This document shows positions 1 to 64,000 of a stretch of DNA of 64,000 nucleotides, in pieces. Made by a program: the position numbers and the translations under genes. The notes below the pieces were generated by a model. The model ran no database searches, was not told the origin of the DNA, and saw nothing but the letters and a program-made list of their open reading frames with translations. The stretch's first letter is position 1. The number at the start of each line of letters is the position of its first letter. Source of the DNA: an uncultured Bacillota bacterium (lineage in GTDB: Bacteria > Bacillota_I > Bacilli_A > RFN20 > CAG-288); contig CASESG010000002.1 of assembly GCA_949290645.1 (NCBI GenBank), positions 1 through 64,000 on the forward strand. Direction: 5' to 3'.

Positions 1-33
1 GATAAAATCGGCACTTTTTAGGGGTTTCGTTTA

Positions 34-73
34 TCTAGTAAGGGTGTCGTTTTTCTAGTAAGGGTGTCGTTTT
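34..73. repeat. Two perfect 20-bp tandem copies plus a degraded third
   Basis: Two adjacent identical 20-bp units (34-53 and 54-73) contain the core AAGGGTGTCGTTTT. A diverged third copy precedes them at about 14-33. Short repeated boxes of this sort occur just inside the ends of some insertion sequences, for example the IS21 family, so this could be the tail of an element lying to the left of the window. No transposase is visible here, so that reading is inference. Confidence 0.6.
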
Positions 74-108
74 GTATCAAAGCGATAGCACAAAGACATT
101 GACAAATC

Positions 109-133
109 AACCAGCACTGGGTGCTGGTTTTTT
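109..133 (+). terminator. Rho-independent terminator
   Basis: A 9-bp perfect stem (109-117 with 121-129) with a three-base loop runs directly into a T tract. It would end a + strand transcript entering from left of the window. The stem carries A residues before and T residues after, so it could work weakly on the other strand. Confidence 0.8.
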
Positions 134-299
134 CTTTGCCGGAATTGAATCATCCGGCGTTCGGAACGCCAATATATGAGGTAAAGTCAGCATCAAGTGG
201 ATTTGAAGTGCAGTCCTTTCGTGCAAACGCCATCCCAATTTCAGCCACCCAAAAGAGGAGCCTCGTGTGATAGACTATTTCAAATGAAGGGAGCACGAC

Positions 300-752
300 A
301 TGGACTTGAAAGTGGATGAGAACGGTATCCGGTTCACGAAGGGAAAGAGCGTCGAAGATAGGAGGAAGAAGTTCTATTCGCAGCTGTCCTGGACGGTGAC
401 GACCGCTTCCTTGATGCTTGTCGTGGTCGCCTATCTGGTCATCGGCTTCACTCTCGAGGGAGGCTGGTCCCACTTTTGGCCCATCCTCTTCCTCGGCCTT
501 GTCCCGGGACCGGTGGTGGAATGCGTCTTGTTCAAGGATCCGAACCGCTTTCCAATCTGGGCTCTTTGCCTCCTTGCCTATTTCCTCTGTGCGGCGACAG
601 CCAACCTCGGCTATCACCCCTATTGGGTCATCCTCCTTCTCATCCCGATCTATTACGGAATCGTCAATTCCCTGACAAAACTGGTCAAGGCGAAGAAGGA
701 ACTGGAGAAAGCCGAAAGGGAAGAAAGGGTCGAAGGAAAGGCTGAGGAGTGA
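300..752 (+). CDS. Four-helix small membrane protein of unknown function
   Basis: This 150-residue protein has four hydrophobic segments at about residues 33-51, 57-78, 85-103 and 107-123. Its ends are charged and probably cytosolic, and the last 25 residues are almost all Lys, Glu and Arg. A good ribosome site (GAAGGGAG) lies 7 nt before the ATG. The layout resembles the membrane modules found at the C-terminus of some XRE-type regulators, but no HTH is present. I do not recognise the family. It sits between a repeat and two other accessory genes on the same strand. Confidence 0.7.
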   Translation: MDLKVDENGIRFTKGKSVEDRRKKFYSQLSWTVTTASLMLVVVAYLVIGFTLEGGWSHFWPILFLGLVPGPVVECVLFKDPNRFPIWALCLLAYFLCAATANLGYHPYWVILLLIPIYYGIVNSLTKLVKAKKELEKAEREERVEGKAEE

Positions 753-874
753 TCTTCTTCCTCGAGCAAGGAGCCATGAAAACGTTTTCGCTCCCTTCCC
801 TTTCAAGCCATTGCTCTGGCATTGCGATAGAATAGAACACAATTGCGTGTGCAAGGAAAGGACTTATCGGGGCT

Positions 875-1738
875 ATGAAAATCAATCTCGACATTATCAA
901 TGCGAAGTACTCTCTCCTTCTGTCGATGGAGGAAATCGCAAAGATCTTGGGCGTTTCCAAGGAGCAGTTGGACAATTGGCTGATCAACCCGAAGGATCTG
1001 CCGGACATCTATGCCGAAAAGCTGCACGAATACTGCCACAGCCATGGCTTCCGTCCCAACGAGTGTCAGCTTTCGGTGACTTGTCCGGAAATGAACTTCG
1101 TCGACGGCGACACCCACTATCTCTTCCACAGCGTGGAGCAGAGAAGGAAGGGACGTGCCGGGCGCAAATTCCTCCCTTCGCTAGAAAAGGGAGATCAGCC
1201 GGGGCTTTTCTCTTTGCAGACCGACTACCGGACTGCGGCCTTGCTCTCTGCGGAGAACCATTGCCCGTACTGGTACTTCTACGCCTTGGATGCGAAAGAT
1301 CTCACCTATGAGAAGATAGACAGCATTCTCCACTTCGCCTATGCCCGTGCCTATTTCAAGGGCTGGCTGGAAGAGAGAGCAGACCATCCGTTCGTGAGAC
1401 AGATCGTCAATCCCCTCAAGAAGGCGGATTATGTCATCGTTCCTCAGACAAACGAAGCGATGGATGACCTGATCAAGAGCTTCGCCAACGGGGAGATCAC
1501 GGACTTACAGTGCCAGAACGCTCTCAATCAGTACCGCCTCGGAATGCGATACGTGATCATGAGCGAGAAGGGCATGGAACACCTGCGCTACATCCGGGAA
1601 TTCTATTCCTCCCACTCGGAGGTTGCCGACTACCAGGAGTTCGCCGCTCCCTTCCTCGCCGAAGGAAAAAAGAAGGCCAAGGAAGAACTGATTCAATACC
1701 GCGGAAACGGCCTTTACATCGATGAGCTCATGCGCTGA
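875..1738 (+). CDS. HTH protein fused to a DUF3990-like (ADP-ribosyltransferase-fold) domain
   Basis: In this 287-residue protein, residues 17-36 look like a helix-turn-helix (MEEIAKILGVSKEQLDNWL). Residues 80-245 follow the DUF3990 layout as I know it. A LFHSVEQ segment (83-89) sits where the family has LYHGS, and GLFSLQTDYRTAALLS (110-125) where it has GFYLTTD followed by an Ala/Trp-rich helix. ADYVIVP (184-190) stands in for YDIVIGP, and the final block at 226-240 for a Q/F-x-T-x-x-AL-x-x-L block. DUF3990 is grouped with ADP-ribosyltransferase-like domains seen in toxins and is often encoded next to a small HTH gene; here both sit in one chain. The family call is from memory of consensus and needs a profile search. 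No partner DUF3791 gene is visible. Confidence 0.5.
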   Translation: MKINLDIINAKYSLLLSMEEIAKILGVSKEQLDNWLINPKDLPDIYAEKLHEYCHSHGFRPNECQLSVTCPEMNFVDGDTHYLFHSVEQRRKGRAGRKFLPSLEKGDQPGLFSLQTDYRTAALLSAENHCPYWYFYALDAKDLTYEKIDSILHFAYARAYFKGWLEERADHPFVRQIVNPLKKADYVIVPQTNEAMDDLIKSFANGEITDLQCQNALNQYRLGMRYVIMSEKGMEHLRYIREFYSSHSEVADYQEFAAPFLAEGKKKAKEELIQYRGNGLYIDELMR

Positions 1739-1776
1739 CGGTGCGCTCTCTTCCAAAGAGTATTCCTCTTCTCAAA

Positions 1777-1810
1777 ACAGGAAAGAGACATTTCTTTTCT
1801 CTTTTCCTGT
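1777..1810. other. Long inverted repeat in the 1739-1852 gap
   Basis: An arm of 12 bases (1777-1788) pairs with 1798-1810 with a single-base bulge and a 9-base loop. No T tract follows on the + strand, while the - strand side has a short T run. It may end or protect the transcript of the upstream gene, but it does not look like a standard terminator. Confidence 0.4.
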
Positions 1811-1852
1811 GACGAACGATCTTTCCTCTTCCGATTGAGAAAACCTTTTGAC

Positions 1853-2272
1853 ATGAATAGCGATCAACTTTACTGGACGGCTGGAAAATGCCTGGACTAC
1901 TGCCAAAGGATCGAGCACGACGTTTCCTTGCTTCTGAAGCTCCTTTCGCTCTATCAAGGCGTTCCTCTTCCTTCGGAGGAGGAAAGAAGAACCCTCGGAC
2001 AAGACATCCATCTTTTGGAGGAGATCGACAGGGATTCCTATCTGAGCGAGAACGATTATCGTCTGCTCAAGGGCCTGAGAAATCGAAGGAACCGCCTCGT
2101 CCATGAGTGCTTCAACGATTTCCGCTATGCCAAGGACGAGGACTTCGAATCCTCTTTTTCCTGTTCCTGCTCTTTTGCCGAGCTTTTCCTGTCTGATCTC
2201 GAGAAGCTTTGGAAAGCGATCGAAAACGCCCGCATCCAGACCTTTTCGTTGCTTTCCAGAGGGAAGGGATGA
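1853..2272 (+). CDS. HEPN-like small protein (candidate RNase or toxin)
   Basis: This 139-residue all-helical protein contains RNRLVH at residues 79-84, the R-N-x-x-x-H form of the R-x4-6-H motif that marks HEPN nucleases. The rest is amphipathic helices, fitting a HEPN four-helix bundle. The longer frame would start with TTG at 1835 and has no ribosome site; the ATG at 1853 has a weak GAGAAAA 9 nt upstream, so I prefer it. It ends 6 nt before mutY and may be co-transcribed with it. Many HEPN proteins are toxins or defence nucleases, but some only bind; a nucleotidyltransferase (MNT) partner is not seen nearby. Function is inferred from one motif. Confidence 0.5.
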   Translation: MNSDQLYWTAGKCLDYCQRIEHDVSLLLKLLSLYQGVPLPSEEERRTLGQDIHLLEEIDRDSYLSENDYRLLKGLRNRRNRLVHECFNDFRYAKDEDFESSFSCSCSFAELFLSDLEKLWKAIENARIQTFSLLSRGKG

Positions 2273-2278
2273 TTCCGG

Positions 2279-3298
2279 ATGGAAGAGGAACTGCTCTCTT
2301 TCTACAAGAGCGAGGGAAGGAAGCTTCCCTGGAGGAAAAAGGATGTCTCCTTCTACGAAGTCCTTGTCAGCGAGACCATGCTCCAGCAGACGAGGGTGGA
2401 GAAGGTCCTTTCCTACTACGATCGTTTCCTGAGGAAGTTTCCGAGTCTTGAAAAACTCGCTAGGGCCAAGGAAGAGGAAGTCCTCAAGCTCTGGGAGGGG
2501 CTTGGCTATTACTCCAGGGCGCGAAATCTCCTCAAGGCCGCAAGAATGCTCTCGTCCTTGACATCCTTGCCCGAGACGAAAGAGGAACTTCTTTCCGTCC
2601 CGGGAATCGGAGAATACACCAGCAAGGCCATCCTTGCCCTCTTTTTCCACAAGAGGGAGTTTGCCGTCGACGGAAATCTCCTCCGCGTCCATTCCAGGCT
2701 CACCAAGGACGACCGATCGCTCGCCACGAGGAAGAAGAACGCCGAGCTATACTTTCAGGAGCATCTCAGGAAAGGAGACCCCAGCGACCTCAACCAAGCC
2801 CTGATGGACCTGGGAGAGCTGATCTGCCTTCCAAACGGAATGCCCCGCTGCGCTCTCTGCCCCTTTGAGGAGGACTGCCTCGCCCACAAAGGCCATGTCG
2901 AGACGCTCTACCCAAAGAAGGAAAGAAAACAACAGAGGAAGGAGGAGAAGAGGACCGTCTTCCTCTTCTTTCTCGACGGCCGTTATGTCCTTCGGAAGAG
3001 AAAGGAGAAAGGCCTTCTTCACAACCTCTACGAGTTTCCGAACGTGAAACAGACCTTCCGCGATGAGGGAAGTCTCAAAAAGTACCTGTCCCAAGAAGGC
3101 ATCCATTTCCAAAGAGTCGAATTCCTTGCAAAAAGCGCGCACGTCTTCTCCCATCTCCTGTGGAAGATGGACAATGTCGAAGTGATCCTCCGGCAAGAAG
3201 CGAAAGACAAGGACTGGATCTACGTCACAAGGGAAGAGCTCGAAAATTACGCGATTCCCTCCGCCTTCCAGGCAATCAAGAAGAAGATCGAAAGCTGA
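2279..3298 (+). CDS. mutY: Adenine DNA glycosylase MutY
   Basis: MutY removes adenine mispaired with 8-oxoguanine in base-excision repair. The 339-residue chain has the HhH-GPD core: SETMLQQT with catalytic Glu32, the hairpin VPGIGEY (107-113), and VDGNLLRV with catalytic Asp131. Iron-sulfur ligands are Cys183, Cys191, Cys194 and Cys200, with seven rather than six residues in the first gap. A NUDIX-like C-terminal domain for 8-oxoguanine recognition follows from about 220. It starts 6 nt after the HEPN-like gene and ends at a clear terminator. Confidence 0.95.
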   Translation: MEEELLSFYKSEGRKLPWRKKDVSFYEVLVSETMLQQTRVEKVLSYYDRFLRKFPSLEKLARAKEEEVLKLWEGLGYYSRARNLLKAARMLSSLTSLPETKEELLSVPGIGEYTSKAILALFFHKREFAVDGNLLRVHSRLTKDDRSLATRKKNAELYFQEHLRKGDPSDLNQALMDLGELICLPNGMPRCALCPFEEDCLAHKGHVETLYPKKERKQQRKEEKRTVFLFFLDGRYVLRKRKEKGLLHNLYEFPNVKQTFRDEGSLKKYLSQEGIHFQRVEFLAKSAHVFSHLLWKMDNVEVILRQEAKDKDWIYVTREELENYAIPSAFQAIKKKIES

Positions 3299-3303
3299 AA
3301 CTC

Positions 3304-3327
3304 AAAAAGGGGCCTTTCGCCCCTTTT
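3304..3327 (+). terminator. Terminator after mutY
   Basis: A GGGGC/GCCCC stem is extended by A-T pairs and followed by TTTT, 5 nt after the mutY stop. No gene is seen between here and the tag promoter region at 3480. Confidence 0.8.
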
Positions 3328-3478
3328 CGTGTTCCCGGAAGAATCTCGGCAAAGAAAAAGAAGAGAGAGAAGCGAGAAATCCTCATGCCCGAGAAGGATG
3401 GACGAACCCCTCCTTCCTAGACAGGGACAGGATAACAGGTTTTGTTACCTATTGTCAACAACTTTTTTCGAAAGAACC

Positions 3479-3487
3479 TGCTATAAT
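3479..3487 (+). promoter_or_regulatory. Extended -10 promoter of tag
   Basis: TGCTATAAT is a perfect extended -10 element with its last base 7 nt before the tag ATG at 3495. A good -35 at standard spacing is lacking; TTGTCA at 3452 is 24 nt away. The expected transcription start falls on or next to the ATG, so the mRNA would have almost no leader. Confidence 0.65.
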
Positions 3488-3494
3488 CCAGGAC

Positions 3495-4058
3495 ATGGAT
3501 AACAAGCTGATCTGCCCGTGGGCCCGGAAAGATCCCCTGCTTCGCCGATATCACGACGAGCGTTGGGGAAGGAAAGTCAAAGACGACCAGGAGCTATTCG
3601 CCCTTCTGGAGCTGGAGTGCCTTTCCGTCGGTCTCTCCTGGAGACTGATTCTGAGCAAGGAAGAGCTCCTTCGCTCTGCCTTCGACTCCTTCGATCCGAT
3701 GCTCTGTTCCCAGGAAGGGGATGACAAGGTCGAGCAATTGCTCGCCCTCAAGGGGATGATTCACCATCGAAAGAAGATCGAGAGCGTCTTCCACAATGCC
3801 CGCTGTTTCCTCTTGATCGTCAAGGAATACGGCTCCTTTCTTCCCTACCTCGAACAGATCGCCGGAGAGAGAAAAGACAACCACCTTACGGCGGAGGACA
3901 GGCTTCCGACCGTCTCAAAAGAGTCCGTCCTCCTCTCCAAGGACATGAAGAGAAGAGGCTTCCTCTATCTCGGCCCTGTCATCCTTTATTCCTATCTTCA
4001 GGCCGTCGGTCTTGTCGACGACCATCTTCTCTCTTGCCCCTTCCACGGCATCGAATGA
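3495..4058 (+). CDS. tag: 3-methyladenine DNA glycosylase I
   Basis: Tag excises 3-methyladenine from alkylated DNA. The 187-residue chain has the expected zinc ligands Cys7, His20, His177 and Cys181, with the same 13- and 4-residue spacing as the E. coli enzyme. The LELECLSVGLSW segment holds Glu41 and Trp49 of the base pocket. A KKIESVFHNA segment matches the family's helix after the pocket. There is no usable ribosome site other than AGGA 3 nt before the ATG, which is too close, and this supports leaderless translation. It converges with the zinc-ribbon gene, leaving only 8 nt between them. Confidence 0.92.
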   Translation: MDNKLICPWARKDPLLRRYHDERWGRKVKDDQELFALLELECLSVGLSWRLILSKEELLRSAFDSFDPMLCSQEGDDKVEQLLALKGMIHHRKKIESVFHNARCFLLIVKEYGSFLPYLEQIAGERKDNHLTAEDRLPTVSKESVLLSKDMKRRGFLYLGPVILYSYLQAVGLVDDHLLSCPFHGIE

Positions 4059-4066
4059 GGAAGAGC

Positions 4067-4504
4067 TCAATAATATTGGTTGGTCGCCGCACAAGTCGTC
4101 ACGACGATAACGACAGCAAGGATGATGACAATGACCGCTTCGACGATGAACGTGATCGTCGCGACACGTTTCGCCTCCTCGTCTCCCAGGCAGAGGACCA
4201 GGATGAAACCAGGCAGGGAAAGGAAGAAGGCCATCAAAAAGCCGACCCCGCCGCCGGAGAGGGGTTTGTTCGAATAATAGGTGCGGATCTGAGGTGAACT
4301 TTTCCGCACAGGTTCCTTCTTTTCCGTCTCTTCCTTCACCTCTTTCGTCTGTCTTCTTCCACAGACGGGACAGAAGGCATCGTCTTCGTTTAAAAGGGCG
4401 TTGCAGGCCGAACACTTCTTCTTTCCGTCCATCCTTTTACCGCACCTTGGGCAATAGGCAGCATCTTCCGGAGCTTCCGCTCCGCACATCGGGCATTCTT
4501 TCAT
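4067..4504 (-). CDS. Double zinc-ribbon membrane protein
   Basis: This 145-residue protein starts with two zinc ribbons: Cys4/Cys7/Cys18/Cys21 and Cys31/Cys34/Cys45/Cys48. A charged linker follows, then two membrane segments at about 86-106 and 115-138. I chose the ATG at 4504 because GGAGG lies 9 nt upstream and the first ribbon begins at once. A longer frame to 4603 adds only basic sequence. Such zinc-ribbon/membrane proteins are common in Bacillota, with no agreed function. Confidence 0.75.
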   Translation of the reverse strand: MKECPMCGAEAPEDAAYCPRCGKRMDGKKKCSACNALLNEDDAFCPVCGRRQTKEVKEETEKKEPVRKSSPQIRTYYSNKPLSGGGVGFLMAFFLSLPGFILVLCLGDEEAKRVATITFIVEAVIVIILAVVIVVTTCAATNQYY

Positions 4505-4632
4505 CGCAACCATCCTCCCTCGCCTGTTTACTCTAATTCCTTCCCTTCGCATTTGTCGAGAAAGAGGAAAGGACGACTCGTCGTTCCAATGAAAAAAAGC
4601 CAAACAAATGTGCTAATTTTGTAAAATTAACG

Positions 4633-4654
4633 AAAAAAGCTCGATTTCTCGAGC
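4633..4654 (-). terminator. Terminator of tRNA-Ala
   Basis: A perfect 6-bp stem (4639-4644 with 4649-4654) is followed on the - strand by six T residues (4633-4638). It lies 14 nt beyond the tRNA-Ala CCA end. The same stem-tetraloop-T design recurs after tRNA-Gln. Confidence 0.85.
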
Positions 4655-4667
4655 ATTTATGTATCGA

Positions 4668-4743
4668 TGGTGGACCTGATGAGGATCGAACTCACTACCT
4701 TCTCGTTGCGAACGAGACGCTCTCCCAAATGAGCTACAGGCCC
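4668..4743 (-). tRNA. tRNA-Ala (anticodon CGC)
   Basis: A 76-nt cloverleaf with an encoded CCA end. The acceptor GGGCCTG pairs with CAGGTCC with one G-T, the D stem is GCTC/GAGC and the anticodon loop is TTCGCAA, giving CGC for codon GCG. The T loop is TTCGATC. The gene lies 36 nt downstream of the deoxyinosine glycosylase gene on the same strand and may share its transcript. Confidence 0.95.
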
Positions 4744-4779
4744 AGCAAGGTATAAAGATAGCAAAGTTGTGGAAGGATT

Positions 4780-5262
4780 TCAACTGAGGAAAGGCAAGAG
4801 TCTTTCCCGATAGATCGCAAGAAGCCTTTCGAGGGAAAAGGAAGCGTTGGCAGCGGAGGTCGAGGGAAGAGGGAGGAAGGGATCGGAAAAGAACTTCCGA
4901 AAGTAAGTCTCGGCCGCCTTTCCGGTGGTGAAGATCATCTCCGGGGATAGCTTCCTCTTGAGAGAAGGAAGGTCGATTGGAACCGGGTCGCGGATGCTGC
5001 CGTCCTTGCTGTTTTCGATGTCGCAGGAGAAGAGGACATCGTAGAGGGCGATCTTGTGCCGCACAAGAAACCTCTTCCTCTCCAAAGTCGAAAGAGGAGT
5101 GTCCTCGTCAAAGAGGGTGGCAAGGACGGGAAAGAAGCGATTGCTCTTGTGGGCATAGTAGAATCCTTCCTCCCTGGACTTCACCGAAGGAAAGGAGCCG
5201 AGGATCAAGACCCTGGCCCCTTCGGGAAGAAAGGGAGGAAGAACGGAGTGGTCGACTCTCAC
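4780..5262 (-). CDS. DNA-deoxyinosine (hypoxanthine) glycosylase, UDG superfamily
   Basis: This 160-residue protein matches family 6 of the uracil-DNA glycosylase superfamily, which excises hypoxanthine from DNA. Visible motifs are ILGSFPS (20-25) as motif 1, HKSNRFFPVL (38-47) with the active-site Asn41, DVLFSC (75-80), and LPSTSAA (132-138) as the DNA-intercalating loop. The GTG start overlaps the stop of the upstream HdeD-like gene by 4 nt, so translation is probably coupled. It is the third DNA glycosylase within 3 kb. Confidence 0.85.
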   Translation of the reverse strand: MRVDHSVLPPFLPEGARVLILGSFPSVKSREEGFYYAHKSNRFFPVLATLFDEDTPLSTLERKRFLVRHKIALYDVLFSCDIENSKDGSIRDPVPIDLPSLKRKLSPEMIFTTGKAAETYFRKFFSDPFLPLPSTSAANASFSLERLLAIYRERLLPFLS

Positions 5263-5813
5263 TTAACTCTCTTTCCCTGATGGAGCAGGAAGGAAGAGAC
5301 GAAGAGGAAGATCGAGAGGACGATGAAGGAAACGCCTAGGATGACCGACGAGAAGCGCTGGAAGTCCGGGATGAAGTAGAGACAAAGTCCCAGGGTCAAG
5401 AGACAGACGCCGACAACGGCCTCGACGATGGTCGGCGTTCTCTTGCGATGGACAAGCGGTAACAAGCCCAAGATGCCGTCGATCAAGGCGATGGCGCCGA
5501 TGACGATGATGAAGAGGGTGATGAACTTCGTGAGCGGGATGGCGTTTTGAAGGAAGCAGAGCAGGCCGAAGGCGATCAAGGCCGAGCCGAAGACCCCTTC
5601 CGTGCGGACCAGGGACTTGTGCTCCATGAAACAGCTGACGACGTTGATCAGACCTCCGATGAGGAAGACGACACCCAGGATCACGTTGACGATGTTGTCC
5701 AGGGCGATCGAGCAGCACAAGAGGATGCCAATCACAAGCAGGACGACGGCCTGGATGAGCATCACGGTCTTGGAGCTCGTGTCGATCTTCACGGTCACTT
5801 TCTTTTCGAACAT
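5259..5813 (-). CDS. HdeD-like (DUF308) six-helix membrane protein
   Basis: This 184-residue protein is made almost wholly of hydrophobic helices in three pairs, the DUF308/HdeD pattern (repeated Gly-rich VLLVIGILL and ILGVVFLIGG type segments). AAAGGAGG lies 8-9 nt before the ATG at 5813. The family includes the E. coli acid-resistance protein HdeD, but most members are uncharacterised. A much longer - strand frame (to 6896) is open only because it overlies the glycerate kinase gene and is not real. Confidence 0.8.
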   Translation of the reverse strand: MFEKKVTVKIDTSSKTVMLIQAVVLLVIGILLCCSIALDNIVNVILGVVFLIGGLINVVSCFMEHKSLVRTEGVFGSALIAFGLLCFLQNAIPLTKFITLFIIVIGAIALIDGILGLLPLVHRKRTPTIVEAVVGVCLLTLGLCLYFIPDFQRFSSVILGVSFIVLSIFLFVSSFLLHQGKRVK

Positions 5814-5873
5814 GGATAGACCTCCTTTGCCATGGGATAGCGACTCCATTATACTTTCTTTGGAGAAACAGCG

Positions 5874-6995
5874 ATGAGATTTTTTCTGCTTTCCAACGCC
5901 TTCAAGGGATCTTTTTCCTCGAAGGAGATCAACGACCTGTTCCAGGAAGGTCTCTCCTTCCTTTGCGATGCCTCCTTCCACAGCTATGAGATGGCCGACG
6001 GAGGAGACGGAAGCCTCTCTGCCCTCTCTTCCTATCGGAAAGGAATTTTCCAGAAGACAAAGACCAAAGGCCCGATCCTGGAGAAGGAAATCGAAAGCGA
6101 ATTCTTTCTCTCCGATGAGGAAGCCTTTCTCGAGGAGAGAAGGACCGGTGGTCTTGCCCTGATCGGGACAAAGCACTTCAAGGAGACGACAAGCTATGGC
6201 CTGGGAGAGGAGATCCTCTCGGCCAAGAAGAGCGGGGCCAGGAAAATCCATCTCTTCTTGGGAGGGAGCGCCAGCAACGACCTGGGACTGGGGATGCTCT
6301 CGGCCCTGGGGATGAACTTCTTTGACAGGGCAGGAAAGAAGATCGTTCCCACGACCGGCTCGCTCTCGAAAATCGTCTCCTATGACAAGGGGACGCTTGA
6401 AAAGAACATCCGCGATCTTTCCTTCACCATGATCCCGGACGTCTTCGCCCCGCTTCTGGGAGAGAAGGGAGCGACGTATCTTTTCGCTTCCCAGAAAGGG
6501 GCGAGGAAGGAAGAGCTCCCCGCCATGGAAAAGAACTTCAGGAGACTTCTTGCTCTCTTTGATGACGAAAGAAGGATGGACTCCCAAAAGAAGGGAGCCG
6601 GGGCGGCCGGCGGCATCGGCTATGCCGGATATCGTTTTCTCAATGCCAAGGCCGTTCTGGGAGCGGAATATTTCCTCTCCCTCTCCAACATCGGAAACGA
6701 GGCCCGGGAGGGAGACGTCCTTGTCACCGGCGAGGGACGGATCGACAGAAGCAGCTTCCAGGGAAAGCTTCTTGGAACCTTGCTGGATCTTGCCAAGAAA
6801 AAGAAGATGCTCTTTCTTGCCATCGGCGGAAGCGTCTCCGCAGAGATCGAAAGGAAAAAGGAAAAGGATGTCCTCTTCCTTCCTCTTTCCAGCCAAGGAA
6901 AGATCCTCACCCGAGAGGAGATGCTCAAGGCCCTAAAGAGGAATCGAGATCTCCTTTTCTCCTTCCTTACCCGAAAAGAGGGAAATCCCGTATAA
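5874..6995 (+). CDS. glxK: Glycerate kinase
   Basis: This 373-residue enzyme of the GlxK/GarK family phosphorylates D-glycerate to 2-phosphoglycerate, linking glycerate to glycolysis. Supporting motifs are SNAFKGSFSS (7-16), the MADGGDG loop near residue 40, a GGSASNDLG block near 140, and GAAGGIGYAG followed later by VTGEGRID. GGAG precedes the ATG, and a TATACT -10 lies about 20 nt upstream. It diverges from the HdeD-like gene. No glyoxylate or serine pathway genes are next to it. Confidence 0.9.
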   Translation: MRFFLLSNAFKGSFSSKEINDLFQEGLSFLCDASFHSYEMADGGDGSLSALSSYRKGIFQKTKTKGPILEKEIESEFFLSDEEAFLEERRTGGLALIGTKHFKETTSYGLGEEILSAKKSGARKIHLFLGGSASNDLGLGMLSALGMNFFDRAGKKIVPTTGSLSKIVSYDKGTLEKNIRDLSFTMIPDVFAPLLGEKGATYLFASQKGARKEELPAMEKNFRRLLALFDDERRMDSQKKGAGAAGGIGYAGYRFLNAKAVLGAEYFLSLSNIGNEAREGDVLVTGEGRIDRSSFQGKLLGTLLDLAKKKKMLFLAIGGSVSAEIERKKEKDVLFLPLSSQGKILTREEMLKALKRNRDLLFSFLTRKEGNPV

Positions 6996-7005
6996 TGGGA
7001 AAGCC

Positions 7006-8247
7006 ATGACAAAGAACGAGAAGAGTCTGCTTCAGAGAAAACGTTCTTCGAGAAGGAGGAAGAGCTTCTTCCGCCTTTTGATCGTCCTCATCACGATCCT
7101 CTTCGGCGTCCTTCTTCTGGCCTACCTCGCCAACCTCTTCTTGGGAGAAGGAGAGATCACGGCCTTCTTCCAGGACTTCACCAAGAAGAACAAGGCTCTC
7201 TCCTATGTCCTCTTCTTGCTCCTGACCCCGATCATCAACATCATCCCGGGCATCTCCTCGATGTTCACGATCGGCCTTGCGAACATGCTCTTCAACTACA
7301 AGACCGCAAAGGACATGCTGATCACCTTCCTCCTCTCCGCAACTTCCGTCATCCTGACCTCGTCCCTGATGTTCCTCCTCGGCCGCTATGGCGGAAAGAG
7401 GATCATCCGATGGATCCTGGGAAGGGAGGAGCAGGAAAAGATCCAGAAATACCTGACTTGGGGCGGAAAGGCCGTCATCCCGATGATGTACCTCCTCCCT
7501 TTCTTTCCGGACGACACCCTCTCCCTGGTCGCCGGATTGACGAACATGTCCTTCCTCTACAACTTCGTCTGCACCCTGATCTTCCGCAACTTTGGAGTCC
7601 TCTTCATGTGCGTCCTGGGAACGGATTTCTTCGACTACAAGAACTTCTCCCCCGCTCTCTGGACCCTTCTGACCGTTCTCTTCCTGCTCGCCCTTCTTTT
7701 CTTGAGCTTCCTCTCCTTCCTCTACTATCGGCATCTACGCTTCAAGGAAGAAGGCGTGAAGTACTACCTCATCTCCCTGCTCAAGATCAAGAGAATCGTC
7801 CGGATCGAGAAGGTCAAGAGGAAAGACCTGAAAAAGGTTCCTCTTCCCGAGGGAGAAGGACTCTCCTCGAAGGAGAAAGAGAAGCTGAGAAGGCTCTGTT
7901 TCCTGGACGGCTCCCTCTACCAGCTCCACAGGGAGAAAGGAGAAGTCGGTTATTTCCTTCTTCAGGACGGCCTCAAGGAAACGGAGCTCTCCTCTCTTTC
8001 CAAAGCGGAGAAGGAGAGTGATTATCTTGTCTACGAGGAGATTTCCTTTGATGACGAAAAGGACTTCCTTCTCTCCTTGAAACTGGCCAAGGAGAAGGAA
8101 AGCAATCTCTATGTCCGGGACAAAAAGGAGAAAAGGAAAGACCTCCTTATGAAGGAAGGCATGAGACTTGTCTTGAAAGATGGGGAAGAGAGTCTCTATC
8201 AGTTCCAAGCGAGGGAAGAGACCCTCTCTCCGCTCAAAAGGTCGTAG
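7006..8247 (+). CDS. VTT-domain (TVP38/TMEM64, DedA-type) membrane protein
   Basis: The N-terminal 245 residues carry a basic start, about six hydrophobic segments, and the VTT signatures GRYGG (126-130) and PFFPDDTLSLVAG (165-177). Such proteins act as lipid scramblases or flippases in the membrane. Unlike most family members there is a further 165-residue charged tail facing the cytosol, with repeated Lys/Glu helices and no motif I recognise. TATAAT at 6991 overlaps the glxK stop and ends 9 nt before the ATG, so it may be transcribed alone and nearly leaderless. Its last 49 bases overlap the convergent phosphoesterase gene. Confidence 0.85.
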   Translation: MTKNEKSLLQRKRSSRRRKSFFRLLIVLITILFGVLLLAYLANLFLGEGEITAFFQDFTKKNKALSYVLFLLLTPIINIIPGISSMFTIGLANMLFNYKTAKDMLITFLLSATSVILTSSLMFLLGRYGGKRIIRWILGREEQEKIQKYLTWGGKAVIPMMYLLPFFPDDTLSLVAGLTNMSFLYNFVCTLIFRNFGVLFMCVLGTDFFDYKNFSPALWTLLTVLFLLALLFLSFLSFLYYRHLRFKEEGVKYYLISLLKIKRIVRIEKVKRKDLKKVPLPEGEGLSSKEKEKLRRLCFLDGSLYQLHREKGEVGYFLLQDGLKETELSSLSKAEKESDYLVYEEISFDDEKDFLLSLKLAKEKESNLYVRDKKEKRKDLLMKEGMRLVLKDGEESLYQFQAREETLSPLKRS

Positions 8248-8732
8248 AGGATAATTCCCTTCTCGTCCATCGTCATGTAGGAATGTTTCCCATCCTTGGG
8301 AAGGGAGATCGAACCGGGATTGAGGAAGAACTTTCCGCCTTCCTTCTTCAGGACGGAGACGTGGGTATGCCCCTGGAGGAAGACATCCCCAAAGTCATAG
8401 GGGCAGTTTCCCATCGACTCGTGATGGCCATGGACCAAGGTCATCGTCTTTTGGAAGGCGAAGATCGTCGCCTTCTCGGAGATGGAGAAGAGAGAGACCA
8501 TCTGGTCAACCTCGCTCTCGCAGTTTCCCTTGGCAGCGATGATCTTGTCTTTGAAGGAGTTGAGAAGCTTCACCACCTCCTTGGGCTGATAGAGCTCCGG
8601 AGGGTCGTTTCTCGCACCGTTGTAATAGAGATCTCCGAGAAGCAGGATCTTGTCGTAGGAATCGGCCTCCTTGAAAAAGAGCCGCGCGTATTTGAGCGAA
8701 CCGTGAATGTCCGAACCGATCAGGAATCTCAT
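8199..8732 (-). CDS. YfcE/MJ0936-type metallophosphoesterase (second copy)
   Basis: This 177-residue protein has the calcineurin-like metal motifs in order: SDIHGS (7-12), LGDLYYNG, GNCES, LVHGHH and GHTHV, ending with FLNPGSIS. The family hydrolyses phosphodiesters with Mn2+ or similar metals; the natural substrate is not known. The ATG at 8732 overlaps the stop of the upstream paralogue by 4 nt (ATGA). Longer frames to 8876 only overlap that paralogue. Its 3' end overlaps the convergent VTT gene by 49 bp. Confidence 0.85.
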   Translation of the reverse strand: MRFLIGSDIHGSLKYARLFFKEADSYDKILLLGDLYYNGARNDPPELYQPKEVVKLLNSFKDKIIAAKGNCESEVDQMVSLFSISEKATIFAFQKTMTLVHGHHESMGNCPYDFGDVFLQGHTHVSVLKKEGGKFFLNPGSISLPKDGKHSYMTMDEKGIILYDLLSGERVSSLAWN

Positions 8733-9241
8733 CCTTCGTTCTCCTTTCCGAGAAAGACCTCCTTGAGGACCTTTCCTGTCTTGATCGACCTCAGCTGGAT
8801 CTTCCTCTCGTCGATGGTGAGATAGGAGTGATAGCCATCCCTGGGGCAGGAGAGGGAACCGGGATTGAGGATCCACTTTCCCGCAAAGCGCTCGACCATC
8901 CCGCGATGGGTATGCCCCAGGATCAGGATATCGTAGTTGACCGGGATGTCGTAGCGAGAATAGAGATGCCCGTGGGTGAGGCAGACGAACATCCCGTTGA
9001 GCATCGTGTAGTTGATGACCGGAAGCGGGAACTTCGAGACCTTCTCCACGTCATAGTAGGGATCGTTGTTCCCCTCGACGGCGACGATCTTCTCCGCATA
9101 GGGATTGAGCATCCGCACCGAAAGCCTCCCCAAATCGCCCGTCAGGTAGAGGCGGTCGTACTTCTCCTTCTCGAAGAGGATCAAGGCGTCGCGGAGGTAA
9201 TCGGTGTCGTCGTGCGTATCCCCAAAGACCATGGCTTTCAT
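8729..9241 (-). CDS. YfcE/MJ0936-type metallophosphoesterase (first copy)
   Basis: This 170-residue protein has metal motifs GDTHDD (8-13), TGDLGRL, GNNDPYY, LTHGHLYS and GHTHRG, then ILNPGSLS. It is a clear paralogue of the gene that follows, with translation coupled through ATGA. TAGAAT lies 9 nt before the ATG with no ribosome site between, another possible leaderless start. The pair may act as a heterodimer, but that is inference. Confidence 0.85.
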   Translation of the reverse strand: MKAMVFGDTHDDTDYLRDALILFEKEKYDRLYLTGDLGRLSVRMLNPYAEKIVAVEGNNDPYYDVEKVSKFPLPVINYTMLNGMFVCLTHGHLYSRYDIPVNYDILILGHTHRGMVERFAGKWILNPGSLSCPRDGYHSYLTIDERKIQLRSIKTGKVLKEVFLGKENEG

Positions 9242-9338
9242 GACAGGAAGATTCTACCAAAAAGAGAAAGAGGAGAGATAGAGAGAATACCTTTCAAGAA
9301 TCGGAAACACCGGGGATGAAAAACGTCTTCGTAGGGGC

Positions 9339-9365
9339 TATAATACCTCTGGCCCAAGGGCCAGA
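9339..9365 (+). promoter_or_regulatory. Promoter with a hairpin at the 5' end of the mRNA
   Basis: TATAAT at 9339-9344 is followed by a perfect inverted repeat (TCTGGCCC and GGGCCAGA, 9348-9365). The expected transcription start falls within or just before the hairpin, so the mRNA would begin with a GC-rich stem, then AAGGA and the ATG at 9378. A 5'-terminal stem could protect the message or limit translation. Confidence 0.55.
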
Positions 9366-9377
9366 AAAGGACAGAGC

Positions 9378-11222
9378 ATGCTAAGCAAGCAAAACAAACA
9401 AGACATCTTTGCCCTGCTCCTTGCCCGCTATCCGAAAAAGAAAGCCATCCCCATGGAAGAGATCCAGAAGTATCTCGAGGAGAATGGCCTTCAGTTCCAG
9501 GAATTCGGTTATCAAAACATCGAGAGTCTGCTTACGGACCTCAAGGAATTCCTCGAGCTCAAGATCACGCAAGGAAAAGGCAAGAAGGAAGCCAACTGCT
9601 TCCTACACGACTACCAGGAGGTCAAGACAAAGCCTCCGGTGAAAACGACGAAAGTCCCGCCCAAGAAAGAGGCGGCAAAGAAGACAAAGACGATCGTGAC
9701 GAAGAAGGAAGAGGACAAGACAAAGGAGAAGGGAAGCCTCGAGAAGGACATCCTTTCCGCCCTCTTCCGCAAGAACCTCTACTCCCTGGGGAAGGAATAT
9801 CCTTTGGCCACCCTTTCCAAGACCCTCACGGAAGGAGGAATCGACTGCCACAAGTACGGCTTCGGGAAGATGAAGACGATGCTGAAATCCCTGCCGGAGG
9901 ACTTCCGCATCCGCGACGTCGAGCTCAAGGGCATCCCCCAGCCCTTCGTCACGATCCTCAAGGCACCAGAAAAGGCTCTTCCCGTCGTCAAGAGGGAAGA
10001 GAAGAGCAGCAAGAAGACAGCTCCGGAGGAGAAGGTCGACGACTTCTTCATCCCGGACATCCTCTTCCTCGCCTTCAAGGAGAGCGTCCATCCCGGGCTG
10101 GACGATCAAACGATCAAGAGACAGATCCACGAGGACTACCTCCTTTCTCGCACCAAAGGAACCCTGGAGAAGAGGGAGGAGGGAACCTTCTTCCCCCTGC
10201 GCTTCCTCAACCAGCAAGGGGAGAAGCTTTACGCCCTCGTCCGCAAGAGCGATTCCAAGACTCCCTACCGGTATTATCTCAACTACATCGGGCCGGACAA
10301 GGACAAACCAAAGGAATACCTGAGAAATATGGTCCACTTCAACGACCTGGAGAAGGACATCAAGGCCCTCGCCCAGCTCGCCCGCAAGGAAGACTGGTGC
10401 TACCACAACAGCAAGGACCATTACATCATCCTCAAGATCTACCTCCAGTACACCTTCTACCGCCTCGTCACCCAGAAGAAGATCAAGGTCGACGAGAAGA
10501 GCGGCTTCGCCTGCTTCAACACCGGCCTTGTCACAAACGACTACGAACCGATCTATGCGGTCCTGCTCAAGAACCAGGACAAGAGCATCAAGGAAGACTA
10601 TCTCTTCCAAGGATTTTCGATTGCCGGCATCCAAGGATACGGAAAGATCATCGTCGAGCACTTCTCCCCGCTTCCGGAAAAAGCAACCTATTTCGATGAC
10701 CCCAACGTTCTATACCTTCCACCCGATGTGGAAATCCACAGCGACATCCCACACATCCTCAAGGACAACCTCGACCGCTTCCCCCTGAACTTCCTGGAGA
10801 AGCTCTCCGCCCCCTTCGAGGACATCCACAAGGTCATCCTGCAGATCAAGAAGGAGAAGAACGACACGAAGATCGAGAGGCTCTACAACACCCTCTCCGA
10901 AAAGGTCCAGAAGTCCGACCTCTTCCTCGCCCTCATCAAGACGGCCCTGGAGATGGCGATCCGACGCGGCATCCGGATGATCCGCTACGACAACCATCTC
11001 CTGCTTCCGACCTTCTTCCCCACGAGGAACGTCTTCTCCCTGCTTCTCCCTCTGTCTTTCGAGAGCGATGACAAGGTCGATGCGGTCTTGATCCTGGAGA
11101 AGACCCAGAGCGGAAACTACCAGGGGCAGACGATCCTCACCCTCAAGCAATCCTACGTTAACTCCCGGCTCATCGCCCCCCTGGAGCACAGCTACCTCAA
11201 GGCCCACGAGATCGAGGACTGA
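9378..11222 (+). CDS. Double LOTUS/OST-HTH protein with DUF3825 domain
   Basis: This 614-residue protein has two winged-helix LOTUS/OST-HTH-like repeats at about residues 3-58 and 120-180, each with a GYQNIESLL or YGFGKMKTML type helix, separated by a Lys-rich linker. From about 300 to 606 it follows DUF3825: LARKEDWCY, TFYRLVTQKKI, FNTGLVTNDYEPIYAV, a DNLDRFPLNF block, and near the end LLPL and LTLKQSYVNSRLI. LOTUS domains bind RNA, notably G-rich or structured RNA; DUF3825 is of unknown function and is known to occur with them. A cytosolic RNA-related role is inferred. The downstream acetyltransferase starts inside its stop codon. Confidence 0.65.
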   Translation: MLSKQNKQDIFALLLARYPKKKAIPMEEIQKYLEENGLQFQEFGYQNIESLLTDLKEFLELKITQGKGKKEANCFLHDYQEVKTKPPVKTTKVPPKKEAAKKTKTIVTKKEEDKTKEKGSLEKDILSALFRKNLYSLGKEYPLATLSKTLTEGGIDCHKYGFGKMKTMLKSLPEDFRIRDVELKGIPQPFVTILKAPEKALPVVKREEKSSKKTAPEEKVDDFFIPDILFLAFKESVHPGLDDQTIKRQIHEDYLLSRTKGTLEKREEGTFFPLRFLNQQGEKLYALVRKSDSKTPYRYYLNYIGPDKDKPKEYLRNMVHFNDLEKDIKALAQLARKEDWCYHNSKDHYIILKIYLQYTFYRLVTQKKIKVDEKSGFACFNTGLVTNDYEPIYAVLLKNQDKSIKEDYLFQGFSIAGIQGYGKIIVEHFSPLPEKATYFDDPNVLYLPPDVEIHSDIPHILKDNLDRFPLNFLEKLSAPFEDIHKVILQIKKEKNDTKIERLYNTLSEKVQKSDLFLALIKTALEMAIRRGIRMIRYDNHLLLPTFFPTRNVFSLLLPLSFESDDKVDAVLILEKTQSGNYQGQTILTLKQSYVNSRLIAPLEHSYLKAHEIED

Positions 11223-11725
11223 TGGAAATCCTCCTCACGAAGAGACTGCGGATGCGAAACTTCCTTCCCACGGAAAAGGAAGAGCTTTTCGCTCTCTACA
11301 AAGAGGAGGACATCAAGGAATACATGCACTGGGGCGAGACCCAAGAAGAGGAGATCGACGAGATGATCGAGAAGTCTCAAAACCGCACTCCCCTGGACAT
11401 GGGAGCCTATCACTACGCCGTCAGCTATCTCAAGAGCGACCGCCTCGTCGGCGAGATCTACCTCGAGAAGAAGAGCGACCTCTTCGTCCTCGGCTATTTC
11501 ATCCGCAAGGAGAGGCAGGGACACGGCTATGCCTTCGAGATCCTCTCCGCCCTGTTGAAGAAACTCGACGAGGACTTCCCCCACCACAACGTCATGGCCG
11601 TCGTCGACAAAAGAAACCAGCGCAGCCAGAGGCTGCTCAAGAAGCTCGGCTTCCACAACGACACCGAAGTCGACCTCTCCTCTCCCTTCTATGTCTATTC
11701 CCTCTATGGCACCCTCTTCGGGTGA
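11222..11725 (+). CDS. GNAT-family N-acetyltransferase (RimJ-like)
   Basis: This 167-residue protein starts TKRLRMRNF (6-14), as in the RimJ/RimL branch that acetylates protein N-termini or small amines. The acetyl-CoA loop is IRKERQGHGYAFE (113-125), matching R/Q-x-x-G-x-G/A, and NQRSQRLLKKLGF marks the last helix. It shares one base with the upstream stop (TGATG), so it is translationally coupled to the LOTUS-DUF3825 gene. Its 3' end overlaps mnmG by 22 bp. The substrate is unknown. Confidence 0.8.
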   Translation: MEILLTKRLRMRNFLPTEKEELFALYKEEDIKEYMHWGETQEEEIDEMIEKSQNRTPLDMGAYHYAVSYLKSDRLVGEIYLEKKSDLFVLGYFIRKERQGHGYAFEILSALLKKLDEDFPHHNVMAVVDKRNQRSQRLLKKLGFHNDTEVDLSSPFYVYSLYGTLFG

Positions 11726-13599
11726 CGGACATAGAAGGAGAGGACGTCGATGTCCGAAGGATGGACGTTGGTGATCTTGGAAGCCACGCCCAAGGTCTTG
11801 GGACGGAAGAGGGCAAGCTTCTCCCTGGCCTCCAGGGAAAGCCCGTCCATGTTCTTGTAATCGAGATCGGCAGGGAGAGGAAGGTCCTCATAGGCCTTCC
11901 TCTTTTCGCATTCTCTCAGCTGAGCCTTGATATAGCCTTCGTACTTGACGTTCGTCTCGAGCTTGAACTGTTCCTCGTTTGTCAGCTCGGGAAGCTCCGG
12001 GACAGCCTTCTTCAAGCCCGAATAGGTGACCTTCTGCCTCTTGAGCAGCTGAAGGAGAGTCTCCGCCCCCTCCAAGGGAGGATAGCCCAAGAAGGAAAGA
12101 TACTTCCGTACCTCTTGGTCCTTGAGGACCTTCCTCTCCGAAAGAAGATTCTCCGCCTCGTGGACACGGCCAATCGAACCCTGAAGCCTCTGATAGCGCT
12201 CCTTTGAGACAAGGCCGACCTCATGGCCCTTTTCCAAGAGGCGTTCGTCGGCGTTGTCCGAGCGGGTCAGAAGTCGGTATTCGCTCCGGGCGCTGAGCAG
12301 GCGATAGGGTTCCTTCGTCCCTTTGTGGACAAGGTCGTCGATCATGATCCCGATGTAGGCATCCGAACGGGAGAGGACCAAGGGCTTCCTCTTCTGGATC
12401 CGAAGGGCGGCGTTGATCCCGGCCATCAAACCCAAGGCCGCCGCTTCCTCATAGCCGGAAGTGCAGGCAATCTGGCCCGAGACATAAAGGCCCGGGATCT
12501 TCCGCACCATCAAAGTCTCGTCCAGCTCCAAGGGAGAGATGGCATCGTATTCGATGGCGTAGGCATACTTGAGGAAAGAAGCCCTCTCGAAACCTTCCAA
12601 TGAGTGGACCATCTCCTCCTGGACCGGGATCGGCATCGAGGTCGAGAAGCCCTGCAGATAGAAGGAGGAAAAGGAAAGGCTCTCAGGCTCCAGAAAGAGC
12701 TGGTGCCTCTTCTTGTCCGCAAAGCGGACGATCTTGTCCTCGATCGACGGGCAGTAGCGAGGGCCGACGCCCTTGACCACGCCTCCGTACATCGCCGAGT
12801 CGGCGAGATGCTTCCGGATGATCTCGTGCGTCCTCTCGTTGGTGTAGCAGAGATAGCAATGGACCATCTTCTCGAAGGGCATCGTCTTTTCCGTGTCATA
12901 GGAGAAGTGATAGTCTCCTCTCGTCCCTTCCTCGACTTCCATCTTGGAGAGGTCGATCGAAGAAGGATCCAGGCGTGGCGGGGTTCCGGTCTTGAGGCGG
13001 ACGATCTCAAGGCCCATGTCCTTCAAGGAAGGAGAGAGGCCGTGGCTTGGCCTTTCTCCGTCGGGACCGCCTTCCTTGACGACATGTCCCCTCAGGATGA
13101 CCGCTTCCATGTGCGTCCCCGTCGCCAGGATCACCGCCTTGGAAAGGATTTCCGCGCCGTCCGCAAGAAGGACTCCTGCGCAATTTCCATCCTTTGTGAG
13201 GATTCCCTTGCACTCCGCCTCGAGAATGTCGAGATTCCCGATGGTCAACAATTCCTTCTGGACATTCTTGGGATAACCGATCTTGTCCTCCTGGGCTCTC
13301 AGGCAACGGACTCCCGGTCCCTTGGAGGTGTTGAGGACCTTCATCTGGAGCAAGGAACCTTCCTTGTCCGCCATCCTTCCCATCAAGCCACCCAGGGCAT
13401 CGATCTCCCGGACGACGATTCCTTTGGCCGAACCGCCGATCGAGGGATTGCAGGGCATGTTGCTGACCATCGAAAAATTGAGGCAGAGGAGGAGTGTCCT
13501 TTGCCCCATCTTCGCTGTCGCATGCGCTGCTTCCACGCCGGCATGTCCGCCGCCGACGACGATGACGTCATAGGAGGAAGAAGGCGAAGAGACGAGCAT
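11704..13599 (-). CDS. mnmG: tRNA uridine-5-carboxymethylaminomethyl enzyme MnmG (GidA)
   Basis: MnmG works with MnmE and folate to place the carboxymethylaminomethyl group on U34 of wobble tRNAs. The 631-residue chain has the FAD site VVGGGHAGVEAA near residue 15, the CNPSIGG-AKG block, the GTPPRLD motif, and the C-terminal helical domain that binds MnmE and tRNA. Its ATG overlaps the sufB stop (TGATG), making it the last gene of the suf operon. MnmE is not in the window. Confidence 0.97.
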   Translation of the reverse strand: MLVSSPSSSYDVIVVGGGHAGVEAAHATAKMGQRTLLLCLNFSMVSNMPCNPSIGGSAKGIVVREIDALGGLMGRMADKEGSLLQMKVLNTSKGPGVRCLRAQEDKIGYPKNVQKELLTIGNLDILEAECKGILTKDGNCAGVLLADGAEILSKAVILATGTHMEAVILRGHVVKEGGPDGERPSHGLSPSLKDMGLEIVRLKTGTPPRLDPSSIDLSKMEVEEGTRGDYHFSYDTEKTMPFEKMVHCYLCYTNERTHEIIRKHLADSAMYGGVVKGVGPRYCPSIEDKIVRFADKKRHQLFLEPESLSFSSFYLQGFSTSMPIPVQEEMVHSLEGFERASFLKYAYAIEYDAISPLELDETLMVRKIPGLYVSGQIACTSGYEEAAALGLMAGINAALRIQKRKPLVLSRSDAYIGIMIDDLVHKGTKEPYRLLSARSEYRLLTRSDNADERLLEKGHEVGLVSKERYQRLQGSIGRVHEAENLLSERKVLKDQEVRKYLSFLGYPPLEGAETLLQLLKRQKVTYSGLKKAVPELPELTNEEQFKLETNVKYEGYIKAQLRECEKRKAYEDLPLPADLDYKNMDGLSLEAREKLALFRPKTLGVASKITNVHPSDIDVLSFYVRHPKRVP

Positions 13600-15008
13600 C
13601 AGCCGATCGACCCTTCCATGTCGAACTTGATCAGCTGGTTGAGCTCGACCGCATATTCCATCGGAAGCTCCTTGCTGAAGGGCTCCAAGAAGCCCATCAC
13701 GATCATCTGGGTCGCATCCGTCTTGCTCAAACCGCGGGACATCAGGTAGTAGAGCTGATCCTCGTTGATCTTGCTGACGGAGGCCTCGTGCTCGAGATAG
13801 GAGGAGGAGTTGAGGACCTCATTCTGCGGAATCGTATCGGAAGAAGAGATTGAATCCAGGATCAGAGTATCGCATTCCTCATGGGCCTTGGAGTTTGTCG
13901 CCCCATCGGCGATCTTGATCTGACCGCGAAAATTGGCTCTTCCGCCTTGCTTTGAGATACTCTTCGAGATGATGGTCGAAGAGGTGTTCTTTCCAATATG
14001 GATCATCTTCGCACCCGTATCCTGGAACTGACCCTTGGAGGCGACGGCGACCGAGATCGTCGAACCACGGCTGTTGTCGCCCTTGAGGATGCAGCAGGGA
14101 TATTTCATGCACAGCTTCGAGCCGATGTTTCCGTCGACCCATTCCATCAGGCCTTCCTCGTCGACGATGGCTCTCTGGGTGACGAGGTTGAGGATCGAGG
14201 ATGACCAGTTCTGGATCGTGGTGTAGCGCATCTTAGCCCTCTTGCCGACGAAGATCTCGACGATGGCGGCATGGAGGCTCTCCTTGGAATACATCGGTGC
14301 GGTGCAGCCCTCGACATAGTTGAGCTCGCTGTCGTCGTCCAGGATGATGAGGGTTCTCTCGAACTGGCCCGACCTCTTGTTGTTGATGCGGAAGTAGGAC
14401 TGGAGAGGCTTCTCCAACTTGACGCCCTTTGGGACGTAGATGAAACTTCCTCCCGACCAGACGGCGGAGTTGAGGGCCGCATACTTGTTGTCGGAGGGAG
14501 GGACGAGCTTTCCGAAGTACTTCCGGAAGATCTCGGGATGTTCCCTCAATCCCGTGTCCGTGTCCAGGAAGAGGACCCCCTTCTCGCTGACCTCGTGGAG
14601 CATGTTGGAATAGACGGCCTCGCTCTCGTACTGGGTCGTGACGCCCGAGAGGAATTTCTGCTCCGCCTCGGGAATGCCAAGGCGGTCGAAGGTGCTCTTG
14701 ACCTGGGCTGGGACATCCTCCCACTTGTCGGCGATCGAAGAGCTGACCTTGGTGTAATAGGTGTAGTCCTGGAAGTCGATGAAGTCGAGACTCGGGCCGA
14801 AGTGGGGCTGGTGATGGGAGAAGAATTCCTTCAGGGCCTTGAGGCGGAAGTCCAGCATGAAAGGAGGCTCGCCCTTGATGGCGCTGATCTCCCGGACCGT
14901 CTTCTCGCTCAGCCCCCTCTCGGTCCGGAAGATGGCCCTGTCCTCGTCCCGGAACTCGTATTTCTTGCGCTCGTCCTCGTCGGTGAGGTATCTCTCGTCA
15001 CTTTCCAT
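13599..15008 (-). CDS. sufB: Fe-S cluster assembly scaffold SufB
   Basis: SufB is the core scaffold of the SufBCD complex on which iron-sulfur clusters are built. At 469 residues it is full length. It has the beta-helix core, [20 protein letters not shown], and the C-terminal block [20 protein letters not shown] found in all SufB proteins. It overlaps sufU by 11 nt upstream and mnmG by 1 nt downstream. Confidence 0.97.
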
Positions 15009-15447
15009 CTTTCTCGTCCTCCGCTAGGGCCTTCTTCAGGCCACGCCAGCCGATGTTGGCACAGGTGATGCGGGAAGGCTGACGGTTGACGTTGAGGAAG
15101 CAGATGGCCTCTCCCAACTCGTCCTTCTCGCAGTTCTCTCCCATCAGCATCTTGTTGAAGTCGGCAATCAGGTCCAAGGCTTCCGAGACGCTCTTTCCGA
15201 CGACCATCTCCGTCAGAATCGAGGTCGAGGCCATCGAGATCGCACAGCCGTTTCCGTGCCACTTGCAATCCTTGATCTTTCCGTCCTCCACTAGGACATG
15301 GATGTAGATGTCGTCGATGCAGGAAGCCGAATCCATGTGAATCGTGCGATATTTCGGATCCTGGACGTCCTCGAAATTCCGAGGGTTCTTGTAGTGATCC
15401 ATGATGATCTCCCGCTGGATCGCGGGATCTTCAAGCGAAAAAGGCAT
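14998..15447 (-). CDS. sufU: SufU, zinc-dependent sulfurtransferase
   Basis: SufU accepts persulfide sulfur from SufS in Gram-positive bacteria. The 149-residue chain has the three conserved Cys contexts: [16 protein letters not shown] and [16 protein letters not shown]. The first is followed by Ile-Asp-Asp instead of the usual Gly-Asp, which keeps the Asp zinc ligand one place along. The start at 15447 gives the usual N-terminus ([14 protein letters not shown]); the longer frame to 15642 lies in sufS. It overlaps the sufS 3' end by 17 nt. Confidence 0.92.
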
Positions 15448-16657
15448 CGAGAAAATCCTCCGCATGCAAACAGGCCTCTGCCAGCCTTTCGACATCCTCC
15501 TCGTCGTTGTAGAAGTAGAAGGAGCAGCGGACCGTCGCCTGGCAGCGAAGCCTCTCGTTGAGCAACTTGGCGCAATGCTGTCCCGAGCGGACGAAGACCC
15601 CCTTGCTGGAGAGATAGGAGGCGACATCCTGGGCGAAGACATCCTTGACGTTGAAGGTCACGATTCCCGTGTCCCCATCCTCGTTGTAGAGAAGGATGTT
15701 CTTGTTCTGCTTCAACAGGGACACCGCCTTGTCGTGAAGCCTTCTCTCGTGACTTGCGATGCTCTCCATCCCGATCTCGGAAAGATACTGACAAGCCCTG
15801 GCAAGACCCAAGGCGCCGGCGATGTTCTGCGTCCCCGCCTCGAACTTGAGCGGGACATCCGAATAGGTGAACGTCCCGTCTTCATAGAAGCGCCCGTTCA
15901 TCTCCCCGCCGTAGAGCAGAGGATCCATCTTCTCCAGAAGCTTCCTCTTCCCGTAGAGGACTCCGATTCCCAGAGGCCCGCACATCTTGTGCCCGGAGAA
16001 GATCAGGAAGTCGACATCGCTCTTCTTCACGTCGGTGAGACGATGGGGAACGCTCTGCGCCCCATCCTCGACAAACAAGGCCCCAGCCTCATGGGCCTTC
16101 TTGGCCAATCCTTCCACATCCAGGGCATAGCCGAGGACATTGCTGACGCTGGCCAGGGAGACCACCTTCGTCCTATTGGTCAAGACCGAGGAGAGCGTCT
16201 CCGGAGTGACCCGGTTGTCCTCTAAAGGCGCATAGACGATCTTGGCACCGACCCTCTTGGCGAGGACGAACCAGGGAAGGACGTTGGAGGCGTGCTCCTC
16301 CGCGGAAAGGACGATCTCATCCCCCGGCTTCAGGAAAGGAGCAAGGCCGAAACAGACCTCGTTGAGGCCCATCGTGTCCCCCGAGGTGAAGCAGACCTCC
16401 TCCGGAGCGCAGTTGAGGAAAGAGGCGACCGTCTTTCTCGCTCCCTCATAGGCGACATCGACATCGTGTGCCAAGGAATAGTCTCCCCGATGGGCGTTGG
16501 CCGTGAAATCACGGTAATAGGAATCCTGCGCCTTGATCACGCACTCGGGTTTGAAAGTCGTCGCCGCGTTGTCGAGATAGGTCAAAGGAAGGCCCTTGTA
16601 GAGACCACCCTTCCGATACATTGGGAAATCCGGACGAATCTTCTTGACGTCGATCAT
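15431..16657 (-). CDS. sufS: Cysteine desulfurase SufS
   Basis: This PLP enzyme takes sulfur from cysteine and passes it to SufU. The 408-residue chain shows TYLDNAATTFKP at the start, NAHRGDYSLA, the PLP lysine in FSGHKMCGPLG, and the catalytic cysteine loop RSGQHCAK near residue 363. Its ATG overlaps the sufD stop by 4 nt. Confidence 0.97.
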   Translation of the reverse strand: MIDVKKIRPDFPMYRKGGLYKGLPLTYLDNAATTFKPECVIKAQDSYYRDFTANAHRGDYSLAHDVDVAYEGARKTVASFLNCAPEEVCFTSGDTMGLNEVCFGLAPFLKPGDEIVLSAEEHASNVLPWFVLAKRVGAKIVYAPLEDNRVTPETLSSVLTNRTKVVSLASVSNVLGYALDVEGLAKKAHEAGALFVEDGAQSVPHRLTDVKKSDVDFLIFSGHKMCGPLGIGVLYGKRKLLEKMDPLLYGGEMNGRFYEDGTFTYSDVPLKFEAGTQNIAGALGLARACQYLSEIGMESIASHERRLHDKAVSLLKQNKNILLYNEDGDTGIVTFNVKDVFAQDVASYLSSKGVFVRSGQHCAKLLNERLRCQATVRCSFYFYNDEEDVERLAEACLHAEDFLDAFFA

Positions 16658-17322
16658 AGAGAGAAAACCTCCAAGGCCTTCTGGGCCCTTTGAGCGATCT
16701 CCTTCGACTTGAGCCTTTCCAGGATCGGGCGAAGAAGGCCCGAAGTGATGAGCCTCTTGCTCTCCGTCTCGTCGAGACCGTGGGACATCAGGTAATAGAC
16801 CTGATCCTGGTCATAGGTTCCAAGGGCCGCACCGTGGCTGGCCTTGACGTCGTTCTCCTCGATGTAGAGGGCCGGGGAGACTTCGCTCTTGCAGTCCTTG
16901 GCGAGGTTGGTGATCCTCCCTTCCTGCCTCGTGTCCGAACCGGACATCCCCTTGGGGATATAGGAATTTCCGACAAAGGAGAACTTCTTCTCGGAGAAGT
17001 CGATTCCGAAGAAGGAGACCCGGGAGAAGCTGTCCTTCCCCAGGTGATGGATCGAGACGGTGATCTTCTTCTCGACAGAGCGAGGACAGAGGGAGAACAT
17101 CTTGAGGACGATCCTGGAATTTGCCTTCAAGGTGAAGGAGAGGTCGGAATGATAGGAAGAAGGGGAGAAGTCGACAAGGGTGAGAACGAGCTCTTCCTTC
17201 TCCTTCAGGGCATAGGAAAAATGCTCCGGAAGGGGCTTTCCTTCGAAGTAGAAGGAGCATTCCTGTTCCAGGCCTTCGGGAGAGGAGACTTCCAAAACGT
17301 CTTGCAGAGTCTTGCCCATCAT
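16654..17322 (-). CDS. sufD: SufD-like protein, about half normal length
   Basis: SufD pairs with SufB and SufC in the assembly complex. Here it has only 222 residues against roughly 400-440 usually. What remains is part of the beta-helix and the C-terminal block HGAALGTYDQDQVYYLMSHG, which fits SufD and includes the conserved His. There is no room upstream because the start overlaps the sufC stop (TGATGATG), so this is a true short form and not a misread start. A second in-frame ATG is at 17319. The missing N-terminal half normally helps dimer packing. Confidence 0.85.
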   Translation of the reverse strand: MMGKTLQDVLEVSSPEGLEQECSFYFEGKPLPEHFSYALKEKEELVLTLVDFSPSSYHSDLSFTLKANSRIVLKMFSLCPRSVEKKITVSIHHLGKDSFSRVSFFGIDFSEKKFSFVGNSYIPKGMSGSDTRQEGRITNLAKDCKSEVSPALYIEENDVKASHGAALGTYDQDQVYYLMSHGLDETESKRLITSGLLRPILERLKSKEIAQRAQKALEVFSL

Positions 17323-18128
17323 CGGGAGACCTTCGCACCGCAGACGCCGAGGGAGATCTTCTCCTCCTCGGCCTTGCTCAGGTCGATGTGATATTCCCGT
17401 TCCAGGAAGGAATAGCCTTCCTTGGCGATGCGGGAAGAGAGTTTCTCGTCCCCTTCAAGGGCGATCTTTCCGTTGACCATGACGGCCGTCCGATTGGGAT
17501 GGATCATCTCCAGAAGGCGATCGTAGTGGGAGATGACAAGGAAGGTCGTCCCTTCCTCCCTGGCCTTGTCGATCGCTCTGGCGACAAGGGAGAGGGCATC
17601 GACGTCCAGTCCCGAGTCGATCTCGTCGAGCAGGGCAAGCTCGGGCTTGAGAAGAAGCATCTGCAGGATCTCGTTTCTCTTCTTCTCTCCGCCGGAATAG
17701 CCTTCGTTGAGATGACGGGAAGCCATCTCGGAATCAAGACCTACTTGCTCGTAGGCCTTGGTCGTCGTCTTGTAGAAGTCCAGAAGGGAAATCGGCTTCT
17801 CCCGGTGGGCGTTGATCATTCCGCGGAAGAAGTCCATCGTCACCACACCCGGGACGTCCGGCGGGTTCTGAAAAGCCATGAAGAGACCCTTCTTGCTTCT
17901 CTTGTCCGTCGGAAGGGAAAGGAAGTCTTCCTTGTCCCAGAGGACCTTTCCTCTCGTGACTTGGTAGTGGGGCGAACCCATCAGGCAGTGGAGCAGGGTG
18001 CTCTTGCCGTGGCCGTTTGGTCCAAGAAGGGCGATCACGTCCCCCTTGTCGATCGTCAGATCGACGCCGTGGAGGATCTCCTTGCCCTCGACGGAGCAGG
18101 CCAATCCTTGAATCTGTAGTTGTTCCAT
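17319..18128 (-). CDS. sufC: SufC ATPase
   Basis: SufC is the ABC-type ATPase of the SufBCD complex. The 269-residue chain has Walker A GPNGHGKST, the SufC signature YSGGEKKRNEILQ, and Walker B LALLDEIDSGLDVDAL. I start at the ATG at 18128, preceded by GAGGAG 6 nt away; a longer TTG frame to 18182 runs back through the promoter. It is the first gene of the sufCDSUB-mnmG operon. Confidence 0.96.
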   Translation of the reverse strand: MEQLQIQGLACSVEGKEILHGVDLTIDKGDVIALLGPNGHGKSTLLHCLMGSPHYQVTRGKVLWDKEDFLSLPTDKRSKKGLFMAFQNPPDVPGVVTMDFFRGMINAHREKPISLLDFYKTTTKAYEQVGLDSEMASRHLNEGYSGGEKKRNEILQMLLLKPELALLDEIDSGLDVDALSLVARAIDKAREEGTTFLVISHYDRLLEMIHPNRTAVMVNGKIALEGDEKLSSRIAKEGYSFLEREYHIDLSKAEEEKISLGVCGAKVSR

Positions 18129-18153
18129 TCTTCTCTCCTCAGAGGCGAAATCC

Positions 18154-18182
18154 ATTGTAAGCGGGAAGAACGCCCGCTTCAA
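18154..18182 (-). promoter_or_regulatory. Promoter of the suf operon with a palindrome in the spacer
   Basis: On the - strand, TTGAAG (18182-18177), a 17-nt spacer and TACAAT (18159-18154) form a good promoter 25 nt before sufC. The spacer is almost filled by a perfect inverted repeat (AGCGGG, seven bases, CCCGCT; 18160-18178). That is a natural place for a repressor to sit. Which regulator binds is not known. Confidence 0.6.
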
Positions 18183-18196
18183 GGAAAGTGATCACG

Positions 18197-18616
18197 TCAG
18201 ATGGCCTTCTTGATCTCGTCCTGCAGAAGCAGCATCTCCTTGTCCTCGATCTGGAGATTCGTTCCCTTGAGGCCGAGGATCGGCTCCCGATAGGAGGGGA
18301 TGACATGGATGTGGAAGTGGAGCACGCTCTGGCCGGCCGATGCGCCGACATTGGTCAGGACGTTGACACCCGTCGCTCCGAGCTGTGCGATCTGGGCCTG
18401 GGCGATGGCCTGGGCGACCTCGAAGCAGTGGTCGAGAAGGTCCTTGGGGCAGGTCGTGAAGTCACTGCAGTGCTCCTTGGGCACGACAAGGGTGTGGCCG
18501 CGGCTAGCGGGATTGACATCCAAGAAGGCGATGACGAAATTGTCCTCATAGACCTTGTAGCAGGGAATCTCTCCCCTGGCGATGCGACAGAAGATGCACG
18601 ATTCTTTCTTTTTCAT
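18197..18616 (-). CDS. HIT-family nucleotide hydrolase
   Basis: This 139-residue protein has the zinc-type N-terminus CIFCRIARGEIPCYKVYED and the histidine triad HFHIHVIPSY (H-x-H-x-H). HIT proteins of this branch hydrolyse adenosine phosphoramidate-type nucleotides. AAAGGAGG lies about 7 nt before the ATG. It lies just upstream of the suf promoter on the same strand, so read-through into suf is possible. Confidence 0.9.
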   Translation of the reverse strand: MKKKESCIFCRIARGEIPCYKVYEDNFVIAFLDVNPASRGHTLVVPKEHCSDFTTCPKDLLDHCFEVAQAIAQAQIAQLGATGVNVLTNVGASAGQSVLHFHIHVIPSYREPILGLKGTNLQIEDKEMLLLQDEIKKAI

Positions 18617-18634
18617 AATCTTCCTCCTTTTGAG

Positions 18635-18664
18635 AAAAAGAGAGAAGGCCTCAGGCCTCCTCTC
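18635..18664 (-). terminator. Terminator of the lipoprotein operon
   Basis: An 11-bp stem (18640-18650 with 18654-18664, one G-T pair) with a three-base loop is followed by five T on the - strand. It separates the two lipoprotein genes from the HIT gene. Confidence 0.85.
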
Positions 18665-18673
18665 TCAACGAAT

Positions 18674-20467
18674 TCAGTCGTTAGGCAGTTCGATCAACGG
18701 ATCGCCGTCCGTCGCCGACTCGGTGCGGAAGAGGTCCTGGTAGTTCGTCTTCATGTATTCCAGGAATTGATCGTCCGAGTAATCGATCTTGGTTCTTCTC
18801 AGCCAATAGATCGTGGCGTTGCTCTTGTAGGAGCCCGTCGTGGACATCGCATAGGCGACTTCACGGGCGATGCGCTCCTGCTTCTCTGCGGTGTCGTAGA
18901 TGGAATCCGTGTTGGGAGACTCGTAGGAACCCAGGGCATCGTTGTCGACGACGTCCAGGATGCGGGTGATGTAGTAGGTCCGGCTTCCCGTGTCGTAGTA
19001 GAGAATCGAGGAGCCTTCGTCCGTCGCCGCCGTTCCCGGAATCGTCAGGTAGCGGTTGCCATCGGCCATGTAGGTCGTGATGTCCTTGCCGGCGTTCTCG
19101 TTCTTCTCTCCGGCCTTCTTCATCTCATCGACCTCCGACTTCTCCGTGGTGATGTCCGTGGAGAAGATACGGTTCTTGAGATCGGTCGGGATGTTGGAAA
19201 GGCCGTCGGAAGAGAGATGGATGCCATCCGTGACCAAATCCTGCTCCGCAATGTCGTCATAGGCCATTCTCAGGCCTGTGCGATAGTCATAGGTATAGGA
19301 GCCGGTATACTGGCTCTCGAGGCTCGTGTCGAGCTTGTCCATGTTGAAGCTGCCGTTGTCGTCATAGGCCTTCTCGAGCTGATACTGATCCTTGGCGATC
19401 TTTCCGGCGAGCGTTCCCTGGTCTTCCAGTCCGTCATCCTCGGGGAGGATGCCCTTTTCCTTGAGCCAGGCGGTTTCCTCGTCGCTGAGGATGACCGACT
19501 TGTAGCGTTCCCTCATCGCCGCGCAGGCCGAGGCATAGGCTTCCTCGTCATAGGTCACGGACTGAGCATCGTCGGTGCTTGTGCGATAGGCTTCCTTGTC
19601 GACAAGGGAATCGATGTCCTTGGCGGTGATGCCCTTCCAGAGGCGGGAGAGAACCGCGAAGTCGGGATCCTTGCCCAGATACTTGCCGCCGTTCTCGCCC
19701 ATGATGTAGTCGGCGACATAGGCGTCGAGGAGCTGTCTTGCGGCACCCGGATCGTCCTCCCTGTCGGTCAGGGAGATGATCTGGACCTTGCGGGCGTTGG
19801 TGTTTCCGATCGAGGAGAAGCTCTTGGTGTAGATGTACTCGCTCGTCAGGTAGTTGATGGTGAGGTCGTCGTACTGATACTTCTCCATGTAGGAGTCGTA
19901 ATTTCCGGCGAAGACCTCATCATAGGTCATGTCCGGAGTGACGAGGATTCCCGTCTCCGGGATCTTGGACTCGTCGAAGTCGCTCGGGAGCTGGAACTGC
20001 TCCTTGAGATACTGGACATACTTCTTCTCGTAGAAGAGGTTGTCGATCTTGTAGCTGTCGGTGTTGGCTCCGGAGAGGACGTTCTTGGACGCACGTTCGT
20101 GGAGGTTGTCGAAGTTGGTCGTTTCCGTGTCCTTTCCGTCGGCGACCGAATAGTTCGTCGTCTTGGAGGAATCGTCGATGATCTTGGTGACATCCGTGCC
20201 GGCCTTTCCCTCCGTGTAGCCGTGAGCGACCTTGCTGATGTCCAGAAGGATCTGGTCGACCGCATGGGAATAGACCTCGTCGGAAGTCAAAACGCCGTCA
20301 TAGTAGTCTTCGCGGTTGTTGCCGTAGACGCTGTCGAAGTTCTCGTTTCCGAAGAGCGCATCCTCATAATCGAGCGGGTAGCGCTTATAGTCCGTGCTGC
20401 AGGAAGCGAGGGTCATGGTCATGAGGGCCAAGACCGGAAGAAGTTTGATCTTTTTACCTTTCAACAT
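18674..20467 (-). CDS. Large lipoprotein of unknown function
   Basis: This 597-residue protein starts with a lipoprotein signal (KGKKIKLL then LPVLALMTMTLASC, lipid Cys23). The rest is an acidic extracellular domain rich in Asp, Ser, Thr and Tyr with no further membrane segment. GGAGG lies 9 nt before the ATG. Its start overlaps the end of the PrsA-like gene by 14 nt, so the two are coupled and probably work together at the cell surface. The size and composition resemble its neighbour, and it may be a diverged foldase-like partner, but I see no parvulin motif. Confidence 0.7.
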   Translation of the reverse strand: MLKGKKIKLLPVLALMTMTLASCSTDYKRYPLDYEDALFGNENFDSVYGNNREDYYDGVLTSDEVYSHAVDQILLDISKVAHGYTEGKAGTDVTKIIDDSSKTTNYSVADGKDTETTNFDNLHERASKNVLSGANTDSYKIDNLFYEKKYVQYLKEQFQLPSDFDESKIPETGILVTPDMTYDEVFAGNYDSYMEKYQYDDLTINYLTSEYIYTKSFSSIGNTNARKVQIISLTDREDDPGAARQLLDAYVADYIMGENGGKYLGKDPDFAVLSRLWKGITAKDIDSLVDKEAYRTSTDDAQSVTYDEEAYASACAAMRERYKSVILSDEETAWLKEKGILPEDDGLEDQGTLAGKIAKDQYQLEKAYDDNGSFNMDKLDTSLESQYTGSYTYDYRTGLRMAYDDIAEQDLVTDGIHLSSDGLSNIPTDLKNRIFSTDITTEKSEVDEMKKAGEKNENAGKDITTYMADGNRYLTIPGTAATDEGSSILYYDTGSRTYYITRILDVVDNDALGSYESPNTDSIYDTAEKQERIAREVAYAMSTTGSYKSNATIYWLRRTKIDYSDDQFLEYMKTNYQDLFRTESATDGDPLIELPND

Positions 20468-22520
20468 GGCACAAAGCCTCCATTTCACCATTGTCTCCAT
20501 AGCCACCGCCCTGGAAGTAGGAGATGCAGACCGTCGGAACGACACGCTGGGGAGCGATGTCCTCTTGGAGGTTGAGCATGTTGAGGTAGGACTTCCATCC
20601 CTCGTCGAGCGTCTGCTCAGCGGAGAGGTCGCTGTTTTCGCGGTTGTAGCGGATGAATTCCGAGATTGGCGTCCAGTAGTCGTCCAACTCGGTGGAGAAG
20701 AGGGCCTTTCCCCACTCCTCGACAGAGGAACCCGGGATGTTGAGCGTCTTTGCGACCTTCTCGATGTTGCTCTCGAAGATGGCATAGGTCAGATTGCTGT
20801 CGAACCCGGCGACCGCCGCCTTGATGTTGTCGATACGGGTCTGATAGGAAGAGTTGTTGCCCGGATCGGAGTTGACGAAGTTGACATAGGATGGATTGGT
20901 GGCATAGTCGGAGCTCTCGGCCGCGTTGGCGTTTTCGCCCGATGTCGGGATGTTGACTCTCCAGTACTCGAAGTCGTTGGCCATGTCGGAATAGGGATCG
21001 TGGTTGACCGTGATGAAGTGGATGCCCTGGTAGCCCGTCGAGCTGTCGTCGCCCGAGGAGCTTCCCGTGCCGGCGCGGGCGATGATGATCGGATTGCCCT
21101 TGCCGTCGCTGAGGACCTTCTTGCCGCTTTGGATGTCCTTGATGGAGGTCTTGGCGGACGTTCCACCATCGGAATACTCGGTCTGGTAGGAGACAAGGTC
21201 CAATCCCGCATCGATGAACTTGTTCTGGTCGATGGCATCGAGCTGTCTCTTGACACGGACATATTCCTGATAGCGCTCCGGGTACTTGACCTGGATGGCA
21301 GTCTCCGCGTCGCCCTCGATCGAGGTGATCGAAGGATCCGCGGCCTGGATCTGGGCCAGGAAGGAAGCGGGATATTCCGCACTGTCATCGTAGATGAAGG
21401 AGACTGCGTGATTGTTGAAGTAGGTGTTGAAGAGGATGTTTCTCGGATACTGGGTCTCGTCGGTATAGGAGACGGCCGCACCGCTGTCGGCTCTGGTCTG
21501 GTCGGCGACCTGACCCATGGTGAGGGCGACGGAAAGCGGGATGCCGAAGGCCTTTCCCTTGCCGATCTCCGTGCTCTCCAAGGCGGAGGTGGAAGTGATG
21601 TCGCTCTGGACATCGTCGGAGGGGACGCGCGCATCCTTGACGAGCTGGTCCTTGGCCTCCCGGGTCAAGTTCGGATTGAGGAAGGTGTCATAGGCATAGA
21701 CGCCGAGCTTGAACTCGTTGACATACGAGGTCGAGAGAGACATGCCGACCGCGTTGGCGGCGGAAGAGGTGTCTCCGCCCAGTTCGCCGTAGTTGGCCGC
21801 CGCATCGTCGGAAAGGACCTGTGCGACCGAGCCGAAGGAAGAGGAAGAGGACAGCTGGCGGACGACCTGGCTGATCTTGCTGGCGTTGGCGCTGGAGATG
21901 TGTCCGTCGTAATAGGCGGAAGCGTCGCTGGAGGCGTCGCTGGCATCGACCTTGACCAGGATGTGGCTGATGTGATAGGGCCTCTCCTCCTCGACGTAGC
22001 GCTTGGTCATCTGCTCGGAGATGTGATAGAGGCCGTCATCGGTTCCCTTGTAGGTTCCGTACTGATCGTTGTAGAAAGCCGAGGAGTTCTCGGAGACCTG
22101 AGCCTCAGAGAGGAGCTTCTTGCGCAGCTCGTCCTCGTCCTCGACCCCCTGCTCGTCCAGGGCCTTCTCCATCTCCTCGCGATAGGACGTGCCGTTGGTG
22201 TCGGCATTCGTCCTCCACTCCTCCTTCATGTCGGAGATCTTACCTTCGACGTCGACCTCCATGGAGCTCGTGACGGGGGTGGCCAGCTGGGCGACGATGT
22301 CGCTCGCCGTGTTGAAAAGCGCTTCGGCAGAGCCGCGCTCGCCTTTCATCAAATCATAAATATCTTCGTACTTGTAGTCCTTTCCTCCGACGGTGACGAT
22401 CACGCCATCTCTCCAGTTGTAGTCCGGGTAGGAATAGCCGTCGTCGCTACAGGAAGTCAGGGCACTTGCCGTGGCTGAGAGTGCAAGCACCAAAGCCAAA
22501 GATTTCATGCCTTTCATCAT
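20454..22520 (-). CDS. PrsA-like lipoprotein with parvulin-type PPIase domain
   Basis: This 688-residue protein has a lipoprotein signal ending LTSC (Cys24). At about 181-300 it has a parvulin-like region: YHISHILVKV, then SKISQVVRQLSSSSSFGSVAQVLSDD and NYGELGGD, matching the HILV / phi-A-x-x-x-S / GGDLG pattern of PpiC domains. Such proteins fold secreted proteins outside the membrane. It is about twice the usual PrsA length, with a long Ser/Asp-rich C-terminal half. AGGAGG lies 6 nt before the first ATG. A second ATG follows at once. Confidence 0.7.
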   Translation of the reverse strand: MMKGMKSLALVLALSATASALTSCSDDGYSYPDYNWRDGVIVTVGGKDYKYEDIYDLMKGERGSAEALFNTASDIVAQLATPVTSSMEVDVEGKISDMKEEWRTNADTNGTSYREEMEKALDEQGVEDEDELRKKLLSEAQVSENSSAFYNDQYGTYKGTDDGLYHISEQMTKRYVEEERPYHISHILVKVDASDASSDASAYYDGHISSANASKISQVVRQLSSSSSFGSVAQVLSDDAAANYGELGGDTSSAANAVGMSLSTSYVNEFKLGVYAYDTFLNPNLTREAKDQLVKDARVPSDDVQSDITSTSALESTEIGKGKAFGIPLSVALTMGQVADQTRADSGAAVSYTDETQYPRNILFNTYFNNHAVSFIYDDSAEYPASFLAQIQAADPSITSIEGDAETAIQVKYPERYQEYVRVKRQLDAIDQNKFIDAGLDLVSYQTEYSDGGTSAKTSIKDIQSGKKVLSDGKGNPIIIARAGTGSSSGDDSSTGYQGIHFITVNHDPYSDMANDFEYWRVNIPTSGENANAAESSDYATNPSYVNFVNSDPGNNSSYQTRIDNIKAAVAGFDSNLTYAIFESNIEKVAKTLNIPGSSVEEWGKALFSTELDDYWTPISEFIRYNRENSDLSAEQTLDEGWKSYLNMLNLQEDIAPQRVVPTVCISYFQGGGYGDNGEMEALCHVER

Positions 22521-22566
22521 GTGTGTCCTCCTAGTGAATAGCTCACGCACAGACAGAATCTTTACT

Positions 22567-22595
22567 AATATAGTTGTTTGCCCCTACCATTTCAA
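22567..22595 (-). promoter_or_regulatory. Promoter of the lipoprotein operon
   Basis: TTGAAA (22595-22590), a 17-nt spacer and TATATT (22572-22567) on the - strand form a near-consensus sigma-A promoter. The expected leader is about 40 nt and ends in AGGAGG. Confidence 0.75.
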
Positions 22596-22632
22596 GAAAA
22601 GGATTTTTTCGCTGTCCAGACACGGCCGGAAA

Positions 22633-22641
22633 TGGTAAAAT
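22633..22641 (+). promoter_or_regulatory. Extended -10 promoter of the ParA gene
   Basis: TGGTAAAAT is an extended -10 whose last base is 7 nt before the ATG at 22649. No ribosome site lies between. This implies a leaderless mRNA, as for tag. Confidence 0.55.
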
Positions 22642-22648
22642 CGACAGC

Positions 22649-23437
22649 ATGAGTCATATCATCAGCATCGTCAATCAGAAGGGGGGCGTCGGCAAGACGA
22701 CCACCACCTACAACCTCGCCTCGGCCCTCTGCCGCTACAACAAGAGGGTCCTGGCGATCGATCTGGATCCCCAGGGCAATCTCACGCATGTCCTCGGCAT
22801 CGATCCCGAGCTTTGCCGGAAGACCGTCATGGACGTCCTTCTGGGCGATCTCGAGTGGAAGAAAGCCATCCGCAAGACCAACATCCATCACGTCCATCTT
22901 CTGCCCGGAAACCTCTCTTTGGCGATGCTGGGGAAAGAGCTTCTCCTTCGCAACCGAAGGGACGACAACAAGCTTCTCACCAAGGCCCTGGACGAGAAGG
23001 CGAGGAAAATCTACGATTTCATCCTCATCGACTGCCCGCCCTCCTTGAGTCCGCTCTCCCTCAACGCCCTGGCCTCTAGCGACGAGCTGATCGTCCCTCT
23101 CCAGTGCGAGTACTTCGCCCTGGAAGCCTTGCCCAAGCTCCTTTCGACCATCTACCAGATTCAGAGGGAGGACAATCCCAAGCTCGAAGTGATGGGGATC
23201 CTTCTGACGATGCTCGACCAGAGGGTCAAGCTCTCCACCGACCTCGCCCAGAAGGTGAGACAGGACTTCAAGGGCAAGGTCTTCCCCTTCGTCATCCCAA
23301 GGAGCCAGGCCATCGCCGAGGCCGCATGGAAAAACCTCCCGGTCAACCAGTACAAGCCCGCCTCCCAGGGAAGCCAGGCCTATTCCAGCCTCGCCCGGGA
23401 AGTCCTCTCCTATTATGAAAGGAAAAAGGAGAACTAA
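22649..23437 (+). CDS. soj: ParA/Soj-family ATPase
   Basis: This 262-residue protein has the deviant Walker A NQKGGVGKTTT (8-18), the switch DLDPQGN and the Walker B-like FILIDCPPSLS. ParA ATPases move chromosome or plasmid DNA with ParB, and Soj also controls DnaA. No parB/spo0J or parS-like palindrome cluster is visible next to it, and it is a lone gene here. The start at 22649 is set by the conserved N-terminus; the earlier frame start at 22574 lies in the promoter region. It converges with queH, overlapping by 4 nt. Confidence 0.9.
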   Translation: MSHIISIVNQKGGVGKTTTTYNLASALCRYNKRVLAIDLDPQGNLTHVLGIDPELCRKTVMDVLLGDLEWKKAIRKTNIHHVHLLPGNLSLAMLGKELLLRNRRDDNKLLTKALDEKARKIYDFILIDCPPSLSPLSLNALASSDELIVPLQCEYFALEALPKLLSTIYQIQREDNPKLEVMGILLTMLDQRVKLSTDLAQKVRQDFKGKVFPFVIPRSQAIAEAAWKNLPVNQYKPASQGSQAYSSLAREVLSYYERKKEN

Positions 23438-24081
23438 ACCTTCCTCTTTTTCGAGAGAATTTCCTCCCGCTCCAGGAGGGAGGCAAAGCAACCGCAATAG
23501 TTCTGGCGATAGAGACCATACTTGCGGGCGATCTGGATGCCCTTGAGCTGTCCGTCGTGCTTCTTGAAATCCGAGAAGAGATAGGAAGTTCCCGGATACT
23601 TGTGGGAAAGCCTTTCCCCGATGTCGTTGAGATCGCGGGAAGGCTTTTTGCTGGAGACGGTCATCACGGTCGTGAACAGGTCGAAGCCGTGCTCGTGGGC
23701 ATAGCGATAGGAGAGGTCCATCCGGTATTCGTGGCAGAGACGGCAGGTCATTCCGTTCTCCCTGTCCTTGTAGCGGCACTGAAAACGCTCCCGATAGGTC
23801 TCGAAGTCCTCCTTGATCGTCACCAGGGAATAGGAGACGTTCTCGTCCCTGGAATAGCGAAAGAGGAAACTCTGAAGCGTCTCCTCCCGGCGGTCGTATT
23901 CCGAGAGGGGCTGGATGTTGGGATTGATGTAGCCGACGGTCACGTCATAGACGCGGCAGAGCAAGGAGAAAGGATAGGTCAGACACGGCCCGCAGCAGGC
24001 ATGGAGGAAAAGTTTCTTCTTCCTCTTTTCCTTCTCGTCTCTTTTCAGGGTCTCCCAGAAGAGAAAGTCGTCGTCTCTCAT
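23434..24081 (-). CDS. queH: Epoxyqueuosine reductase QueH
   Basis: QueH performs the last step of queuosine formation, reducing epoxyqueuosine in tRNA, and replaces the unrelated cobalamin enzyme QueG. The 215-residue chain has HACCGPC (Cys29, Cys30), a CRLCHEYR motif and a late YCGC pair, the Cys pattern for its iron-sulfur cluster and extra iron. Also seen are GYINPNIQP and SDFKKHDG. Its start overlaps the queA stop by 4 nt (ATGA). Confidence 0.92.
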   Translation of the reverse strand: MRDDDFLFWETLKRDEKEKRKKKLFLHACCGPCLTYPFSLLCRVYDVTVGYINPNIQPLSEYDRREETLQSFLFRYSRDENVSYSLVTIKEDFETYRERFQCRYKDRENGMTCRLCHEYRMDLSYRYAHEHGFDLFTTVMTVSSKKPSRDLNDIGERLSHKYPGTSYLFSDFKKHDGQLKGIQIARKYGLYRQNYCGCFASLLEREEILSKKRKV

Positions 24082-25157
24082 TTCAGGCCCTTGGTGAGGA
24101 ACATCGCATCCCCGAAGGAGAAGAAGCGGTACTTCTCCTGGACGGCATGGCGATAGGCGGCAAGGATGATGTCCCGGCTGGAAAAGGCCGAAACCAGCAT
24201 CAAGAGCGTCGACTTGGGAAGGTGGAAGTTGGTGATCAAGCAGTCGATGGCCTGGTATCGATAGCCCGGATAGATGAAGAGCTTCGTCTCCCCGCTTGTC
24301 GCCTCAAAACGCCCGAAGCGCTGATAGACCGATTCCAAGGTCCTTGTCGAAGTCGTCCCGATGGCGATGATCCTTCTCTTCTCTTCCTTGGCCTTGTTGA
24401 GGGCGTCGGCCGCCTTCTTTTCCATCACGTAATATTCCGAATGCATGTCGTGCTTGCGGATGTCATCCTCCTTGACCGGGCGGAACGTCCCAAGCCCCAC
24501 GTGGAGGGTGACGTCGACCACCTCGACTCCCTTCTTCTCCAAGCGGTCGAAGAGCTCCTTGGTGAAGTGGAACCCGGCCGTCGGAGCCGCCGCCGAGCCC
24601 TCGACCATCGCATAGACGGTCTGATAGCGGGAGTTGTCCCCGAGCTGGGCATGGATATAGGGAGGAAGAGGCATCTTGCCCAATCCCTCCAGGACCTCGA
24701 GGAAGATTCCCCGATAGCGGAAACGGAAGAGGCGAAGACCTTCTTCCTCGACCTCGAGGCAGGTCGCCACAAGCTCGTCGTGAGGGCCGAAGGTGATCTC
24801 CGTCCCGGCCTTGACCACCTTGGCGTTTCCCACCAGGCACTGCCAGACGTCCTTCTCGTCCTTCCTCTCCTTGAGAAGCAGGACCTCGACATGGGCGTGC
24901 GTCTCTTTCTTCTCGCCCAAAAGCCGGGCCGGGATGACCTTGGTGTTGTTCCGCACCAGGACGTCTCCCGGACGAAGGTAGTTCTCGATGTTGCGGAAAT
25001 ACGGTTCGTCGATCATCTTCCCGGTCTCCCTGTCGACGACAAGAAGGCGGGACTCGTCCCTCTTCTGGGCCGGAGACTGGGCAATCCTCTCCTGTGGCAG
25101 TTCATAGTCGTAGGAAGAGAGGGAATAGACATCGTAATCAAAGCCTTTCGTGTTCAT
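24078..25157 (-). CDS. queA: S-adenosylmethionine:tRNA ribosyltransferase-isomerase QueA
   Basis: QueA moves the ribose of S-adenosylmethionine onto preQ1 in tRNA to make epoxyqueuosine. The 359-residue chain has YDLPQERIAQ-like YELPQERIAQ near the start, NNTKVIPARL, GSAAAPTAGFHFT, HVGLGTFRPV and the end block LITNFHLPKSTLLMLVSAF. It starts right after the tgt stop with no gap. Confidence 0.97.
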   Translation of the reverse strand: MNTKGFDYDVYSLSSYDYELPQERIAQSPAQKRDESRLLVVDRETGKMIDEPYFRNIENYLRPGDVLVRNNTKVIPARLLGEKKETHAHVEVLLLKERKDEKDVWQCLVGNAKVVKAGTEITFGPHDELVATCLEVEEEGLRLFRFRYRGIFLEVLEGLGKMPLPPYIHAQLGDNSRYQTVYAMVEGSAAAPTAGFHFTKELFDRLEKKGVEVVDVTLHVGLGTFRPVKEDDIRKHDMHSEYYVMEKKAADALNKAKEEKRRIIAIGTTSTRTLESVYQRFGRFEATSGETKLFIYPGYRYQAIDCLITNFHLPKSTLLMLVSAFSSRDIILAAYRHAVQEKYRFFSFGDAMFLTKGLK

Positions 25158-26297
<1,140 letters not shown>

Positions 26298-26425
26298 TTA
26301 TAGAACAAATGAAAGGGCATGGCCATCTTCCGGCTGGACAAAGGGACTTCGTCCTGTCCGAAGAAAGACAAGATCCGTCCTTTTCCGAAAGGACAGAACT
26401 TTTTTCGCCATCCTTCGAAAGGGAC

Positions 26426-26533
26426 TGGAAAAGCCAGGCGTTTTGCACTATAATTCCTTTCGGAAAGACACCGAGTTGAAATGCGGTTTTTCCAAAGAGA
26501 GTCTCGGCATCGGGCAAAACCGATGCCCTTTTC
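26426..26533 (+). ncRNA. Candidate small RNA between tgt and gatB
   Basis: TGGAAA (26426), a 17-nt spacer and TATAAT (26449) form a promoter on the + strand. About 45 nt after the expected start (26461) comes an 8-bp perfect stem (26506-26513 with 26520-26527) followed by CTTTTCTTT. Both flanking genes are on the - strand, so no gene is served by this unit. The RNA would be about 70 nt. It matches no small RNA family I recognise. Confidence 0.45.
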
Positions 26534-26569
26534 TTTGACAAGATTTCCTTCGAAAGGAAAATCGCTTCC

Positions 26570-26595
26570 AAAAAGGAGCCGTCTTGGACGGCTCC
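26570..26595 (-). terminator. Terminator after gatB
   Basis: A perfect 9-bp GC-rich stem (26575-26583 with 26587-26595) with a three-base loop is followed by five T on the - strand, 6 nt after the gatB stop. It ends the gatCAB transcript. Confidence 0.9.
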
Positions 26596-26600
26596 CTTTC

Positions 26601-28046
26601 TCATTTGTCCTTCTCGCTTCCGCACTCGCCGATCTTTTCGAGGATCTTCTCCTTGGCCAGGGCGGGATTGATCTTGCCCTTGGAGATCTTCATCGCCTGT
26701 CCGACAAGGTAGCCCAAGGCCCTGTCCTTCCCTCTCTTCCAGTCGCTGATCGACTGGGCGTTCTGAGCCAGACACTGGGAAACGACCTTCTCGACCTCGT
26801 CCTGATCGGAGATCTGTTCCAGGCCCTTCTCCTCGACGAGCTGGAGCGGATCTTTGCCTTCCGTCATCATCGAAAGGAGGATCTCCTTCCCCTGGCGGGA
26901 GTTGATCTTTCCCTGGCTCAAAAGGTCGGAGAGCTCGACCAGCTGCTCCTTGCTGAAGGGAAGGTCCTTGAGCTTCTTCTCTTCCTTGTTGAGATAGCCC
27001 AGGACATCGACCATCAACAGGTTCCAAAGCGTGGTCGGGTTCTTCACCGCCAAGTCGAGGCAACCTTCGAAGAAGAGGACGAAGTCCTGATCCTTGAGCA
27101 ATTCCTCGATCTGGTATTCGTCCAGTCCCTTCTTGGCAAGCTCCTTGCGGTAGGCATCGGGAAGCTTGTTCATCGAATGGACGGCATCGTAGATGAAGTC
27201 CTCGTCCAGATCGATCGGGACGATGTTGGGTTCCCGGAAGTACTTGTAGTCGATCGCGTTTGTCTTCTTGCGCATCAGAACGGTCTTCTTCTGGGACTCG
27301 TCATAGCGCCTGGTCTCCTGCTCGACCTTTCCGCCGGCGTTGAGGATCTCGCTCTGGCGCTTGATCTCGTAGTCGACCGCCGCCTTGATGTTCTGGATGG
27401 TGTTGAGGTTCTTGCACTCGCACTTGGTTCCGAAGGCGGTCTCTCCCTTGGGACGCAGGGAGATGTTGATGTCGCAGCGCATCGAGCCGTTTTCCATTTT
27501 TCCGTCGCTGACCCCGAGATAGGTGACGATCTCGCGGATGGCCTCGACGTACTTCATCGCCTCCTCGCCCGAGCGCATGTCCGGAAGGGAGACGATCTCC
27601 AGAAGCGGAGTCCCGCAGCGGTTGAAGTTGAGCAAGGAGATGTCGTTGAGGTGGATCTGCTTGGCCGTGTCCTCCTCGAGGTGCGCCTGCTCGACGCCGA
27701 TCCTTCTCTCCTTCCCGCCGATGGTGAGGACGATCTCGCCCTTGGTTCCGATCGGGCGGAACTGCTGGGTGATCTGATAGCCCTTGGGAAGGTCGGGATA
27801 GAAGTAGTTCTTGCGGTCGAAATAGAGAGTGTGGTCAATCCTCATGTGCAAGGCCGTGCAGATCTTGATCGCATAGCTGACCGCTTCCTTGTTGACAATC
27901 GGCAGAGTTCCCGGAAAGGCCCAGTCGAAGAGGACCGTCTGGGAATTGGGCTCTTCTCCGAAGGTGCAGGGGGCTTGGGAGAAGATCTTCGACTTCGTCT
28001 TCAGCTCGACGTGGATCTCCACGCCGATGACCGGTTCGAATTCCAT
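26601..28046 (-). CDS. gatB: Asp/Glu-tRNA amidotransferase subunit B
   Basis: GatB binds misacylated Glu-tRNA-Gln or Asp-tRNA-Asn and activates the acyl group. The 481-residue chain begins FEPVIGVEIHVELKTKSKIFS, has MRCDINISLRP and REPNIVPI (usual form FPEPDLPP), and ends in the YqeY-like helical tail. It follows gatA after one base. Confidence 0.97.
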   Translation of the reverse strand: MEFEPVIGVEIHVELKTKSKIFSQAPCTFGEEPNSQTVLFDWAFPGTLPIVNKEAVSYAIKICTALHMRIDHTLYFDRKNYFYPDLPKGYQITQQFRPIGTKGEIVLTIGGKERRIGVEQAHLEEDTAKQIHLNDISLLNFNRCGTPLLEIVSLPDMRSGEEAMKYVEAIREIVTYLGVSDGKMENGSMRCDINISLRPKGETAFGTKCECKNLNTIQNIKAAVDYEIKRQSEILNAGGKVEQETRRYDESQKKTVLMRKKTNAIDYKYFREPNIVPIDLDEDFIYDAVHSMNKLPDAYRKELAKKGLDEYQIEELLKDQDFVLFFEGCLDLAVKNPTTLWNLLMVDVLGYLNKEEKKLKDLPFSKEQLVELSDLLSQGKINSRQGKEILLSMMTEGKDPLQLVEEKGLEQISDQDEVEKVVSQCLAQNAQSISDWKRGKDRALGYLVGQAMKISKGKINPALAKEKILEKIGECGSEKDK

Positions 28047-28047
28047 C

Positions 28048-29508
28048 TCACTTCACCTCCTTGGCGATGATGTCCTTCCTCTTGACAATCGATTCGATTT
28101 CGTTTCCCATGGAGAGGACATAACCATCTTCGAAAATCCGTCCCGTGATGCTGATTCCAAACGGAAGCCCGTCTTCCACTCCAAGAGGCAGAGTAAGAGA
28201 AGGATATCCGCCGAAGTTTCCGATCGTCAGGATGTTGTCCAGGAAATCGGGCTTGGTCGACCAGGCCGTCGAGAGCTCACCGATCTTCTTGGGCTTGTCG
28301 TAGCTCGCCGGAAGGACGAGGTAGTCGATGCTGTCGAAGAACTTGTTCATCTCGTCGACGATCAGGCGCCTGGCCCTCTGGGCGCGGTTGAACATCTCGG
28401 ACTGGTTGGCGCTCAACAGGGAGAAGCCTCCGATGACAAAGCGTCTCTTGATCATGTCCGAAAAGCCGTCCGTCCTCGCCCTTGTCATGTATTCCTCATA
28501 GGTCTTGCACTCGCCCTTGGCCTTGGGCCCGAAGCGGATGCCGTCGAGGTTGGCGTTGTTGGAGGTGCTCTCGGCGCAGGAGAGGATCATGTAGGTCGGA
28601 TAGAGGGCATCCAGAAGAGCTTCCGGATAGTCGTATTGGATCACTTCGTATCCCTTCTCGGAAAGGGAGTGGAGCAAGTCGAGATAGGCCTCCTTGATGG
28701 TCTCGTCCTTCATCGCCTCCAAGACGCTCTTGAAGTAGCCGACCCTCTTGAGGGTGCGGTGCTCCAGGACATAGTTCTGATAGCGCTCCTTCTTTCGATA
28801 GGAGGAGGACATGTCCATCGTGTCATGGCCGGCGAGGGCGGAGAGGACATAGGCCGCATCCTTGACGTTCCGGGTGAAGAAGCCGACCGCGTCAAGGGAG
28901 GTGGCGAAGGGGAAAAGGCCGAAGCGGGAAATCCTGCCCCAGGTGGCCTTGTAGCCGACCGTCTGGGAATAGCTCGCCGGCTTGCGGACGGAATCGCCCG
29001 TGTCGGAGCCAAGGGCCAGAGGAGCGATGCCCTGGCTGACGGCGGCCGCGCTTCCGCAGGAAGATCCGCCGACGATGCGCGTCTTGTCATAGGGATTTGT
29101 CGTCACGCCCTTGTGCCCGGTCGTTCCGGTTCCGCCCATGGCGAGCTCGTCCATCGTCGTCTTGGCGACGAGGATCATCCCCGCGCGCTTGAGACGGCTG
29201 ACGGCCGTCGCATCGTAAAGGGGGACATAGCCTTCCAGGATCTTGGAAGAGCCAGTCGTCTCGACGCCCCTGGTCGAGAAGTTGTCCTTGGCCAGGAAGG
29301 GAATGCCCTTGAGGTATTCCTCCTCCTTGACGGAGGTGATCTTCTTGGCCTCTTCCCGGGCCTTGTCGAAGCAAGTCGCCTCGAAGGAGTTGCAACGGTC
29401 CTTGCCGATGGCCTGGATGCAGTCTTCCACAAGTTCCGAGGCGGTCACCTTCCCCTTCACGAGCAGGTCGTGGAGGGAAGAAATCGATTTATTCATCCAC
29501 TTGGTCAT
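28048..29508 (-). CDS. gatA: Asp/Glu-tRNA amidotransferase subunit A
   Basis: GatA is the amidase that frees ammonia from glutamine. The 486-residue chain has the amidase triad contexts: FLAKDNFST (Lys), TNPYDKTRIVGGSSCGSAAAV (catalytic Ser loops) and GSDTGDSVRKPASY. The start overlaps gatC by 20 nt. Confidence 0.97.
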   Translation of the reverse strand: MTKWMNKSISSLHDLLVKGKVTASELVEDCIQAIGKDRCNSFEATCFDKAREEAKKITSVKEEEYLKGIPFLAKDNFSTRGVETTGSSKILEGYVPLYDATAVSRLKRAGMILVAKTTMDELAMGGTGTTGHKGVTTNPYDKTRIVGGSSCGSAAAVSQGIAPLALGSDTGDSVRKPASYSQTVGYKATWGRISRFGLFPFATSLDAVGFFTRNVKDAAYVLSALAGHDTMDMSSSYRKKERYQNYVLEHRTLKRVGYFKSVLEAMKDETIKEAYLDLLHSLSEKGYEVIQYDYPEALLDALYPTYMILSCAESTSNNANLDGIRFGPKAKGECKTYEEYMTRARTDGFSDMIKRRFVIGGFSLLSANQSEMFNRAQRARRLIVDEMNKFFDSIDYLVLPASYDKPKKIGELSTAWSTKPDFLDNILTIGNFGGYPSLTLPLGVEDGLPFGISITGRIFEDGYVLSMGNEIESIVKRKDIIAKEVK

Positions 29509-29809
29509 TTTTGTTACCTACGACTTTCGGGAGCTTGACCTGGTTTCCCAGGCGGGTCGGGGAGTTCTTGATGGCCTCCTTGCTGGGCAAGGGGCGAACG
29601 GGCTTGTCTTCCCTCAGGATCTTCTGGTGTTCCCGATAGGGGAAGGTCATCGGCTCGGCCTCATCGACGCCGGGGATGCTCTTGAGGAAGTCGATCTGCG
29701 CCATGACGGTCGAGAAATCCTCCAGGATGAGTTCCCTCTGTCCTGGCGCGAGCTCGAACATCAGGTTCTTGGCACATTCGTCGATAATCTCCTTGGTGAC
29801 TTTGATCAT
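29489..29809 (-). CDS. gatC: Asp/Glu-tRNA amidotransferase subunit C
   Basis: GatC is the small tether that wraps GatA and GatB. The 106-residue chain begins KVTKEIIDECAKNLMFEL and carries the DEAEPMTFP motif. I start at 29809 because GGAGAGGAG lies 6 nt upstream. TATAAT at 29848-29843 gives it its own promoter at the end of ligA. Confidence 0.93.
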   Translation of the reverse strand: MIKVTKEIIDECAKNLMFELAPGQRELILEDFSTVMAQIDFLKSIPGVDEAEPMTFPYREHQKILREDKPVRPLPSKEAIKNSPTRLGNQVKLPKVVGNKNDQVDE

Positions 29810-29860
29810 AGATTCTCCTCTCCATGCAAAACGGCGACAAAGATTATATAACAACAAACG

Positions 29861-31885
<2,025 letters not shown>

Positions 31886-34189
31886 TCATTCCTCCTTCAG
31901 CTTGTGGAAGGCCTTGAAGCCGATGGCCAATTTCTTCTTCCCGAACGGCTCCGGGAAGAGGACATCGATCTTGTTTCCTTCGACAGCAAGGACATTTCCG
32001 ACACCAAACGTCGTATGAACAACTTTGTCTCCGACTTGATACTTCTCGTTTTCGTTGCTCTTGTTCGAATGCGCCAATCCCATCTTGCTCATGAAAGTGG
32101 GCGCAAAAGGATTCGAGGAAGGACGGCGTGTTCCTTGATGGGCTTGATAGTCGGGAAGAGTCGGTTTCATCTCGCTGACCACCCCAGCTTCCTTGAGGAA
32201 GCGAGAGGGCCTATACGATCCTCCGTGGATGAAGTCGTTGCCGCCGAAGGAGGAGAGATAGAGCCTCCTCTGGGCTCTTGTCATGCAGACATAGGCCAGA
32301 CGCCTCTCTTCCTCGATGGCCTCGGGAGCAAGGCTGGAGACGGCGTGGCTGGTCGGGAAGATGTTCTCGTTGAGTCCCGTCACGAAGACGAAGGGGAACT
32401 CCAGACCCTTGGAGACGTGTCCGGTCATCAGGGAGACCTGGTTTCCGTCCTCCATCGTGTCCTGGTCGGACTGGAGAGCGACTTCGATGAGGAAGTCTTC
32501 CAGATCCGGCTTCTGGGGCTTTCCGTCCTCGCCGAGGTATTCGCTGGAGAAGAACTGCTGCAGGGTGTGGAGAAGTTCCTGGACGTTCTCCTCGTTTCCG
32601 TTTCCTGTGCTTCCGACATACGACCCCCGGTCGGTCTCTTCCCGGTCGAGCCTCCGGACATAGGCGAGAAATCCCGTCTCTTCCAGATAGCTGGCGATGG
32701 CGCTGAATAGCTCGTCGTTGTCCGTGGCGTTCTCTCTCTTCTTCTGGAACCGATCATAGGCGTCGAAGAAATCCTTCAGGGCCAGCCGGGAGGAAGACTT
32801 GATCTTCAGCTTGTCCTGGTCGAGGCGGAAGACTTCCAGAAGGTTGTTCCTCTTCTCCTTCGCCATCCAATCCTTGGCCTTGGCAAGAGTCACCTCGCCG
32901 ATACCCTTGGTGGGGGCCTGGAGGATCCTCAGGAAGGAATAGTCGTCCGGATTGACGGCAAGGCGCAGGTAGGCCAGGGCATCCTTGATGACCTTGCGCT
33001 CGAAGAACTTCATGCCTCCGTAGATGCGATAGGGAATCTGATAGAGAGCCAATTGCCTCTCCAGGACGTTGGAGAGGTAGTTCGAGCGGTAGATGACGGC
33101 GATGTCCGAGAACTTGGCCTTTCCGCCCTGAACGAGCTGATAGATGGTCTTGCTGACTTCCCTCGCCTCGCTGGCGTTGTCGAAATAATCGTGGTACTCG
33201 ACCTTCTCGCCCTTGACGTGGTTGGCCGCGAGAAGGTCCTTGTCGATCCGGTCGTGATTCTTCTTGATCAGGCAGTTCGCCCGGTCGAGGATGTTCTGGG
33301 TCGAGCGATAGTTCTCGTCCAACACCACCGTCTCCAGATCCGGGAAATCCTTCTGCAGGGAGTTCTTGATGATCTCGTTCTTGGCCCCGCGCCAGGTGTA
33401 GATGGTCTGGTCGGGATCGCCGACCACGGTCAGGGCGGTCTCCTCCCCCATGAAGAGGAGAAGGAGGCGATACTGGATGGCGTTGGTGTCCTGGAACTCG
33501 TCGACCAGGATGTCGTCGAACTTCCTCTTCCAGTAGGAACGGATTTCCGGATTCTCCTCCATCAGCTTCACCGTCAGGATCAACAGGTCATCGAAATCCA
33601 GGAGGTTCTGGTTCCTCAGCTGATCCTGGTACTGGGAATAGACCTTTTCCAGGTCGGCGAAGGTGAAGACGCTCCCCAGAGGCACATCCTTGGGAGAAAG
33701 TTCCTCGGGATAGCGTCCTTCCGTCTTGATGTGGTCGATCGTGGAGACGATCGAGCGACAGAAGTCCTTGTTGTCCTTCTTGCCCATCCCCGTGAAGATC
33801 TCCTTGTAGAGACGGTTGCGATCCTCGTCGTCGATGATGTTGAAATTGCGGTTGTAGATGCCCAGGGAGTCGATCTCCTTCTTCAGGAATCGATAGCAGA
33901 AGCCGTGGAAGGTCGAGATGAGGGGAAAGCCCTCGAAGGCGAAGTGATTCTCGTCCAGGATCTGCTGCACCCTCTCCCTCATCTCCCGTGCGACCTTGTT
34001 GGTGAAAGTGATGCAGACGATGCGATTGGGGGCGATGCCCTTCATCAGCAGATAGGCAACGCGATAGGTCAGAGTCCTCGTCTTTCCGGTTCCCGCGCCG
34101 GCGATGATCCTGAGGTGCTTGCTGTCACTTGTCGCAGCCTTTCCCTGGCTGCTGTTCAGTTTCGATAAGATGTCCATGAGAAAGTCCAT
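31886..34189 (-). CDS. pcrA: ATP-dependent helicase PcrA (UvrD family)
   Basis: This 3'-5' superfamily 1 helicase acts in repair and rolling-circle replication. The 767-residue chain has Walker A AGAGTGKTRTL, motif II VDEFQDTN, motif III VGDPDQTIYTWRGA, motif IV ENYRS, motif V VSLMTGHVSKGLEF and motif VI RRLAYVCMTRAQRRL. The end carries the short Tudor-like region GDKVVHTTFGVGNV. TATAAT at 34209-34204 leaves only about 7 nt of leader, and no ribosome site is seen. An in-frame ATG at 34177 is an alternative start. Confidence 0.97.
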   Translation of the reverse strand: MDFLMDILSKLNSSQGKAATSDSKHLRIIAGAGTGKTRTLTYRVAYLLMKGIAPNRIVCITFTNKVAREMRERVQQILDENHFAFEGFPLISTFHGFCYRFLKKEIDSLGIYNRNFNIIDDEDRNRLYKEIFTGMGKKDNKDFCRSIVSTIDHIKTEGRYPEELSPKDVPLGSVFTFADLEKVYSQYQDQLRNQNLLDFDDLLILTVKLMEENPEIRSYWKRKFDDILVDEFQDTNAIQYRLLLLFMGEETALTVVGDPDQTIYTWRGAKNEIIKNSLQKDFPDLETVVLDENYRSTQNILDRANCLIKKNHDRIDKDLLAANHVKGEKVEYHDYFDNASEAREVSKTIYQLVQGGKAKFSDIAVIYRSNYLSNVLERQLALYQIPYRIYGGMKFFERKVIKDALAYLRLAVNPDDYSFLRILQAPTKGIGEVTLAKAKDWMAKEKRNNLLEVFRLDQDKLKIKSSSRLALKDFFDAYDRFQKKRENATDNDELFSAIASYLEETGFLAYVRRLDREETDRGSYVGSTGNGNEENVQELLHTLQQFFSSEYLGEDGKPQKPDLEDFLIEVALQSDQDTMEDGNQVSLMTGHVSKGLEFPFVFVTGLNENIFPTSHAVSSLAPEAIEEERRLAYVCMTRAQRRLYLSSFGGNDFIHGGSYRPSRFLKEAGVVSEMKPTLPDYQAHQGTRRPSSNPFAPTFMSKMGLAHSNKSNENEKYQVGDKVVHTTFGVGNVLAVEGNKIDVLFPEPFGKKKLAIGFKAFHKLKEE

Positions 34190-34209
34190 TTCATTACTCG
34201 GAAATTATA

Positions 34210-34849
34210 CCAAAAAGAGAGAGGACAGAAGAGCAGGAAAAGAGCGGAAAATCTCCAACTTATGGAAGAAGGGAAAAGGCCTTTATGGACGAACGAAAGA
34301 AGATCACGAACAGAAGAGAGACCTCCATCAAAAGGGAATCACAAAAAGAGAATCCGGAAAATTTGTTTTCCTCTCATTCCCTGTCCCAAGATTCCGGAAG
34401 GACAAGAAAAGGAACAAAGAACGTTCTTCTTGAGAAGTACTTTCTATCCAGCCTCAAGGAGGTCCGTTGTCAAAATCCCCTGTTGCCAATGCCTTGTTTT
34501 TCCTCTCGAAAAAGAAATACCGAAAAGACGATTAGAGAGGAAGGAAGCACATGAAAACGTGAATAACGATTTCTCGTGCGATAAGATCAAGGTGGTTGGA
34601 TACTAGGCTTTCGGCAATGGAAAAAGCCACACAACATGGCAGAAGAGGAAAACGATGATGGTGGATGCCTTCAACCTGGAGGAATCCTGTGAGCAAAAGG
34701 AAAAGGGGATCCGAAAGGATCCCCAAGAACGAAATCGCCGGAAGGCAGTGCGACATTGCCGCATCACTCTCACCCACCCGATGGGATTTCATTGTCGCTG
34801 ATTCATTTTGGTTGTTCAAAATGGGAGTGAAATCACGAAATTGGAGAAA
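34210..34849. other. Gene-poor stretch with no supported coding sequence
   Basis: About 640 bp after the pcrA promoter hold only short frames with no family resemblance or ribosome sites. One perfect 8-bp hairpin with a GAAA loop is at 34705-34724. The base composition is more A-rich than the flanking genes. Given the recombinase remnant to the right, this is probably decayed DNA from an integrated element. Confidence 0.5.
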
Positions 34850-35201
34850 ATTGAGTCGGTCGTCAAGCTGACCCGTAACGACGTCAGAAAACCCAATTCG
34901 AAGTTCCACTCCATGCCGTGATCGGAAGAAGGGAAGGAAGGCTCCGATATCGGAGAGCACCGTGAACAGGGAGCTCCGACGGCTCTCGAGGCTGTCTGGG
35001 ATCCGTTTCACGTCGCATTCCTTCCGGCACGGGGAAGCGACGCTCCTTGCCCAGGAGGGACTCCCGGCAGAGGAGATCGGTCGCTATCTCGGCCATTCCT
35101 CGGCGGAGGTCACGAGGGCCCATTACATCCACGAGACGGAAAGGGAGAGGGAGGAGATTGCCTCCCTTCTGGATGAGCGTTTCGGCAAGGAGTTCCTGTG
35201 A
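34850..35201 (+). pseudogene. Tyrosine recombinase (integrase) C-terminal remnant
   Basis: The + strand frame ending at 35201 reads as an integrase tail: PISESTVNRELRRLS, then HSFRHGEATLLAQ with the catalytic H-x-x-R box, IGRYLGHSS with the second His, and THAHY-like TRAHYIHE with the tyrosine. Open frame with a GTG at 34962 covers the last 79 residues, but resemblance continues upstream, apparently in more than one frame (KLTRNDV near 34860). The N-terminal half is gone. It points away from, and lies 76 nt from, the 3' end of tRNA-Gln, the usual position for an element integrated in a tRNA gene. Confidence 0.75.
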
Positions 35202-35242
35202 AGGGCTGTATCAAATCTGTATCACGGAAGGCTACGAGAATG

Positions 35243-35264
35243 AAAAAAGCCCGAGAAATCGGGC
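35243..35264 (-). terminator. Terminator of tRNA-Gln
   Basis: A 6-bp stem (35249-35254 with 35259-35264) with a GAAA loop on the + strand is followed on the - strand by six T. It lies 14 nt past the tRNA, the same design as at tRNA-Ala. Confidence 0.85.
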
Positions 35265-35277
35265 ATATTTTTTAAGA

Positions 35278-35352
35278 TGGCTGGGATACTTGGATTCGAA
35301 CCAAGGCATCGCAGTTTCAGAGACTGCTGTCTTACCGCTTGACTATATCCCA
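35278..35352 (-). tRNA. tRNA-Gln (anticodon CTG)
   Basis: A 75-nt cloverleaf with an encoded CCA. The acceptor TGGGATA pairs with TATCCCA, with the U1-A72 pair typical of tRNA-Gln. The anticodon loop CTCTGAA gives CTG for codon CAG, and the T arm is intact. It lies 44 nt downstream of rlmH on the same strand and may share its transcript. Its 3' half may have served as an attachment site for the lost element on its right flank in transcript direction. Confidence 0.95.
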
Positions 35353-35396
35353 ATAGCAATAGAGAAGTATAACGACAGAAAAGAACTTTGTCAACT

Positions 35397-35855
35397 TTAC
35401 TTGTCGTATTTCTCTCCTGCATTGATCTTGCAAGAGCGATAGACCTGCTCCAGGACAAGAAGAAGAGCCATGTAATGGGTGAAGGTCAGCTTGGAGAGGG
35501 AGAAGGAAAAATCGGCTCTCCTGCGCAGGGAATCGTCAATCCCCGTCGAGGAGCCGAAGGCGAAGACGAAGGTCGACTTGCGCTGGGCCAGATTGGAGAG
35601 CTCCTTGGCCAAGGTGGCGCTGTCGGCCTCGGGGGCGTGGATGTCGACAAGGATCAGGGCGTCTTTCTCCTTGAGAAGGCGGAGCTGGGTCTCGCTCTCC
35701 TTCTTCAGGGCCCTTTCCGGAAGAACGTCATTCTCCTCCGGAAGGAATTCCAGGGAGCATCTTGCGAAGCGGGAGAGCCTCTTGAGATATTCGTCATAGC
35801 CAGCCTTGAGGAAGGGCTCGCGGTTCTTTCCTGGGATGCGGAAGACGAAGTTCAT
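35397..35855 (-). CDS. rlmH: 23S rRNA (pseudouridine1915-N3)-methyltransferase RlmH
   Basis: RlmH is a small SPOUT enzyme that methylates pseudouridine 1915 of 23S rRNA. The 152-residue chain has ALILVDIHAPEADS, FVFAFGSSTGI (knot, usual FxIGGxxG) and the end block LSKLTFTHYMALLLVLEQVYR. It ends NAGEKYDK where the family usually has a His near the end. The start at 35855 has GGAGG upstream and overlaps the walJ stop by 4 nt. Confidence 0.93.
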   Translation of the reverse strand: MNFVFRIPGKNREPFLKAGYDEYLKRLSRFARCSLEFLPEENDVLPERALKKESETQLRLLKEKDALILVDIHAPEADSATLAKELSNLAQRKSTFVFAFGSSTGIDDSLRRRADFSFSLSKLTFTHYMALLLVLEQVYRSCKINAGEKYDK

Positions 35856-36610
35856 TCCCTCCCTCCTTTTGTCTCCTCCCGGGCCGAGGAACACTTGAAG
35901 AGGACATCCGGAAGATAGCCCAATTGCCCTATGATGGTCTTCTGGACCGTCTCCAGGGCGATTTCCTTCTTATTGCATTCCTCCGACAGGTGAAGAAGGA
36001 CACATTCCTTGGTGTGTTCTCCGATGAACAGGGAGAAGTAGCAACCGCAATCGGTATTGTTGAGATGTCCTTTGTCGGAAATGATGCGCCGGATGAGATA
36101 ATCCGGCCTTTTCGACTCATAGAGCATCTTGGAATCGTGGTTGCTCTCCAGAAGCAGATAGTCCGCATCCTTGAGATAGGGAAAGAGCTTTTCCGGAATG
36201 AAGCCCGTATCGGTGACATAGGCGAGCTTCTCCTTCCCGTCATCGGCAAGGAAGGCCATCGTGTTGGGAAAATCATGGCTCACCGGAAGGACGGTGACCA
36301 CGAAAGGATCGAGGAAGAGCTTCTGAAAGGGAGCAAGGACATGCTCCTTAGGAAGCTCTTTGTCCTTGGAGAGCTTGCCATAGGGAGCATAGACCTTTTC
36401 CAAGGGTGCGGAAAGGATGTCCGAGGCATGGTCTTCGTGTCCGTGCGTCAAGAGGAAGGCCTCGACATCCAAGAAGCCAAGGCCATAGGAAGAAAGGGCC
36501 TTCTCCACCCTTCTCCGGCTGATTCCGAAATCCAGAAGCAAGGCCTTGCCATGAGAGAGGACAAGAGTCGCATTCCCCTTGCTTCCGGAAGAGATGACGT
36601 CGAAGTACAT
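35852..36610 (-). CDS. walJ: WalJ/YycJ-type metallo-beta-lactamase-fold exonuclease
   Basis: This 252-residue protein has ISSGSKGNATLV at the start and the metal motif LLTHGHEDHASD, then VSHDFPNTMAF and LLLESNHDS. WalJ proteins are thought to act as DNA exonucleases in mismatch repair; the gene is often found with walRK. No walRK genes are here. Its start shares a base with the dnaB stop. Confidence 0.9.
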   Translation of the reverse strand: MYFDVISSGSKGNATLVLSHGKALLLDFGISRRRVEKALSSYGLGFLDVEAFLLTHGHEDHASDILSAPLEKVYAPYGKLSKDKELPKEHVLAPFQKLFLDPFVVTVLPVSHDFPNTMAFLADDGKEKLAYVTDTGFIPEKLFPYLKDADYLLLESNHDSKMLYESKRPDYLIRRIISDKGHLNNTDCGCYFSLFIGEHTKECVLLHLSEECNKKEIALETVQKTIIGQLGYLPDVLFKCSSAREETKGGRE

Positions 36611-38067
36611 CAGAACTCCTCCTCGTCATCCGTCGCCACGTTGAACAGGCAGTGCTCCTTGTCGAAGATGAAGCGCATGTCGCCAGTCTGTCCGTTGCGG
36701 TTCTTGATCAGGGTGACGTCGATCGAGGAAATCGGATTGGAGGCGTCCATGCGCGGAGTGTCGTCCGTGTTCTTGCTCGAACCCTTGACCTCACCACCCA
36801 GGGCATAGTAGTCCTTGCGGTAGAGCATCAGGATCAAGTCGGCATCCTGCTCGATGGCACCCGAATCGCGGAGGTCGGAAATCATCGGCTTGTGGTTCTC
36901 GCGCTTCTCCGGGTCACGGGAAAGCTGGGAGAGGACGACAAGCGGGACGTCAATCTGACGGGCCAAGGACTTGAGCTGACGGGAGATGGAAGCGACTTCC
37001 GCCTGGCGGTTGTCGGCCTTCTCGCCCGTGATGAGACCGAGGTAGTCGATGGCGATCAATCCCACGTTGGGAATCAGGTTCTTGACCTTCTTGCATTTCG
37101 AGACGATGTCCTGGATCTTCGACCCCGGGCTGTCGTCAATGTAGAAGGGAAGGCTGGAAAGCTCCTGGAGGCCTCTCTGAAGATTGTTGGCTCGACTGGA
37201 CTCCTCCGGGTTGCTGGCGGTGACGATGACGTGGTTGGCCTTGGAGCCGGGTTGGTATTCGAAGGAGTTGATCTCGTCGGTCGAAAGGTTGGCGGTGAGG
37301 GAGAGAAGACGCATCGCGATGCTCTCGGCCTTCATCTCCAAGGAGAAAAAGATGACCGGCGTTCCTCTCCGTGCGACCTGATAGAGGATATTGAGGGCGA
37401 AGGCCGTCTTTCCGACAGAAGGACGGGCACCGACGATCGTGATCTCGCCTTTCTTCCAGCCCTTCGTCAGGCGGTCGAGATTAGAGAATCCGGTTTCAAG
37501 GCCGGTGACACCATTGGGCTTCTTGCCATAGAGCTGGAACTCCCTCGTCTGGTGGACCAGCTGATTGACAAGGCTCTCGCTGACTTCGGACATCTTCATG
37601 ATCTGGGCGACACGGCGTTTCTGCGTGATCTCCAGGATGGAAGCTTCCGAATTACCGATGAAATCGGGAATGTCCGCAATCGGTTTCGTCTGGGCATCGG
37701 TCTCGATGTCGTGCAGACGGCGCAAAAATTTGTTCAGCAGAGAGCGGTCGCGAAGGATGTTGACCGCCGCCTGGACCGGGCCGGGAACCGCCACCTTGGG
37801 GATGTTGAGGAAGTACTCGTCTCCACCGACGCGGTCATAGGTCTTGTTGTTTCGCATCTCCTCGATGACCGTCGCGGCATTGGGTTGGATGTTCCTTTTC
37901 GCAAGCTCGCCAAAAGTGTGGTAGATGAGACGGTTTCGCTCATCGAGAAAATCGTCGTCCTCCAGCTGCGGGGCGATCGTGAGGTAGTCGTTTCCGGTCT
38001 CGTCCGAAAGGATGTCGGCGAGGATGGAGATTTCGTTGAGATCGAGATTCGAATTCTCTCCGGCCAT
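36610..38067 (-). CDS. dnaB: Replicative DNA helicase DnaB
   Basis: The hexameric helicase that opens the replication fork. The 485-residue chain has an N-terminal helical domain, a linker, and the RecA-like core with Walker A GARPSVGKTAFALNI, Walker B LIAIDYLGLI, VVLSQLSRDPEKR and LRDSGAIEQDAD. It overlaps rplI by a few bases (TAATG). The rplI-dnaB order is standard in Bacillota. Confidence 0.97.
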   Translation of the reverse strand: MAGENSNLDLNEISILADILSDETGNDYLTIAPQLEDDDFLDERNRLIYHTFGELAKRNIQPNAATVIEEMRNNKTYDRVGGDEYFLNIPKVAVPGPVQAAVNILRDRSLLNKFLRRLHDIETDAQTKPIADIPDFIGNSEASILEITQKRRVAQIMKMSEVSESLVNQLVHQTREFQLYGKKPNGVTGLETGFSNLDRLTKGWKKGEITIVGARPSVGKTAFALNILYQVARRGTPVIFFSLEMKAESIAMRLLSLTANLSTDEINSFEYQPGSKANHVIVTASNPEESSRANNLQRGLQELSSLPFYIDDSPGSKIQDIVSKCKKVKNLIPNVGLIAIDYLGLITGEKADNRQAEVASISRQLKSLARQIDVPLVVLSQLSRDPEKRENHKPMISDLRDSGAIEQDADLILMLYRKDYYALGGEVKGSSKNTDDTPRMDASNPISSIDVTLIKNRNGQTGDMRFIFDKEHCLFNVATDDEEEF

Positions 38068-38522
38068 TATTTCTTCTCTTTCAGGGAGACGTGGACCTTG
38101 ACGTCCGCAAAGACGCCCTTGAAGAGCTCAAAGCGCAGAGTCGTCATTCCGAAGCCGTTGACGATGACGTTCTTGTCGACGATCATCTTCTTGTCCAGAG
38201 CGATGCCCTTCTTCTTCATCGCCTCGATGACTTCCTTGTATGAGACCGTGCCGATCATCTCGCCTCGGCGCCCAGCCGGCGCCTCGAATTCCAGGGTGAT
38301 GTTGCTGATCTCCTTGGCCGTCTCGCGGGCCTTTGCCGCCATCTCGGCCTCTTCCTTGCGGAGGATCTCCATCTCCTTCTCGTATTCCTTCCGTGCCTTC
38401 TCCGTATAGAGGACTCCAAAGCCTCTGGGAATGATGTAGTTGGCTCCGTATCCGTCCGAGACGTCGACGATCTCGCCTTTCTTTCCGACCTTGTTCAGGT
38501 CCTTCTTCATCAAGACTTTCAT
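38067..38522 (-). CDS. rplI: Ribosomal protein bL9
   Basis: This 151-residue large-subunit protein starts KVLMKKDLNKVGKKGEIVDVSDGYGANYIIPRG, the typical bL9 N-terminal lobe. It then has a long linker helix rich in Glu and Lys, and the C-terminal lobe. I start at 38522, 13 nt after gdpP, with GGA-rich sequence upstream; the longer frame to 38564 overlaps gdpP. Confidence 0.96.
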   Translation of the reverse strand: MKVLMKKDLNKVGKKGEIVDVSDGYGANYIIPRGFGVLYTEKARKEYEKEMEILRKEEAEMAAKARETAKEISNITLEFEAPAGRRGEMIGTVSYKEVIEAMKKKGIALDKKMIVDKNVIVNGFGMTTLRFELFKGVFADVKVHVSLKEKK

Positions 38523-38535
38523 GTTCTTTTCCTCC

Positions 38536-40536
38536 TTATCCGTTGTTGGGCGAAATGATGACATCGTCCAAGTATTCGTTGAGCTTGTCCTTGATCTGAT
38601 TGACGACCTCCTCGATCGACACGTCGTGGAAGGTCGCCGCCGCCATCGTCAGATGGCCGCCTCCTCCGAGAGTCTCCATCAGCTTCTGGCAGTTGACCTC
38701 ACCGGAGGAGCGACAGGAGATCTTGACCGTATGGCTGTCGGTCTTTCCGACGGCCATGGCGCAGAGAATGCCGCGCAAAGAGGAGAGCTCGTTTGCCGCG
38801 ATCGACAGGGTCGCATCCATGAAGTAGGTATCCTCCGGCCCTGTGGCCAGAAGGACATCCGTCATCGGCACCTGCACGTTGCTGGTGATGAGATTCTTCC
38901 TCTTGTAGTCGTCGAGATTCTCCTTGAGGAGGTCGTCGACCTTGGCCGTGTCGGCCTTGTAGTTCTTCAGCTGGGAGCAGGCCTCGAAGGTCGCCGCCGA
39001 AGTCTTCTCCTTGAAGAAGCGAGTGTCCAGGGAGATGCCCGCCAGAAGCAGGGTCGCCGTCCTCCGGTCGATCGCGATGTCGTCCTGGCTGTAGGTGATG
39101 AAGGAGGTGAGGATCTCGCTTGTCGAGGAAGCGGAGGTGTCGATGTGGGGGAAGACCGGATTGTCGATCTTCTTCTTTCCTGGCCGGTGATGGTCGATGA
39201 AGGCGACATAGGAGGCCTTCTGGGCGATGTCGCTGAACATCGACAGGTCGAAGGAGTTGTGGTCGACAAGGACCAGAAGGGTCTTGTCGTCGAGATATTC
39301 GAGAGCTTCCTTCATGTTCAGGAAGACTTCCTTCTTCTCGTCACTCCGATAGAGGGTATCCACGGCAAGACGGGTCGCGTTGTCCACCAGCTGCTCCTCG
39401 AAGCAACACTTGCACTTGACGCCGTACTTGCGGCAGAGCAGATAGACGCCGACTTCTCCGCCCAGGGCATCGAGGTCGCAGTTCTTGTGTCCCATGACCA
39501 AGACCTTGTCGTACTTGCTGTCGCGCAGGTTGGTGACGAAGGCGTTGGAGAGAGAGCGGGTCTCGACGCGGTTGCGGGAGGGCTGAAGCTCGGATTTCCC
39601 GCCGTAGAAGGTCATGGAGTGGGAGAATGGAGCGACGACCGTCTGATCTCCGCCACGAGAAAGAGCGACATCCAGGGCCGAGGCCGCCATGTCCGAGAGC
39701 TTGGAATAGTCCGGGAAGTCGTAGGCGATGCCAAGGGAGATCGTGAATCCTTCCGTCTCCTTCCGCACCTTGTCGACGATGGAGAACTTGTCCTCGACCA
39801 GATGGTCGTACTTCTCCTTCGTGGTGATGAGGATGTAGCGGTCCTGCTGGATCTGTCTCAGCAGGGAGTCGTTGCTCTCGATGTAATCCGTGATGATGCT
39901 TTTGGCTTTGAAGACCGCACCGGCGAATTTCGTCTCGTCGCCCATGGCCTGCTGGACATCGTAGTAGTTGTCGATGGCGAGATAGCCGATGACCGGGGCC
40001 GTCTTCTTCCGGTAGCTGTCCATGTTGACGTATTCCGTCGTCTCCTTGAAGACATAGAGACGGGCCTCGGGAAGAAGCTTGACCTTGAAGATGTGCGAGT
40101 TGTCCTTGATCTCGACCTTCTCCCACTGCCCGTCCTTGCTCACCTTGGAGAGCTCCGGCAGGGATTCCTGGATCTTGGTGTCGACAAGGTCGGGAATGCG
40201 GGAAGCCAAGAAATCGTTGACCCAGATGATGTTGTCGTTGCTGTCGCAGACAAGAAGGCCAACTTCGCCGAAGGTATAGGCTTCGTCCAGGTCGTTGCTC
40301 AGGATCTCGGCGCTGGTCATCTCCGTCTTGCCCTTGTGCCTCTTGATCAGGATGGAGAAGACAAGGCCCAGGATCGCATCGTAGACGACAAAGGCCGAGG
40401 AAACCAAAGCCAGGACAAAGAAGCTCCCTTGGTAGGAGAGATAGATATGGAGCAGGATCAAGATCGTGAGGGCGATGATTTCCACAAGGAGGGAGACAAA
40501 GAGGAAAAGACGATGTTTCTTGATGAGAGAGTACAT
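38536..40536 (-). CDS. gdpP: Cyclic-di-AMP phosphodiesterase GdpP
   Basis: GdpP degrades the second messenger c-di-AMP at the membrane. The 666-residue chain has two membrane helices (about 10-34 and 38-64), a PAS-like region, a degenerate GGDEF domain, then DHH and DHHA1 domains with MGHKNCDLDALGG and FIDHHRPGKK, and the end block GGGGHLTMAAATF. The start at 40536 has GGAGG 5 nt upstream; the frame to 40563 has none. TATAAT lies just upstream. It leads the gdpP-rplI-dnaB-walJ-rlmH run. Confidence 0.95.
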   Translation of the reverse strand: MYSLIKKHRLFLFVSLLVEIIALTILILLHIYLSYQGSFFVLALVSSAFVVYDAILGLVFSILIKRHKGKTEMTSAEILSNDLDEAYTFGEVGLLVCDSNDNIIWVNDFLASRIPDLVDTKIQESLPELSKVSKDGQWEKVEIKDNSHIFKVKLLPEARLYVFKETTEYVNMDSYRKKTAPVIGYLAIDNYYDVQQAMGDETKFAGAVFKAKSIITDYIESNDSLLRQIQQDRYILITTKEKYDHLVEDKFSIVDKVRKETEGFTISLGIAYDFPDYSKLSDMAASALDVALSRGGDQTVVAPFSHSMTFYGGKSELQPSRNRVETRSLSNAFVTNLRDSKYDKVLVMGHKNCDLDALGGEVGVYLLCRKYGVKCKCCFEEQLVDNATRLAVDTLYRSDEKKEVFLNMKEALEYLDDKTLLVLVDHNSFDLSMFSDIAQKASYVAFIDHHRPGKKKIDNPVFPHIDTSASSTSEILTSFITYSQDDIAIDRRTATLLLAGISLDTRFFKEKTSAATFEACSQLKNYKADTAKVDDLLKENLDDYKRKNLITSNVQVPMTDVLLATGPEDTYFMDATLSIAANELSSLRGILCAMAVGKTDSHTVKISCRSSGEVNCQKLMETLGGGGHLTMAAATFHDVSIEEVVNQIKDKLNEYLDDVIISPNNG

Positions 40537-40596
40537 TAGAACCTCCTTCGTATCGCTCATCAATTATAGAACAGAAAAGGGTGAGAAACAAACAGC

Positions 40597-41223
40597 TCAC
40601 TTCTTGAAAGAAGTGACCCGATTGTCCAGAAGGATCAAGCCCCAGATCCGACGGGGATGAGAGCCTCTAAGCACTTCAAGACTCTGGCGGAAGGTCTCCC
40701 CGGTCGTGAAGACGTCGTCGAACAAAATCACGTTCTTCCCCTGAACCAAGGAAGATTCCGAAGTGAGGGAGATTTCCTGTTTTTCCAACCTCTTGGCCAA
40801 GGTTCGATTCTTCTGGCTCTTTCCTTCCTTGCTCAGAACCGAGACGGAAGGTAAACCAATCGAGGAGAGCATCTCCGCAAGATGATCGAACCCCCTTCTC
40901 TCGATGCTCTTTGCGGAACTCGGACAAGGGACGATCTTCTTTCCCAAGGCGAACTGGCGCACCAGAAGCTTGAGGGGATAGAGGAAGAACGAGCGTAGCT
41001 CATAATCCATCTGCTCTTTGTATTGAATCAATAACCTTTCTAGGAAGAAATTGAATTTATAAAGGAATAACACTTTAATTCCGTAGATTTTTTCGTAAGA
41101 CAATTCATATTCGATTTGTGAAAGACATTCATCGCATATGTGAACGTCCCCTTCCAGAAGCAAGCGAATCGGAGCGGCCGAGAACTCCTTCATGCAGCTA
41201 AGGCAATATCTTCTTTCGGCCAT
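40597..41223 (-). CDS. comFC: ComFC-like phosphoribosyltransferase-domain protein
   Basis: This 208-residue protein has a four-Cys zinc site (CLSC, CDEC), VPCPSS, RGFDHLAEML and the PRPP loop VILFDDVFTTGET. ComFC aids uptake of single-stranded DNA in competence. The start overlaps comFA by 26 nt, as is common. A patch near 41040-41110 (residues 40-60) is much more A/T-rich than the rest of the gene. Confidence 0.9.
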   Translation of the reverse strand: MAERRYCLSCMKEFSAAPIRLLLEGDVHICDECLSQIEYELSYEKIYGIKVLFLYKFNFFLERLLIQYKEQMDYELRSFFLYPLKLLVRQFALGKKIVPCPSSAKSIERRGFDHLAEMLSSIGLPSVSVLSKEGKSQKNRTLAKRLEKQEISLTSESSLVQGKNVILFDDVFTTGETFRQSLEVLRGSHPRRIWGLILLDNRVTSFKK

Positions 41224-42349
41224 AGGACTCGATCTCCTTGATGCTCTCCCTCATCGCCTTTGTCTCCTCCTCGGCCAGGTAATAGACCTTTCCCGAGGGA
41301 GCTTCCTTCTTTCTTCCGACTCTGCCGGAGATCTGGATTAGGGTCTCCTTGTCATAGATCGGGCTTGAGGCATCGTAGACGATGACCTGCAAGTCCTTGA
41401 CCGTCACTCCCCTCTCGAGGATGGAAGTCGTCACAAGGAAAGAATACTCTCCCTTCTTGAAGCGGGCGATGTCCCTTGCCCTCTCCTCTTCCTTGGACGA
41501 GACAAAGCTTCCTCCGTCCAAAAAGAAGGAGAGGAAACGGAAGACCTTCCTCCCTCTCTCGATGCTGGGGACGAAGACGAAGACGGGTCTTCCTTTCTCC
41601 CTCAACATGCGCAGCAGGGAAAGACAACGCACAGGCATGAGCAGAGGAGAGGCAAGGACCACTTCCGGAACCGGGACCCTTCCGTGGTGATAGCGCTCGA
41701 AAAGCTCCAGGACCACTCCTCTCTCCTTCATCTCCCGGATGTCCTTCTCCGTCGCCGTCGCCGAGAGCAGGATTCTTCTTCCCCGGACGCTGTTCTCGAA
41801 GAAGTGGTGAAGCACCTCATCCCCGCGATAGGGAAAGGCGTCGATCTCGTCGAGGACGAGCAGGTCGAAATACTGCGGATAGCGATAGAGCTGATGGGTC
41901 GTCAGACAGAGGATGTCCGCGTTGAGCCTTTCGCTGTGCCCGCCGTAGACGGCACAGACACTTGCCAAGGGGAAGCTTTCCTCGAAGCGCGGAAGAAGGT
42001 CGGCGACGACATCCTTCCTGGGTGTCGCAAAGCCGACATGCTTCCTTCTTATCAGGTAGTCTTCCATCGCCGCATAGACAAGCTCGGTCTTCCCCGCCCC
42101 GGTCACCGCATGGATGAGGACATCCCTTCCCTCCTTCAGGGCGAGGACGACCTTATGGCTGATCTCCTTCTGGGCGGGGCTCAGCTCATAATTAAGCTGC
42201 AGGAAGATTCCCGGTTGGACGACATAGTCGGGATCGGCCTTCTCTCCGCAAAAGGAAAGGCAGGCCCGACAATAGGGCATTCCCTTCCGGTAGCCGATCT
42301 TGGCTGGGTCCTTGTTGCCACAGTGCGGACAGATGAATTCTCCCATCAC
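41198..42349 (-). CDS. comFA: ComFA-like DNA uptake ATPase
   Basis: This 383-residue superfamily 2 helicase has an N-terminal zinc finger (CPHC, CRAC), Walker A AVTGAGKTELV, DEAD-type motif LVLDEIDAFPY, motif III LSATATEKD, and C-terminal motifs TTSILERGVTVKDLQV and QISGRVGRKK. ComFA pulls transforming DNA into the cell. The frame begins GTG-ATG with no ribosome site visible, so the start is less certain than the identity. Confidence 0.92.
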   Translation of the reverse strand: MMGEFICPHCGNKDPAKIGYRKGMPYCRACLSFCGEKADPDYVVQPGIFLQLNYELSPAQKEISHKVVLALKEGRDVLIHAVTGAGKTELVYAAMEDYLIRRKHVGFATPRKDVVADLLPRFEESFPLASVCAVYGGHSERLNADILCLTTHQLYRYPQYFDLLVLDEIDAFPYRGDEVLHHFFENSVRGRRILLSATATEKDIREMKERGVVLELFERYHHGRVPVPEVVLASPLLMPVRCLSLLRMLREKGRPVFVFVPSIERGRKVFRFLSFFLDGGSFVSSKEEERARDIARFKKGEYSFLVTTSILERGVTVKDLQVIVYDASSPIYDKETLIQISGRVGRKKEAPSGKVYYLAEEETKAMRESIKEIESYGRKKILP

Positions 42350-42375
42350 TTATATGGACGGGAAGAGAGTATTTT

Positions 42376-43092
42376 TTACAGCGATTCTTCGATCTTGCAC
42401 TTGAAGGAGAGCTCTCCCCGGCGATAGCCGCAGTAGTAATCTCCCTTCCGATAGACCAGGATCTTGTCTCCCAAGAGGCACTCCTTCTCAAAGTCGAGCT
42501 CGAGAGTCTTGATTCGTCCCTGGATTCCCGCCTTCTCGACGAGGCGGAAGTAGATGGTGTTGTTCAGGTGATGATTGCTGTCGATGTCCTTTTCCGAGAC
42601 GACGTATTCCAAGCAAGGAGAGGAGACTTCCTCTTCCTCAAGGGCGGTCAGCTCCTCGTCGAAGACATCAGGCAGGGAGAGGACGTCCTCCTTGAGTCCT
42701 TCCATCCTCTCGCAGAGAGGATCGGTCAAGACGATCCTTCTCCGCTTCTCATCGATCAGAACCCAGAGGGTCTTCAGAAGCAGGATCCTCTTTCCGGATT
42801 CGTCCTCGAGAAAGCAGTCGCGGAGAAAGGAGACCCTTCCAGGCATCAGGGCGTAGGTGACAAGGCGGATCTTCCCTTCCTTGGGGAAAGGGGCGAGAAA
42901 CTTCGCCTTGATCCGGCACAGGACATAAAGCAGGTGCCTGGGAAGATAGAAGTCCTTTCCGATGTCGATTTCCTCCGCATGTCTGGTCGCCGCCTTCTGG
43001 AAGGCCTGGAAGAGGGAGTAGAGATCGACGTTTCCGTTCTCGTCCAAGGGGAGGGCGTCGATCCATTCCTCGTGAATCACGTTCTTGTTCAT
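42376..43092 (-). CDS. Acyl-ACP thioesterase
   Basis: This 238-residue double hot-dog protein matches the bacterial acyl-ACP thioesterase family (FatA/FatB related). It shows TRHAEEIDIG at the first hot-dog, VTYALMPGRVSFLRD, and VSEKDIDSNHHLNNTIYFRLVEKA, with the Asp-x-x-x-His-x-x-N element. It releases free fatty acids from acyl carrier protein. The start at 43092 follows the HAD stop by one base, with AAAGGAG upstream. FakA-type fatty acid kinase at the end of the window would be a partner route, though not linked here. Confidence 0.85.
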   Translation of the reverse strand: MNKNVIHEEWIDALPLDENGNVDLYSLFQAFQKAATRHAEEIDIGKDFYLPRHLLYVLCRIKAKFLAPFPKEGKIRLVTYALMPGRVSFLRDCFLEDESGKRILLLKTLWVLIDEKRRRIVLTDPLCERMEGLKEDVLSLPDVFDEELTALEEEEVSSPCLEYVVSEKDIDSNHHLNNTIYFRLVEKAGIQGRIKTLELDFEKECLLGDKILVYRKGDYYCGYRRGELSFKCKIEESL

Positions 43093-43093
43093 T

Positions 43094-43834
43094 CTAAAAG
43101 AGTTCTCCTTTCTCAAGAAGGTCGATCATCTCGTCATAGCTCTTGATCTCGGAATAGCGGATGGAAGAGAAGTCATCGAGGAAGGAGCGGAAGGCGAGAG
43201 GATTCTCCCTGTCGAAGTTGAGCCAATAGGAGCGAGCGAAGCCGGCATGGAACGAGCCGTTGACATCGGCCAGGAAGGAATCGCCAACGTAGACAGTCTC
43301 CTCGCTCCTCTTTCCCAGAAGGTGAAGGCCGGCATCGAAGAAGAGCTTGTTGGGCTTCTTGACCCCGACGGTCGCCGAGCCCAGAAAGAAGCGGAAGGCA
43401 TGTCCCGGAAGGAGACGCTTGACGATGGCGAAAGTCTCCGCATCGTCATAGACCGTGTTGGAGAGGATGGCATAGGGAATCTCTTTTTCTTCCAGAGCCT
43501 TGAGGAAGGAAGAGACCTTCTCCACCGGCTTGGGAGCGAGATTGGTGAGGATCTCGTGGGTGCAGACTTCCAGGGGACAGTCGAGCTTGATGTCGAAGAG
43601 AAGAACGACCAAGGAGAGCAATTGGCCGATCTGGATCTCATACGGGCTCATGCTGAAGTAATAACGGCGGAAGAAATCCTGGGCGAAGAGATGAACCTCC
43701 TTGAAGTCCACCGCCGAGCGATTGACACAGTGCCTTTCCAAGGTCAACGTGTTCCAGTCGTCCCTTTTGGCCTCGAAAGTGATGAGCGTGCTCCAGCAGT
43801 CGAAGAGAACCGCACCCTTGTTCTTCTTGTCCAT
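43094..43834 (-). CDS. HAD-family hydrolase
   Basis: This 246-residue protein has motif I LFDCWSTL (nucleophile Asp12), motif II AILSNT, a Lys in VGVKKPN, and motif IV YVGDSFLAD. The second Asp of the DxD pair in motif I is Trp, as in some dehalogenase-like members, so it may not be a normal phosphatase. The start at 43834 has GGGAGGAG upstream, and TACAAT lies just before that. It leads the operon HAD - thioesterase - comFA - comFC. Confidence 0.85.
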   Translation of the reverse strand: MDKKNKGAVLFDCWSTLITFEAKRDDWNTLTLERHCVNRSAVDFKEVHLFAQDFFRRYYFSMSPYEIQIGQLLSLVVLLFDIKLDCPLEVCTHEILTNLAPKPVEKVSSFLKALEEKEIPYAILSNTVYDDAETFAIVKRLLPGHAFRFFLGSATVGVKKPNKLFFDAGLHLLGKRSEETVYVGDSFLADVNGSFHAGFARSYWLNFDRENPLAFRSFLDDFSSIRYSEIKSYDEMIDLLEKGELF

Positions 43835-43981
43835 CGTTTCTTCTCCTCCCGCGTGAAATTGTATCATCTCCGGGTCGAAAAGACGATGAAAAACACGATG
43901 GCTGTCCTTTCCTTGGAAAAGCACTGCATTAACAACTTGATTCAATGGAATGGTGAACAATTACTTCGATGTGAAATTTCA

Positions 43982-44097
43982 TTGCCTTTCTTCGAAAGAA
44001 AAGGTAGAATGTCACCAGCAGTAAAAGCCAATTCAATTCCATTGAATAGCACACAGGCAAAGCCCACTGGATTCTTCTCGAAACAGTGGGTTTTTCC
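43982..44097 (+). ncRNA. Candidate small RNA or leader attenuator
   Basis: TTGCCT (43982), a 17-nt spacer and TAGAAT (44005) form a + strand promoter. A 7-bp stem (44063-44069 with 44084-44090) followed by five T ends the unit after about 80 nt. The gene to the left is on the other strand. The next + gene starts at 44263 and has its own promoter, so this is either a small RNA or an attenuated upstream start for that gene. Confidence 0.45.
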
Positions 44098-44181
44098 TTT
44101 CTTGGAGGGCTCAAGGACAACCGCGAGAGAAGAGCGTCAAGTTGTTTCCACCATTTTTTCACAGAGATCGATAGATATTTC

Positions 44182-44210
44182 TTGTCTCGGGGTTTCGGCA
44201 ATGCTATATT
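44182..44210 (+). promoter_or_regulatory. Promoter of the 901-residue membrane protein gene
   Basis: TTGTCT, a 17-nt spacer and an extended -10 (TGCTATATT, box at 44205-44210) precede the gene. The leader of about 46 nt ends in GGAGG 9 nt before the ATG. Confidence 0.7.
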
Positions 44211-44262
44211 TATTCGTGAATATTGGGAATCAGACGTTTCTGAGAAATGGAGGCTTTCGCAC

Positions 44263-46968
44263 ATGACCAGAAATGACCGCCGACTGAGACGAAAAAAACC
44301 ACTAGGAATTGGTGTCTTTTTCGTCTTCCTCCTCGTCCTCTTCAACATCCTTGGCCTCTTGGCCACAATCTTCGTCGCCACGCCACTTGGCAAGATGTTC
44401 CTCTTCGACGTTGAGGGAGGAATCCGCGGCACCCTGAACAGCTATATCGTTCCGAGGGTGCAGACGTGGCTCCTCGACGCCTTCAACCTTTCGCACACCG
44501 TCTTCGGAATGGGAGAGGTCCAGACCGCCTATGTGTACCTCGCCGCCCTCTTCGAAGCCCTGATGCTTGCGGGCCTGTTCTTCTACTTCCCCTTCTTCGT
44601 CATGGGCCACAACCGCATCGTCAACAAGAAGGGAAAGAAGTGGAAGATGGCTCTCCAGATCGTGGATATCTTCCTCCTTCTGGCGATTCTGACTCTCGGC
44701 ATCCTCTTCCTCTTCACCCGTCACCCGTTCCGCGGAGAGAAGCTGGACTTCCTGGACAAATCGCTCTACAAGCCCTTCTTCGCCCTCTTCGAGGAAGGAA
44801 AGATTCTGAGCATCTTCGGAATCAAGTACCGTGGACTTGTCAACCCGGAGCTCTCGGGTGCGGTCTTCAGCGTCACGGGCATCTTCGTCCTCTCCTTCAT
44901 CCTCAACATCATCGGCTTGATTGGTAAGAATCAATATTATTCTGTTACGGACGAGCAGGGAGAGCAGAGCGCTGCCCCCAACGCCTTCCCCAACGGCATG
45001 CCCGCCTACATCCCCGTCGCCGTCCCCTATGCCCAGCCTCAGATGGGCTATGGCTATCGCGTCACTCCGATTCCTTCCGCTGAGCACTTCATCGTCCAGC
45101 AACCTCCTGTCCGCCCGATGGAAGGAAACATCCCTCCGATGAGCGCACCGACAGGTGGTTCTCGCGTCGAACCGGTGATTCCCGTTCCGACCGCGGAAAG
45201 ACCCGTTCCCACCGCTCCGGTCGTTCCCCAGCCGGAAATCATCCATGAACAGCCGACTCCGACCGAACTGAAGACCCAGCCCGTCCCAATCCCCGAAGTC
45301 ACGGAAGAAGTCTTCGTGATGGACAAGGACAAGAGCGAGGCGGAACCGGTCAAGGCGACCGCCGTCCCTGAGCCGACACCCGAAATCACGGAAGAGACCA
45401 TCCCTGTTCCCGCACCGAAGGCCGAGGTCGAAGAAAAGCCCGCCGAAGCGAAAGTCGGAGAGAAGAAACCGGAAAGAGTCTGGCTCCAGCCGACTTGCCG
45501 CGAGGTCAGCATCCTCAACGCCCTCGGCCCCATCCTTCCCTCCCATGACATCGCCCTCCCCACTCTGAGGGAGACGGATATCCCAGCTGTCCTCTCGGGT
45601 CTGGAACCCTTCCAGCCCGTCCCGGTGATCGACCTTCCGGAAGAAGAGAAGGAATGCGAAGAAGCCGAGGAGAAGGCGACCGACATCCAGGCCAACAACG
45701 TTCCGCTCGACTACCTGCCCGGAATCGATGACCACATCCTCTCTCCTTGGGAAGAGAACGAACCCAAGAAGGAAGACGTGACCGAAGTCGCAAAGCCGGC
45801 CGTCGAACCGGAAGTCCCGGTCGAGACCAAGGAAGCCGAACCCGAAGAGACAATCGCCAGCAAGGCGGAAGAAGTCCCGGAGGCGAAGGAAGAAGAGAAG
45901 GTTGAGGAGAAGGCCGAAAAGGCCCCGGCCCCCGCTGTCGAAGAGACGGCCGAGGAAGAGGCGCCGGCCACTCCGATTGTCGCCACGATCCTCCCGGATG
46001 TCGAAGAAGTCTATGTCGACGAAAAGCCGGAAGAGAAGGCGGAAGAAAAAGAAGAAGCCGTCGAGGAAAAGGTCGAAGAGGAGAAGGCTCCGGAAACCGA
46101 GGAAGCTCCGGCGAAGGTCGAGGAAACTCCGAAAGCCGAAGAAGAAAAGGTCGAGGAGAAGAAAGCGACCATCCTTGCCATCAACGAGATCGAAGCGGAT
46201 GGCAAGAGACTCCAGGAAGAAGACCATCCCGACAACGAGATCGCCACTGGTTCTTCCCGCCTCGAGCACAAGGTCATCATCAACAAGAACGACCTGACGA
46301 AGAAGGAGAAGACGACCCTCGATGAGGGCTGGAAGATCCCGGGCTTCGTCGAGACGCCAATCGAGAAGAAGCCGGTCGCCGAGAAGGTCATCGAGAAGGT
46401 GGTCGTCGTCGAGAAGAAGGTCGAAGAAGCTCCGGCTCCTGCTCCGACTCCGGCCCCCGTCGAGGAGGAGAACGAGCTCGAACAGGAGAAGAAGAGAAAG
46501 TTCACTCTTGTCGATCCGCTCCAGCACGCCAAGGAAGAGAAGAAGGTCGAGGAAGAGAAGAAGCTTGAAGCCATCTCCGGCCCGCTCCATCAGATCCGCG
46601 AGCGCAAGAGAGACATCCAGCTTGTCGAGCCGACCAAGGTCAAGTTCGACCTCAAGGCCTATCAGATCAAGACCTACCAGGGCGATTTGACTCCGGAAGA
46701 AGCCTTCGTCAAAGGCGTCACCAAGGTCCAGCCGAAGGTCAACCCAATCTTCGCCAACCAGGCCAACGACGACAGCTGGAAGCAGAAGAAGATCGACGAG
46801 GAGAATCGCAAGACCGGATTCTTCAACGTCTCCCAGGGAAAGATCGTCAAGCCGACCCGTCCGATCAGCCAGAAGCCGTCCAACGTCAAGATCACATCCA
46901 TCCGCGACCTGGCCAAGGCCCGCAAGGCCCAGAGCGACGAAGGCAAGGACGACAAGGAAGAGAAGTGA
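44263..46968 (+). CDS. Membrane-anchored protein with very long charged Pro/Glu/Lys/Val tail
   Basis: This 901-residue protein has four membrane helices at about 15-41, 89-114, 130-151 and 197-221, then some 670 residues of tail. The tail starts Pro-rich (240-400), passes through long Glu/Lys/Ala/Val low-complexity runs (500-760), and ends in a basic region with short LVDPLQHAKEE and LTPEEAFVKG type segments. No enzyme domain is seen. Topology suggests the tail is cytosolic, though this is uncertain. The layout recalls the acidic Pro-rich scaffold proteins of mollicute attachment structures, a likeness in composition only. A strong terminator follows at once. Confidence 0.75.
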   Translation: MTRNDRRLRRKKPLGIGVFFVFLLVLFNILGLLATIFVATPLGKMFLFDVEGGIRGTLNSYIVPRVQTWLLDAFNLSHTVFGMGEVQTAYVYLAALFEALMLAGLFFYFPFFVMGHNRIVNKKGKKWKMALQIVDIFLLLAILTLGILFLFTRHPFRGEKLDFLDKSLYKPFFALFEEGKILSIFGIKYRGLVNPELSGAVFSVTGIFVLSFILNIIGLIGKNQYYSVTDEQGEQSAAPNAFPNGMPAYIPVAVPYAQPQMGYGYRVTPIPSAEHFIVQQPPVRPMEGNIPPMSAPTGGSRVEPVIPVPTAERPVPTAPVVPQPEIIHEQPTPTELKTQPVPIPEVTEEVFVMDKDKSEAEPVKATAVPEPTPEITEETIPVPAPKAEVEEKPAEAKVGEKKPERVWLQPTCREVSILNALGPILPSHDIALPTLRETDIPAVLSGLEPFQPVPVIDLPEEEKECEEAEEKATDIQANNVPLDYLPGIDDHILSPWEENEPKKEDVTEVAKPAVEPEVPVETKEAEPEETIASKAEEVPEAKEEEKVEEKAEKAPAPAVEETAEEEAPATPIVATILPDVEEVYVDEKPEEKAEEKEEAVEEKVEEEKAPETEEAPAKVEETPKAEEEKVEEKKATILAINEIEADGKRLQEEDHPDNEIATGSSRLEHKVIINKNDLTKKEKTTLDEGWKIPGFVETPIEKKPVAEKVIEKVVVVEKKVEEAPAPAPTPAPVEEENELEQEKKRKFTLVDPLQHAKEEKKVEEEKKLEAISGPLHQIRERKRDIQLVEPTKVKFDLKAYQIKTYQGDLTPEEAFVKGVTKVQPKVNPIFANQANDDSWKQKKIDEENRKTGFFNVSQGKIVKPTRPISQKPSNVKITSIRDLAKARKAQSDEGKDDKEEK

Positions 46969-46975
46969 TTCCATC

Positions 46976-47003
46976 GGGGCTGTCGAAAGGCAGCCCCTTT
47001 TTT
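46976..47003 (+). terminator. Terminator after the 901-residue protein gene
   Basis: A 7-bp GC-rich stem (46976-46982 with 46991-46997) is followed by six T, 7 nt after the stop codon. Confidence 0.9.
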
Positions 47004-47058
47004 CATCTCTTCTGTCTTGAAATGGTTTCTTTCCTGCGCTACAATAGACAAGCTATTT

Positions 47059-47135
47059 TGAGGCGTGGTGCAGCTTGGTAGCACGCTTGGTTCGGGACCA
47101 AGAGGTCATGGGTTCAAATCCCATCGCTTCAACCA
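47059..47135 (+). tRNA. tRNA-Pro (anticodon CGG)
   Basis: A 77-nt cloverleaf with encoded CCA. The acceptor TGAGGCG pairs with CGCTTCA with one G-T, and the anticodon loop TTCGGGA gives CGG for codon CCG. The T arm is ATGGG/CCCAT with loop TTCAAAT. It stands alone between two terminators. Confidence 0.95.
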
Positions 47136-47146
47136 TCGATCACAAA

Positions 47147-47173
47147 GCCGGCAGGATTCCTTGCCGGTTTTTT
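47147..47173 (+). terminator. Terminator of tRNA-Pro
   Basis: A 6-bp stem (47148-47153 with 47162-47167) is followed by six T, 12 nt past the tRNA end. Confidence 0.88.
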
Positions 47174-47258
47174 CGTTCCTGTCTCGCCGTTGCAAGAAAG
47201 ACCCTCATTTGATATAATGTCGCTCGCATCAATCTCCAAGGAGTGAAACAAAAACAAA

Positions 47259-48395
47259 GTGGACCCTGACTCGTGTCACCTATGTTTGATAAAAGTCGCT
47301 GCCGATTCCGTTCCTGAATCTTCCGCTGTCACCGTCTGGGGCATGCCGATGTGGGCCTGCTGGCTTTTGATTGCCATCATGCTTCTCATCAGCGGCCTTT
47401 TTTCGGCTTCCGAGAACAGCTATACCAACTGCAATCGCTATCACTTCCAGGCCCTGGCCAACAAGGGAGACAGGACGGCGAAGCTCATCACACGCCACAT
47501 CGAGCACTTCGACAACACCCTGGTCGCCGTCCTGGTCGGAAACAACATCGTCCAGACCCTGATGTCCTTCCTCTCCGCCATGCTCTTCTACCAGCTCTGC
47601 AACCTCTATGGCCTCTCGGAAGGTCTGGAGTCCATCCTCTCGACGGTCGTCATGGCCTTCTTGGTCTACATCGTCAGCGACACCGTGCCGAAGATCCTCT
47701 CCAAGAACATGCCTAACCGCATGGCACGGATTCTCGCCTACCCGGTTCTTTTCACCGAGTTTTTGCTCTACCCGGTGATCTTCCTCTTCCGCCTCTTCCT
47801 CTCTCTCGCCCACAAGATCTTCAAGGTCAAGGACCAATCCCTGCTCTCCAAGGAGGAACTGCTCCAGTCGGTCACGGAAGCAGTCAACGAGGAAGAGATG
47901 ACAAAGGGCGAGGAAGAGGAAGCCGAGAAGCTCTTCGAGAAGGACGAGACGGAGATCCTCGACAACGTCCTCACCTTCGACAGCCTCCGCGTCAAGGATG
48001 TCTACACGCCCAAGGAGAAGGTCTTCTCCCTCTCCAGCAAGGACCTGACCGTCGACAAGGTCAACGAGGAGATCGTCCAGGAAGACTTCTCCCGCATCCC
48101 CGTCAGCGAGGACGGCAAGATCATCGGTATCCTGGTCGTCCGCACCTATTTCGAGGAATACACCAAGGACCCCCACCTCAACATCCGCTCCATCCTGGAG
48201 GAGCCCCTTTTCCTGGACGAGGCTCTTCCCATCGACGATGCCTTTGAGCTTCTCAACCGAGAGCACGTCCACCTGGGCATCGTCACAAGGAAGGGAACTC
48301 CAATCGGCGTCATCTCGATGGAAGACATCCTCGAGGAACTGGTCGACGACATCGCCGAAGAAGACGAGCTTCCGCTCGGAAAGGAGGGGAAGTAA
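47259..48395 (+). CDS. CNNM/CBS-domain membrane protein, short form
   Basis: This 378-residue protein has an N-terminal CNNM (DUF21) membrane domain with GLFSASENSYTNCNRYHF, then a CBS pair (VKDVYTPKEKVF to GVISMEDILEELVDDI). It stops without the C-terminal CorC/HlyC domain. The family is linked to Mg2+ and Co2+ transport or its control. The frame starts with GTG at 47259, 15 nt after AAGGAG; ATG at 47343 gives a start right at the first helix and is also possible. The next paralogue follows with no gap. Confidence 0.85.
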   Translation: MDPDSCHLCLIKVAADSVPESSAVTVWGMPMWACWLLIAIMLLISGLFSASENSYTNCNRYHFQALANKGDRTAKLITRHIEHFDNTLVAVLVGNNIVQTLMSFLSAMLFYQLCNLYGLSEGLESILSTVVMAFLVYIVSDTVPKILSKNMPNRMARILAYPVLFTEFLLYPVIFLFRLFLSLAHKIFKVKDQSLLSKEELLQSVTEAVNEEEMTKGEEEEAEKLFEKDETEILDNVLTFDSLRVKDVYTPKEKVFSLSSKDLTVDKVNEEIVQEDFSRIPVSEDGKIIGILVVRTYFEEYTKDPHLNIRSILEEPLFLDEALPIDDAFELLNREHVHLGIVTRKGTPIGVISMEDILEELVDDIAEEDELPLGKEGK

Positions 48396-49724
48396 ATGGG
48401 TTACGCCCTGATCATCGCTTACTCCGTCGCCCTCCTCGTCCTCCTTGTCCTCTCCTTCTTCTTCTCCTCCTCGGACATGGCCTACGGAAGCGTCGATGTC
48501 CTGCGCCTGGAAAGCCTGGCCAAGGAGAATCCCGGAAAGAAGTCTCTCCAGAGAGCCAATCGGTTGACGAAGGACTACTCCCGTACCATCTCCACGATCC
48601 TCCTTCTCAACGACACGGTCAATGCCGGCCTCGACTCGGTCAGCACCCTCCTTGGCGTCACCTTGGCGACGACAATCCTCGGTGCCAGCACCGATGTCGC
48701 GGAGACCTGGGGCCTTGTCGCCTCCATGATCTGCCTGGTCTGCAAGATCATCTTCGGCGAGATCATCGCCAAGTCCTTCGGAAAGATCTTCAATGCGAAG
48801 CTTGTCACCCTCTACAGCTCGGTTCTCAACGTCCTCTCCTATGTCACCCTGCCGATCACCTATCTCGTCTCCTCCTTCGGAAACCTCGTCACCTATCCCC
48901 TCCGCAACGTGAAGGACGTCGAGATCAGCGAGGACGACCTCCACAAGATGGTCGAGGGAATCGAGAAGCAGGGAATGGTCGACTCGGAGAAGGCGACCTT
49001 GCTGCACGAGACGATTCGCTACACCCATACCGAGGCCTACGAGGTCATGACGCCGAGAGTCGACGTCTTCGCCATCGACATCGAGGAAGATCTCGAGGAG
49101 CTTCTCAAGAACAGCGAGATCTACCTCCACAGCCGAGTCCCGGTCTACGAAGGGACGATTGACAACGTCATCGGCTATGTCAAGACAAGAAACCTGATGA
49201 TCCATGCGATCCGCAAGGATTCCTTCACGCTCAAGGACATCTTGGAAGAACCCCTTCGTTTCCCGCGCTCGGCCGAGATCAACGACATCCTCAAGGAGTT
49301 CAAGCGCAAGAAGAAGCACTTCGCCCTGGTCATGGACGAATACGGCGGGGTCGAAGGTCTTCTGACCATGGAAGACATCCTCGAGGAGATCGTCGGAGAG
49401 ATCTGGGACGAGAAGGACGATCCGGAGAAGCCCTATCAGAAGAAGAAGGACGGAACCTACATCGTCGACGGCTCCCTGACCCTGGAGGACTTCTGCGACC
49501 TCTTCTCGATCGACTTCGACAGGCTCGACACGGAATACGTCACCATCGGCGGCTATTTCGTCGAGCTTCTGGACGACCGTTTCGCCAAGATCGGAGATAC
49601 CGCAGATCTGGATGGGGTCAAAATCCGCGTCATAGCGCTGGACAGAAACGGTGCGGTCGAGAAGCTTCTGGTCACCCCTAGGCTGGAGAAGGAGGAGGAG
49701 GACGTCTTTTCAATTCTGCGTTGA
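48396..49724 (+). CDS. CNNM/CBS/CorC-domain membrane protein, full form
   Basis: This 442-residue paralogue of the gene before it has a CNNM domain with FFFSSSDMAYGS, a CBS pair (AYEVMTPRVDVF to GLLTMEDILEEIVGEI) and the C-terminal CorC/HlyC domain (DGTYIVDGSLTLEDFCDLF onward). Such two-gene pairs suggest a mixed dimer, since CNNM proteins dimerise through the membrane domain. The start codon abuts the previous stop. Confidence 0.9.
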   Translation: MGYALIIAYSVALLVLLVLSFFFSSSDMAYGSVDVLRLESLAKENPGKKSLQRANRLTKDYSRTISTILLLNDTVNAGLDSVSTLLGVTLATTILGASTDVAETWGLVASMICLVCKIIFGEIIAKSFGKIFNAKLVTLYSSVLNVLSYVTLPITYLVSSFGNLVTYPLRNVKDVEISEDDLHKMVEGIEKQGMVDSEKATLLHETIRYTHTEAYEVMTPRVDVFAIDIEEDLEELLKNSEIYLHSRVPVYEGTIDNVIGYVKTRNLMIHAIRKDSFTLKDILEEPLRFPRSAEINDILKEFKRKKKHFALVMDEYGGVEGLLTMEDILEEIVGEIWDEKDDPEKPYQKKKDGTYIVDGSLTLEDFCDLFSIDFDRLDTEYVTIGGYFVELLDDRFAKIGDTADLDGVKIRVIALDRNGAVEKLLVTPRLEKEEEDVFSILR

Positions 49725-49759
49725 AATCGTTTCGACCTGATGATAAAATGTCCTCTGCT

Positions 49760-49846
49760 GCCCGAATGGCGTAATTGGTAGCCGCGTTGGACTCAAAATC
49801 CAATGGTAGTGATACCGTGCCGGTCCGAGTCCGGCTTCGGGCACCA
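49760..49846 (+). tRNA. tRNA-Leu (anticodon CAA)
   Basis: An 87-nt class II tRNA with a long variable arm and encoded CCA. The acceptor is GCCCGAA, with TTCGGGC at the 3' side. The anticodon loop CTCAAAA gives CAA for codon TTG. Confidence 0.95.
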
Positions 49847-49858
49847 CGCAAGTCCATG

Positions 49859-49883
49859 AACTGGCCGAAAGGCCAGTTTTTTT
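49859..49883 (+). terminator. Terminator of tRNA-Leu
   Basis: A perfect 6-bp stem (49861-49866 with 49871-49876) with a GAAA loop, extended by two A-T pairs, is followed by a seven-T tract. Confidence 0.9.
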
Positions 49884-49937
49884 CTTATCCTTGTGGGCAA
49901 AGCACAGGAACGACCGACAAATTTTCGAATTTTTCGT

Positions 49938-49965
49938 TTTGCATTTTCCGCTCTTCTGCTATAAT
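49938..49965 (+). promoter_or_regulatory. Promoter of the PfkB kinase gene
   Basis: TTTGCA, a 16-nt spacer and an extended -10 (TGCTATAAT, box at 49960-49965) lie about 60 nt before the ATG at 50026. Confidence 0.65.
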
Positions 49966-50025
49966 GAAACCAGTCCTGATTCCGCCTTCGACAATTCGAA
50001 ATTCGCAGTCAAGAGGTGTCAAAGT

Positions 50026-50988
50026 ATGCCCACTCGTTTGATTGCCTTCGGTGAGGTCCTGGAAGACCAATATACCGACGCCTACGGCAAGGCGCTTCAC
50101 CTGATCGGAGGAGCGCCACTGAATTTTCTAGCGATGGCTCGTCGCATCTGTCCGGATTGCCATCTTTTGACGTGTCTCGGAAAAGACCAGGCCAGCGAGA
50201 CCGCCCTGCGGATGATCCGCCGAGAGAGAATCGAAGAAGACATGATTTCCTTCGATCCCGATTCGGTCCTCGGCTATACCTCCGTGACCGTCGACAAGTC
50301 GACCGGCGAGCGCAACTTCACCTTCCACAAGGAGCACGCCTCTTTCCTCTCCGTTCGACCGGGAGACATCCGCAAGAAGGACTTCCCAGCCGGGAGCGCC
50401 CTCTATGTCGGAACGACTTCCCTTCTCAATGCCGATGTCCGCAAGGCGATGGAGAAGGCCTTGTCCCTGGCCTCCTTTGTCCTCTTCGATCCCAATCGGA
50501 GACCGACCCTCTTCGCCCGGGACGAGCAGAGGAGGTTGATGCTCTCAATCCTTCCCAAGGCGGACATCCTGAAGATCGCGGATGACGAGATCGACGATTT
50601 CCTCGAAAGGAAGGAATCCATCAGCCAGACGATGCTATCCCTCTTCCCTCTCTATCCTCGACTGAAGGCCATCTTCCTGACCAAGGGGAGAAAGGGAATC
50701 AGCCTTTATCTTCGAGACGAAAGAAGGCTCACTGCCCCTTCCATCCGCATCGAGAACATCGTCGACAGCGTTGGATGCGGGGATGCGGCCTTTGGTGCCT
50801 TCGCTGGCTATCTCATCAGCAAGGAGCTTCTCAACCACCGGCTTTTGTTGTCGGACGACCAGACCTTGGAAAAGGGACTCTACCTCGCCAACGTCTGCGG
50901 CGGTTTGGTCCTCTCCCAAAGGGGGGCTCTCCCCATGCCCTCCCGTGGCAAGCTCCACCGGGCCTTGATGAAGCTCAAGGAGGAGTGA
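50026..50988 (+). CDS. PfkB-family carbohydrate kinase (fructokinase-like)
   Basis: This 320-residue protein has IAFGEVLEDQY at the start, the substrate motif GGAPLNFLAMARR, the lid region, FDPNRRPTLF, and the C-terminal signature DSVGCGDAAFGAFAGYL with the catalytic Asp. The usual GAGD becomes GCGD, which is tolerated. It resembles fructokinases most. AGAGGTG lies 7 nt before the ATG. No sugar transporter is next to it, so the substrate is open. Confidence 0.88.
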   Translation: MPTRLIAFGEVLEDQYTDAYGKALHLIGGAPLNFLAMARRICPDCHLLTCLGKDQASETALRMIRRERIEEDMISFDPDSVLGYTSVTVDKSTGERNFTFHKEHASFLSVRPGDIRKKDFPAGSALYVGTTSLLNADVRKAMEKALSLASFVLFDPNRRPTLFARDEQRRLMLSILPKADILKIADDEIDDFLERKESISQTMLSLFPLYPRLKAIFLTKGRKGISLYLRDERRLTAPSIRIENIVDSVGCGDAAFGAFAGYLISKELLNHRLLLSDDQTLEKGLYLANVCGGLVLSQRGALPMPSRGKLHRALMKLKEE

Positions 50989-50994
50989 TTCCTC

Positions 50995-51023
50995 TTGCTC
51001 CTCTTCCTCTCTTGAAATAAGAT
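50995..51023 (+). promoter_or_regulatory. Promoter of the FMN-riboswitch transcript
   Basis: TTGCTC, a 17-nt spacer and TAAGAT begin 7 nt after the kinase stop codon and end 13 nt before the riboswitch. Confidence 0.55.
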
Positions 51024-51036
51024 ATTTCCGTTCGAT

Positions 51037-51146
51037 GACTTCAGGGTTGGGTGAAATTCCCACTCGGCGGTATACCCCGCGAGGAACTGGTTTCCATGAC
51101 CTGGTGCGATTCCAGGGGCGACAGTAAAGGCTGGAAGGAAGAAGTC
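51037..51146 (+). promoter_or_regulatory. FMN riboswitch (RFN element)
   Basis: The P1 stem GACTTC pairs with GAAGTC (51037-51042 with 51141-51146). Inside are the conserved blocks GGGTGAAATTCCC, CGGCGGTAT, CCCGCGAG, and the CGACAGTAAAGGCTGGA segment that mark the RFN aptamer. FMN binding would reduce expression of the riboflavin transporter downstream. Confidence 0.97.
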
Positions 51147-51164
51147 AGGTCAAATGATGCTTTG

Positions 51165-51190
51165 GCCTCCCTGAAGAAAGGAGGCTTTTT
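51165..51190 (+). terminator. Riboswitch expression platform: terminator hairpin that also hides the ribosome site
   Basis: GCCTCC (51165-51170) pairs with GGAGGC (51180-51185), followed by five T and then the ribU ATG at 51191. The 3' arm holds GGAGG, the ribosome site itself. The hairpin could act as a terminator or by blocking translation. Confidence 0.85.
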
Positions 51191-51952
51191 ATGAGAAGAA
51201 AATCGTCTTTGGCCCTCTACCGGATGGCCATCGTCGCCGTCTTGTCCGCCCTGGGCGTCGTCTTGATGCTCTACGTCAAGATTCCCTATCCCCTCGCCTC
51301 CTGGTGCGAGATCGAAATCAGCGACCTGACGGTCGTCGTCGGCTATGTCCTGACCGGTTTCCCAGGCGCCCTTTCGATTGCCTTCATCAAGACCTTGATC
51401 CACCTGCTTGTGATGCCCACAAACGGCTTTGGCGGAGCGCCCTATGTCGGAGACCTGGCGGCCTTGCTCTCTTCCTTGCTCTACCTTCTAGCCATCGAGG
51501 TCCTCAACCGCGTCTTCCATCTCTTCCGGAAAGGTTTCCTCTTCCGCTTGCTGGCCTATGTTCTACTAGCCCTTTTCGTCTCTCTTGGGATGACTCTTCT
51601 CAACATGCTCTTCATCACGCCATCCTTCCTCGCACCCGGATACACGACCTGCTTCGATTCGGAAGCCGTCAAGGGGGTCGAGGAGAGTCTGGGGCAAATG
51701 GGCTTTCCCTTCTCCTATCCGATCATCATCCTTGCCGTCTACATCCCTTTCAATCTGCTCAAGTCTGCCCTGATCCTCGCCCTCTATGAAGTGCTCTTCA
51801 ACACCTTGTTTTTCCGTCTCATGAAGAACAACGCCATCGTCCTTTCCCTCACCGGGAAGGAAAAAGACAAAAAGAACGTCCTGACCGAGGGACTTTCCGT
51901 CGAGACAGGGAAGAAAAAGCAGAAAGAGAGTGATAGAATAAATCGTTCATAA
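51191..51952 (+). CDS. ribU: ECF riboflavin transporter substrate-binding subunit RibU
   Basis: RibU captures riboflavin and works with the ECF module (EcfA1, EcfA2, EcfT), which is not in this window. The 253-residue chain has about six membrane helices, an N-terminal stretch with YVKIPYPL, a DLTVVVGYVLTGFPGALSIAFIK-type core (given here as two parts), and FGGAPYVGDLAALLSSLLY. A charged C-terminal tail of about 30 residues follows. Control by the FMN riboswitch supports the call. Confidence 0.93.
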   Translation: MRRKSSLALYRMAIVAVLSALGVVLMLYVKIPYPLASWCEIEISDLTVVVGYVLTGFPGALSIAFIKTLIHLLVMPTNGFGGAPYVGDLAALLSSLLYLLAIEVLNRVFHLFRKGFLFRLLAYVLLALFVSLGMTLLNMLFITPSFLAPGYTTCFDSEAVKGVEESLGQMGFPFSYPIIILAVYIPFNLLKSALILALYEVLFNTLFFRLMKNNAIVLSLTGKEKDKKNVLTEGLSVETGKKKQKESDRINRS

Positions 51953-51964
51953 CGGAGGCAAAGA

Positions 51965-53194
51965 ATGAAAGCCGAAATCATCCGCAACTATGCAAAGCTC
52001 ATCGCCCGAGTCGGGGCCAATGTCCAGAAGGGACAGGAAGTCTTCCTCAACGCCAGCATCGAAAATGCCGAATTCGTCCACATCCTTGTCGAAGAGTGCT
52101 ATCTCGCCGGAGCCAAAAGAGTTTTCGTCGATTACACCGACGAGGAGCTCCAACGCTTGACCATCACCCACGGGGACGAGGAATCTCTATCCGTTCTCAA
52201 CGAGATGGAAGTCGGAAGGCAAGAGCATTTCATCAAGAATCATCCTTGCCGGATCTTCATCGAATCGGACGACCCGGACGCTCTTAAGGGAATCGACCAG
52301 AGCAAGTATGGACGCTTCACTTCCAAGCATACGAAGGAGATCTGGAAGTACCGCAAAATCTGGGACAGCGAATGCCAGTGGACGATCGCCGGCTATCCTT
52401 CCAAGAGATGGGCGAAGAAAGTCTATCCCGAGCTTTCGGAAGAGGAAGCCGTCGAGAAGCTTCTTGCGGCGATTCTTCACGTCAGCCGCGCCGACGAAGG
52501 TGATCCGATCGAGAACTGGAAGAAGCACAACGATAGGCTGACCATGCACAAGGACAAGCTCAACATGCTCGGCTTGAAAAAGCTTCACTATCGCTCGAAG
52601 AAGGGAACCGACCTGACGATCGGCCTTCTCGACTCGGTTCTCTGGGAAGCGGGCGGAGAAAGAACCAAGACCGCCAAGACCTTCTTCCAGCCCAACATCC
52701 CCACCGAGGAATGCTTCACCTCTCCCGACAAGTATTCCGCCGAGGGAATCGTCTATTCGACAAAGCCCTTGAGCCTGAGAGGAGAGATCGTCGAAGACTT
52801 CTCCCTCCGTTTCCGCGAAGGAAAGATCGTCGAAGTCCACGCCAAGAAGGGAGAGCACGTCCTCAAGGATGCCATCGAAAGCAACGAGAACGGCTGCTAT
52901 CTGGGCGAATGCGCCTTAGTCGGCGTCGACTCCCCCATCCATCAGACGGGAATCCTCTTCTACTCCACCCTCTTCGACGAAAACGCCTCCTGCCACCTCG
53001 CCTTCGGAAGGGCCTTCCCGAACCTGATCAAGGACTATGACAAAAAGACGGAGGAAGAGATTTCCGCCATCCCCATCAACGAATCCACGACCCATGTCGA
53101 CTTCATGATCGGAGACGAGACGCTCGACATCGACGGCATCGACAAAGAAGGGAATGTCGTCCCCATCTTCCGAAACGGCCTCTTCGTGATCTAA
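51965..53194 (+). CDS. M29-family aminopeptidase (AmpS/PepS type)
   Basis: This 409-residue metallopeptidase removes N-terminal residues from peptides in the cytosol. Motifs are IPTEECFTSP with the metal-binding Glu, LGECALVG with the second Glu, CHLAFGRAF with a His, and STTHVDFMIG with His and Asp. GGAGG lies 7 nt before the ATG, 12 nt after ribU, so the FMN riboswitch may also control it. Its stop overlaps the convergent TetR gene by 4 bp. Confidence 0.93.
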   Translation: MKAEIIRNYAKLIARVGANVQKGQEVFLNASIENAEFVHILVEECYLAGAKRVFVDYTDEELQRLTITHGDEESLSVLNEMEVGRQEHFIKNHPCRIFIESDDPDALKGIDQSKYGRFTSKHTKEIWKYRKIWDSECQWTIAGYPSKRWAKKVYPELSEEEAVEKLLAAILHVSRADEGDPIENWKKHNDRLTMHKDKLNMLGLKKLHYRSKKGTDLTIGLLDSVLWEAGGERTKTAKTFFQPNIPTEECFTSPDKYSAEGIVYSTKPLSLRGEIVEDFSLRFREGKIVEVHAKKGEHVLKDAIESNENGCYLGECALVGVDSPIHQTGILFYSTLFDENASCHLAFGRAFPNLIKDYDKKTEEEISAIPINESTTHVDFMIGDETLDIDGIDKEGNVVPIFRNGLFVI

Positions 53195-53775
53195 GCGGTT
53201 TCTTTCGACAGATATCTTTCGATCAAAGCGTTGGTATAGGCGGCAAGCATATTGCCGCTTTTCTTGACGTCGAAGCACTTTCCGCTCTTGAGCAGGCGCA
53301 TGATCGAGGCGAAGACGCCACCGATGAGGAAGACGAAGAGATCGTCCATGTCGGAAGTGTCGAAATCCGGATGTTTTGCGAGAATGGCGGGATAGACATG
53401 CTTCTTTACGATGGCCCAGATCCTGACCATCAGCTTTGAATTCGAGGCCTGAGAATAGATGGCCATCGAAAGGGCCAAGTGGTCCTTGAAGTAGCGGAGC
53501 AGGGAAGAGAAGAACTCGCTGTCAACATGCGAAAAATCGGCATTGTCCAGGCGTTTTTCAATCTGTTCGAAGAAATCCTGCTCGACATCGTGATAGAGCG
53601 CCCGGATGCCCGAATAATGATGGTAAAAGGTTCCGCGATAGATTCCGCACGACTTGCAGAGCTCTGAGATCGTGATCTGATCCAAGGGCTTCGAATGAAG
53701 AAGGGAAACCAATCCGCGCTTGAGGACACCCATCGAATAGAGAGACCGTAAATCAACGTTCGCCGTGTTACTCAT
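53191..53775 (-). CDS. TetR-family transcriptional regulator
   Basis: This 194-residue protein has an N-terminal HTH: LDQITISELCKSCGIYRGTFYHHY, best seen as ITISELC, GIYRGTFYHHY (usual form VSRGTFYxHF). The C-terminal helical ligand domain resembles the DhaS-like TetR_C type. I start at 53775 with AAGGAAGG 6 nt upstream. It is divergent from an ABC exporter operon that it probably represses. Confidence 0.88.
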   Translation of the reverse strand: MSNTANVDLRSLYSMGVLKRGLVSLLHSKPLDQITISELCKSCGIYRGTFYHHYSGIRALYHDVEQDFFEQIEKRLDNADFSHVDSEFFSSLLRYFKDHLALSMAIYSQASNSKLMVRIWAIVKKHVYPAILAKHPDFDTSDMDDLFVFLIGGVFASIMRLLKSGKCFDVKKSGNMLAAYTNALIERYLSKETA

Positions 53776-53880
53776 AGGACGCCTTCCTTTGCTCAACAAC
53801 GCCTATGAAATATTGTAATCATGCGGGTTTTGTTCGGAATAAGAAAGCGCTTAACAGAGAAACGCAAGTTTTGTCTTCGA

Positions 53881-53919
53881 ATAGTTCACGTTGAAAACTA
53901 TCCAGTTCGGCTTTACAAT
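53881..53919 (+). promoter_or_regulatory. Promoter and candidate TetR operator of the ABC exporter
   Basis: TTGAAA (53891-53896), a 17-nt spacer and TACAAT (53914-53919) form the promoter. An inverted repeat with arms ATAGTT and AACTAT (53881-53901) covers the -35 box. Its 21-bp size fits a TetR dimer site. Confidence 0.6.
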
Positions 53920-53946
53920 TATTCTGGGAGAAAACAAGACTCATTC

Positions 53947-54654
53947 ATGGCCAAAAACATGGTTCAGCTCTCCCACGTGACGAAGACCTATCACGTCGGG
54001 GACACTGTCATCAATGCCGTCAACGGCCTCTCCTTTTCCGTGGAAGAAGGGAAGTTCTGCATCGTCCTGGGCCCCTCGGGATCCGGGAAGACGACCGCGC
54101 TCAACCTCATCGGAGGAATGGATCGGGCCGACCAGGGTGAACTTCTCGTCAACGACAAGGACCTCACGAAGTTCGACAACAAGAAGCTCTGCGATTACCG
54201 GAGAAACGACGTCGGTTTCGTCTTCCAGTTCTATAACCTGATGCCCAACCTCACCGCCAAGGAGAACGTCGAGCTCTCGACCGAGATGTGCAAGGATGCC
54301 TTCTCTCCCGAGGAGATTCTCACCAAGGTCGGACTGGGAGAGAGAATGAACAACTTTCCCGCCCAGCTCTCCGGCGGCGAGCAACAACGCGTCTCCATCG
54401 CAAGAGCCTTGGCCAAGAACCCCCGGATCATCCTCTGCGACGAGCCGACCGGAGCCTTGGACTACGAGACCGGAAAGAAGATCCTCAAGCTTCTGCGGGA
54501 GATGTCCCACGACCAGGGGAAGACCATCATCGTCGTCACCCACAACTCCGCCATCAAGGACATGGCCGACGAGGTCGTCAACATCAAGAACGGCTCCGTC
54601 TCTCACATCGACTACAACGATCATCCGAAGGACATCGAGGAGATCGAGTGGTAA
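53947..54654 (+). CDS. ABC transporter ATPase, MacB/LolD type
   Basis: This 235-residue protein has Walker [13 protein letters not shown], the Q loop [18 protein letters not shown], the signature [15 protein letters not shown] and Walker [12 protein letters not shown], all of the MacB/LolD subgroup. I start at 53947 by the conserved N-terminus; the frame extends back to 53821 through the promoter. The ribosome site is weak (GGGAG 16 nt upstream). The permease gene begins at the next base. Confidence 0.93.
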
Positions 54655-56553
54655 ATGCGCGCTTATCTTCTGACCGTAATCCGAAGCATCAAAAGCAACT
54701 TCTCCAAGCTCGTCTCCATCATTTTCATCATGCTTCTTGGCATCGCCTTCGTCGCCGGGTTGGGAACGATTTCTCCCATGATCAAGACCTCCTTCAGCCA
54801 GGAGCTGAGGAAAGAGAATGTTCCCGATTTGATTCTGAAGTCGGCATCGACAAGCGGCTTTACCGATGAAGATGGAAATGGTTTATTGGATATTTCCCAA
54901 GATTTGATTGATTCCCGAATCGCAACCTCGGCAGAAGGATTGACGACTGTCGATTCTTCGATGTTCACCTCCATGGGCATCGACATGGGCCTTCCGGAAG
55001 ACTTTCCCCTGACTCGCTTCTACGGCATCTCCGAGGACATGACCATCGGTCCCATCTCCGTGGTCGAAGGGAGAATGCCCGCTCGCTCGGACGAGGTCTG
55101 CGTCGAGAGAACGCGCTCGGACATGATCGTCTACGAAATCGGAGACAAGATCGATCTCGGAACGGTGCTGGGCGAAAAGACGGTCGTCGGCATCGTCAGC
55201 AATCCGCTCAACTTCTCCCGCTACAAGGAGCTCGACATGATCGATCAGGAAGAGATCGACCAGATCGTCTATCTGAGGAAGCAGGATTTCGTCATCCCTA
55301 CGGAGGTCATCCCCGGCGTCACGATCAACGTCTCCTTCCCGACGACCGACCTCTATGTCACTTTGCGAGGATCAACCCAATACGAGTTTTTCTCCTCTTC
55401 TTATAAGTCCTTCGCCGAGGAGGGCAAGAAGCAGATCGAGGATCTGTTCTCCGATGAATACGGAGAGATTCACATCCTGACTCTGGAAGAGAACATGTCC
55501 TATGCCTACATCGTCAACTACACGGGCAAAATCGACATCATCGCCCTCTTGTTCCCGGTCTTCTTCATCCTGGTCGCCGCCTTGGTCGTCTCGACGACGA
55601 TGACGCGCATGGTCGAGGAAGAGAGAAGCATCATCGGCTGCTATCGCACCCTGGGCGTCCCGGATTCCCGCATCAAGCTGAAATACCTCCTGCTCTCCCT
55701 CTTCTGCGGCATCCTGGCCTTGGTCATCGGCCTGATCGTCGGCCTCTATTCCCTGCCCATGGTCATCTACCCCGCCTTCGAGACGACCTTCTTCACCCCA
55801 GAGATGGTGCACCTGATGAACCCGACCTTCGGCCTGGTCTCCGGCATCGTGATGATTCTGATCATCCTTCTTGTCACCTATCGTGTCGTCCGCCGCTTCC
55901 TCAAGGCCACGCCTGCCGACTTGCTCCAGCCCCTGGCCCCGAAAGCCGGAAAGAAGATTTTCTTCGAGAGGGTTCCGCTCTGGAAGATCCTTCCCTTCCG
56001 CTACAAGTCCACAATCCGCAACCTGTGTCGATACAAGAAGAACCTCATCATGACCGTCCTCTCCGTCTGCGGAAGCACGGCCCTGGTCTTCTGCGGCTTC
56101 TCCATCATCGATGTCGCCCACTCCTTGCCGGAAGTCGACTATCCTGGACTCACCAACACCATCGTCCCGATCGCCATCATCATCATCGTCTTCGCCCTCT
56201 TCCTCTCCATCTTCGTCATCTACAACCTCACCAACCTCAACATCGACGAGCGAAAGAGAGAAATCGCGACCCTCAAGGTCATCGGCTATCACAACAAGGA
56301 AGTCGTGATGTACATCTATCGGGAGATCATGGTCATGGCGGGCCTTGGCATCCTCATCGGCCTTCCGATCGGCGTCCTTCTGATGTACATCGTCCTGACC
56401 TTGCTCGACTTCGGAAGCGTCGGAGCAATCCTGCCCCAGACCTATTTCATCACCCTGGGCCTTGCCCTCCTCTTCATCTTCCTGACCGACGCCCTGCTGA
56501 TGAAGAAGATCCTGAAGGTCGACATGTCGACCTCCCTGAAAAGCGTCGACTGA
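54655..56553 (+). CDS. FtsX/MacB-type ABC transporter permease
   Basis: This 632-residue protein has a first membrane helix (about 18-42), a large outside domain to about residue 290, and then seven or so membrane helices in two FtsX-like blocks. One has RSIIGCYRTLGVPDSRIK (coupling helix) and the other ERKREIATLKVIGYHNKEV. The two blocks make it a fused dimer-type permease, with a second outside domain that is very short. Likely role is export of, or resistance to, a peptide or lipid under TetR control. Confidence 0.9.
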   Translation: MRAYLLTVIRSIKSNFSKLVSIIFIMLLGIAFVAGLGTISPMIKTSFSQELRKENVPDLILKSASTSGFTDEDGNGLLDISQDLIDSRIATSAEGLTTVDSSMFTSMGIDMGLPEDFPLTRFYGISEDMTIGPISVVEGRMPARSDEVCVERTRSDMIVYEIGDKIDLGTVLGEKTVVGIVSNPLNFSRYKELDMIDQEEIDQIVYLRKQDFVIPTEVIPGVTINVSFPTTDLYVTLRGSTQYEFFSSSYKSFAEEGKKQIEDLFSDEYGEIHILTLEENMSYAYIVNYTGKIDIIALLFPVFFILVAALVVSTTMTRMVEEERSIIGCYRTLGVPDSRIKLKYLLLSLFCGILALVIGLIVGLYSLPMVIYPAFETTFFTPEMVHLMNPTFGLVSGIVMILIILLVTYRVVRRFLKATPADLLQPLAPKAGKKIFFERVPLWKILPFRYKSTIRNLCRYKKNLIMTVLSVCGSTALVFCGFSIIDVAHSLPEVDYPGLTNTIVPIAIIIIVFALFLSIFVIYNLTNLNIDERKREIATLKVIGYHNKEVVMYIYREIMVMAGLGILIGLPIGVLLMYIVLTLLDFGSVGAILPQTYFITLGLALLFIFLTDALLMKKILKVDMSTSLKSVD

Positions 56554-56581
56554 AAAAGCTCGGCCACAAACCGAGCTTTTC
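56553..56581. terminator. Bidirectional terminator
   Basis: A 10-bp stem (56554-56563 with 56571-56580) has A residues on one side and T on the other. It lies between the convergent permease and barnase-like genes and would stop transcription from both. Confidence 0.85.
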
Positions 56582-56583
56582 TT

Positions 56584-57600
56584 CTATTTCGAGAAATCTT
56601 CCAGGGCGACATCGACATAGGGAGTGGGATTGCAATCCGTTTCGGAATCGAGCTTTCCCCCACCGGTCTCGTTTCCGAAGCGCTCTCCCCAGCCGTTTTC
56701 GTAGTTGAGGTATTCCCAGAAGTCGTTGTAGTGGTTGTTCGTGTAGAAGACGAACGATTCCTCCAAGGGCTTTCCGTCGATGCGGCTTCGGGCGTAGACG
56801 ATCCGTGCCGCACCGCGGTCGATCGAATAGCCGTCGTTGTACTCTCCCGAATAGCCGGAGCCTGTCGTTCCGATATCCAGCTCGTAATAGCGAGTCTTTC
56901 CTCCGTTTCCGTAGATGTCGGGAAGGGAAGGCTCGTAGGGATACTTGTCCGTGTCTCCCTCGAAGGCCGAATGATTGACCCGAAGATACTTTCCCCATGG
57001 TGAAGTCTTTGGATTGCGGTCGTTCTTGTCCTCGTTGTAATTGACCGGGACATCCTTGAAGGCCTGAACATAGGCGGCGACCTCTTCCAGGGCGACATAG
57101 GCTCCGCCTCGATAGATCTCGAAGGCGACCTCGCCCTGGGAATCCAGGACCGTATAGGTGTTTCCGTCCTCTGAGAAGAGAGAACTCGTGTTCTTGACAA
57201 GAAGAGAGCCTTCCATCGGTTGGTCTGGGGCAATGGTCGGTTCATCCGACTGCTCTGCGATCGATCCACTCATCAAGAAGTGGAGGCTTCGATAATGGCT
57301 GTCCCAATAGTCCTTCGCCGGCTCATAGTCCTCGTAGAACTGATCCCTTTCCGCCTTGGTGTCGATTCCGACATAGGGATCTTCTGGAATGACAGGGCTC
57401 GAGGAGCTGGAATTCGTCGAGGAAAGAGAAGAAGAAGTAGAAGAAGAAAGAGTCGAGTCGCTCGTCGTTTCATCAGAAGATAAAAGACTGCTCTCCTCAA
57501 AGGAAGAGGAGAGAGAAGAAGAGCAGGAAGAAGAGATGTTCTGACAGCCGGAGAGAACAAGGGGAAGAGAGAGAAGAAGGAAAGTGAATTTCTGTTTCAT
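56584..57600 (-). CDS. Lipoprotein with barnase-like ribonuclease domain
   Basis: This 338-residue protein has a lipoprotein signal with LSGC (Cys19), then a linker of about 50 residues that is mostly Ser (20-70). From about 150 the chain follows microbial guanyl-specific ribonucleases of the barnase type: VALEEVAAYVQAFKDVPVNY (169-188) for the first helices, YYELDIG with Glu240, DRGAARIVYA with Arg262 and Arg266, and FYTNNHYNDF with His290. These equal barnase Glu73, Arg83, Arg87 and His102, with the same Arg-x3-Arg spacing; the loop after Glu240 is about 12 residues longer. It would be a surface-anchored RNase. No barstar-like gene is next to it. Confidence 0.75.
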   Translation of the reverse strand: MKQKFTFLLLSLPLVLSGCQNISSSCSSSLSSSFEESSLLSSDETTSDSTLSSSTSSSLSSTNSSSSSPVIPEDPYVGIDTKAERDQFYEDYEPAKDYWDSHYRSLHFLMSGSIAEQSDEPTIAPDQPMEGSLLVKNTSSLFSEDGNTYTVLDSQGEVAFEIYRGGAYVALEEVAAYVQAFKDVPVNYNEDKNDRNPKTSPWGKYLRVNHSAFEGDTDKYPYEPSLPDIYGNGGKTRYYELDIGTTGSGYSGEYNDGYSIDRGAARIVYARSRIDGKPLEESFVFYTNNHYNDFWEYLNYENGWGERFGNETGGGKLDSETDCNPTPYVDVALEDFSK

Positions 57601-57631
57601 GTGCGCCAAAAAAGATAGCAGATTTCCTTTC

Positions 57632-57660
57632 AAAAAGAAAGGGCAGGGAGAACCCTGCCC
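57632..57660 (-). terminator. Terminator of the marR-ABC operon
   Basis: A perfect 8-bp stem (57641-57648 with 57653-57660) is followed on the - strand by TTTCTTTTT, 6 nt after the ABC gene stop. It separates that operon from the barnase-like gene. Confidence 0.9.
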
Positions 57661-57666
57661 CAAAAA

Positions 57667-59457
57667 TCATTCGAAGGAGAACTGGGAGTTGTAAAGAGAG
57701 GCGTAGAAGCCGTTTTGTGCCATCAGGCTGTCGTGCGTTCCCTGCTCGATGATATTTCCATCCTTCATTACAAGGATCAAGTCGGCGTTTCGAATCGTGC
57801 TCAGACGGTGGGCGATGACGAAACTCGTCCTGCCTTTCGTCAGACGATCCATCGCATCCTGGATCTTCTCTTCCGTCCTGGTGTCGACATTGCTGGTCGC
57901 CTCATCGAGGATCAGAAGTGGGGCGTTCTTGATCATCGCACGGCAGATGGTGAAGAGCTGCTTCTGTCCGCCCGCGATCTTGGAAGAATCCTCGATCACG
58001 TAGTCCAGACCGCCCGGAAGGGTCTTGACGAAATGGCGCAGACGGCTTTCCTTCAGGCATTCCCAAATCCGCTCGTCGGTGACTCCTTGAGTGTTGTAGA
58101 CGAGGTTTTCCCGAACGGTTCCGGAGAACATCCACGTGTCCTGCAAGACCATGCCGAAGACGGAGTGGATCTCCTCCCTTGTCATCTTTGTGGTCGGGAC
58201 GTCGTCGATCAGAATCTCTCCCTTGTTGACCTCGTAGAAGCGCATCAGGAGGTTGACCATGGTCGTCTTTCCGGCACCGGTGGGTCCGACGATTGCGACC
58301 TTCATGCCCGGCTGAACCACCGCCGAGAAGTCATGGATGATCTCGCGGCTGTCGTCATAGGAGAAAGAGACATGACGGAATTCGACCTTGCCCTGGACTT
58401 TCCTGTCTCCGACGAAGACCTTTTCCTTTCCTTCCTCCGAGACGAGCTCCTTCTCGCCCAGGAAGTCGAAGACACGGCGGCTGCTGGCCGCTCCCATCTG
58501 GAGCACGTTCATCGCTTGGGCCAGCTGGCTCAAAGGAGACTGGAAGAGAGAGACATAGACGGTGAAGGCCGTGATGGTTCCGAAGCTGATTCCGGCCGTC
58601 CCCTCATTCATCAGAAGACCGCCGACAAGATAGACCGCCGCATAGGCGATATAGGAGATGAAGGACATCAGAGGCTGGAAGAGTCCACCGAAGCATTGGG
58701 CCTTGAACATCGCCGTCGAGAGCTTCTGGTTCTGCTTCTCGAACTCCTTGGAGGTCTTCTCCTCCGCATTGAAGCACTTGACGATCAGCTGACCATTGTA
58801 GGTCTCCTCCACGACCGAGTTGACGTCGGCCAAGGAATCCTGGCGGTTCTTGAACTGCGGCATCGCAAACTTCGTGACGATGAGGACAAAGACCAGCATG
58901 AAGGGAAGGGAGATGAGGGCCGTCAGGGCCATCGCCCAGGAGGTGCAGAACATTGCGATCAACACCCCGACGAGCATGAACAGGGATTGCACGACCATGC
59001 CGACGGACTGCTGCAGGGACTGGCCGATCTGATCGACGTCGTTGGTCAAGGTGGAGAGCAAGTCCCCGTGGTTGTGGCTGTCGAAATAGGAGAGGGGGAT
59101 GCGGTTGATCTTGTCGGCGATCTCCTGCCTCAGACGCATCGCATAGAGCTGGGAGGCCGTGGTCAGGATGTAGTTGGCTCCATAGCTTGTCAGGGCGATG
59201 ACGACATAGAAGACGACCATGATGATGCCCAGAGTGGACAGGCGAGAGAGGTCGATCGTATGCTTCAGGGCGTTGTCCGCAATCTCGTTGGTGAAATCGG
59301 AGAGATAGGTCGGGGAGATGATCTGGAGCACGACCGAGACGACGAGAAGCAAAGCGGCGATTCCAATCGGGATGAGGAACTTACCGGCATGCTTTCCCAG
59401 ACGGAACAGGGAATTCATCTTTCCGCCTTTTTCCATCTTACGTTTGGCTTTGGTCAT
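57667..59457 (-). CDS. ABC exporter half-transporter with canonical ATP site
   Basis: This 596-residue protein has six membrane helices (type IV exporter fold) and an ATPase with Walker A GPTGAGKTTM, the signature IAGGQKQL in place of LSGGQ, and Walker B LLILDEATSNVD with the catalytic Glu. Its start overlaps the partner gene stop by 4 nt. With that partner it forms a heterodimeric multidrug-type exporter. Confidence 0.93.
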   Translation of the reverse strand: MTKAKRKMEKGGKMNSLFRLGKHAGKFLIPIGIAALLLVVSVVLQIISPTYLSDFTNEIADNALKHTIDLSRLSTLGIIMVVFYVVIALTSYGANYILTTASQLYAMRLRQEIADKINRIPLSYFDSHNHGDLLSTLTNDVDQIGQSLQQSVGMVVQSLFMLVGVLIAMFCTSWAMALTALISLPFMLVFVLIVTKFAMPQFKNRQDSLADVNSVVEETYNGQLIVKCFNAEEKTSKEFEKQNQKLSTAMFKAQCFGGLFQPLMSFISYIAYAAVYLVGGLLMNEGTAGISFGTITAFTVYVSLFQSPLSQLAQAMNVLQMGAASSRRVFDFLGEKELVSEEGKEKVFVGDRKVQGKVEFRHVSFSYDDSREIIHDFSAVVQPGMKVAIVGPTGAGKTTMVNLLMRFYEVNKGEILIDDVPTTKMTREEIHSVFGMVLQDTWMFSGTVRENLVYNTQGVTDERIWECLKESRLRHFVKTLPGGLDYVIEDSSKIAGGQKQLFTICRAMIKNAPLLILDEATSNVDTRTEEKIQDAMDRLTKGRTSFVIAHRLSTIRNADLILVMKDGNIIEQGTHDSLMAQNGFYASLYNSQFSFE

Positions 59458-61361
59458 AATCCGAGTTCCTCCTTCGAAAGCTGGCTCAGGGCGATGTCGC
59501 GATAGACTTCGCAGTTGTCCAGAAGCTCGCGGTGCTTGCCCATTCCGACGACCTGTCCGTCCTGAAGGACGACAATCAAGTCGGCATCCATGATCGTTCC
59601 GATGCGCTGGGCGACGATGAGCTTTGTCGCATCCTTTTCTTCCCTGGCGAGATTCTCACGCAAGGTCTTGTCGGTCTTGAAGTCCAAGGCCGAGAAGGAA
59701 TCGTCGAAGACATAGATCTCGGGATGGATGGAGACGGCCCTGGCGATGCAGAGTCTCTGCCTCTGCCCACCGGAGACGTTGGTTCCTCCCTGGGCGATGC
59801 TGGCCATTTCCTTCCCTTCCATCTGCTCGACGAAGTCCCTCGCACAGCTGATGTCCAGAGACCTTCTCGCGTCTTCCATCGTCAGGTCGTCGTTGCCGAA
59901 GGCGAGGTTGGAATAGACCGTTCCGGAGAACAGAAGTCCCTTCTGCGGGACAAAGCCGATCTTCTTGCGGAGCGTCTTCTGCTTCAGATCCTTGACGTTG
60001 ACCCCATCGACGAGGATTTCTCCCTCGGTGCAGTCGTAGAGACGGGTGACAAGATTGACCAAGGTCGACTTTCCCGAGCCGGTGGAACCGATGAAGGCCA
60101 CCGTGTCTCCGCGATTGGCGCGGAAGGAGATGTGTTCGAGCATGTTCTCCTCCGCATCGGGATAGCGGAAGGAGACATCCCGGAACTCGATCGTCCCGAC
60201 TTCCGTGGTCTTCTTCTCGACCTTCGGGTCCTGAATCGCACTTTGCGTGCGCAGAACCTCGTTGATTCTCTTGGCCGAGACCGAGGCGCGAGGCCAGAGG
60301 ATGAACATCATCAGGAGCATCATGAAGGACATGACGATCTGCGTCGCCAGATTCGAGAAGGAAGACAGGGAGGCATAATCGAGAGTCGAGCTATCCTTCT
60401 GGATCAAAGTGGCTCCGATCCAATAGATGGCAAGGGACAATCCGTTCATCACGATCATCATCACCGGAGAGAGCAGATTGAGCATCCTTCCGGTGAAAAG
60501 CTGGGTTCTCGTCAGCTCGGCATTGGCCCCCTTGAACTTCTTCTCCTGATAGTCCTCCGCATTGAAGGCGCGGACGACACGAATGCCTTCCAGGTTCTCC
60601 TGGGTCAGGGAGTTGATCTTGTCGATCTTCTTCTGCATGACCTTGAAGCGAGGAAGGACGAGACTCATGATCAAAAACAGACAGCAGACCAGAAGCACGA
60701 CCGCCACGGCCGTGACGATCGTCAGCTGATAGGAAGTGGACTGGACCTTGCAGATGGCCCAGATGGCCGTGACCGGAGCGGCGAAGACCATGCGCAGCAT
60801 CAAGAGGGTCGCCATCGACACCTGCTGGACGTCGTTTGTCGTCCTCGTGATCAAAGAAGCTGTCGAATAGCGGTTGATCTCTCCCAAGGAGAAAGTCGAG
60901 ATTTTAGCGTTGAGATGCGTCCGGATGTCCGTCGCAAAATGAGCCGTGATGTAAGAGGCCATGACCTCGATCACGATCTGGCACCCCGCAAGACCCGTGG
61001 CGACAAGGGCCATCATCCCGCCGTTGAACCAGATATCGGAAATCGAGGCCTCCGCGATCTGGAACACCGGACTTCCCGCCGAAAGGACACCGCCGGCCGA
61101 GGACATCAGACCATTCCAATCGATTCCGCCTCCTTCCAGGGCGAAATTCTTCAGGAAGTTCTGGATGATCGGCTGCCCCTCAAACAGGGAGAGCAATTCC
61201 GACATGCTGTTGTGATAGTTGAGATAAGTGATCGACGTGATCATGTCCCGGATGTAATCCGTCATCAGCATCGTGCAATAGACCTGAAGGACCGTCAATC
61301 CGACGATGATCGCGACCAGGACCCAATCCCTCTTTCTCAGCCTTTTGTAGAGTTCGAACAT
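59454..61361 (-). CDS. ABC exporter half-transporter with degenerate ATP site
   Basis: This 635-residue protein has a six-helix domain, Walker A GSTGSGKSTLV, signature VSGGQRQRL, and Walker B YVFDDSFSALD. The residue after Walker B Asp is Asp instead of the catalytic Glu. That is the mark of the degenerate half in heterodimeric exporters such as TM287/288 and BmrCD. A loop of about 50 residues lies between helices 1 and 2, longer than usual. The start overlaps marR by 25 nt. Confidence 0.93.
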   Translation of the reverse strand: MFELYKRLRKRDWVLVAIIVGLTVLQVYCTMLMTDYIRDMITSITYLNYHNSMSELLSLFEGQPIIQNFLKNFALEGGGIDWNGLMSSAGGVLSAGSPVFQIAEASISDIWFNGGMMALVATGLAGCQIVIEVMASYITAHFATDIRTHLNAKISTFSLGEINRYSTASLITRTTNDVQQVSMATLLMLRMVFAAPVTAIWAICKVQSTSYQLTIVTAVAVVLLVCCLFLIMSLVLPRFKVMQKKIDKINSLTQENLEGIRVVRAFNAEDYQEKKFKGANAELTRTQLFTGRMLNLLSPVMMIVMNGLSLAIYWIGATLIQKDSSTLDYASLSSFSNLATQIVMSFMMLLMMFILWPRASVSAKRINEVLRTQSAIQDPKVEKKTTEVGTIEFRDVSFRYPDAEENMLEHISFRANRGDTVAFIGSTGSGKSTLVNLVTRLYDCTEGEILVDGVNVKDLKQKTLRKKIGFVPQKGLLFSGTVYSNLAFGNDDLTMEDARRSLDISCARDFVEQMEGKEMASIAQGGTNVSGGQRQRLCIARAVSIHPEIYVFDDSFSALDFKTDKTLRENLAREEKDATKLIVAQRIGTIMDADLIVVLQDGQVVGMGKHRELLDNCEVYRDIALSQLSKEELGL

Positions 61362-61804
61362 GTCTTCTCCTTTCCCAAGGCCTCTGCCTCGGCCTTGACG
61401 ATCTTCTCATAGAGATTCAAAAAATGAACGAATTCTTCTTCCCCGACCGCGGCAAGGGCCACCTTCGTGATGCGAAGGAACTCCTTCTTTCGCTCGAGAG
61501 TGAATTCCTTCCCCTTCTCCGTCAGGGAGACCAGGACTCTTCTACCGTCCCTCTCGTCCTTCCGACGGAGGACATAGCCCTTCGTCTCCAGTTCCTTCAG
61601 GGCATTTCCGATTCGCCCCGTCCCGACGTGAAGAGCCTTCGAGAGTTCCCCCGAAGGAGCTTCCCCGGCCTTGGAAAGATAGAAGAGGATCATCCTCTGT
61701 CCCTTTCCGTATCCGATGGAAGAGCCGTCGTCGGGAGCGTGGGTGATTTTCTTGGCCAGATCCAACAGACGTCTGGCGTACATTTCCAGCCTTTCCTTTT
61801 CCAT
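61337..61804 (-). CDS. MarR-family transcriptional regulator
   Basis: This 155-residue winged-helix protein has HVGTGRIGNALKELETKGYVLRR (as helices 71-93, quoted in part) with the wing DERDGRRVLVSLTEKG, typical of MarR. GGAGG lies 5 nt before the ATG at 61804. It leads the operon with the two exporter genes and has two clear operator palindromes at its promoter, so it most likely represses itself and the exporter until a drug-like ligand binds. Confidence 0.92.
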   Translation of the reverse strand: MEKERLEMYARRLLDLAKKITHAPDDGSSIGYGKGQRMILFYLSKAGEAPSGELSKALHVGTGRIGNALKELETKGYVLRRKDERDGRRVLVSLTEKGKEFTLERKKEFLRITKVALAAVGEEEFVHFLNLYEKIVKAEAEALGKEKTCSNSTKG

Positions 61805-61821
61805 CCACACCTCCAATAAGT

Positions 61822-61863
61822 CTCACAGCGTGAGTATTATAGCTCACGAGGTGAGAGATTCAA
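61822..61863 (-). promoter_or_regulatory. marR promoter with two operator palindromes
   Basis: On the - strand, TTGAAT (61863-61858), a 16-nt spacer and TATAAT (61841-61836). Two copies of the palindrome CTCAC-N3-GTGAG lie at 61843-61855 (in the spacer) and 61822-61834 (just after the -10). Their centres are 21 bp apart, two helical turns, so two MarR dimers would sit on the same face of the DNA. Confidence 0.8.
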
Positions 61864-62263
61864 CGGCATGGAAAGGCTTTCTTTCACTCTTTCACCACGT
61901 AATGATTCCATCCAATCAGAGAGCACATTCGGAAAGACCGGAACGGCAAGAGAGGAAAGTCAAAAAAGCACGCAAAAGCATCTCTCATCACACAGTCAAT
62001 TCACCCAATGCGTCCAAGCCGATTCGGGTGAAAAGACACTTGAGATCCATCACGGCTTCCGAAGGACGCTATGATTTGTCATTCATGCAACTATTGAAAA
62101 TAGTGCTCGGTTGGTTGCTCCGAAAAGTTTGAAAAATTCCTTGCATTCTGAGATAGGAACTCTTGCTTGTTCGAATTTCATTCTCTACAAAAGCTACGCT
62201 TCTCCCAATCCTTCCGGCATCACAAAAACCGTAAAGATTCTTTGCCACTTTTGACACGGCACA
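61864..62263. other. Intergenic stretch with no supported gene
   Basis: About 400 bp between marR and the fakA-like gene terminator hold only short frames without ribosome sites or recognisable sequence. Composition is more A/T-rich than the genes around it. I see no RNA gene or repeat here. Confidence 0.5.
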
Positions 62264-62289
62264 AGAAAAGCCATCTCTTCCGAGATGGC
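62264..62289 (-). terminator. Terminator of the fakA-like gene
   Basis: A perfect 8-bp stem (62270-62277 with 62282-62289) with a four-base loop is followed on the - strand by TTTTCTTG, 11 nt after the stop codon. Confidence 0.88.
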
Positions 62290-62300
62290 GATTTCTCTAA

Positions 62301-64000
62301 TCATTCGACCGAGACGAAGAAGGAATAGACAGGCTGGAGTCCGTCCTCGATGGTGACGTCCATCGTGTCGGAATAGCGCTTCTCGACTTCCTTGGTGAGC
62401 TTTTCCTTCTCTTTGGGAGTGACGTCCTCTCCGCAGAGAATGGTGATAATCTGGCTCTCGGGGTTGACCATCTTCTCCAGCATGTCCAGAAGGGTGTTGA
62501 TCTTGTGCTTGTGGCAGCAAACGATCTTCTTTCCGGTGATGCCCATGAAGTGATCCTTGGCGACCGTCACGCCGTCGATCGTCGTGTCCTTGACCGCATA
62601 GGTGATCTCGCCCGACTTGACCGCGGCGATGTTCTCCTTCATCGATTCGATGTTCTCCTCGGCGGTGGAAGCTTGGTTGTAGACCATGCAGGCGACCAGT
62701 CCCTCGGGGATAGTCTTCGTCGGCAGGACCTCGACGCGACAGCTGTCCTTCATGATCTCCGCCGCCTGCTTGGCCGCCATGACGATGTTTCCGTTGTTGG
62801 GGAAGAGGAAGACCGTGTGGGCATGGACTTCCTCGATGGCCTTGACGAAGTCGCTCGTGGCCGGATTCATGGTCTGTCCGCCCGAGACGATGTAGTCGAC
62901 CGAGAGGTCCTTGAACAGGCGCTCGATTCCCGCACCGACCGCGACCGCGATCATGGCGCAGTCCTTCCACTCCTTCTTCTCCTTCTTCTCGATGACCGGA
63001 GCGGAGGTAGTGACTTCGATCTTCGGGCCGGAATCTTCCTGAACGCCCGCCTCGCTCTTCTCCGCCTTGTCCTCGAACATGAGTTCCTCATGCTGCTCGG
63101 TCATGTTGTCAATCTTGATCATCTTGAACTCGCCGAACTGCTGAGCATAGGTGAGGATGTTGCCAGGCTTGAGGGTATGGATGTGAACCTTGACGAGGTC
63201 GCCGTCCGTGACGCAGACGATCGAATTTCCGTGGGCTTCCAAGACCGCCTTGAAGCGCTTCTCGTTGAAGACCTTCTTGTCCTTGGGCAGGGGATCGGGA
63301 ATCTGCATCAGGAACTGCGTGCAGTAGCCGAACTCCTTGTGCTCGAACTTGGACTGGACATTTCCGACATCCATGGCCGGCTGCGGCTTTCCGGTGGAAT
63401 AGCTTCCCGTCTCGGTGACGGAAGGCATGCTCTTCTCGACGATCTCGTTGTGGAGAGCCTTGGCGAAGCCTTCGAGGATCTTGCAGAGTCCCGCACCGCC
63501 CGAGTCGACGACACCGACTTCCTTCAGGACCGGAAGCAGATCCGGAGTCCTCCGGAGGGACTTCTTCGCCTCGTCGAGCAGGATGTCCATGCACTCGTCG
63601 ATCGGCATGTCCTTCTCGGCCTTGTCATAAAGGGCCTGGCTGGCTTCGCGAATGACCGTCAGGATCGTTCCCTCGACCGGGCGCATGACCGCCTTGTAGG
63701 CGACGTTCTTGGCCGAGACGAAGGCATTGGCCAACTCCAGGGCGTCGACGCTGTCCTTTCCCTGAAGTCCGTCGGCAAAGCCGCGGAAGATCTGGGAGAG
63801 AATGACGCCGGAGTTTCCTCTGGCACCCATCAGAAGACCCCTTGCGAAGTCCTTGCTGACGCTGGCGATGGAGCTGTCGTTCTTGTTGAAGACTTCCTTG
63901 GCTCCCGATTGCATCGTCAGGTTCATGTTCGTACCCGTGTCGCCGTCTGGGACCGGGAAGACGTTCAGGCTGTCGATCTCCGGATAGGTGTTGTAGAGAT
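62301..64000 (-). CDS. fakA: DAK-family fatty acid kinase FakA (start beyond window)
   Basis: At least 565 residues are present, and the frame runs off the right edge at 64000. Near the edge is NVFPVPDGDTGTNM, the metal and ATP motif of the DhaL/DAK2 kinase domain, then LLMGARGNSGVILSQI. The middle and C-terminal domains follow (DSGGAGL, EFGYCTQFL, and GEDVTPKEKEKL near the end). FakA phosphorylates fatty acids held by FakB proteins; no fakB is visible. An internal ATG at 63926 is not the true start because the DGDTGT motif lies upstream of it. Confidence 0.92.
   Translation of the reverse strand, partial: LYNTYPEIDSLNVFPVPDGDTGTNMNLTMQSGAKEVFNKNDSSIASVSKDFARGLLMGARGNSGVILSQIFRGFADGLQGKDSVDALELANAFVSAKNVAYKAVMRPVEGTILTVIREASQALYDKAEKDMPIDECMDILLDEAKKSLRRTPDLLPVLKEVGVVDSGGAGLCKILEGFAKALHNEIVEKSMPSVTETGSYSTGKPQPAMDVGNVQSKFEHKEFGYCTQFLMQIPDPLPKDKKVFNEKRFKAVLEAHGNSIVCVTDGDLVKVHIHTLKPGNILTYAQQFGEFKMIKIDNMTEQHEELMFEDKAEKSEAGVQEDSGPKIEVTTSAPVIEKKEKKEWKDCAMIAVAVGAGIERLFKDLSVDYIVSGGQTMNPATSDFVKAIEEVHAHTVFLFPNNGNIVMAAKQAAEIMKDSCRVEVLPTKTIPEGLVACMVYNQASTAEENIESMKENIAAVKSGEITYAVKDTTIDGVTVAKDHFMGITGKKIVCCHKHKINTLLDMLEKMVNPESQIITILCGEDVTPKEKEKLTKEVEKRYSDTMDVTIEDGLQPVYSFFVSVE

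What the first reader, a model, noticed from the sequence alone, without database searches (positions are those of the whole stretch)
56584..57600. Surface-anchored barnase-like ribonuclease without a visible barstar
A lipoprotein signal and a Ser-rich tether carry a domain with all four barnase catalytic residues (Glu240, Arg262, Arg266, His290) in correct order and local context. Barnase-type RNases are normally free secreted toxins paired with a barstar inhibitor. Anchoring to the cell surface suggests use of environmental RNA as food, or contact killing. It lies between two exporter operons.
Basis: partly seen in the sequence, partly recalled or inferred. Interest (0 to 1): 0.7.

Follow-up and report, generated by a model that had tools for sequence, protein, structure and literature searches.

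The report
Surface-tethered barnase-like RNA-eating enzyme
An uncultured gut bacterium carries on its surface an RNA-cutting enzyme built on the barnase fold, most likely used with partner surface enzymes to turn outside RNA into nucleosides it seems unable to make; it belongs to a widespread, apparently undescribed branch of a known enzyme family.

Summary
Gene 57600..56584 (-) encodes a 338-aa lipoprotein (lipobox LSGC, Ser-rich tether) ending in a 269-aa domain whose C-terminal 150 residues have the barnase fold. That core is modelled at pLDDT 90, and its ten best PDB matches are all binase or barnase (best E 4.5e-5), with nothing else below E about 1. E240, R262, R266 and H290 occur in essentially all of 101 distinct homologues, and a Lys/Arg stands at the barnase-Lys27 position in 90. 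The family is widespread in gut Firmicutes bins and almost always lipid-anchored.

No barstar was found in the genome, and none of 28 relatives with a close homologue has one. No candidate immunity gene is conserved nearby, which weighs against a toxin system. The same genome encodes an endonuclease-I lipoprotein, a 5'-nucleotidase-like lipoprotein and a Bmp-type nucleoside transporter, and lacks detectable purC and dihydroorotate dehydrogenase. Homologues sit beside endonuclease I, SNase or 5'-nucleotidase genes in several lineages. Best reading: a surface RNase for nucleic-acid scavenging. Activity and role are untested; across relatives, RNase presence is not significantly linked to missing synthesis genes. 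New variant of a known kind; moderate interest.

The parts
56584..57600 (-). gene for the surface-tethered barnase-like ribonuclease (338 aa + stop); a TTG start 3 codons upstream (57609) is an alternative
   Evidence: homologues start at the equivalent Met
57544..57600 (-). lipoprotein signal peptide with lipobox LSGC (residues 1-19)
   Evidence: sequence; 99 of 101 distinct homologues have a lipoprotein-type signal by a relaxed pattern, the other two are cut off by contig ends
57394..57543 (-). Ser-rich unstructured tether (residues 20-69)
   Evidence: sequence; replaced by Big_2 Ig-like repeats in many homologues
57115..57393 (-). conserved N-terminal accessory region of the domain (residues 70-162), no known family
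   Evidence: alignment A1; AF2 pLDDT 93-98
56665..57114 (-). barnase-fold catalytic core (residues 163-312)
   Evidence: AF2 pLDDT 90, pTM 0.86; Foldseek top ten PDB hits all binase/barnase, E 4.5e-5 to 6e-4
57025..57027 (-). Lys192, equivalent of barnase Lys27 (position is K or R in 90 homologue segments)
56881..56883 (-). Glu240, equivalent of barnase Glu73 (general base)
56815..56817 (-). Arg262, equivalent of barnase Arg83
56803..56805 (-). Arg266, equivalent of barnase Arg87
56731..56733 (-). His290, equivalent of barnase His102 (general acid)
56554..56580 (.). terminator-like symmetric hairpin between the convergent FtsX and RNase genes
57640..57661 (-). terminator-like hairpin separating the MarR-ABC-ABC operon from the RNase gene

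Best explanation
The protein is a lipid-anchored extracellular endoribonuclease of the barnase (N1/T1) superfamily. It is exported by the Sec lipoprotein route, held on the outer face of the membrane by its lipidated cysteine, and spaced out by a Ser-rich tether. The barnase-fold core would cleave environmental RNA (diet, host or lysed cells) by metal-free transesterification and hydrolysis, with Glu240 and His290 as general base and acid and Arg262, Arg266 and Lys192 binding phosphate. The products, 3'-phosphorylated oligonucleotides and 3'-NMPs, would be dephosphorylated by a surface 5'-nucleotidase-family lipoprotein, and the nucleosides imported by the Bmp-type ABC transporter to feed salvage. 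Tethering keeps the products next to the uptake system. Shown computationally: fold, catalytic residues, lipoprotein signal, presence of the partner genes in the same genome, and no detectable barstar, purC or dihydroorotate dehydrogenase. Inferred: enzymatic activity, base preference, surface exposure, and the pathway linking the parts.
For: Fold: core model pLDDT 90; the ten best PDB matches are all binase or barnase, prob 1.00, E 4.5e-5 to 6e-4, TM to target mostly 0.59-0.66, and the next hit has E 1.4. Profile versus PDB sequences: 33 of 34 hits are barnase, binase or constructs of them. Catalytic residues invariant. Anchoring nearly universal among homologues. Same genome: endonuclease-I lipoprotein with the same kind of Ser tether (L154:4645-6630) and a second endonuclease I with a C-terminal TM segment (L155:4614-6314); 5'-nucleotidase-like lipoprotein with a Ser tether (L152:436-1953; PF02872 match below cut-off; 28% identity to the L033 nucleotidase; sequence); Bmp lipoprotein (127.9 bits) next to an ABC ATPase. 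purC not found in the genome and found in only 7 of 98; dihydroorotate dehydrogenase not found in the genome. Gene neighbours of homologues: endonuclease-I lipoprotein between the ABC genes and the RNase in the corresponding locus of two same-genus genomes (L028, L029); endonuclease I just upstream of divergent members (L036, L038, L039); 5'-nucleotidase overlapping the RNase gene by 5 bp (L033); SNase lipoprotein upstream and SurE plus two DHH-DHHA1 genes downstream in a Clostridia group. Precedent: surface nuclease and 5'-nucleotidase lipoproteins serve nucleotide salvage in mycoplasmas (PMC11729948, PMC12115388).
Against: No biochemical data. Full-domain Foldseek is weak (best RNase Sa, E 0.65); only the trimmed core gives a clear match, so the N-terminal accessory region is unexplained. 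Presence of the RNase across 97 relatives is not significantly associated with absence of purC (1 of 28 vs 5 of 69, p 0.67) or dihydroorotate dehydrogenase (8 of 28 vs 29 of 69, p 0.25). In the window itself the neighbours are exporters, not nucleases. The genome is 84.7% complete, so absences are provisional. Several neighbour associations come from related genomes and are not independent. Endonuclease I is common in this order (91 of 98 genomes), so its presence is not specific to RNase carriers.
Confidence: 0.75

Rival explanations
1. It is a contact-dependent antibacterial toxin: the tethered RNase domain is released into or delivered to neighbouring cells, with an unrecognised immunity protein protecting the producer.
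For: Barnase domains are common warheads of polymorphic toxins with barstar immunity (PMC3482391). The catalytic domain is C-terminal, and long homologues have Ig-like stalks.
Against: No barstar found in the genome, and the single barstar among 98 genomes is in G027, whose only hit in the homologue search is a weak N-terminal one. No neighbour family is conserved across more than 24 of 101 loci, and the commonest is generic ABC transporters. The domain is 50-60% identical across genera rather than swapped among toxin types. Recognisable neighbours include nucleases and nucleotidases. No uptake or delivery module was recognised.
Confidence: 0.08
2. The surface RNase protects rather than feeds: it degrades extracellular RNA, for example phage RNA, biofilm RNA or host RNA.
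For: Surface location and nearby nucleases (endonuclease I, SNase) fit general nucleic-acid clearance. Mycoplasma nucleases are discussed in relation to neutrophil extracellular traps (PMC9740415, listed).
Against: Nothing in the neighbourhoods points to defence. The nucleotidase and nucleoside-uptake partners fit feeding better. The two functions are not exclusive.
Confidence: 0.1
3. The domain has the barnase fold but is an RNA- or nucleotide-binding protein without catalysis.
For: Family-specific insertions and an N-terminal accessory region; the Pfam score of this protein is below the curated cut-off.
Against: All four catalytic residues are retained in essentially every homologue, and Lys/Arg at the Lys27 position in most. 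Loss of catalysis usually shows as substitution at these sites.
Confidence: 0.06

Closest known systems
Barnase / binase (Bacillus extracellular guanyl-preferring RNases; Pfam PF00545, N1/T1 superfamily)
   Same: Fold (Foldseek E 4.5e-5), N-terminal helix and P-x-N-Y motif, Lys27/Glu73/Arg83/Arg87/His102 equivalents, exported
   Different: Lipid-anchored instead of released; extra conserved N-terminal region of about 90 residues and longer loops; no detectable barstar in the genome; PF00545 score of this protein below cut-off
Streptomyces RNase Sa
   Same: Best PDB match of the full-domain model (weak, E 0.65)
   Different: Free secreted enzyme of 96 residues, no tether
Mycoplasma surface nucleases (MnuA and relatives) with membrane 5'-nucleotidase lipoprotein
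   Same: Works like it: membrane-anchored nuclease plus nucleotidase for salvage of nucleotides (PMC11729948, PMC12115388)
   Different: MnuA and related mycoplasma enzymes are not of the barnase fold (own knowledge); not members of this family
Polymorphic toxins with Tox-Barnase warheads (PMC3482391)
   Same: Barnase-type catalytic domain at the C-terminus of a surface protein
   Different: No barstar, no recognised delivery module, no warhead exchange seen

Membership tests
Barnase / N1-T1 RNase superfamily (PF00545) | barnase fold | tested here: met
   core model: top ten PDB hits all binase/barnase, E at most 6e-4
Barnase / N1-T1 RNase superfamily (PF00545) | catalytic Glu, two Arg, His in order | tested here: met
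   E240, R262, R266, H290; invariant in 40 homologues, present in essentially all of 101
Barnase / N1-T1 RNase superfamily (PF00545) | Lys27 equivalent | tested here: met
   K192; 81 K and 9 R at this position; spacing differs by one residue from barnase NYITK
Barnase / N1-T1 RNase superfamily (PF00545) | Pfam score over the curated cut-off | tested here: inconclusive
   window protein 19.7 (20.8 for the domain alone) vs 24 bits; homologue L035 scores 33.6
Barnase / N1-T1 RNase superfamily (PF00545) | guanyl-preferring, metal-independent RNase activity | not testable with these tools
   needs assay
Barnase-barstar pair | barstar-family inhibitor in the genome | tested here: not met
   none in the genome (84.7% complete); 1 of 98 genomes searched, none among RNase carriers
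Polymorphic toxin system | adjacent immunity gene | tested here: not met
   no conserved candidate neighbour
Polymorphic toxin system | toxin-delivery module | tested here: not met
   only lipobox, Ser tether or Big_2 repeats recognised
Mycoplasma MnuA-type surface nuclease | SNase or other MnuA-type fold | tested here: not met
   only PF00545 matched in the nuclease domain; barnase fold
Bacterial lipoprotein | signal peptide with lipobox Cys | tested here: met
   MKQKFTFLLLSLPLVLSGC

The most novel reading that the evidence does not exclude
The conserved N-terminal accessory region of about 90 residues (70-162) acts as a built-in folding or inhibitory module that keeps the RNase inactive until it is exported and lipidated, replacing barstar: a self-protected barnase.
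Probability: 0.1. Interest if true: 0.7.

Novelty: new variant of a known kind. Interest (0 to 1): 0.42.

Why it matters
Surface nucleases are known to feed nucleotide-auxotrophic mycoplasmas, but the reviewed cases found here are not barnase-type RNases, and a widespread lipid-anchored barnase branch in uncultured gut Firmicutes appears undescribed in the papers searched. It suggests a testable way for small-genome gut Bacilli to live on environmental RNA, and raises the question of how a cell carries a barnase-type enzyme without a recognisable barstar.

Tried and rejected
phmmer of the single protein against PDB found only noise; the family profile was needed. NCBIfam gave no relevant match. 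tblastn in plasmids found nothing and the viral-contig scan found no relative, so there is no sign of a mobile or phage origin; the viral fold library gave no significant match. Foldseek with the whole 269-aa domain was inconclusive, resolved by modelling the core alone. Searching for PF00545 in the own genome returned nothing, because this protein is too divergent for that screen, so it does not show absence of other barnase-like genes. SNase not found in the own genome. Association of RNase presence with missing purC or dihydroorotate dehydrogenase among 97 relatives: not significant. Co-transcription with the MarR-ABC-ABC operon was considered; a terminator-like hairpin at 57661-57640 argues against it, though the only promoter-like site found lies upstream of it at 57695-57666, so read-through is possible. 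Distances between catalytic residues in the model could not be measured. Paper searches on barnase-like surface lipoproteins found no description of this family; subscription papers are not covered.

Full report
What is there. The ORF at 57600..56584 (-) encodes a 338-residue protein: a lipoprotein signal peptide ending LSGC, a Ser-rich tether to about residue 69, and a globular domain to the end. It lies between a MarR-ABC-ABC operon on the same strand and a convergent ABC-FtsX pair. Terminator-like hairpins lie on both sides, so it is probably transcribed alone, although no promoter was found in the short gap and read-through remains possible.

Is it barnase-like? Pfam PF00545 matches at E 1.3e-3, below its curated cut-off. 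A homologue search of 98 genomes gave matches in 48, of which 28 relatives carry a strong one (E below 1e-15), most at 47-62% identity. Forty homologous domains (27-63% identity to the window domain) keep 13 invariant residues, including E240, R262, R266 and H290, with Y238, D242, P185, N187, T287 and Y291. In 101 distinct homologues from the whole-genome and named-genome searches these are present in essentially every aligned segment, and the Lys27 position is Lys or Arg in 90. A profile of the family searched against PDB sequences returns 33 barnase, binase or derived sequences among 34 hits, the best at E 0.0019. AlphaFold models are confident (pLDDT 94 for the domain, 90 for the core). With the whole domain Foldseek is weak (RNase Sa, E 0.65), but the 150-residue core gives binase and barnase as its ten best PDB matches, E 4.5e-5 to 6e-4, and nothing else below E 1.4. 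The fold and the catalytic set are therefore well supported. Activity itself is not shown, and the geometry of the residues in the model could not be measured.

Family anatomy. By a relaxed pattern 99 of 101 homologues carry a lipoprotein-type signal, the other two being truncated by contig ends. The stretch before the conserved domain ranges from about 40 to about 590 residues (5th to 95th percentile); it is a Ser-rich tether in the window protein and contains Big_2 Ig-like repeats in several long homologues. The conserved domain includes about 90 residues N-terminal to the barnase core (70-162) that match no Pfam family and are absent or divergent in the distant members (L035-L039). Named genome records with homologues are mostly unnamed Bacilli and Clostridia bins, many from ruminant, deer and rabbit guts ('Lapin' labels read as rabbit).

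Self-protection. No barstar was found in the genome (84.7% complete). Only one of 98 genomes has one, and that genome (G027) has only a weak N-terminal match in the homologue search. No neighbouring gene family is conserved across the 101 loci that could serve as immunity; the commonest neighbours are ABC transporters in 24 loci. Export as an unfolded lipoprotein precursor may suffice, or the accessory region may help; both are conjecture.

Function. Partners for RNA scavenging exist in the same genome: an endonuclease-I lipoprotein with the same kind of Ser tether and a second endonuclease I with a C-terminal membrane segment; a 5'-nucleotidase-like lipoprotein with a Ser tether (28% identical to the nucleotidase at L033); and a Bmp-type nucleoside-binding lipoprotein next to an ABC ATPase. 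purC and dihydroorotate dehydrogenase were not found in it; purC is missing from 91 of 98 genomes. Neighbourhoods of homologues point the same way: an endonuclease-I lipoprotein between the ABC genes and the RNase in two same-genus genomes whose locus otherwise matches the window (L028, L029); endonuclease I upstream of divergent members (L036, L038, L039); a 5'-nucleotidase gene overlapping the RNase gene by 5 bp (L033); and, in a Clostridia group, an SNase lipoprotein upstream with SurE and two DHH-DHHA1 genes converging downstream (in one search the printed labels SurE and NrnA are swapped, as the lengths and the Pfam matches show). Many of these loci are related to one another, so the number of independent associations is only a handful. 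Endonuclease I is common in the order, and RNase presence does not correlate significantly with missing purC or dihydroorotate dehydrogenase. The scavenging model is therefore favoured, not proven.

Comparison with known systems. By fold and residues it belongs to the barnase/N1-T1 superfamily; it differs in anchoring, accessory region and the apparent lack of barstar. Bacillus enzymes of this type are released, and some are induced by phosphate starvation (PMC5021464). Functionally it resembles the surface nuclease plus 5'-nucleotidase lipoproteins of mycoplasmas (PMC11729948, PMC12115388), which use other folds. Polymorphic toxins with barnase warheads (PMC3482391) share the domain but come with barstar immunity and delivery modules, which are not seen here.

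Verdict. Observation confirmed; interpretation partly supported, with feeding favoured over killing. New variant of a known kind.

Noticed in passing
L068:2834-4711, L073:2221-4581: Large lipoprotein (626-1500 aa in different genomes) made of repeated units of about 150 aa, upstream of the RNase and next to an SNase lipoprotein in a Clostridia group; the L068 copy has no Pfam match at 1e-3.
   Followed up: partly
L036:6613-7878, L038, L039: Metallo-beta-lactamase-fold exported protein directly upstream of endonuclease I and a divergent barnase-like gene, same strand.
   Followed up: partly
98 genomes: Endonuclease I (PF04231) is unusually abundant in this order: 91 of 98 genomes, up to 10 copies (G050), many in long ORFs.
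   Followed up: no
L147 (G027:C64:3154-3411): The only barstar among 98 genomes, in a genome with only a weak N-terminal hit in the RNase homologue search; its partner was not sought.
   Followed up: no
L155:6537-11219: Run of lipoprotein genes next to the membrane-anchored endonuclease I, two of them with repeated glycine-containing motifs.
   Followed up: no
window 57600-57610: No clear Shine-Dalgarno before the ATG; an in-frame TTG 3 codons upstream may be the true start.
   Followed up: no
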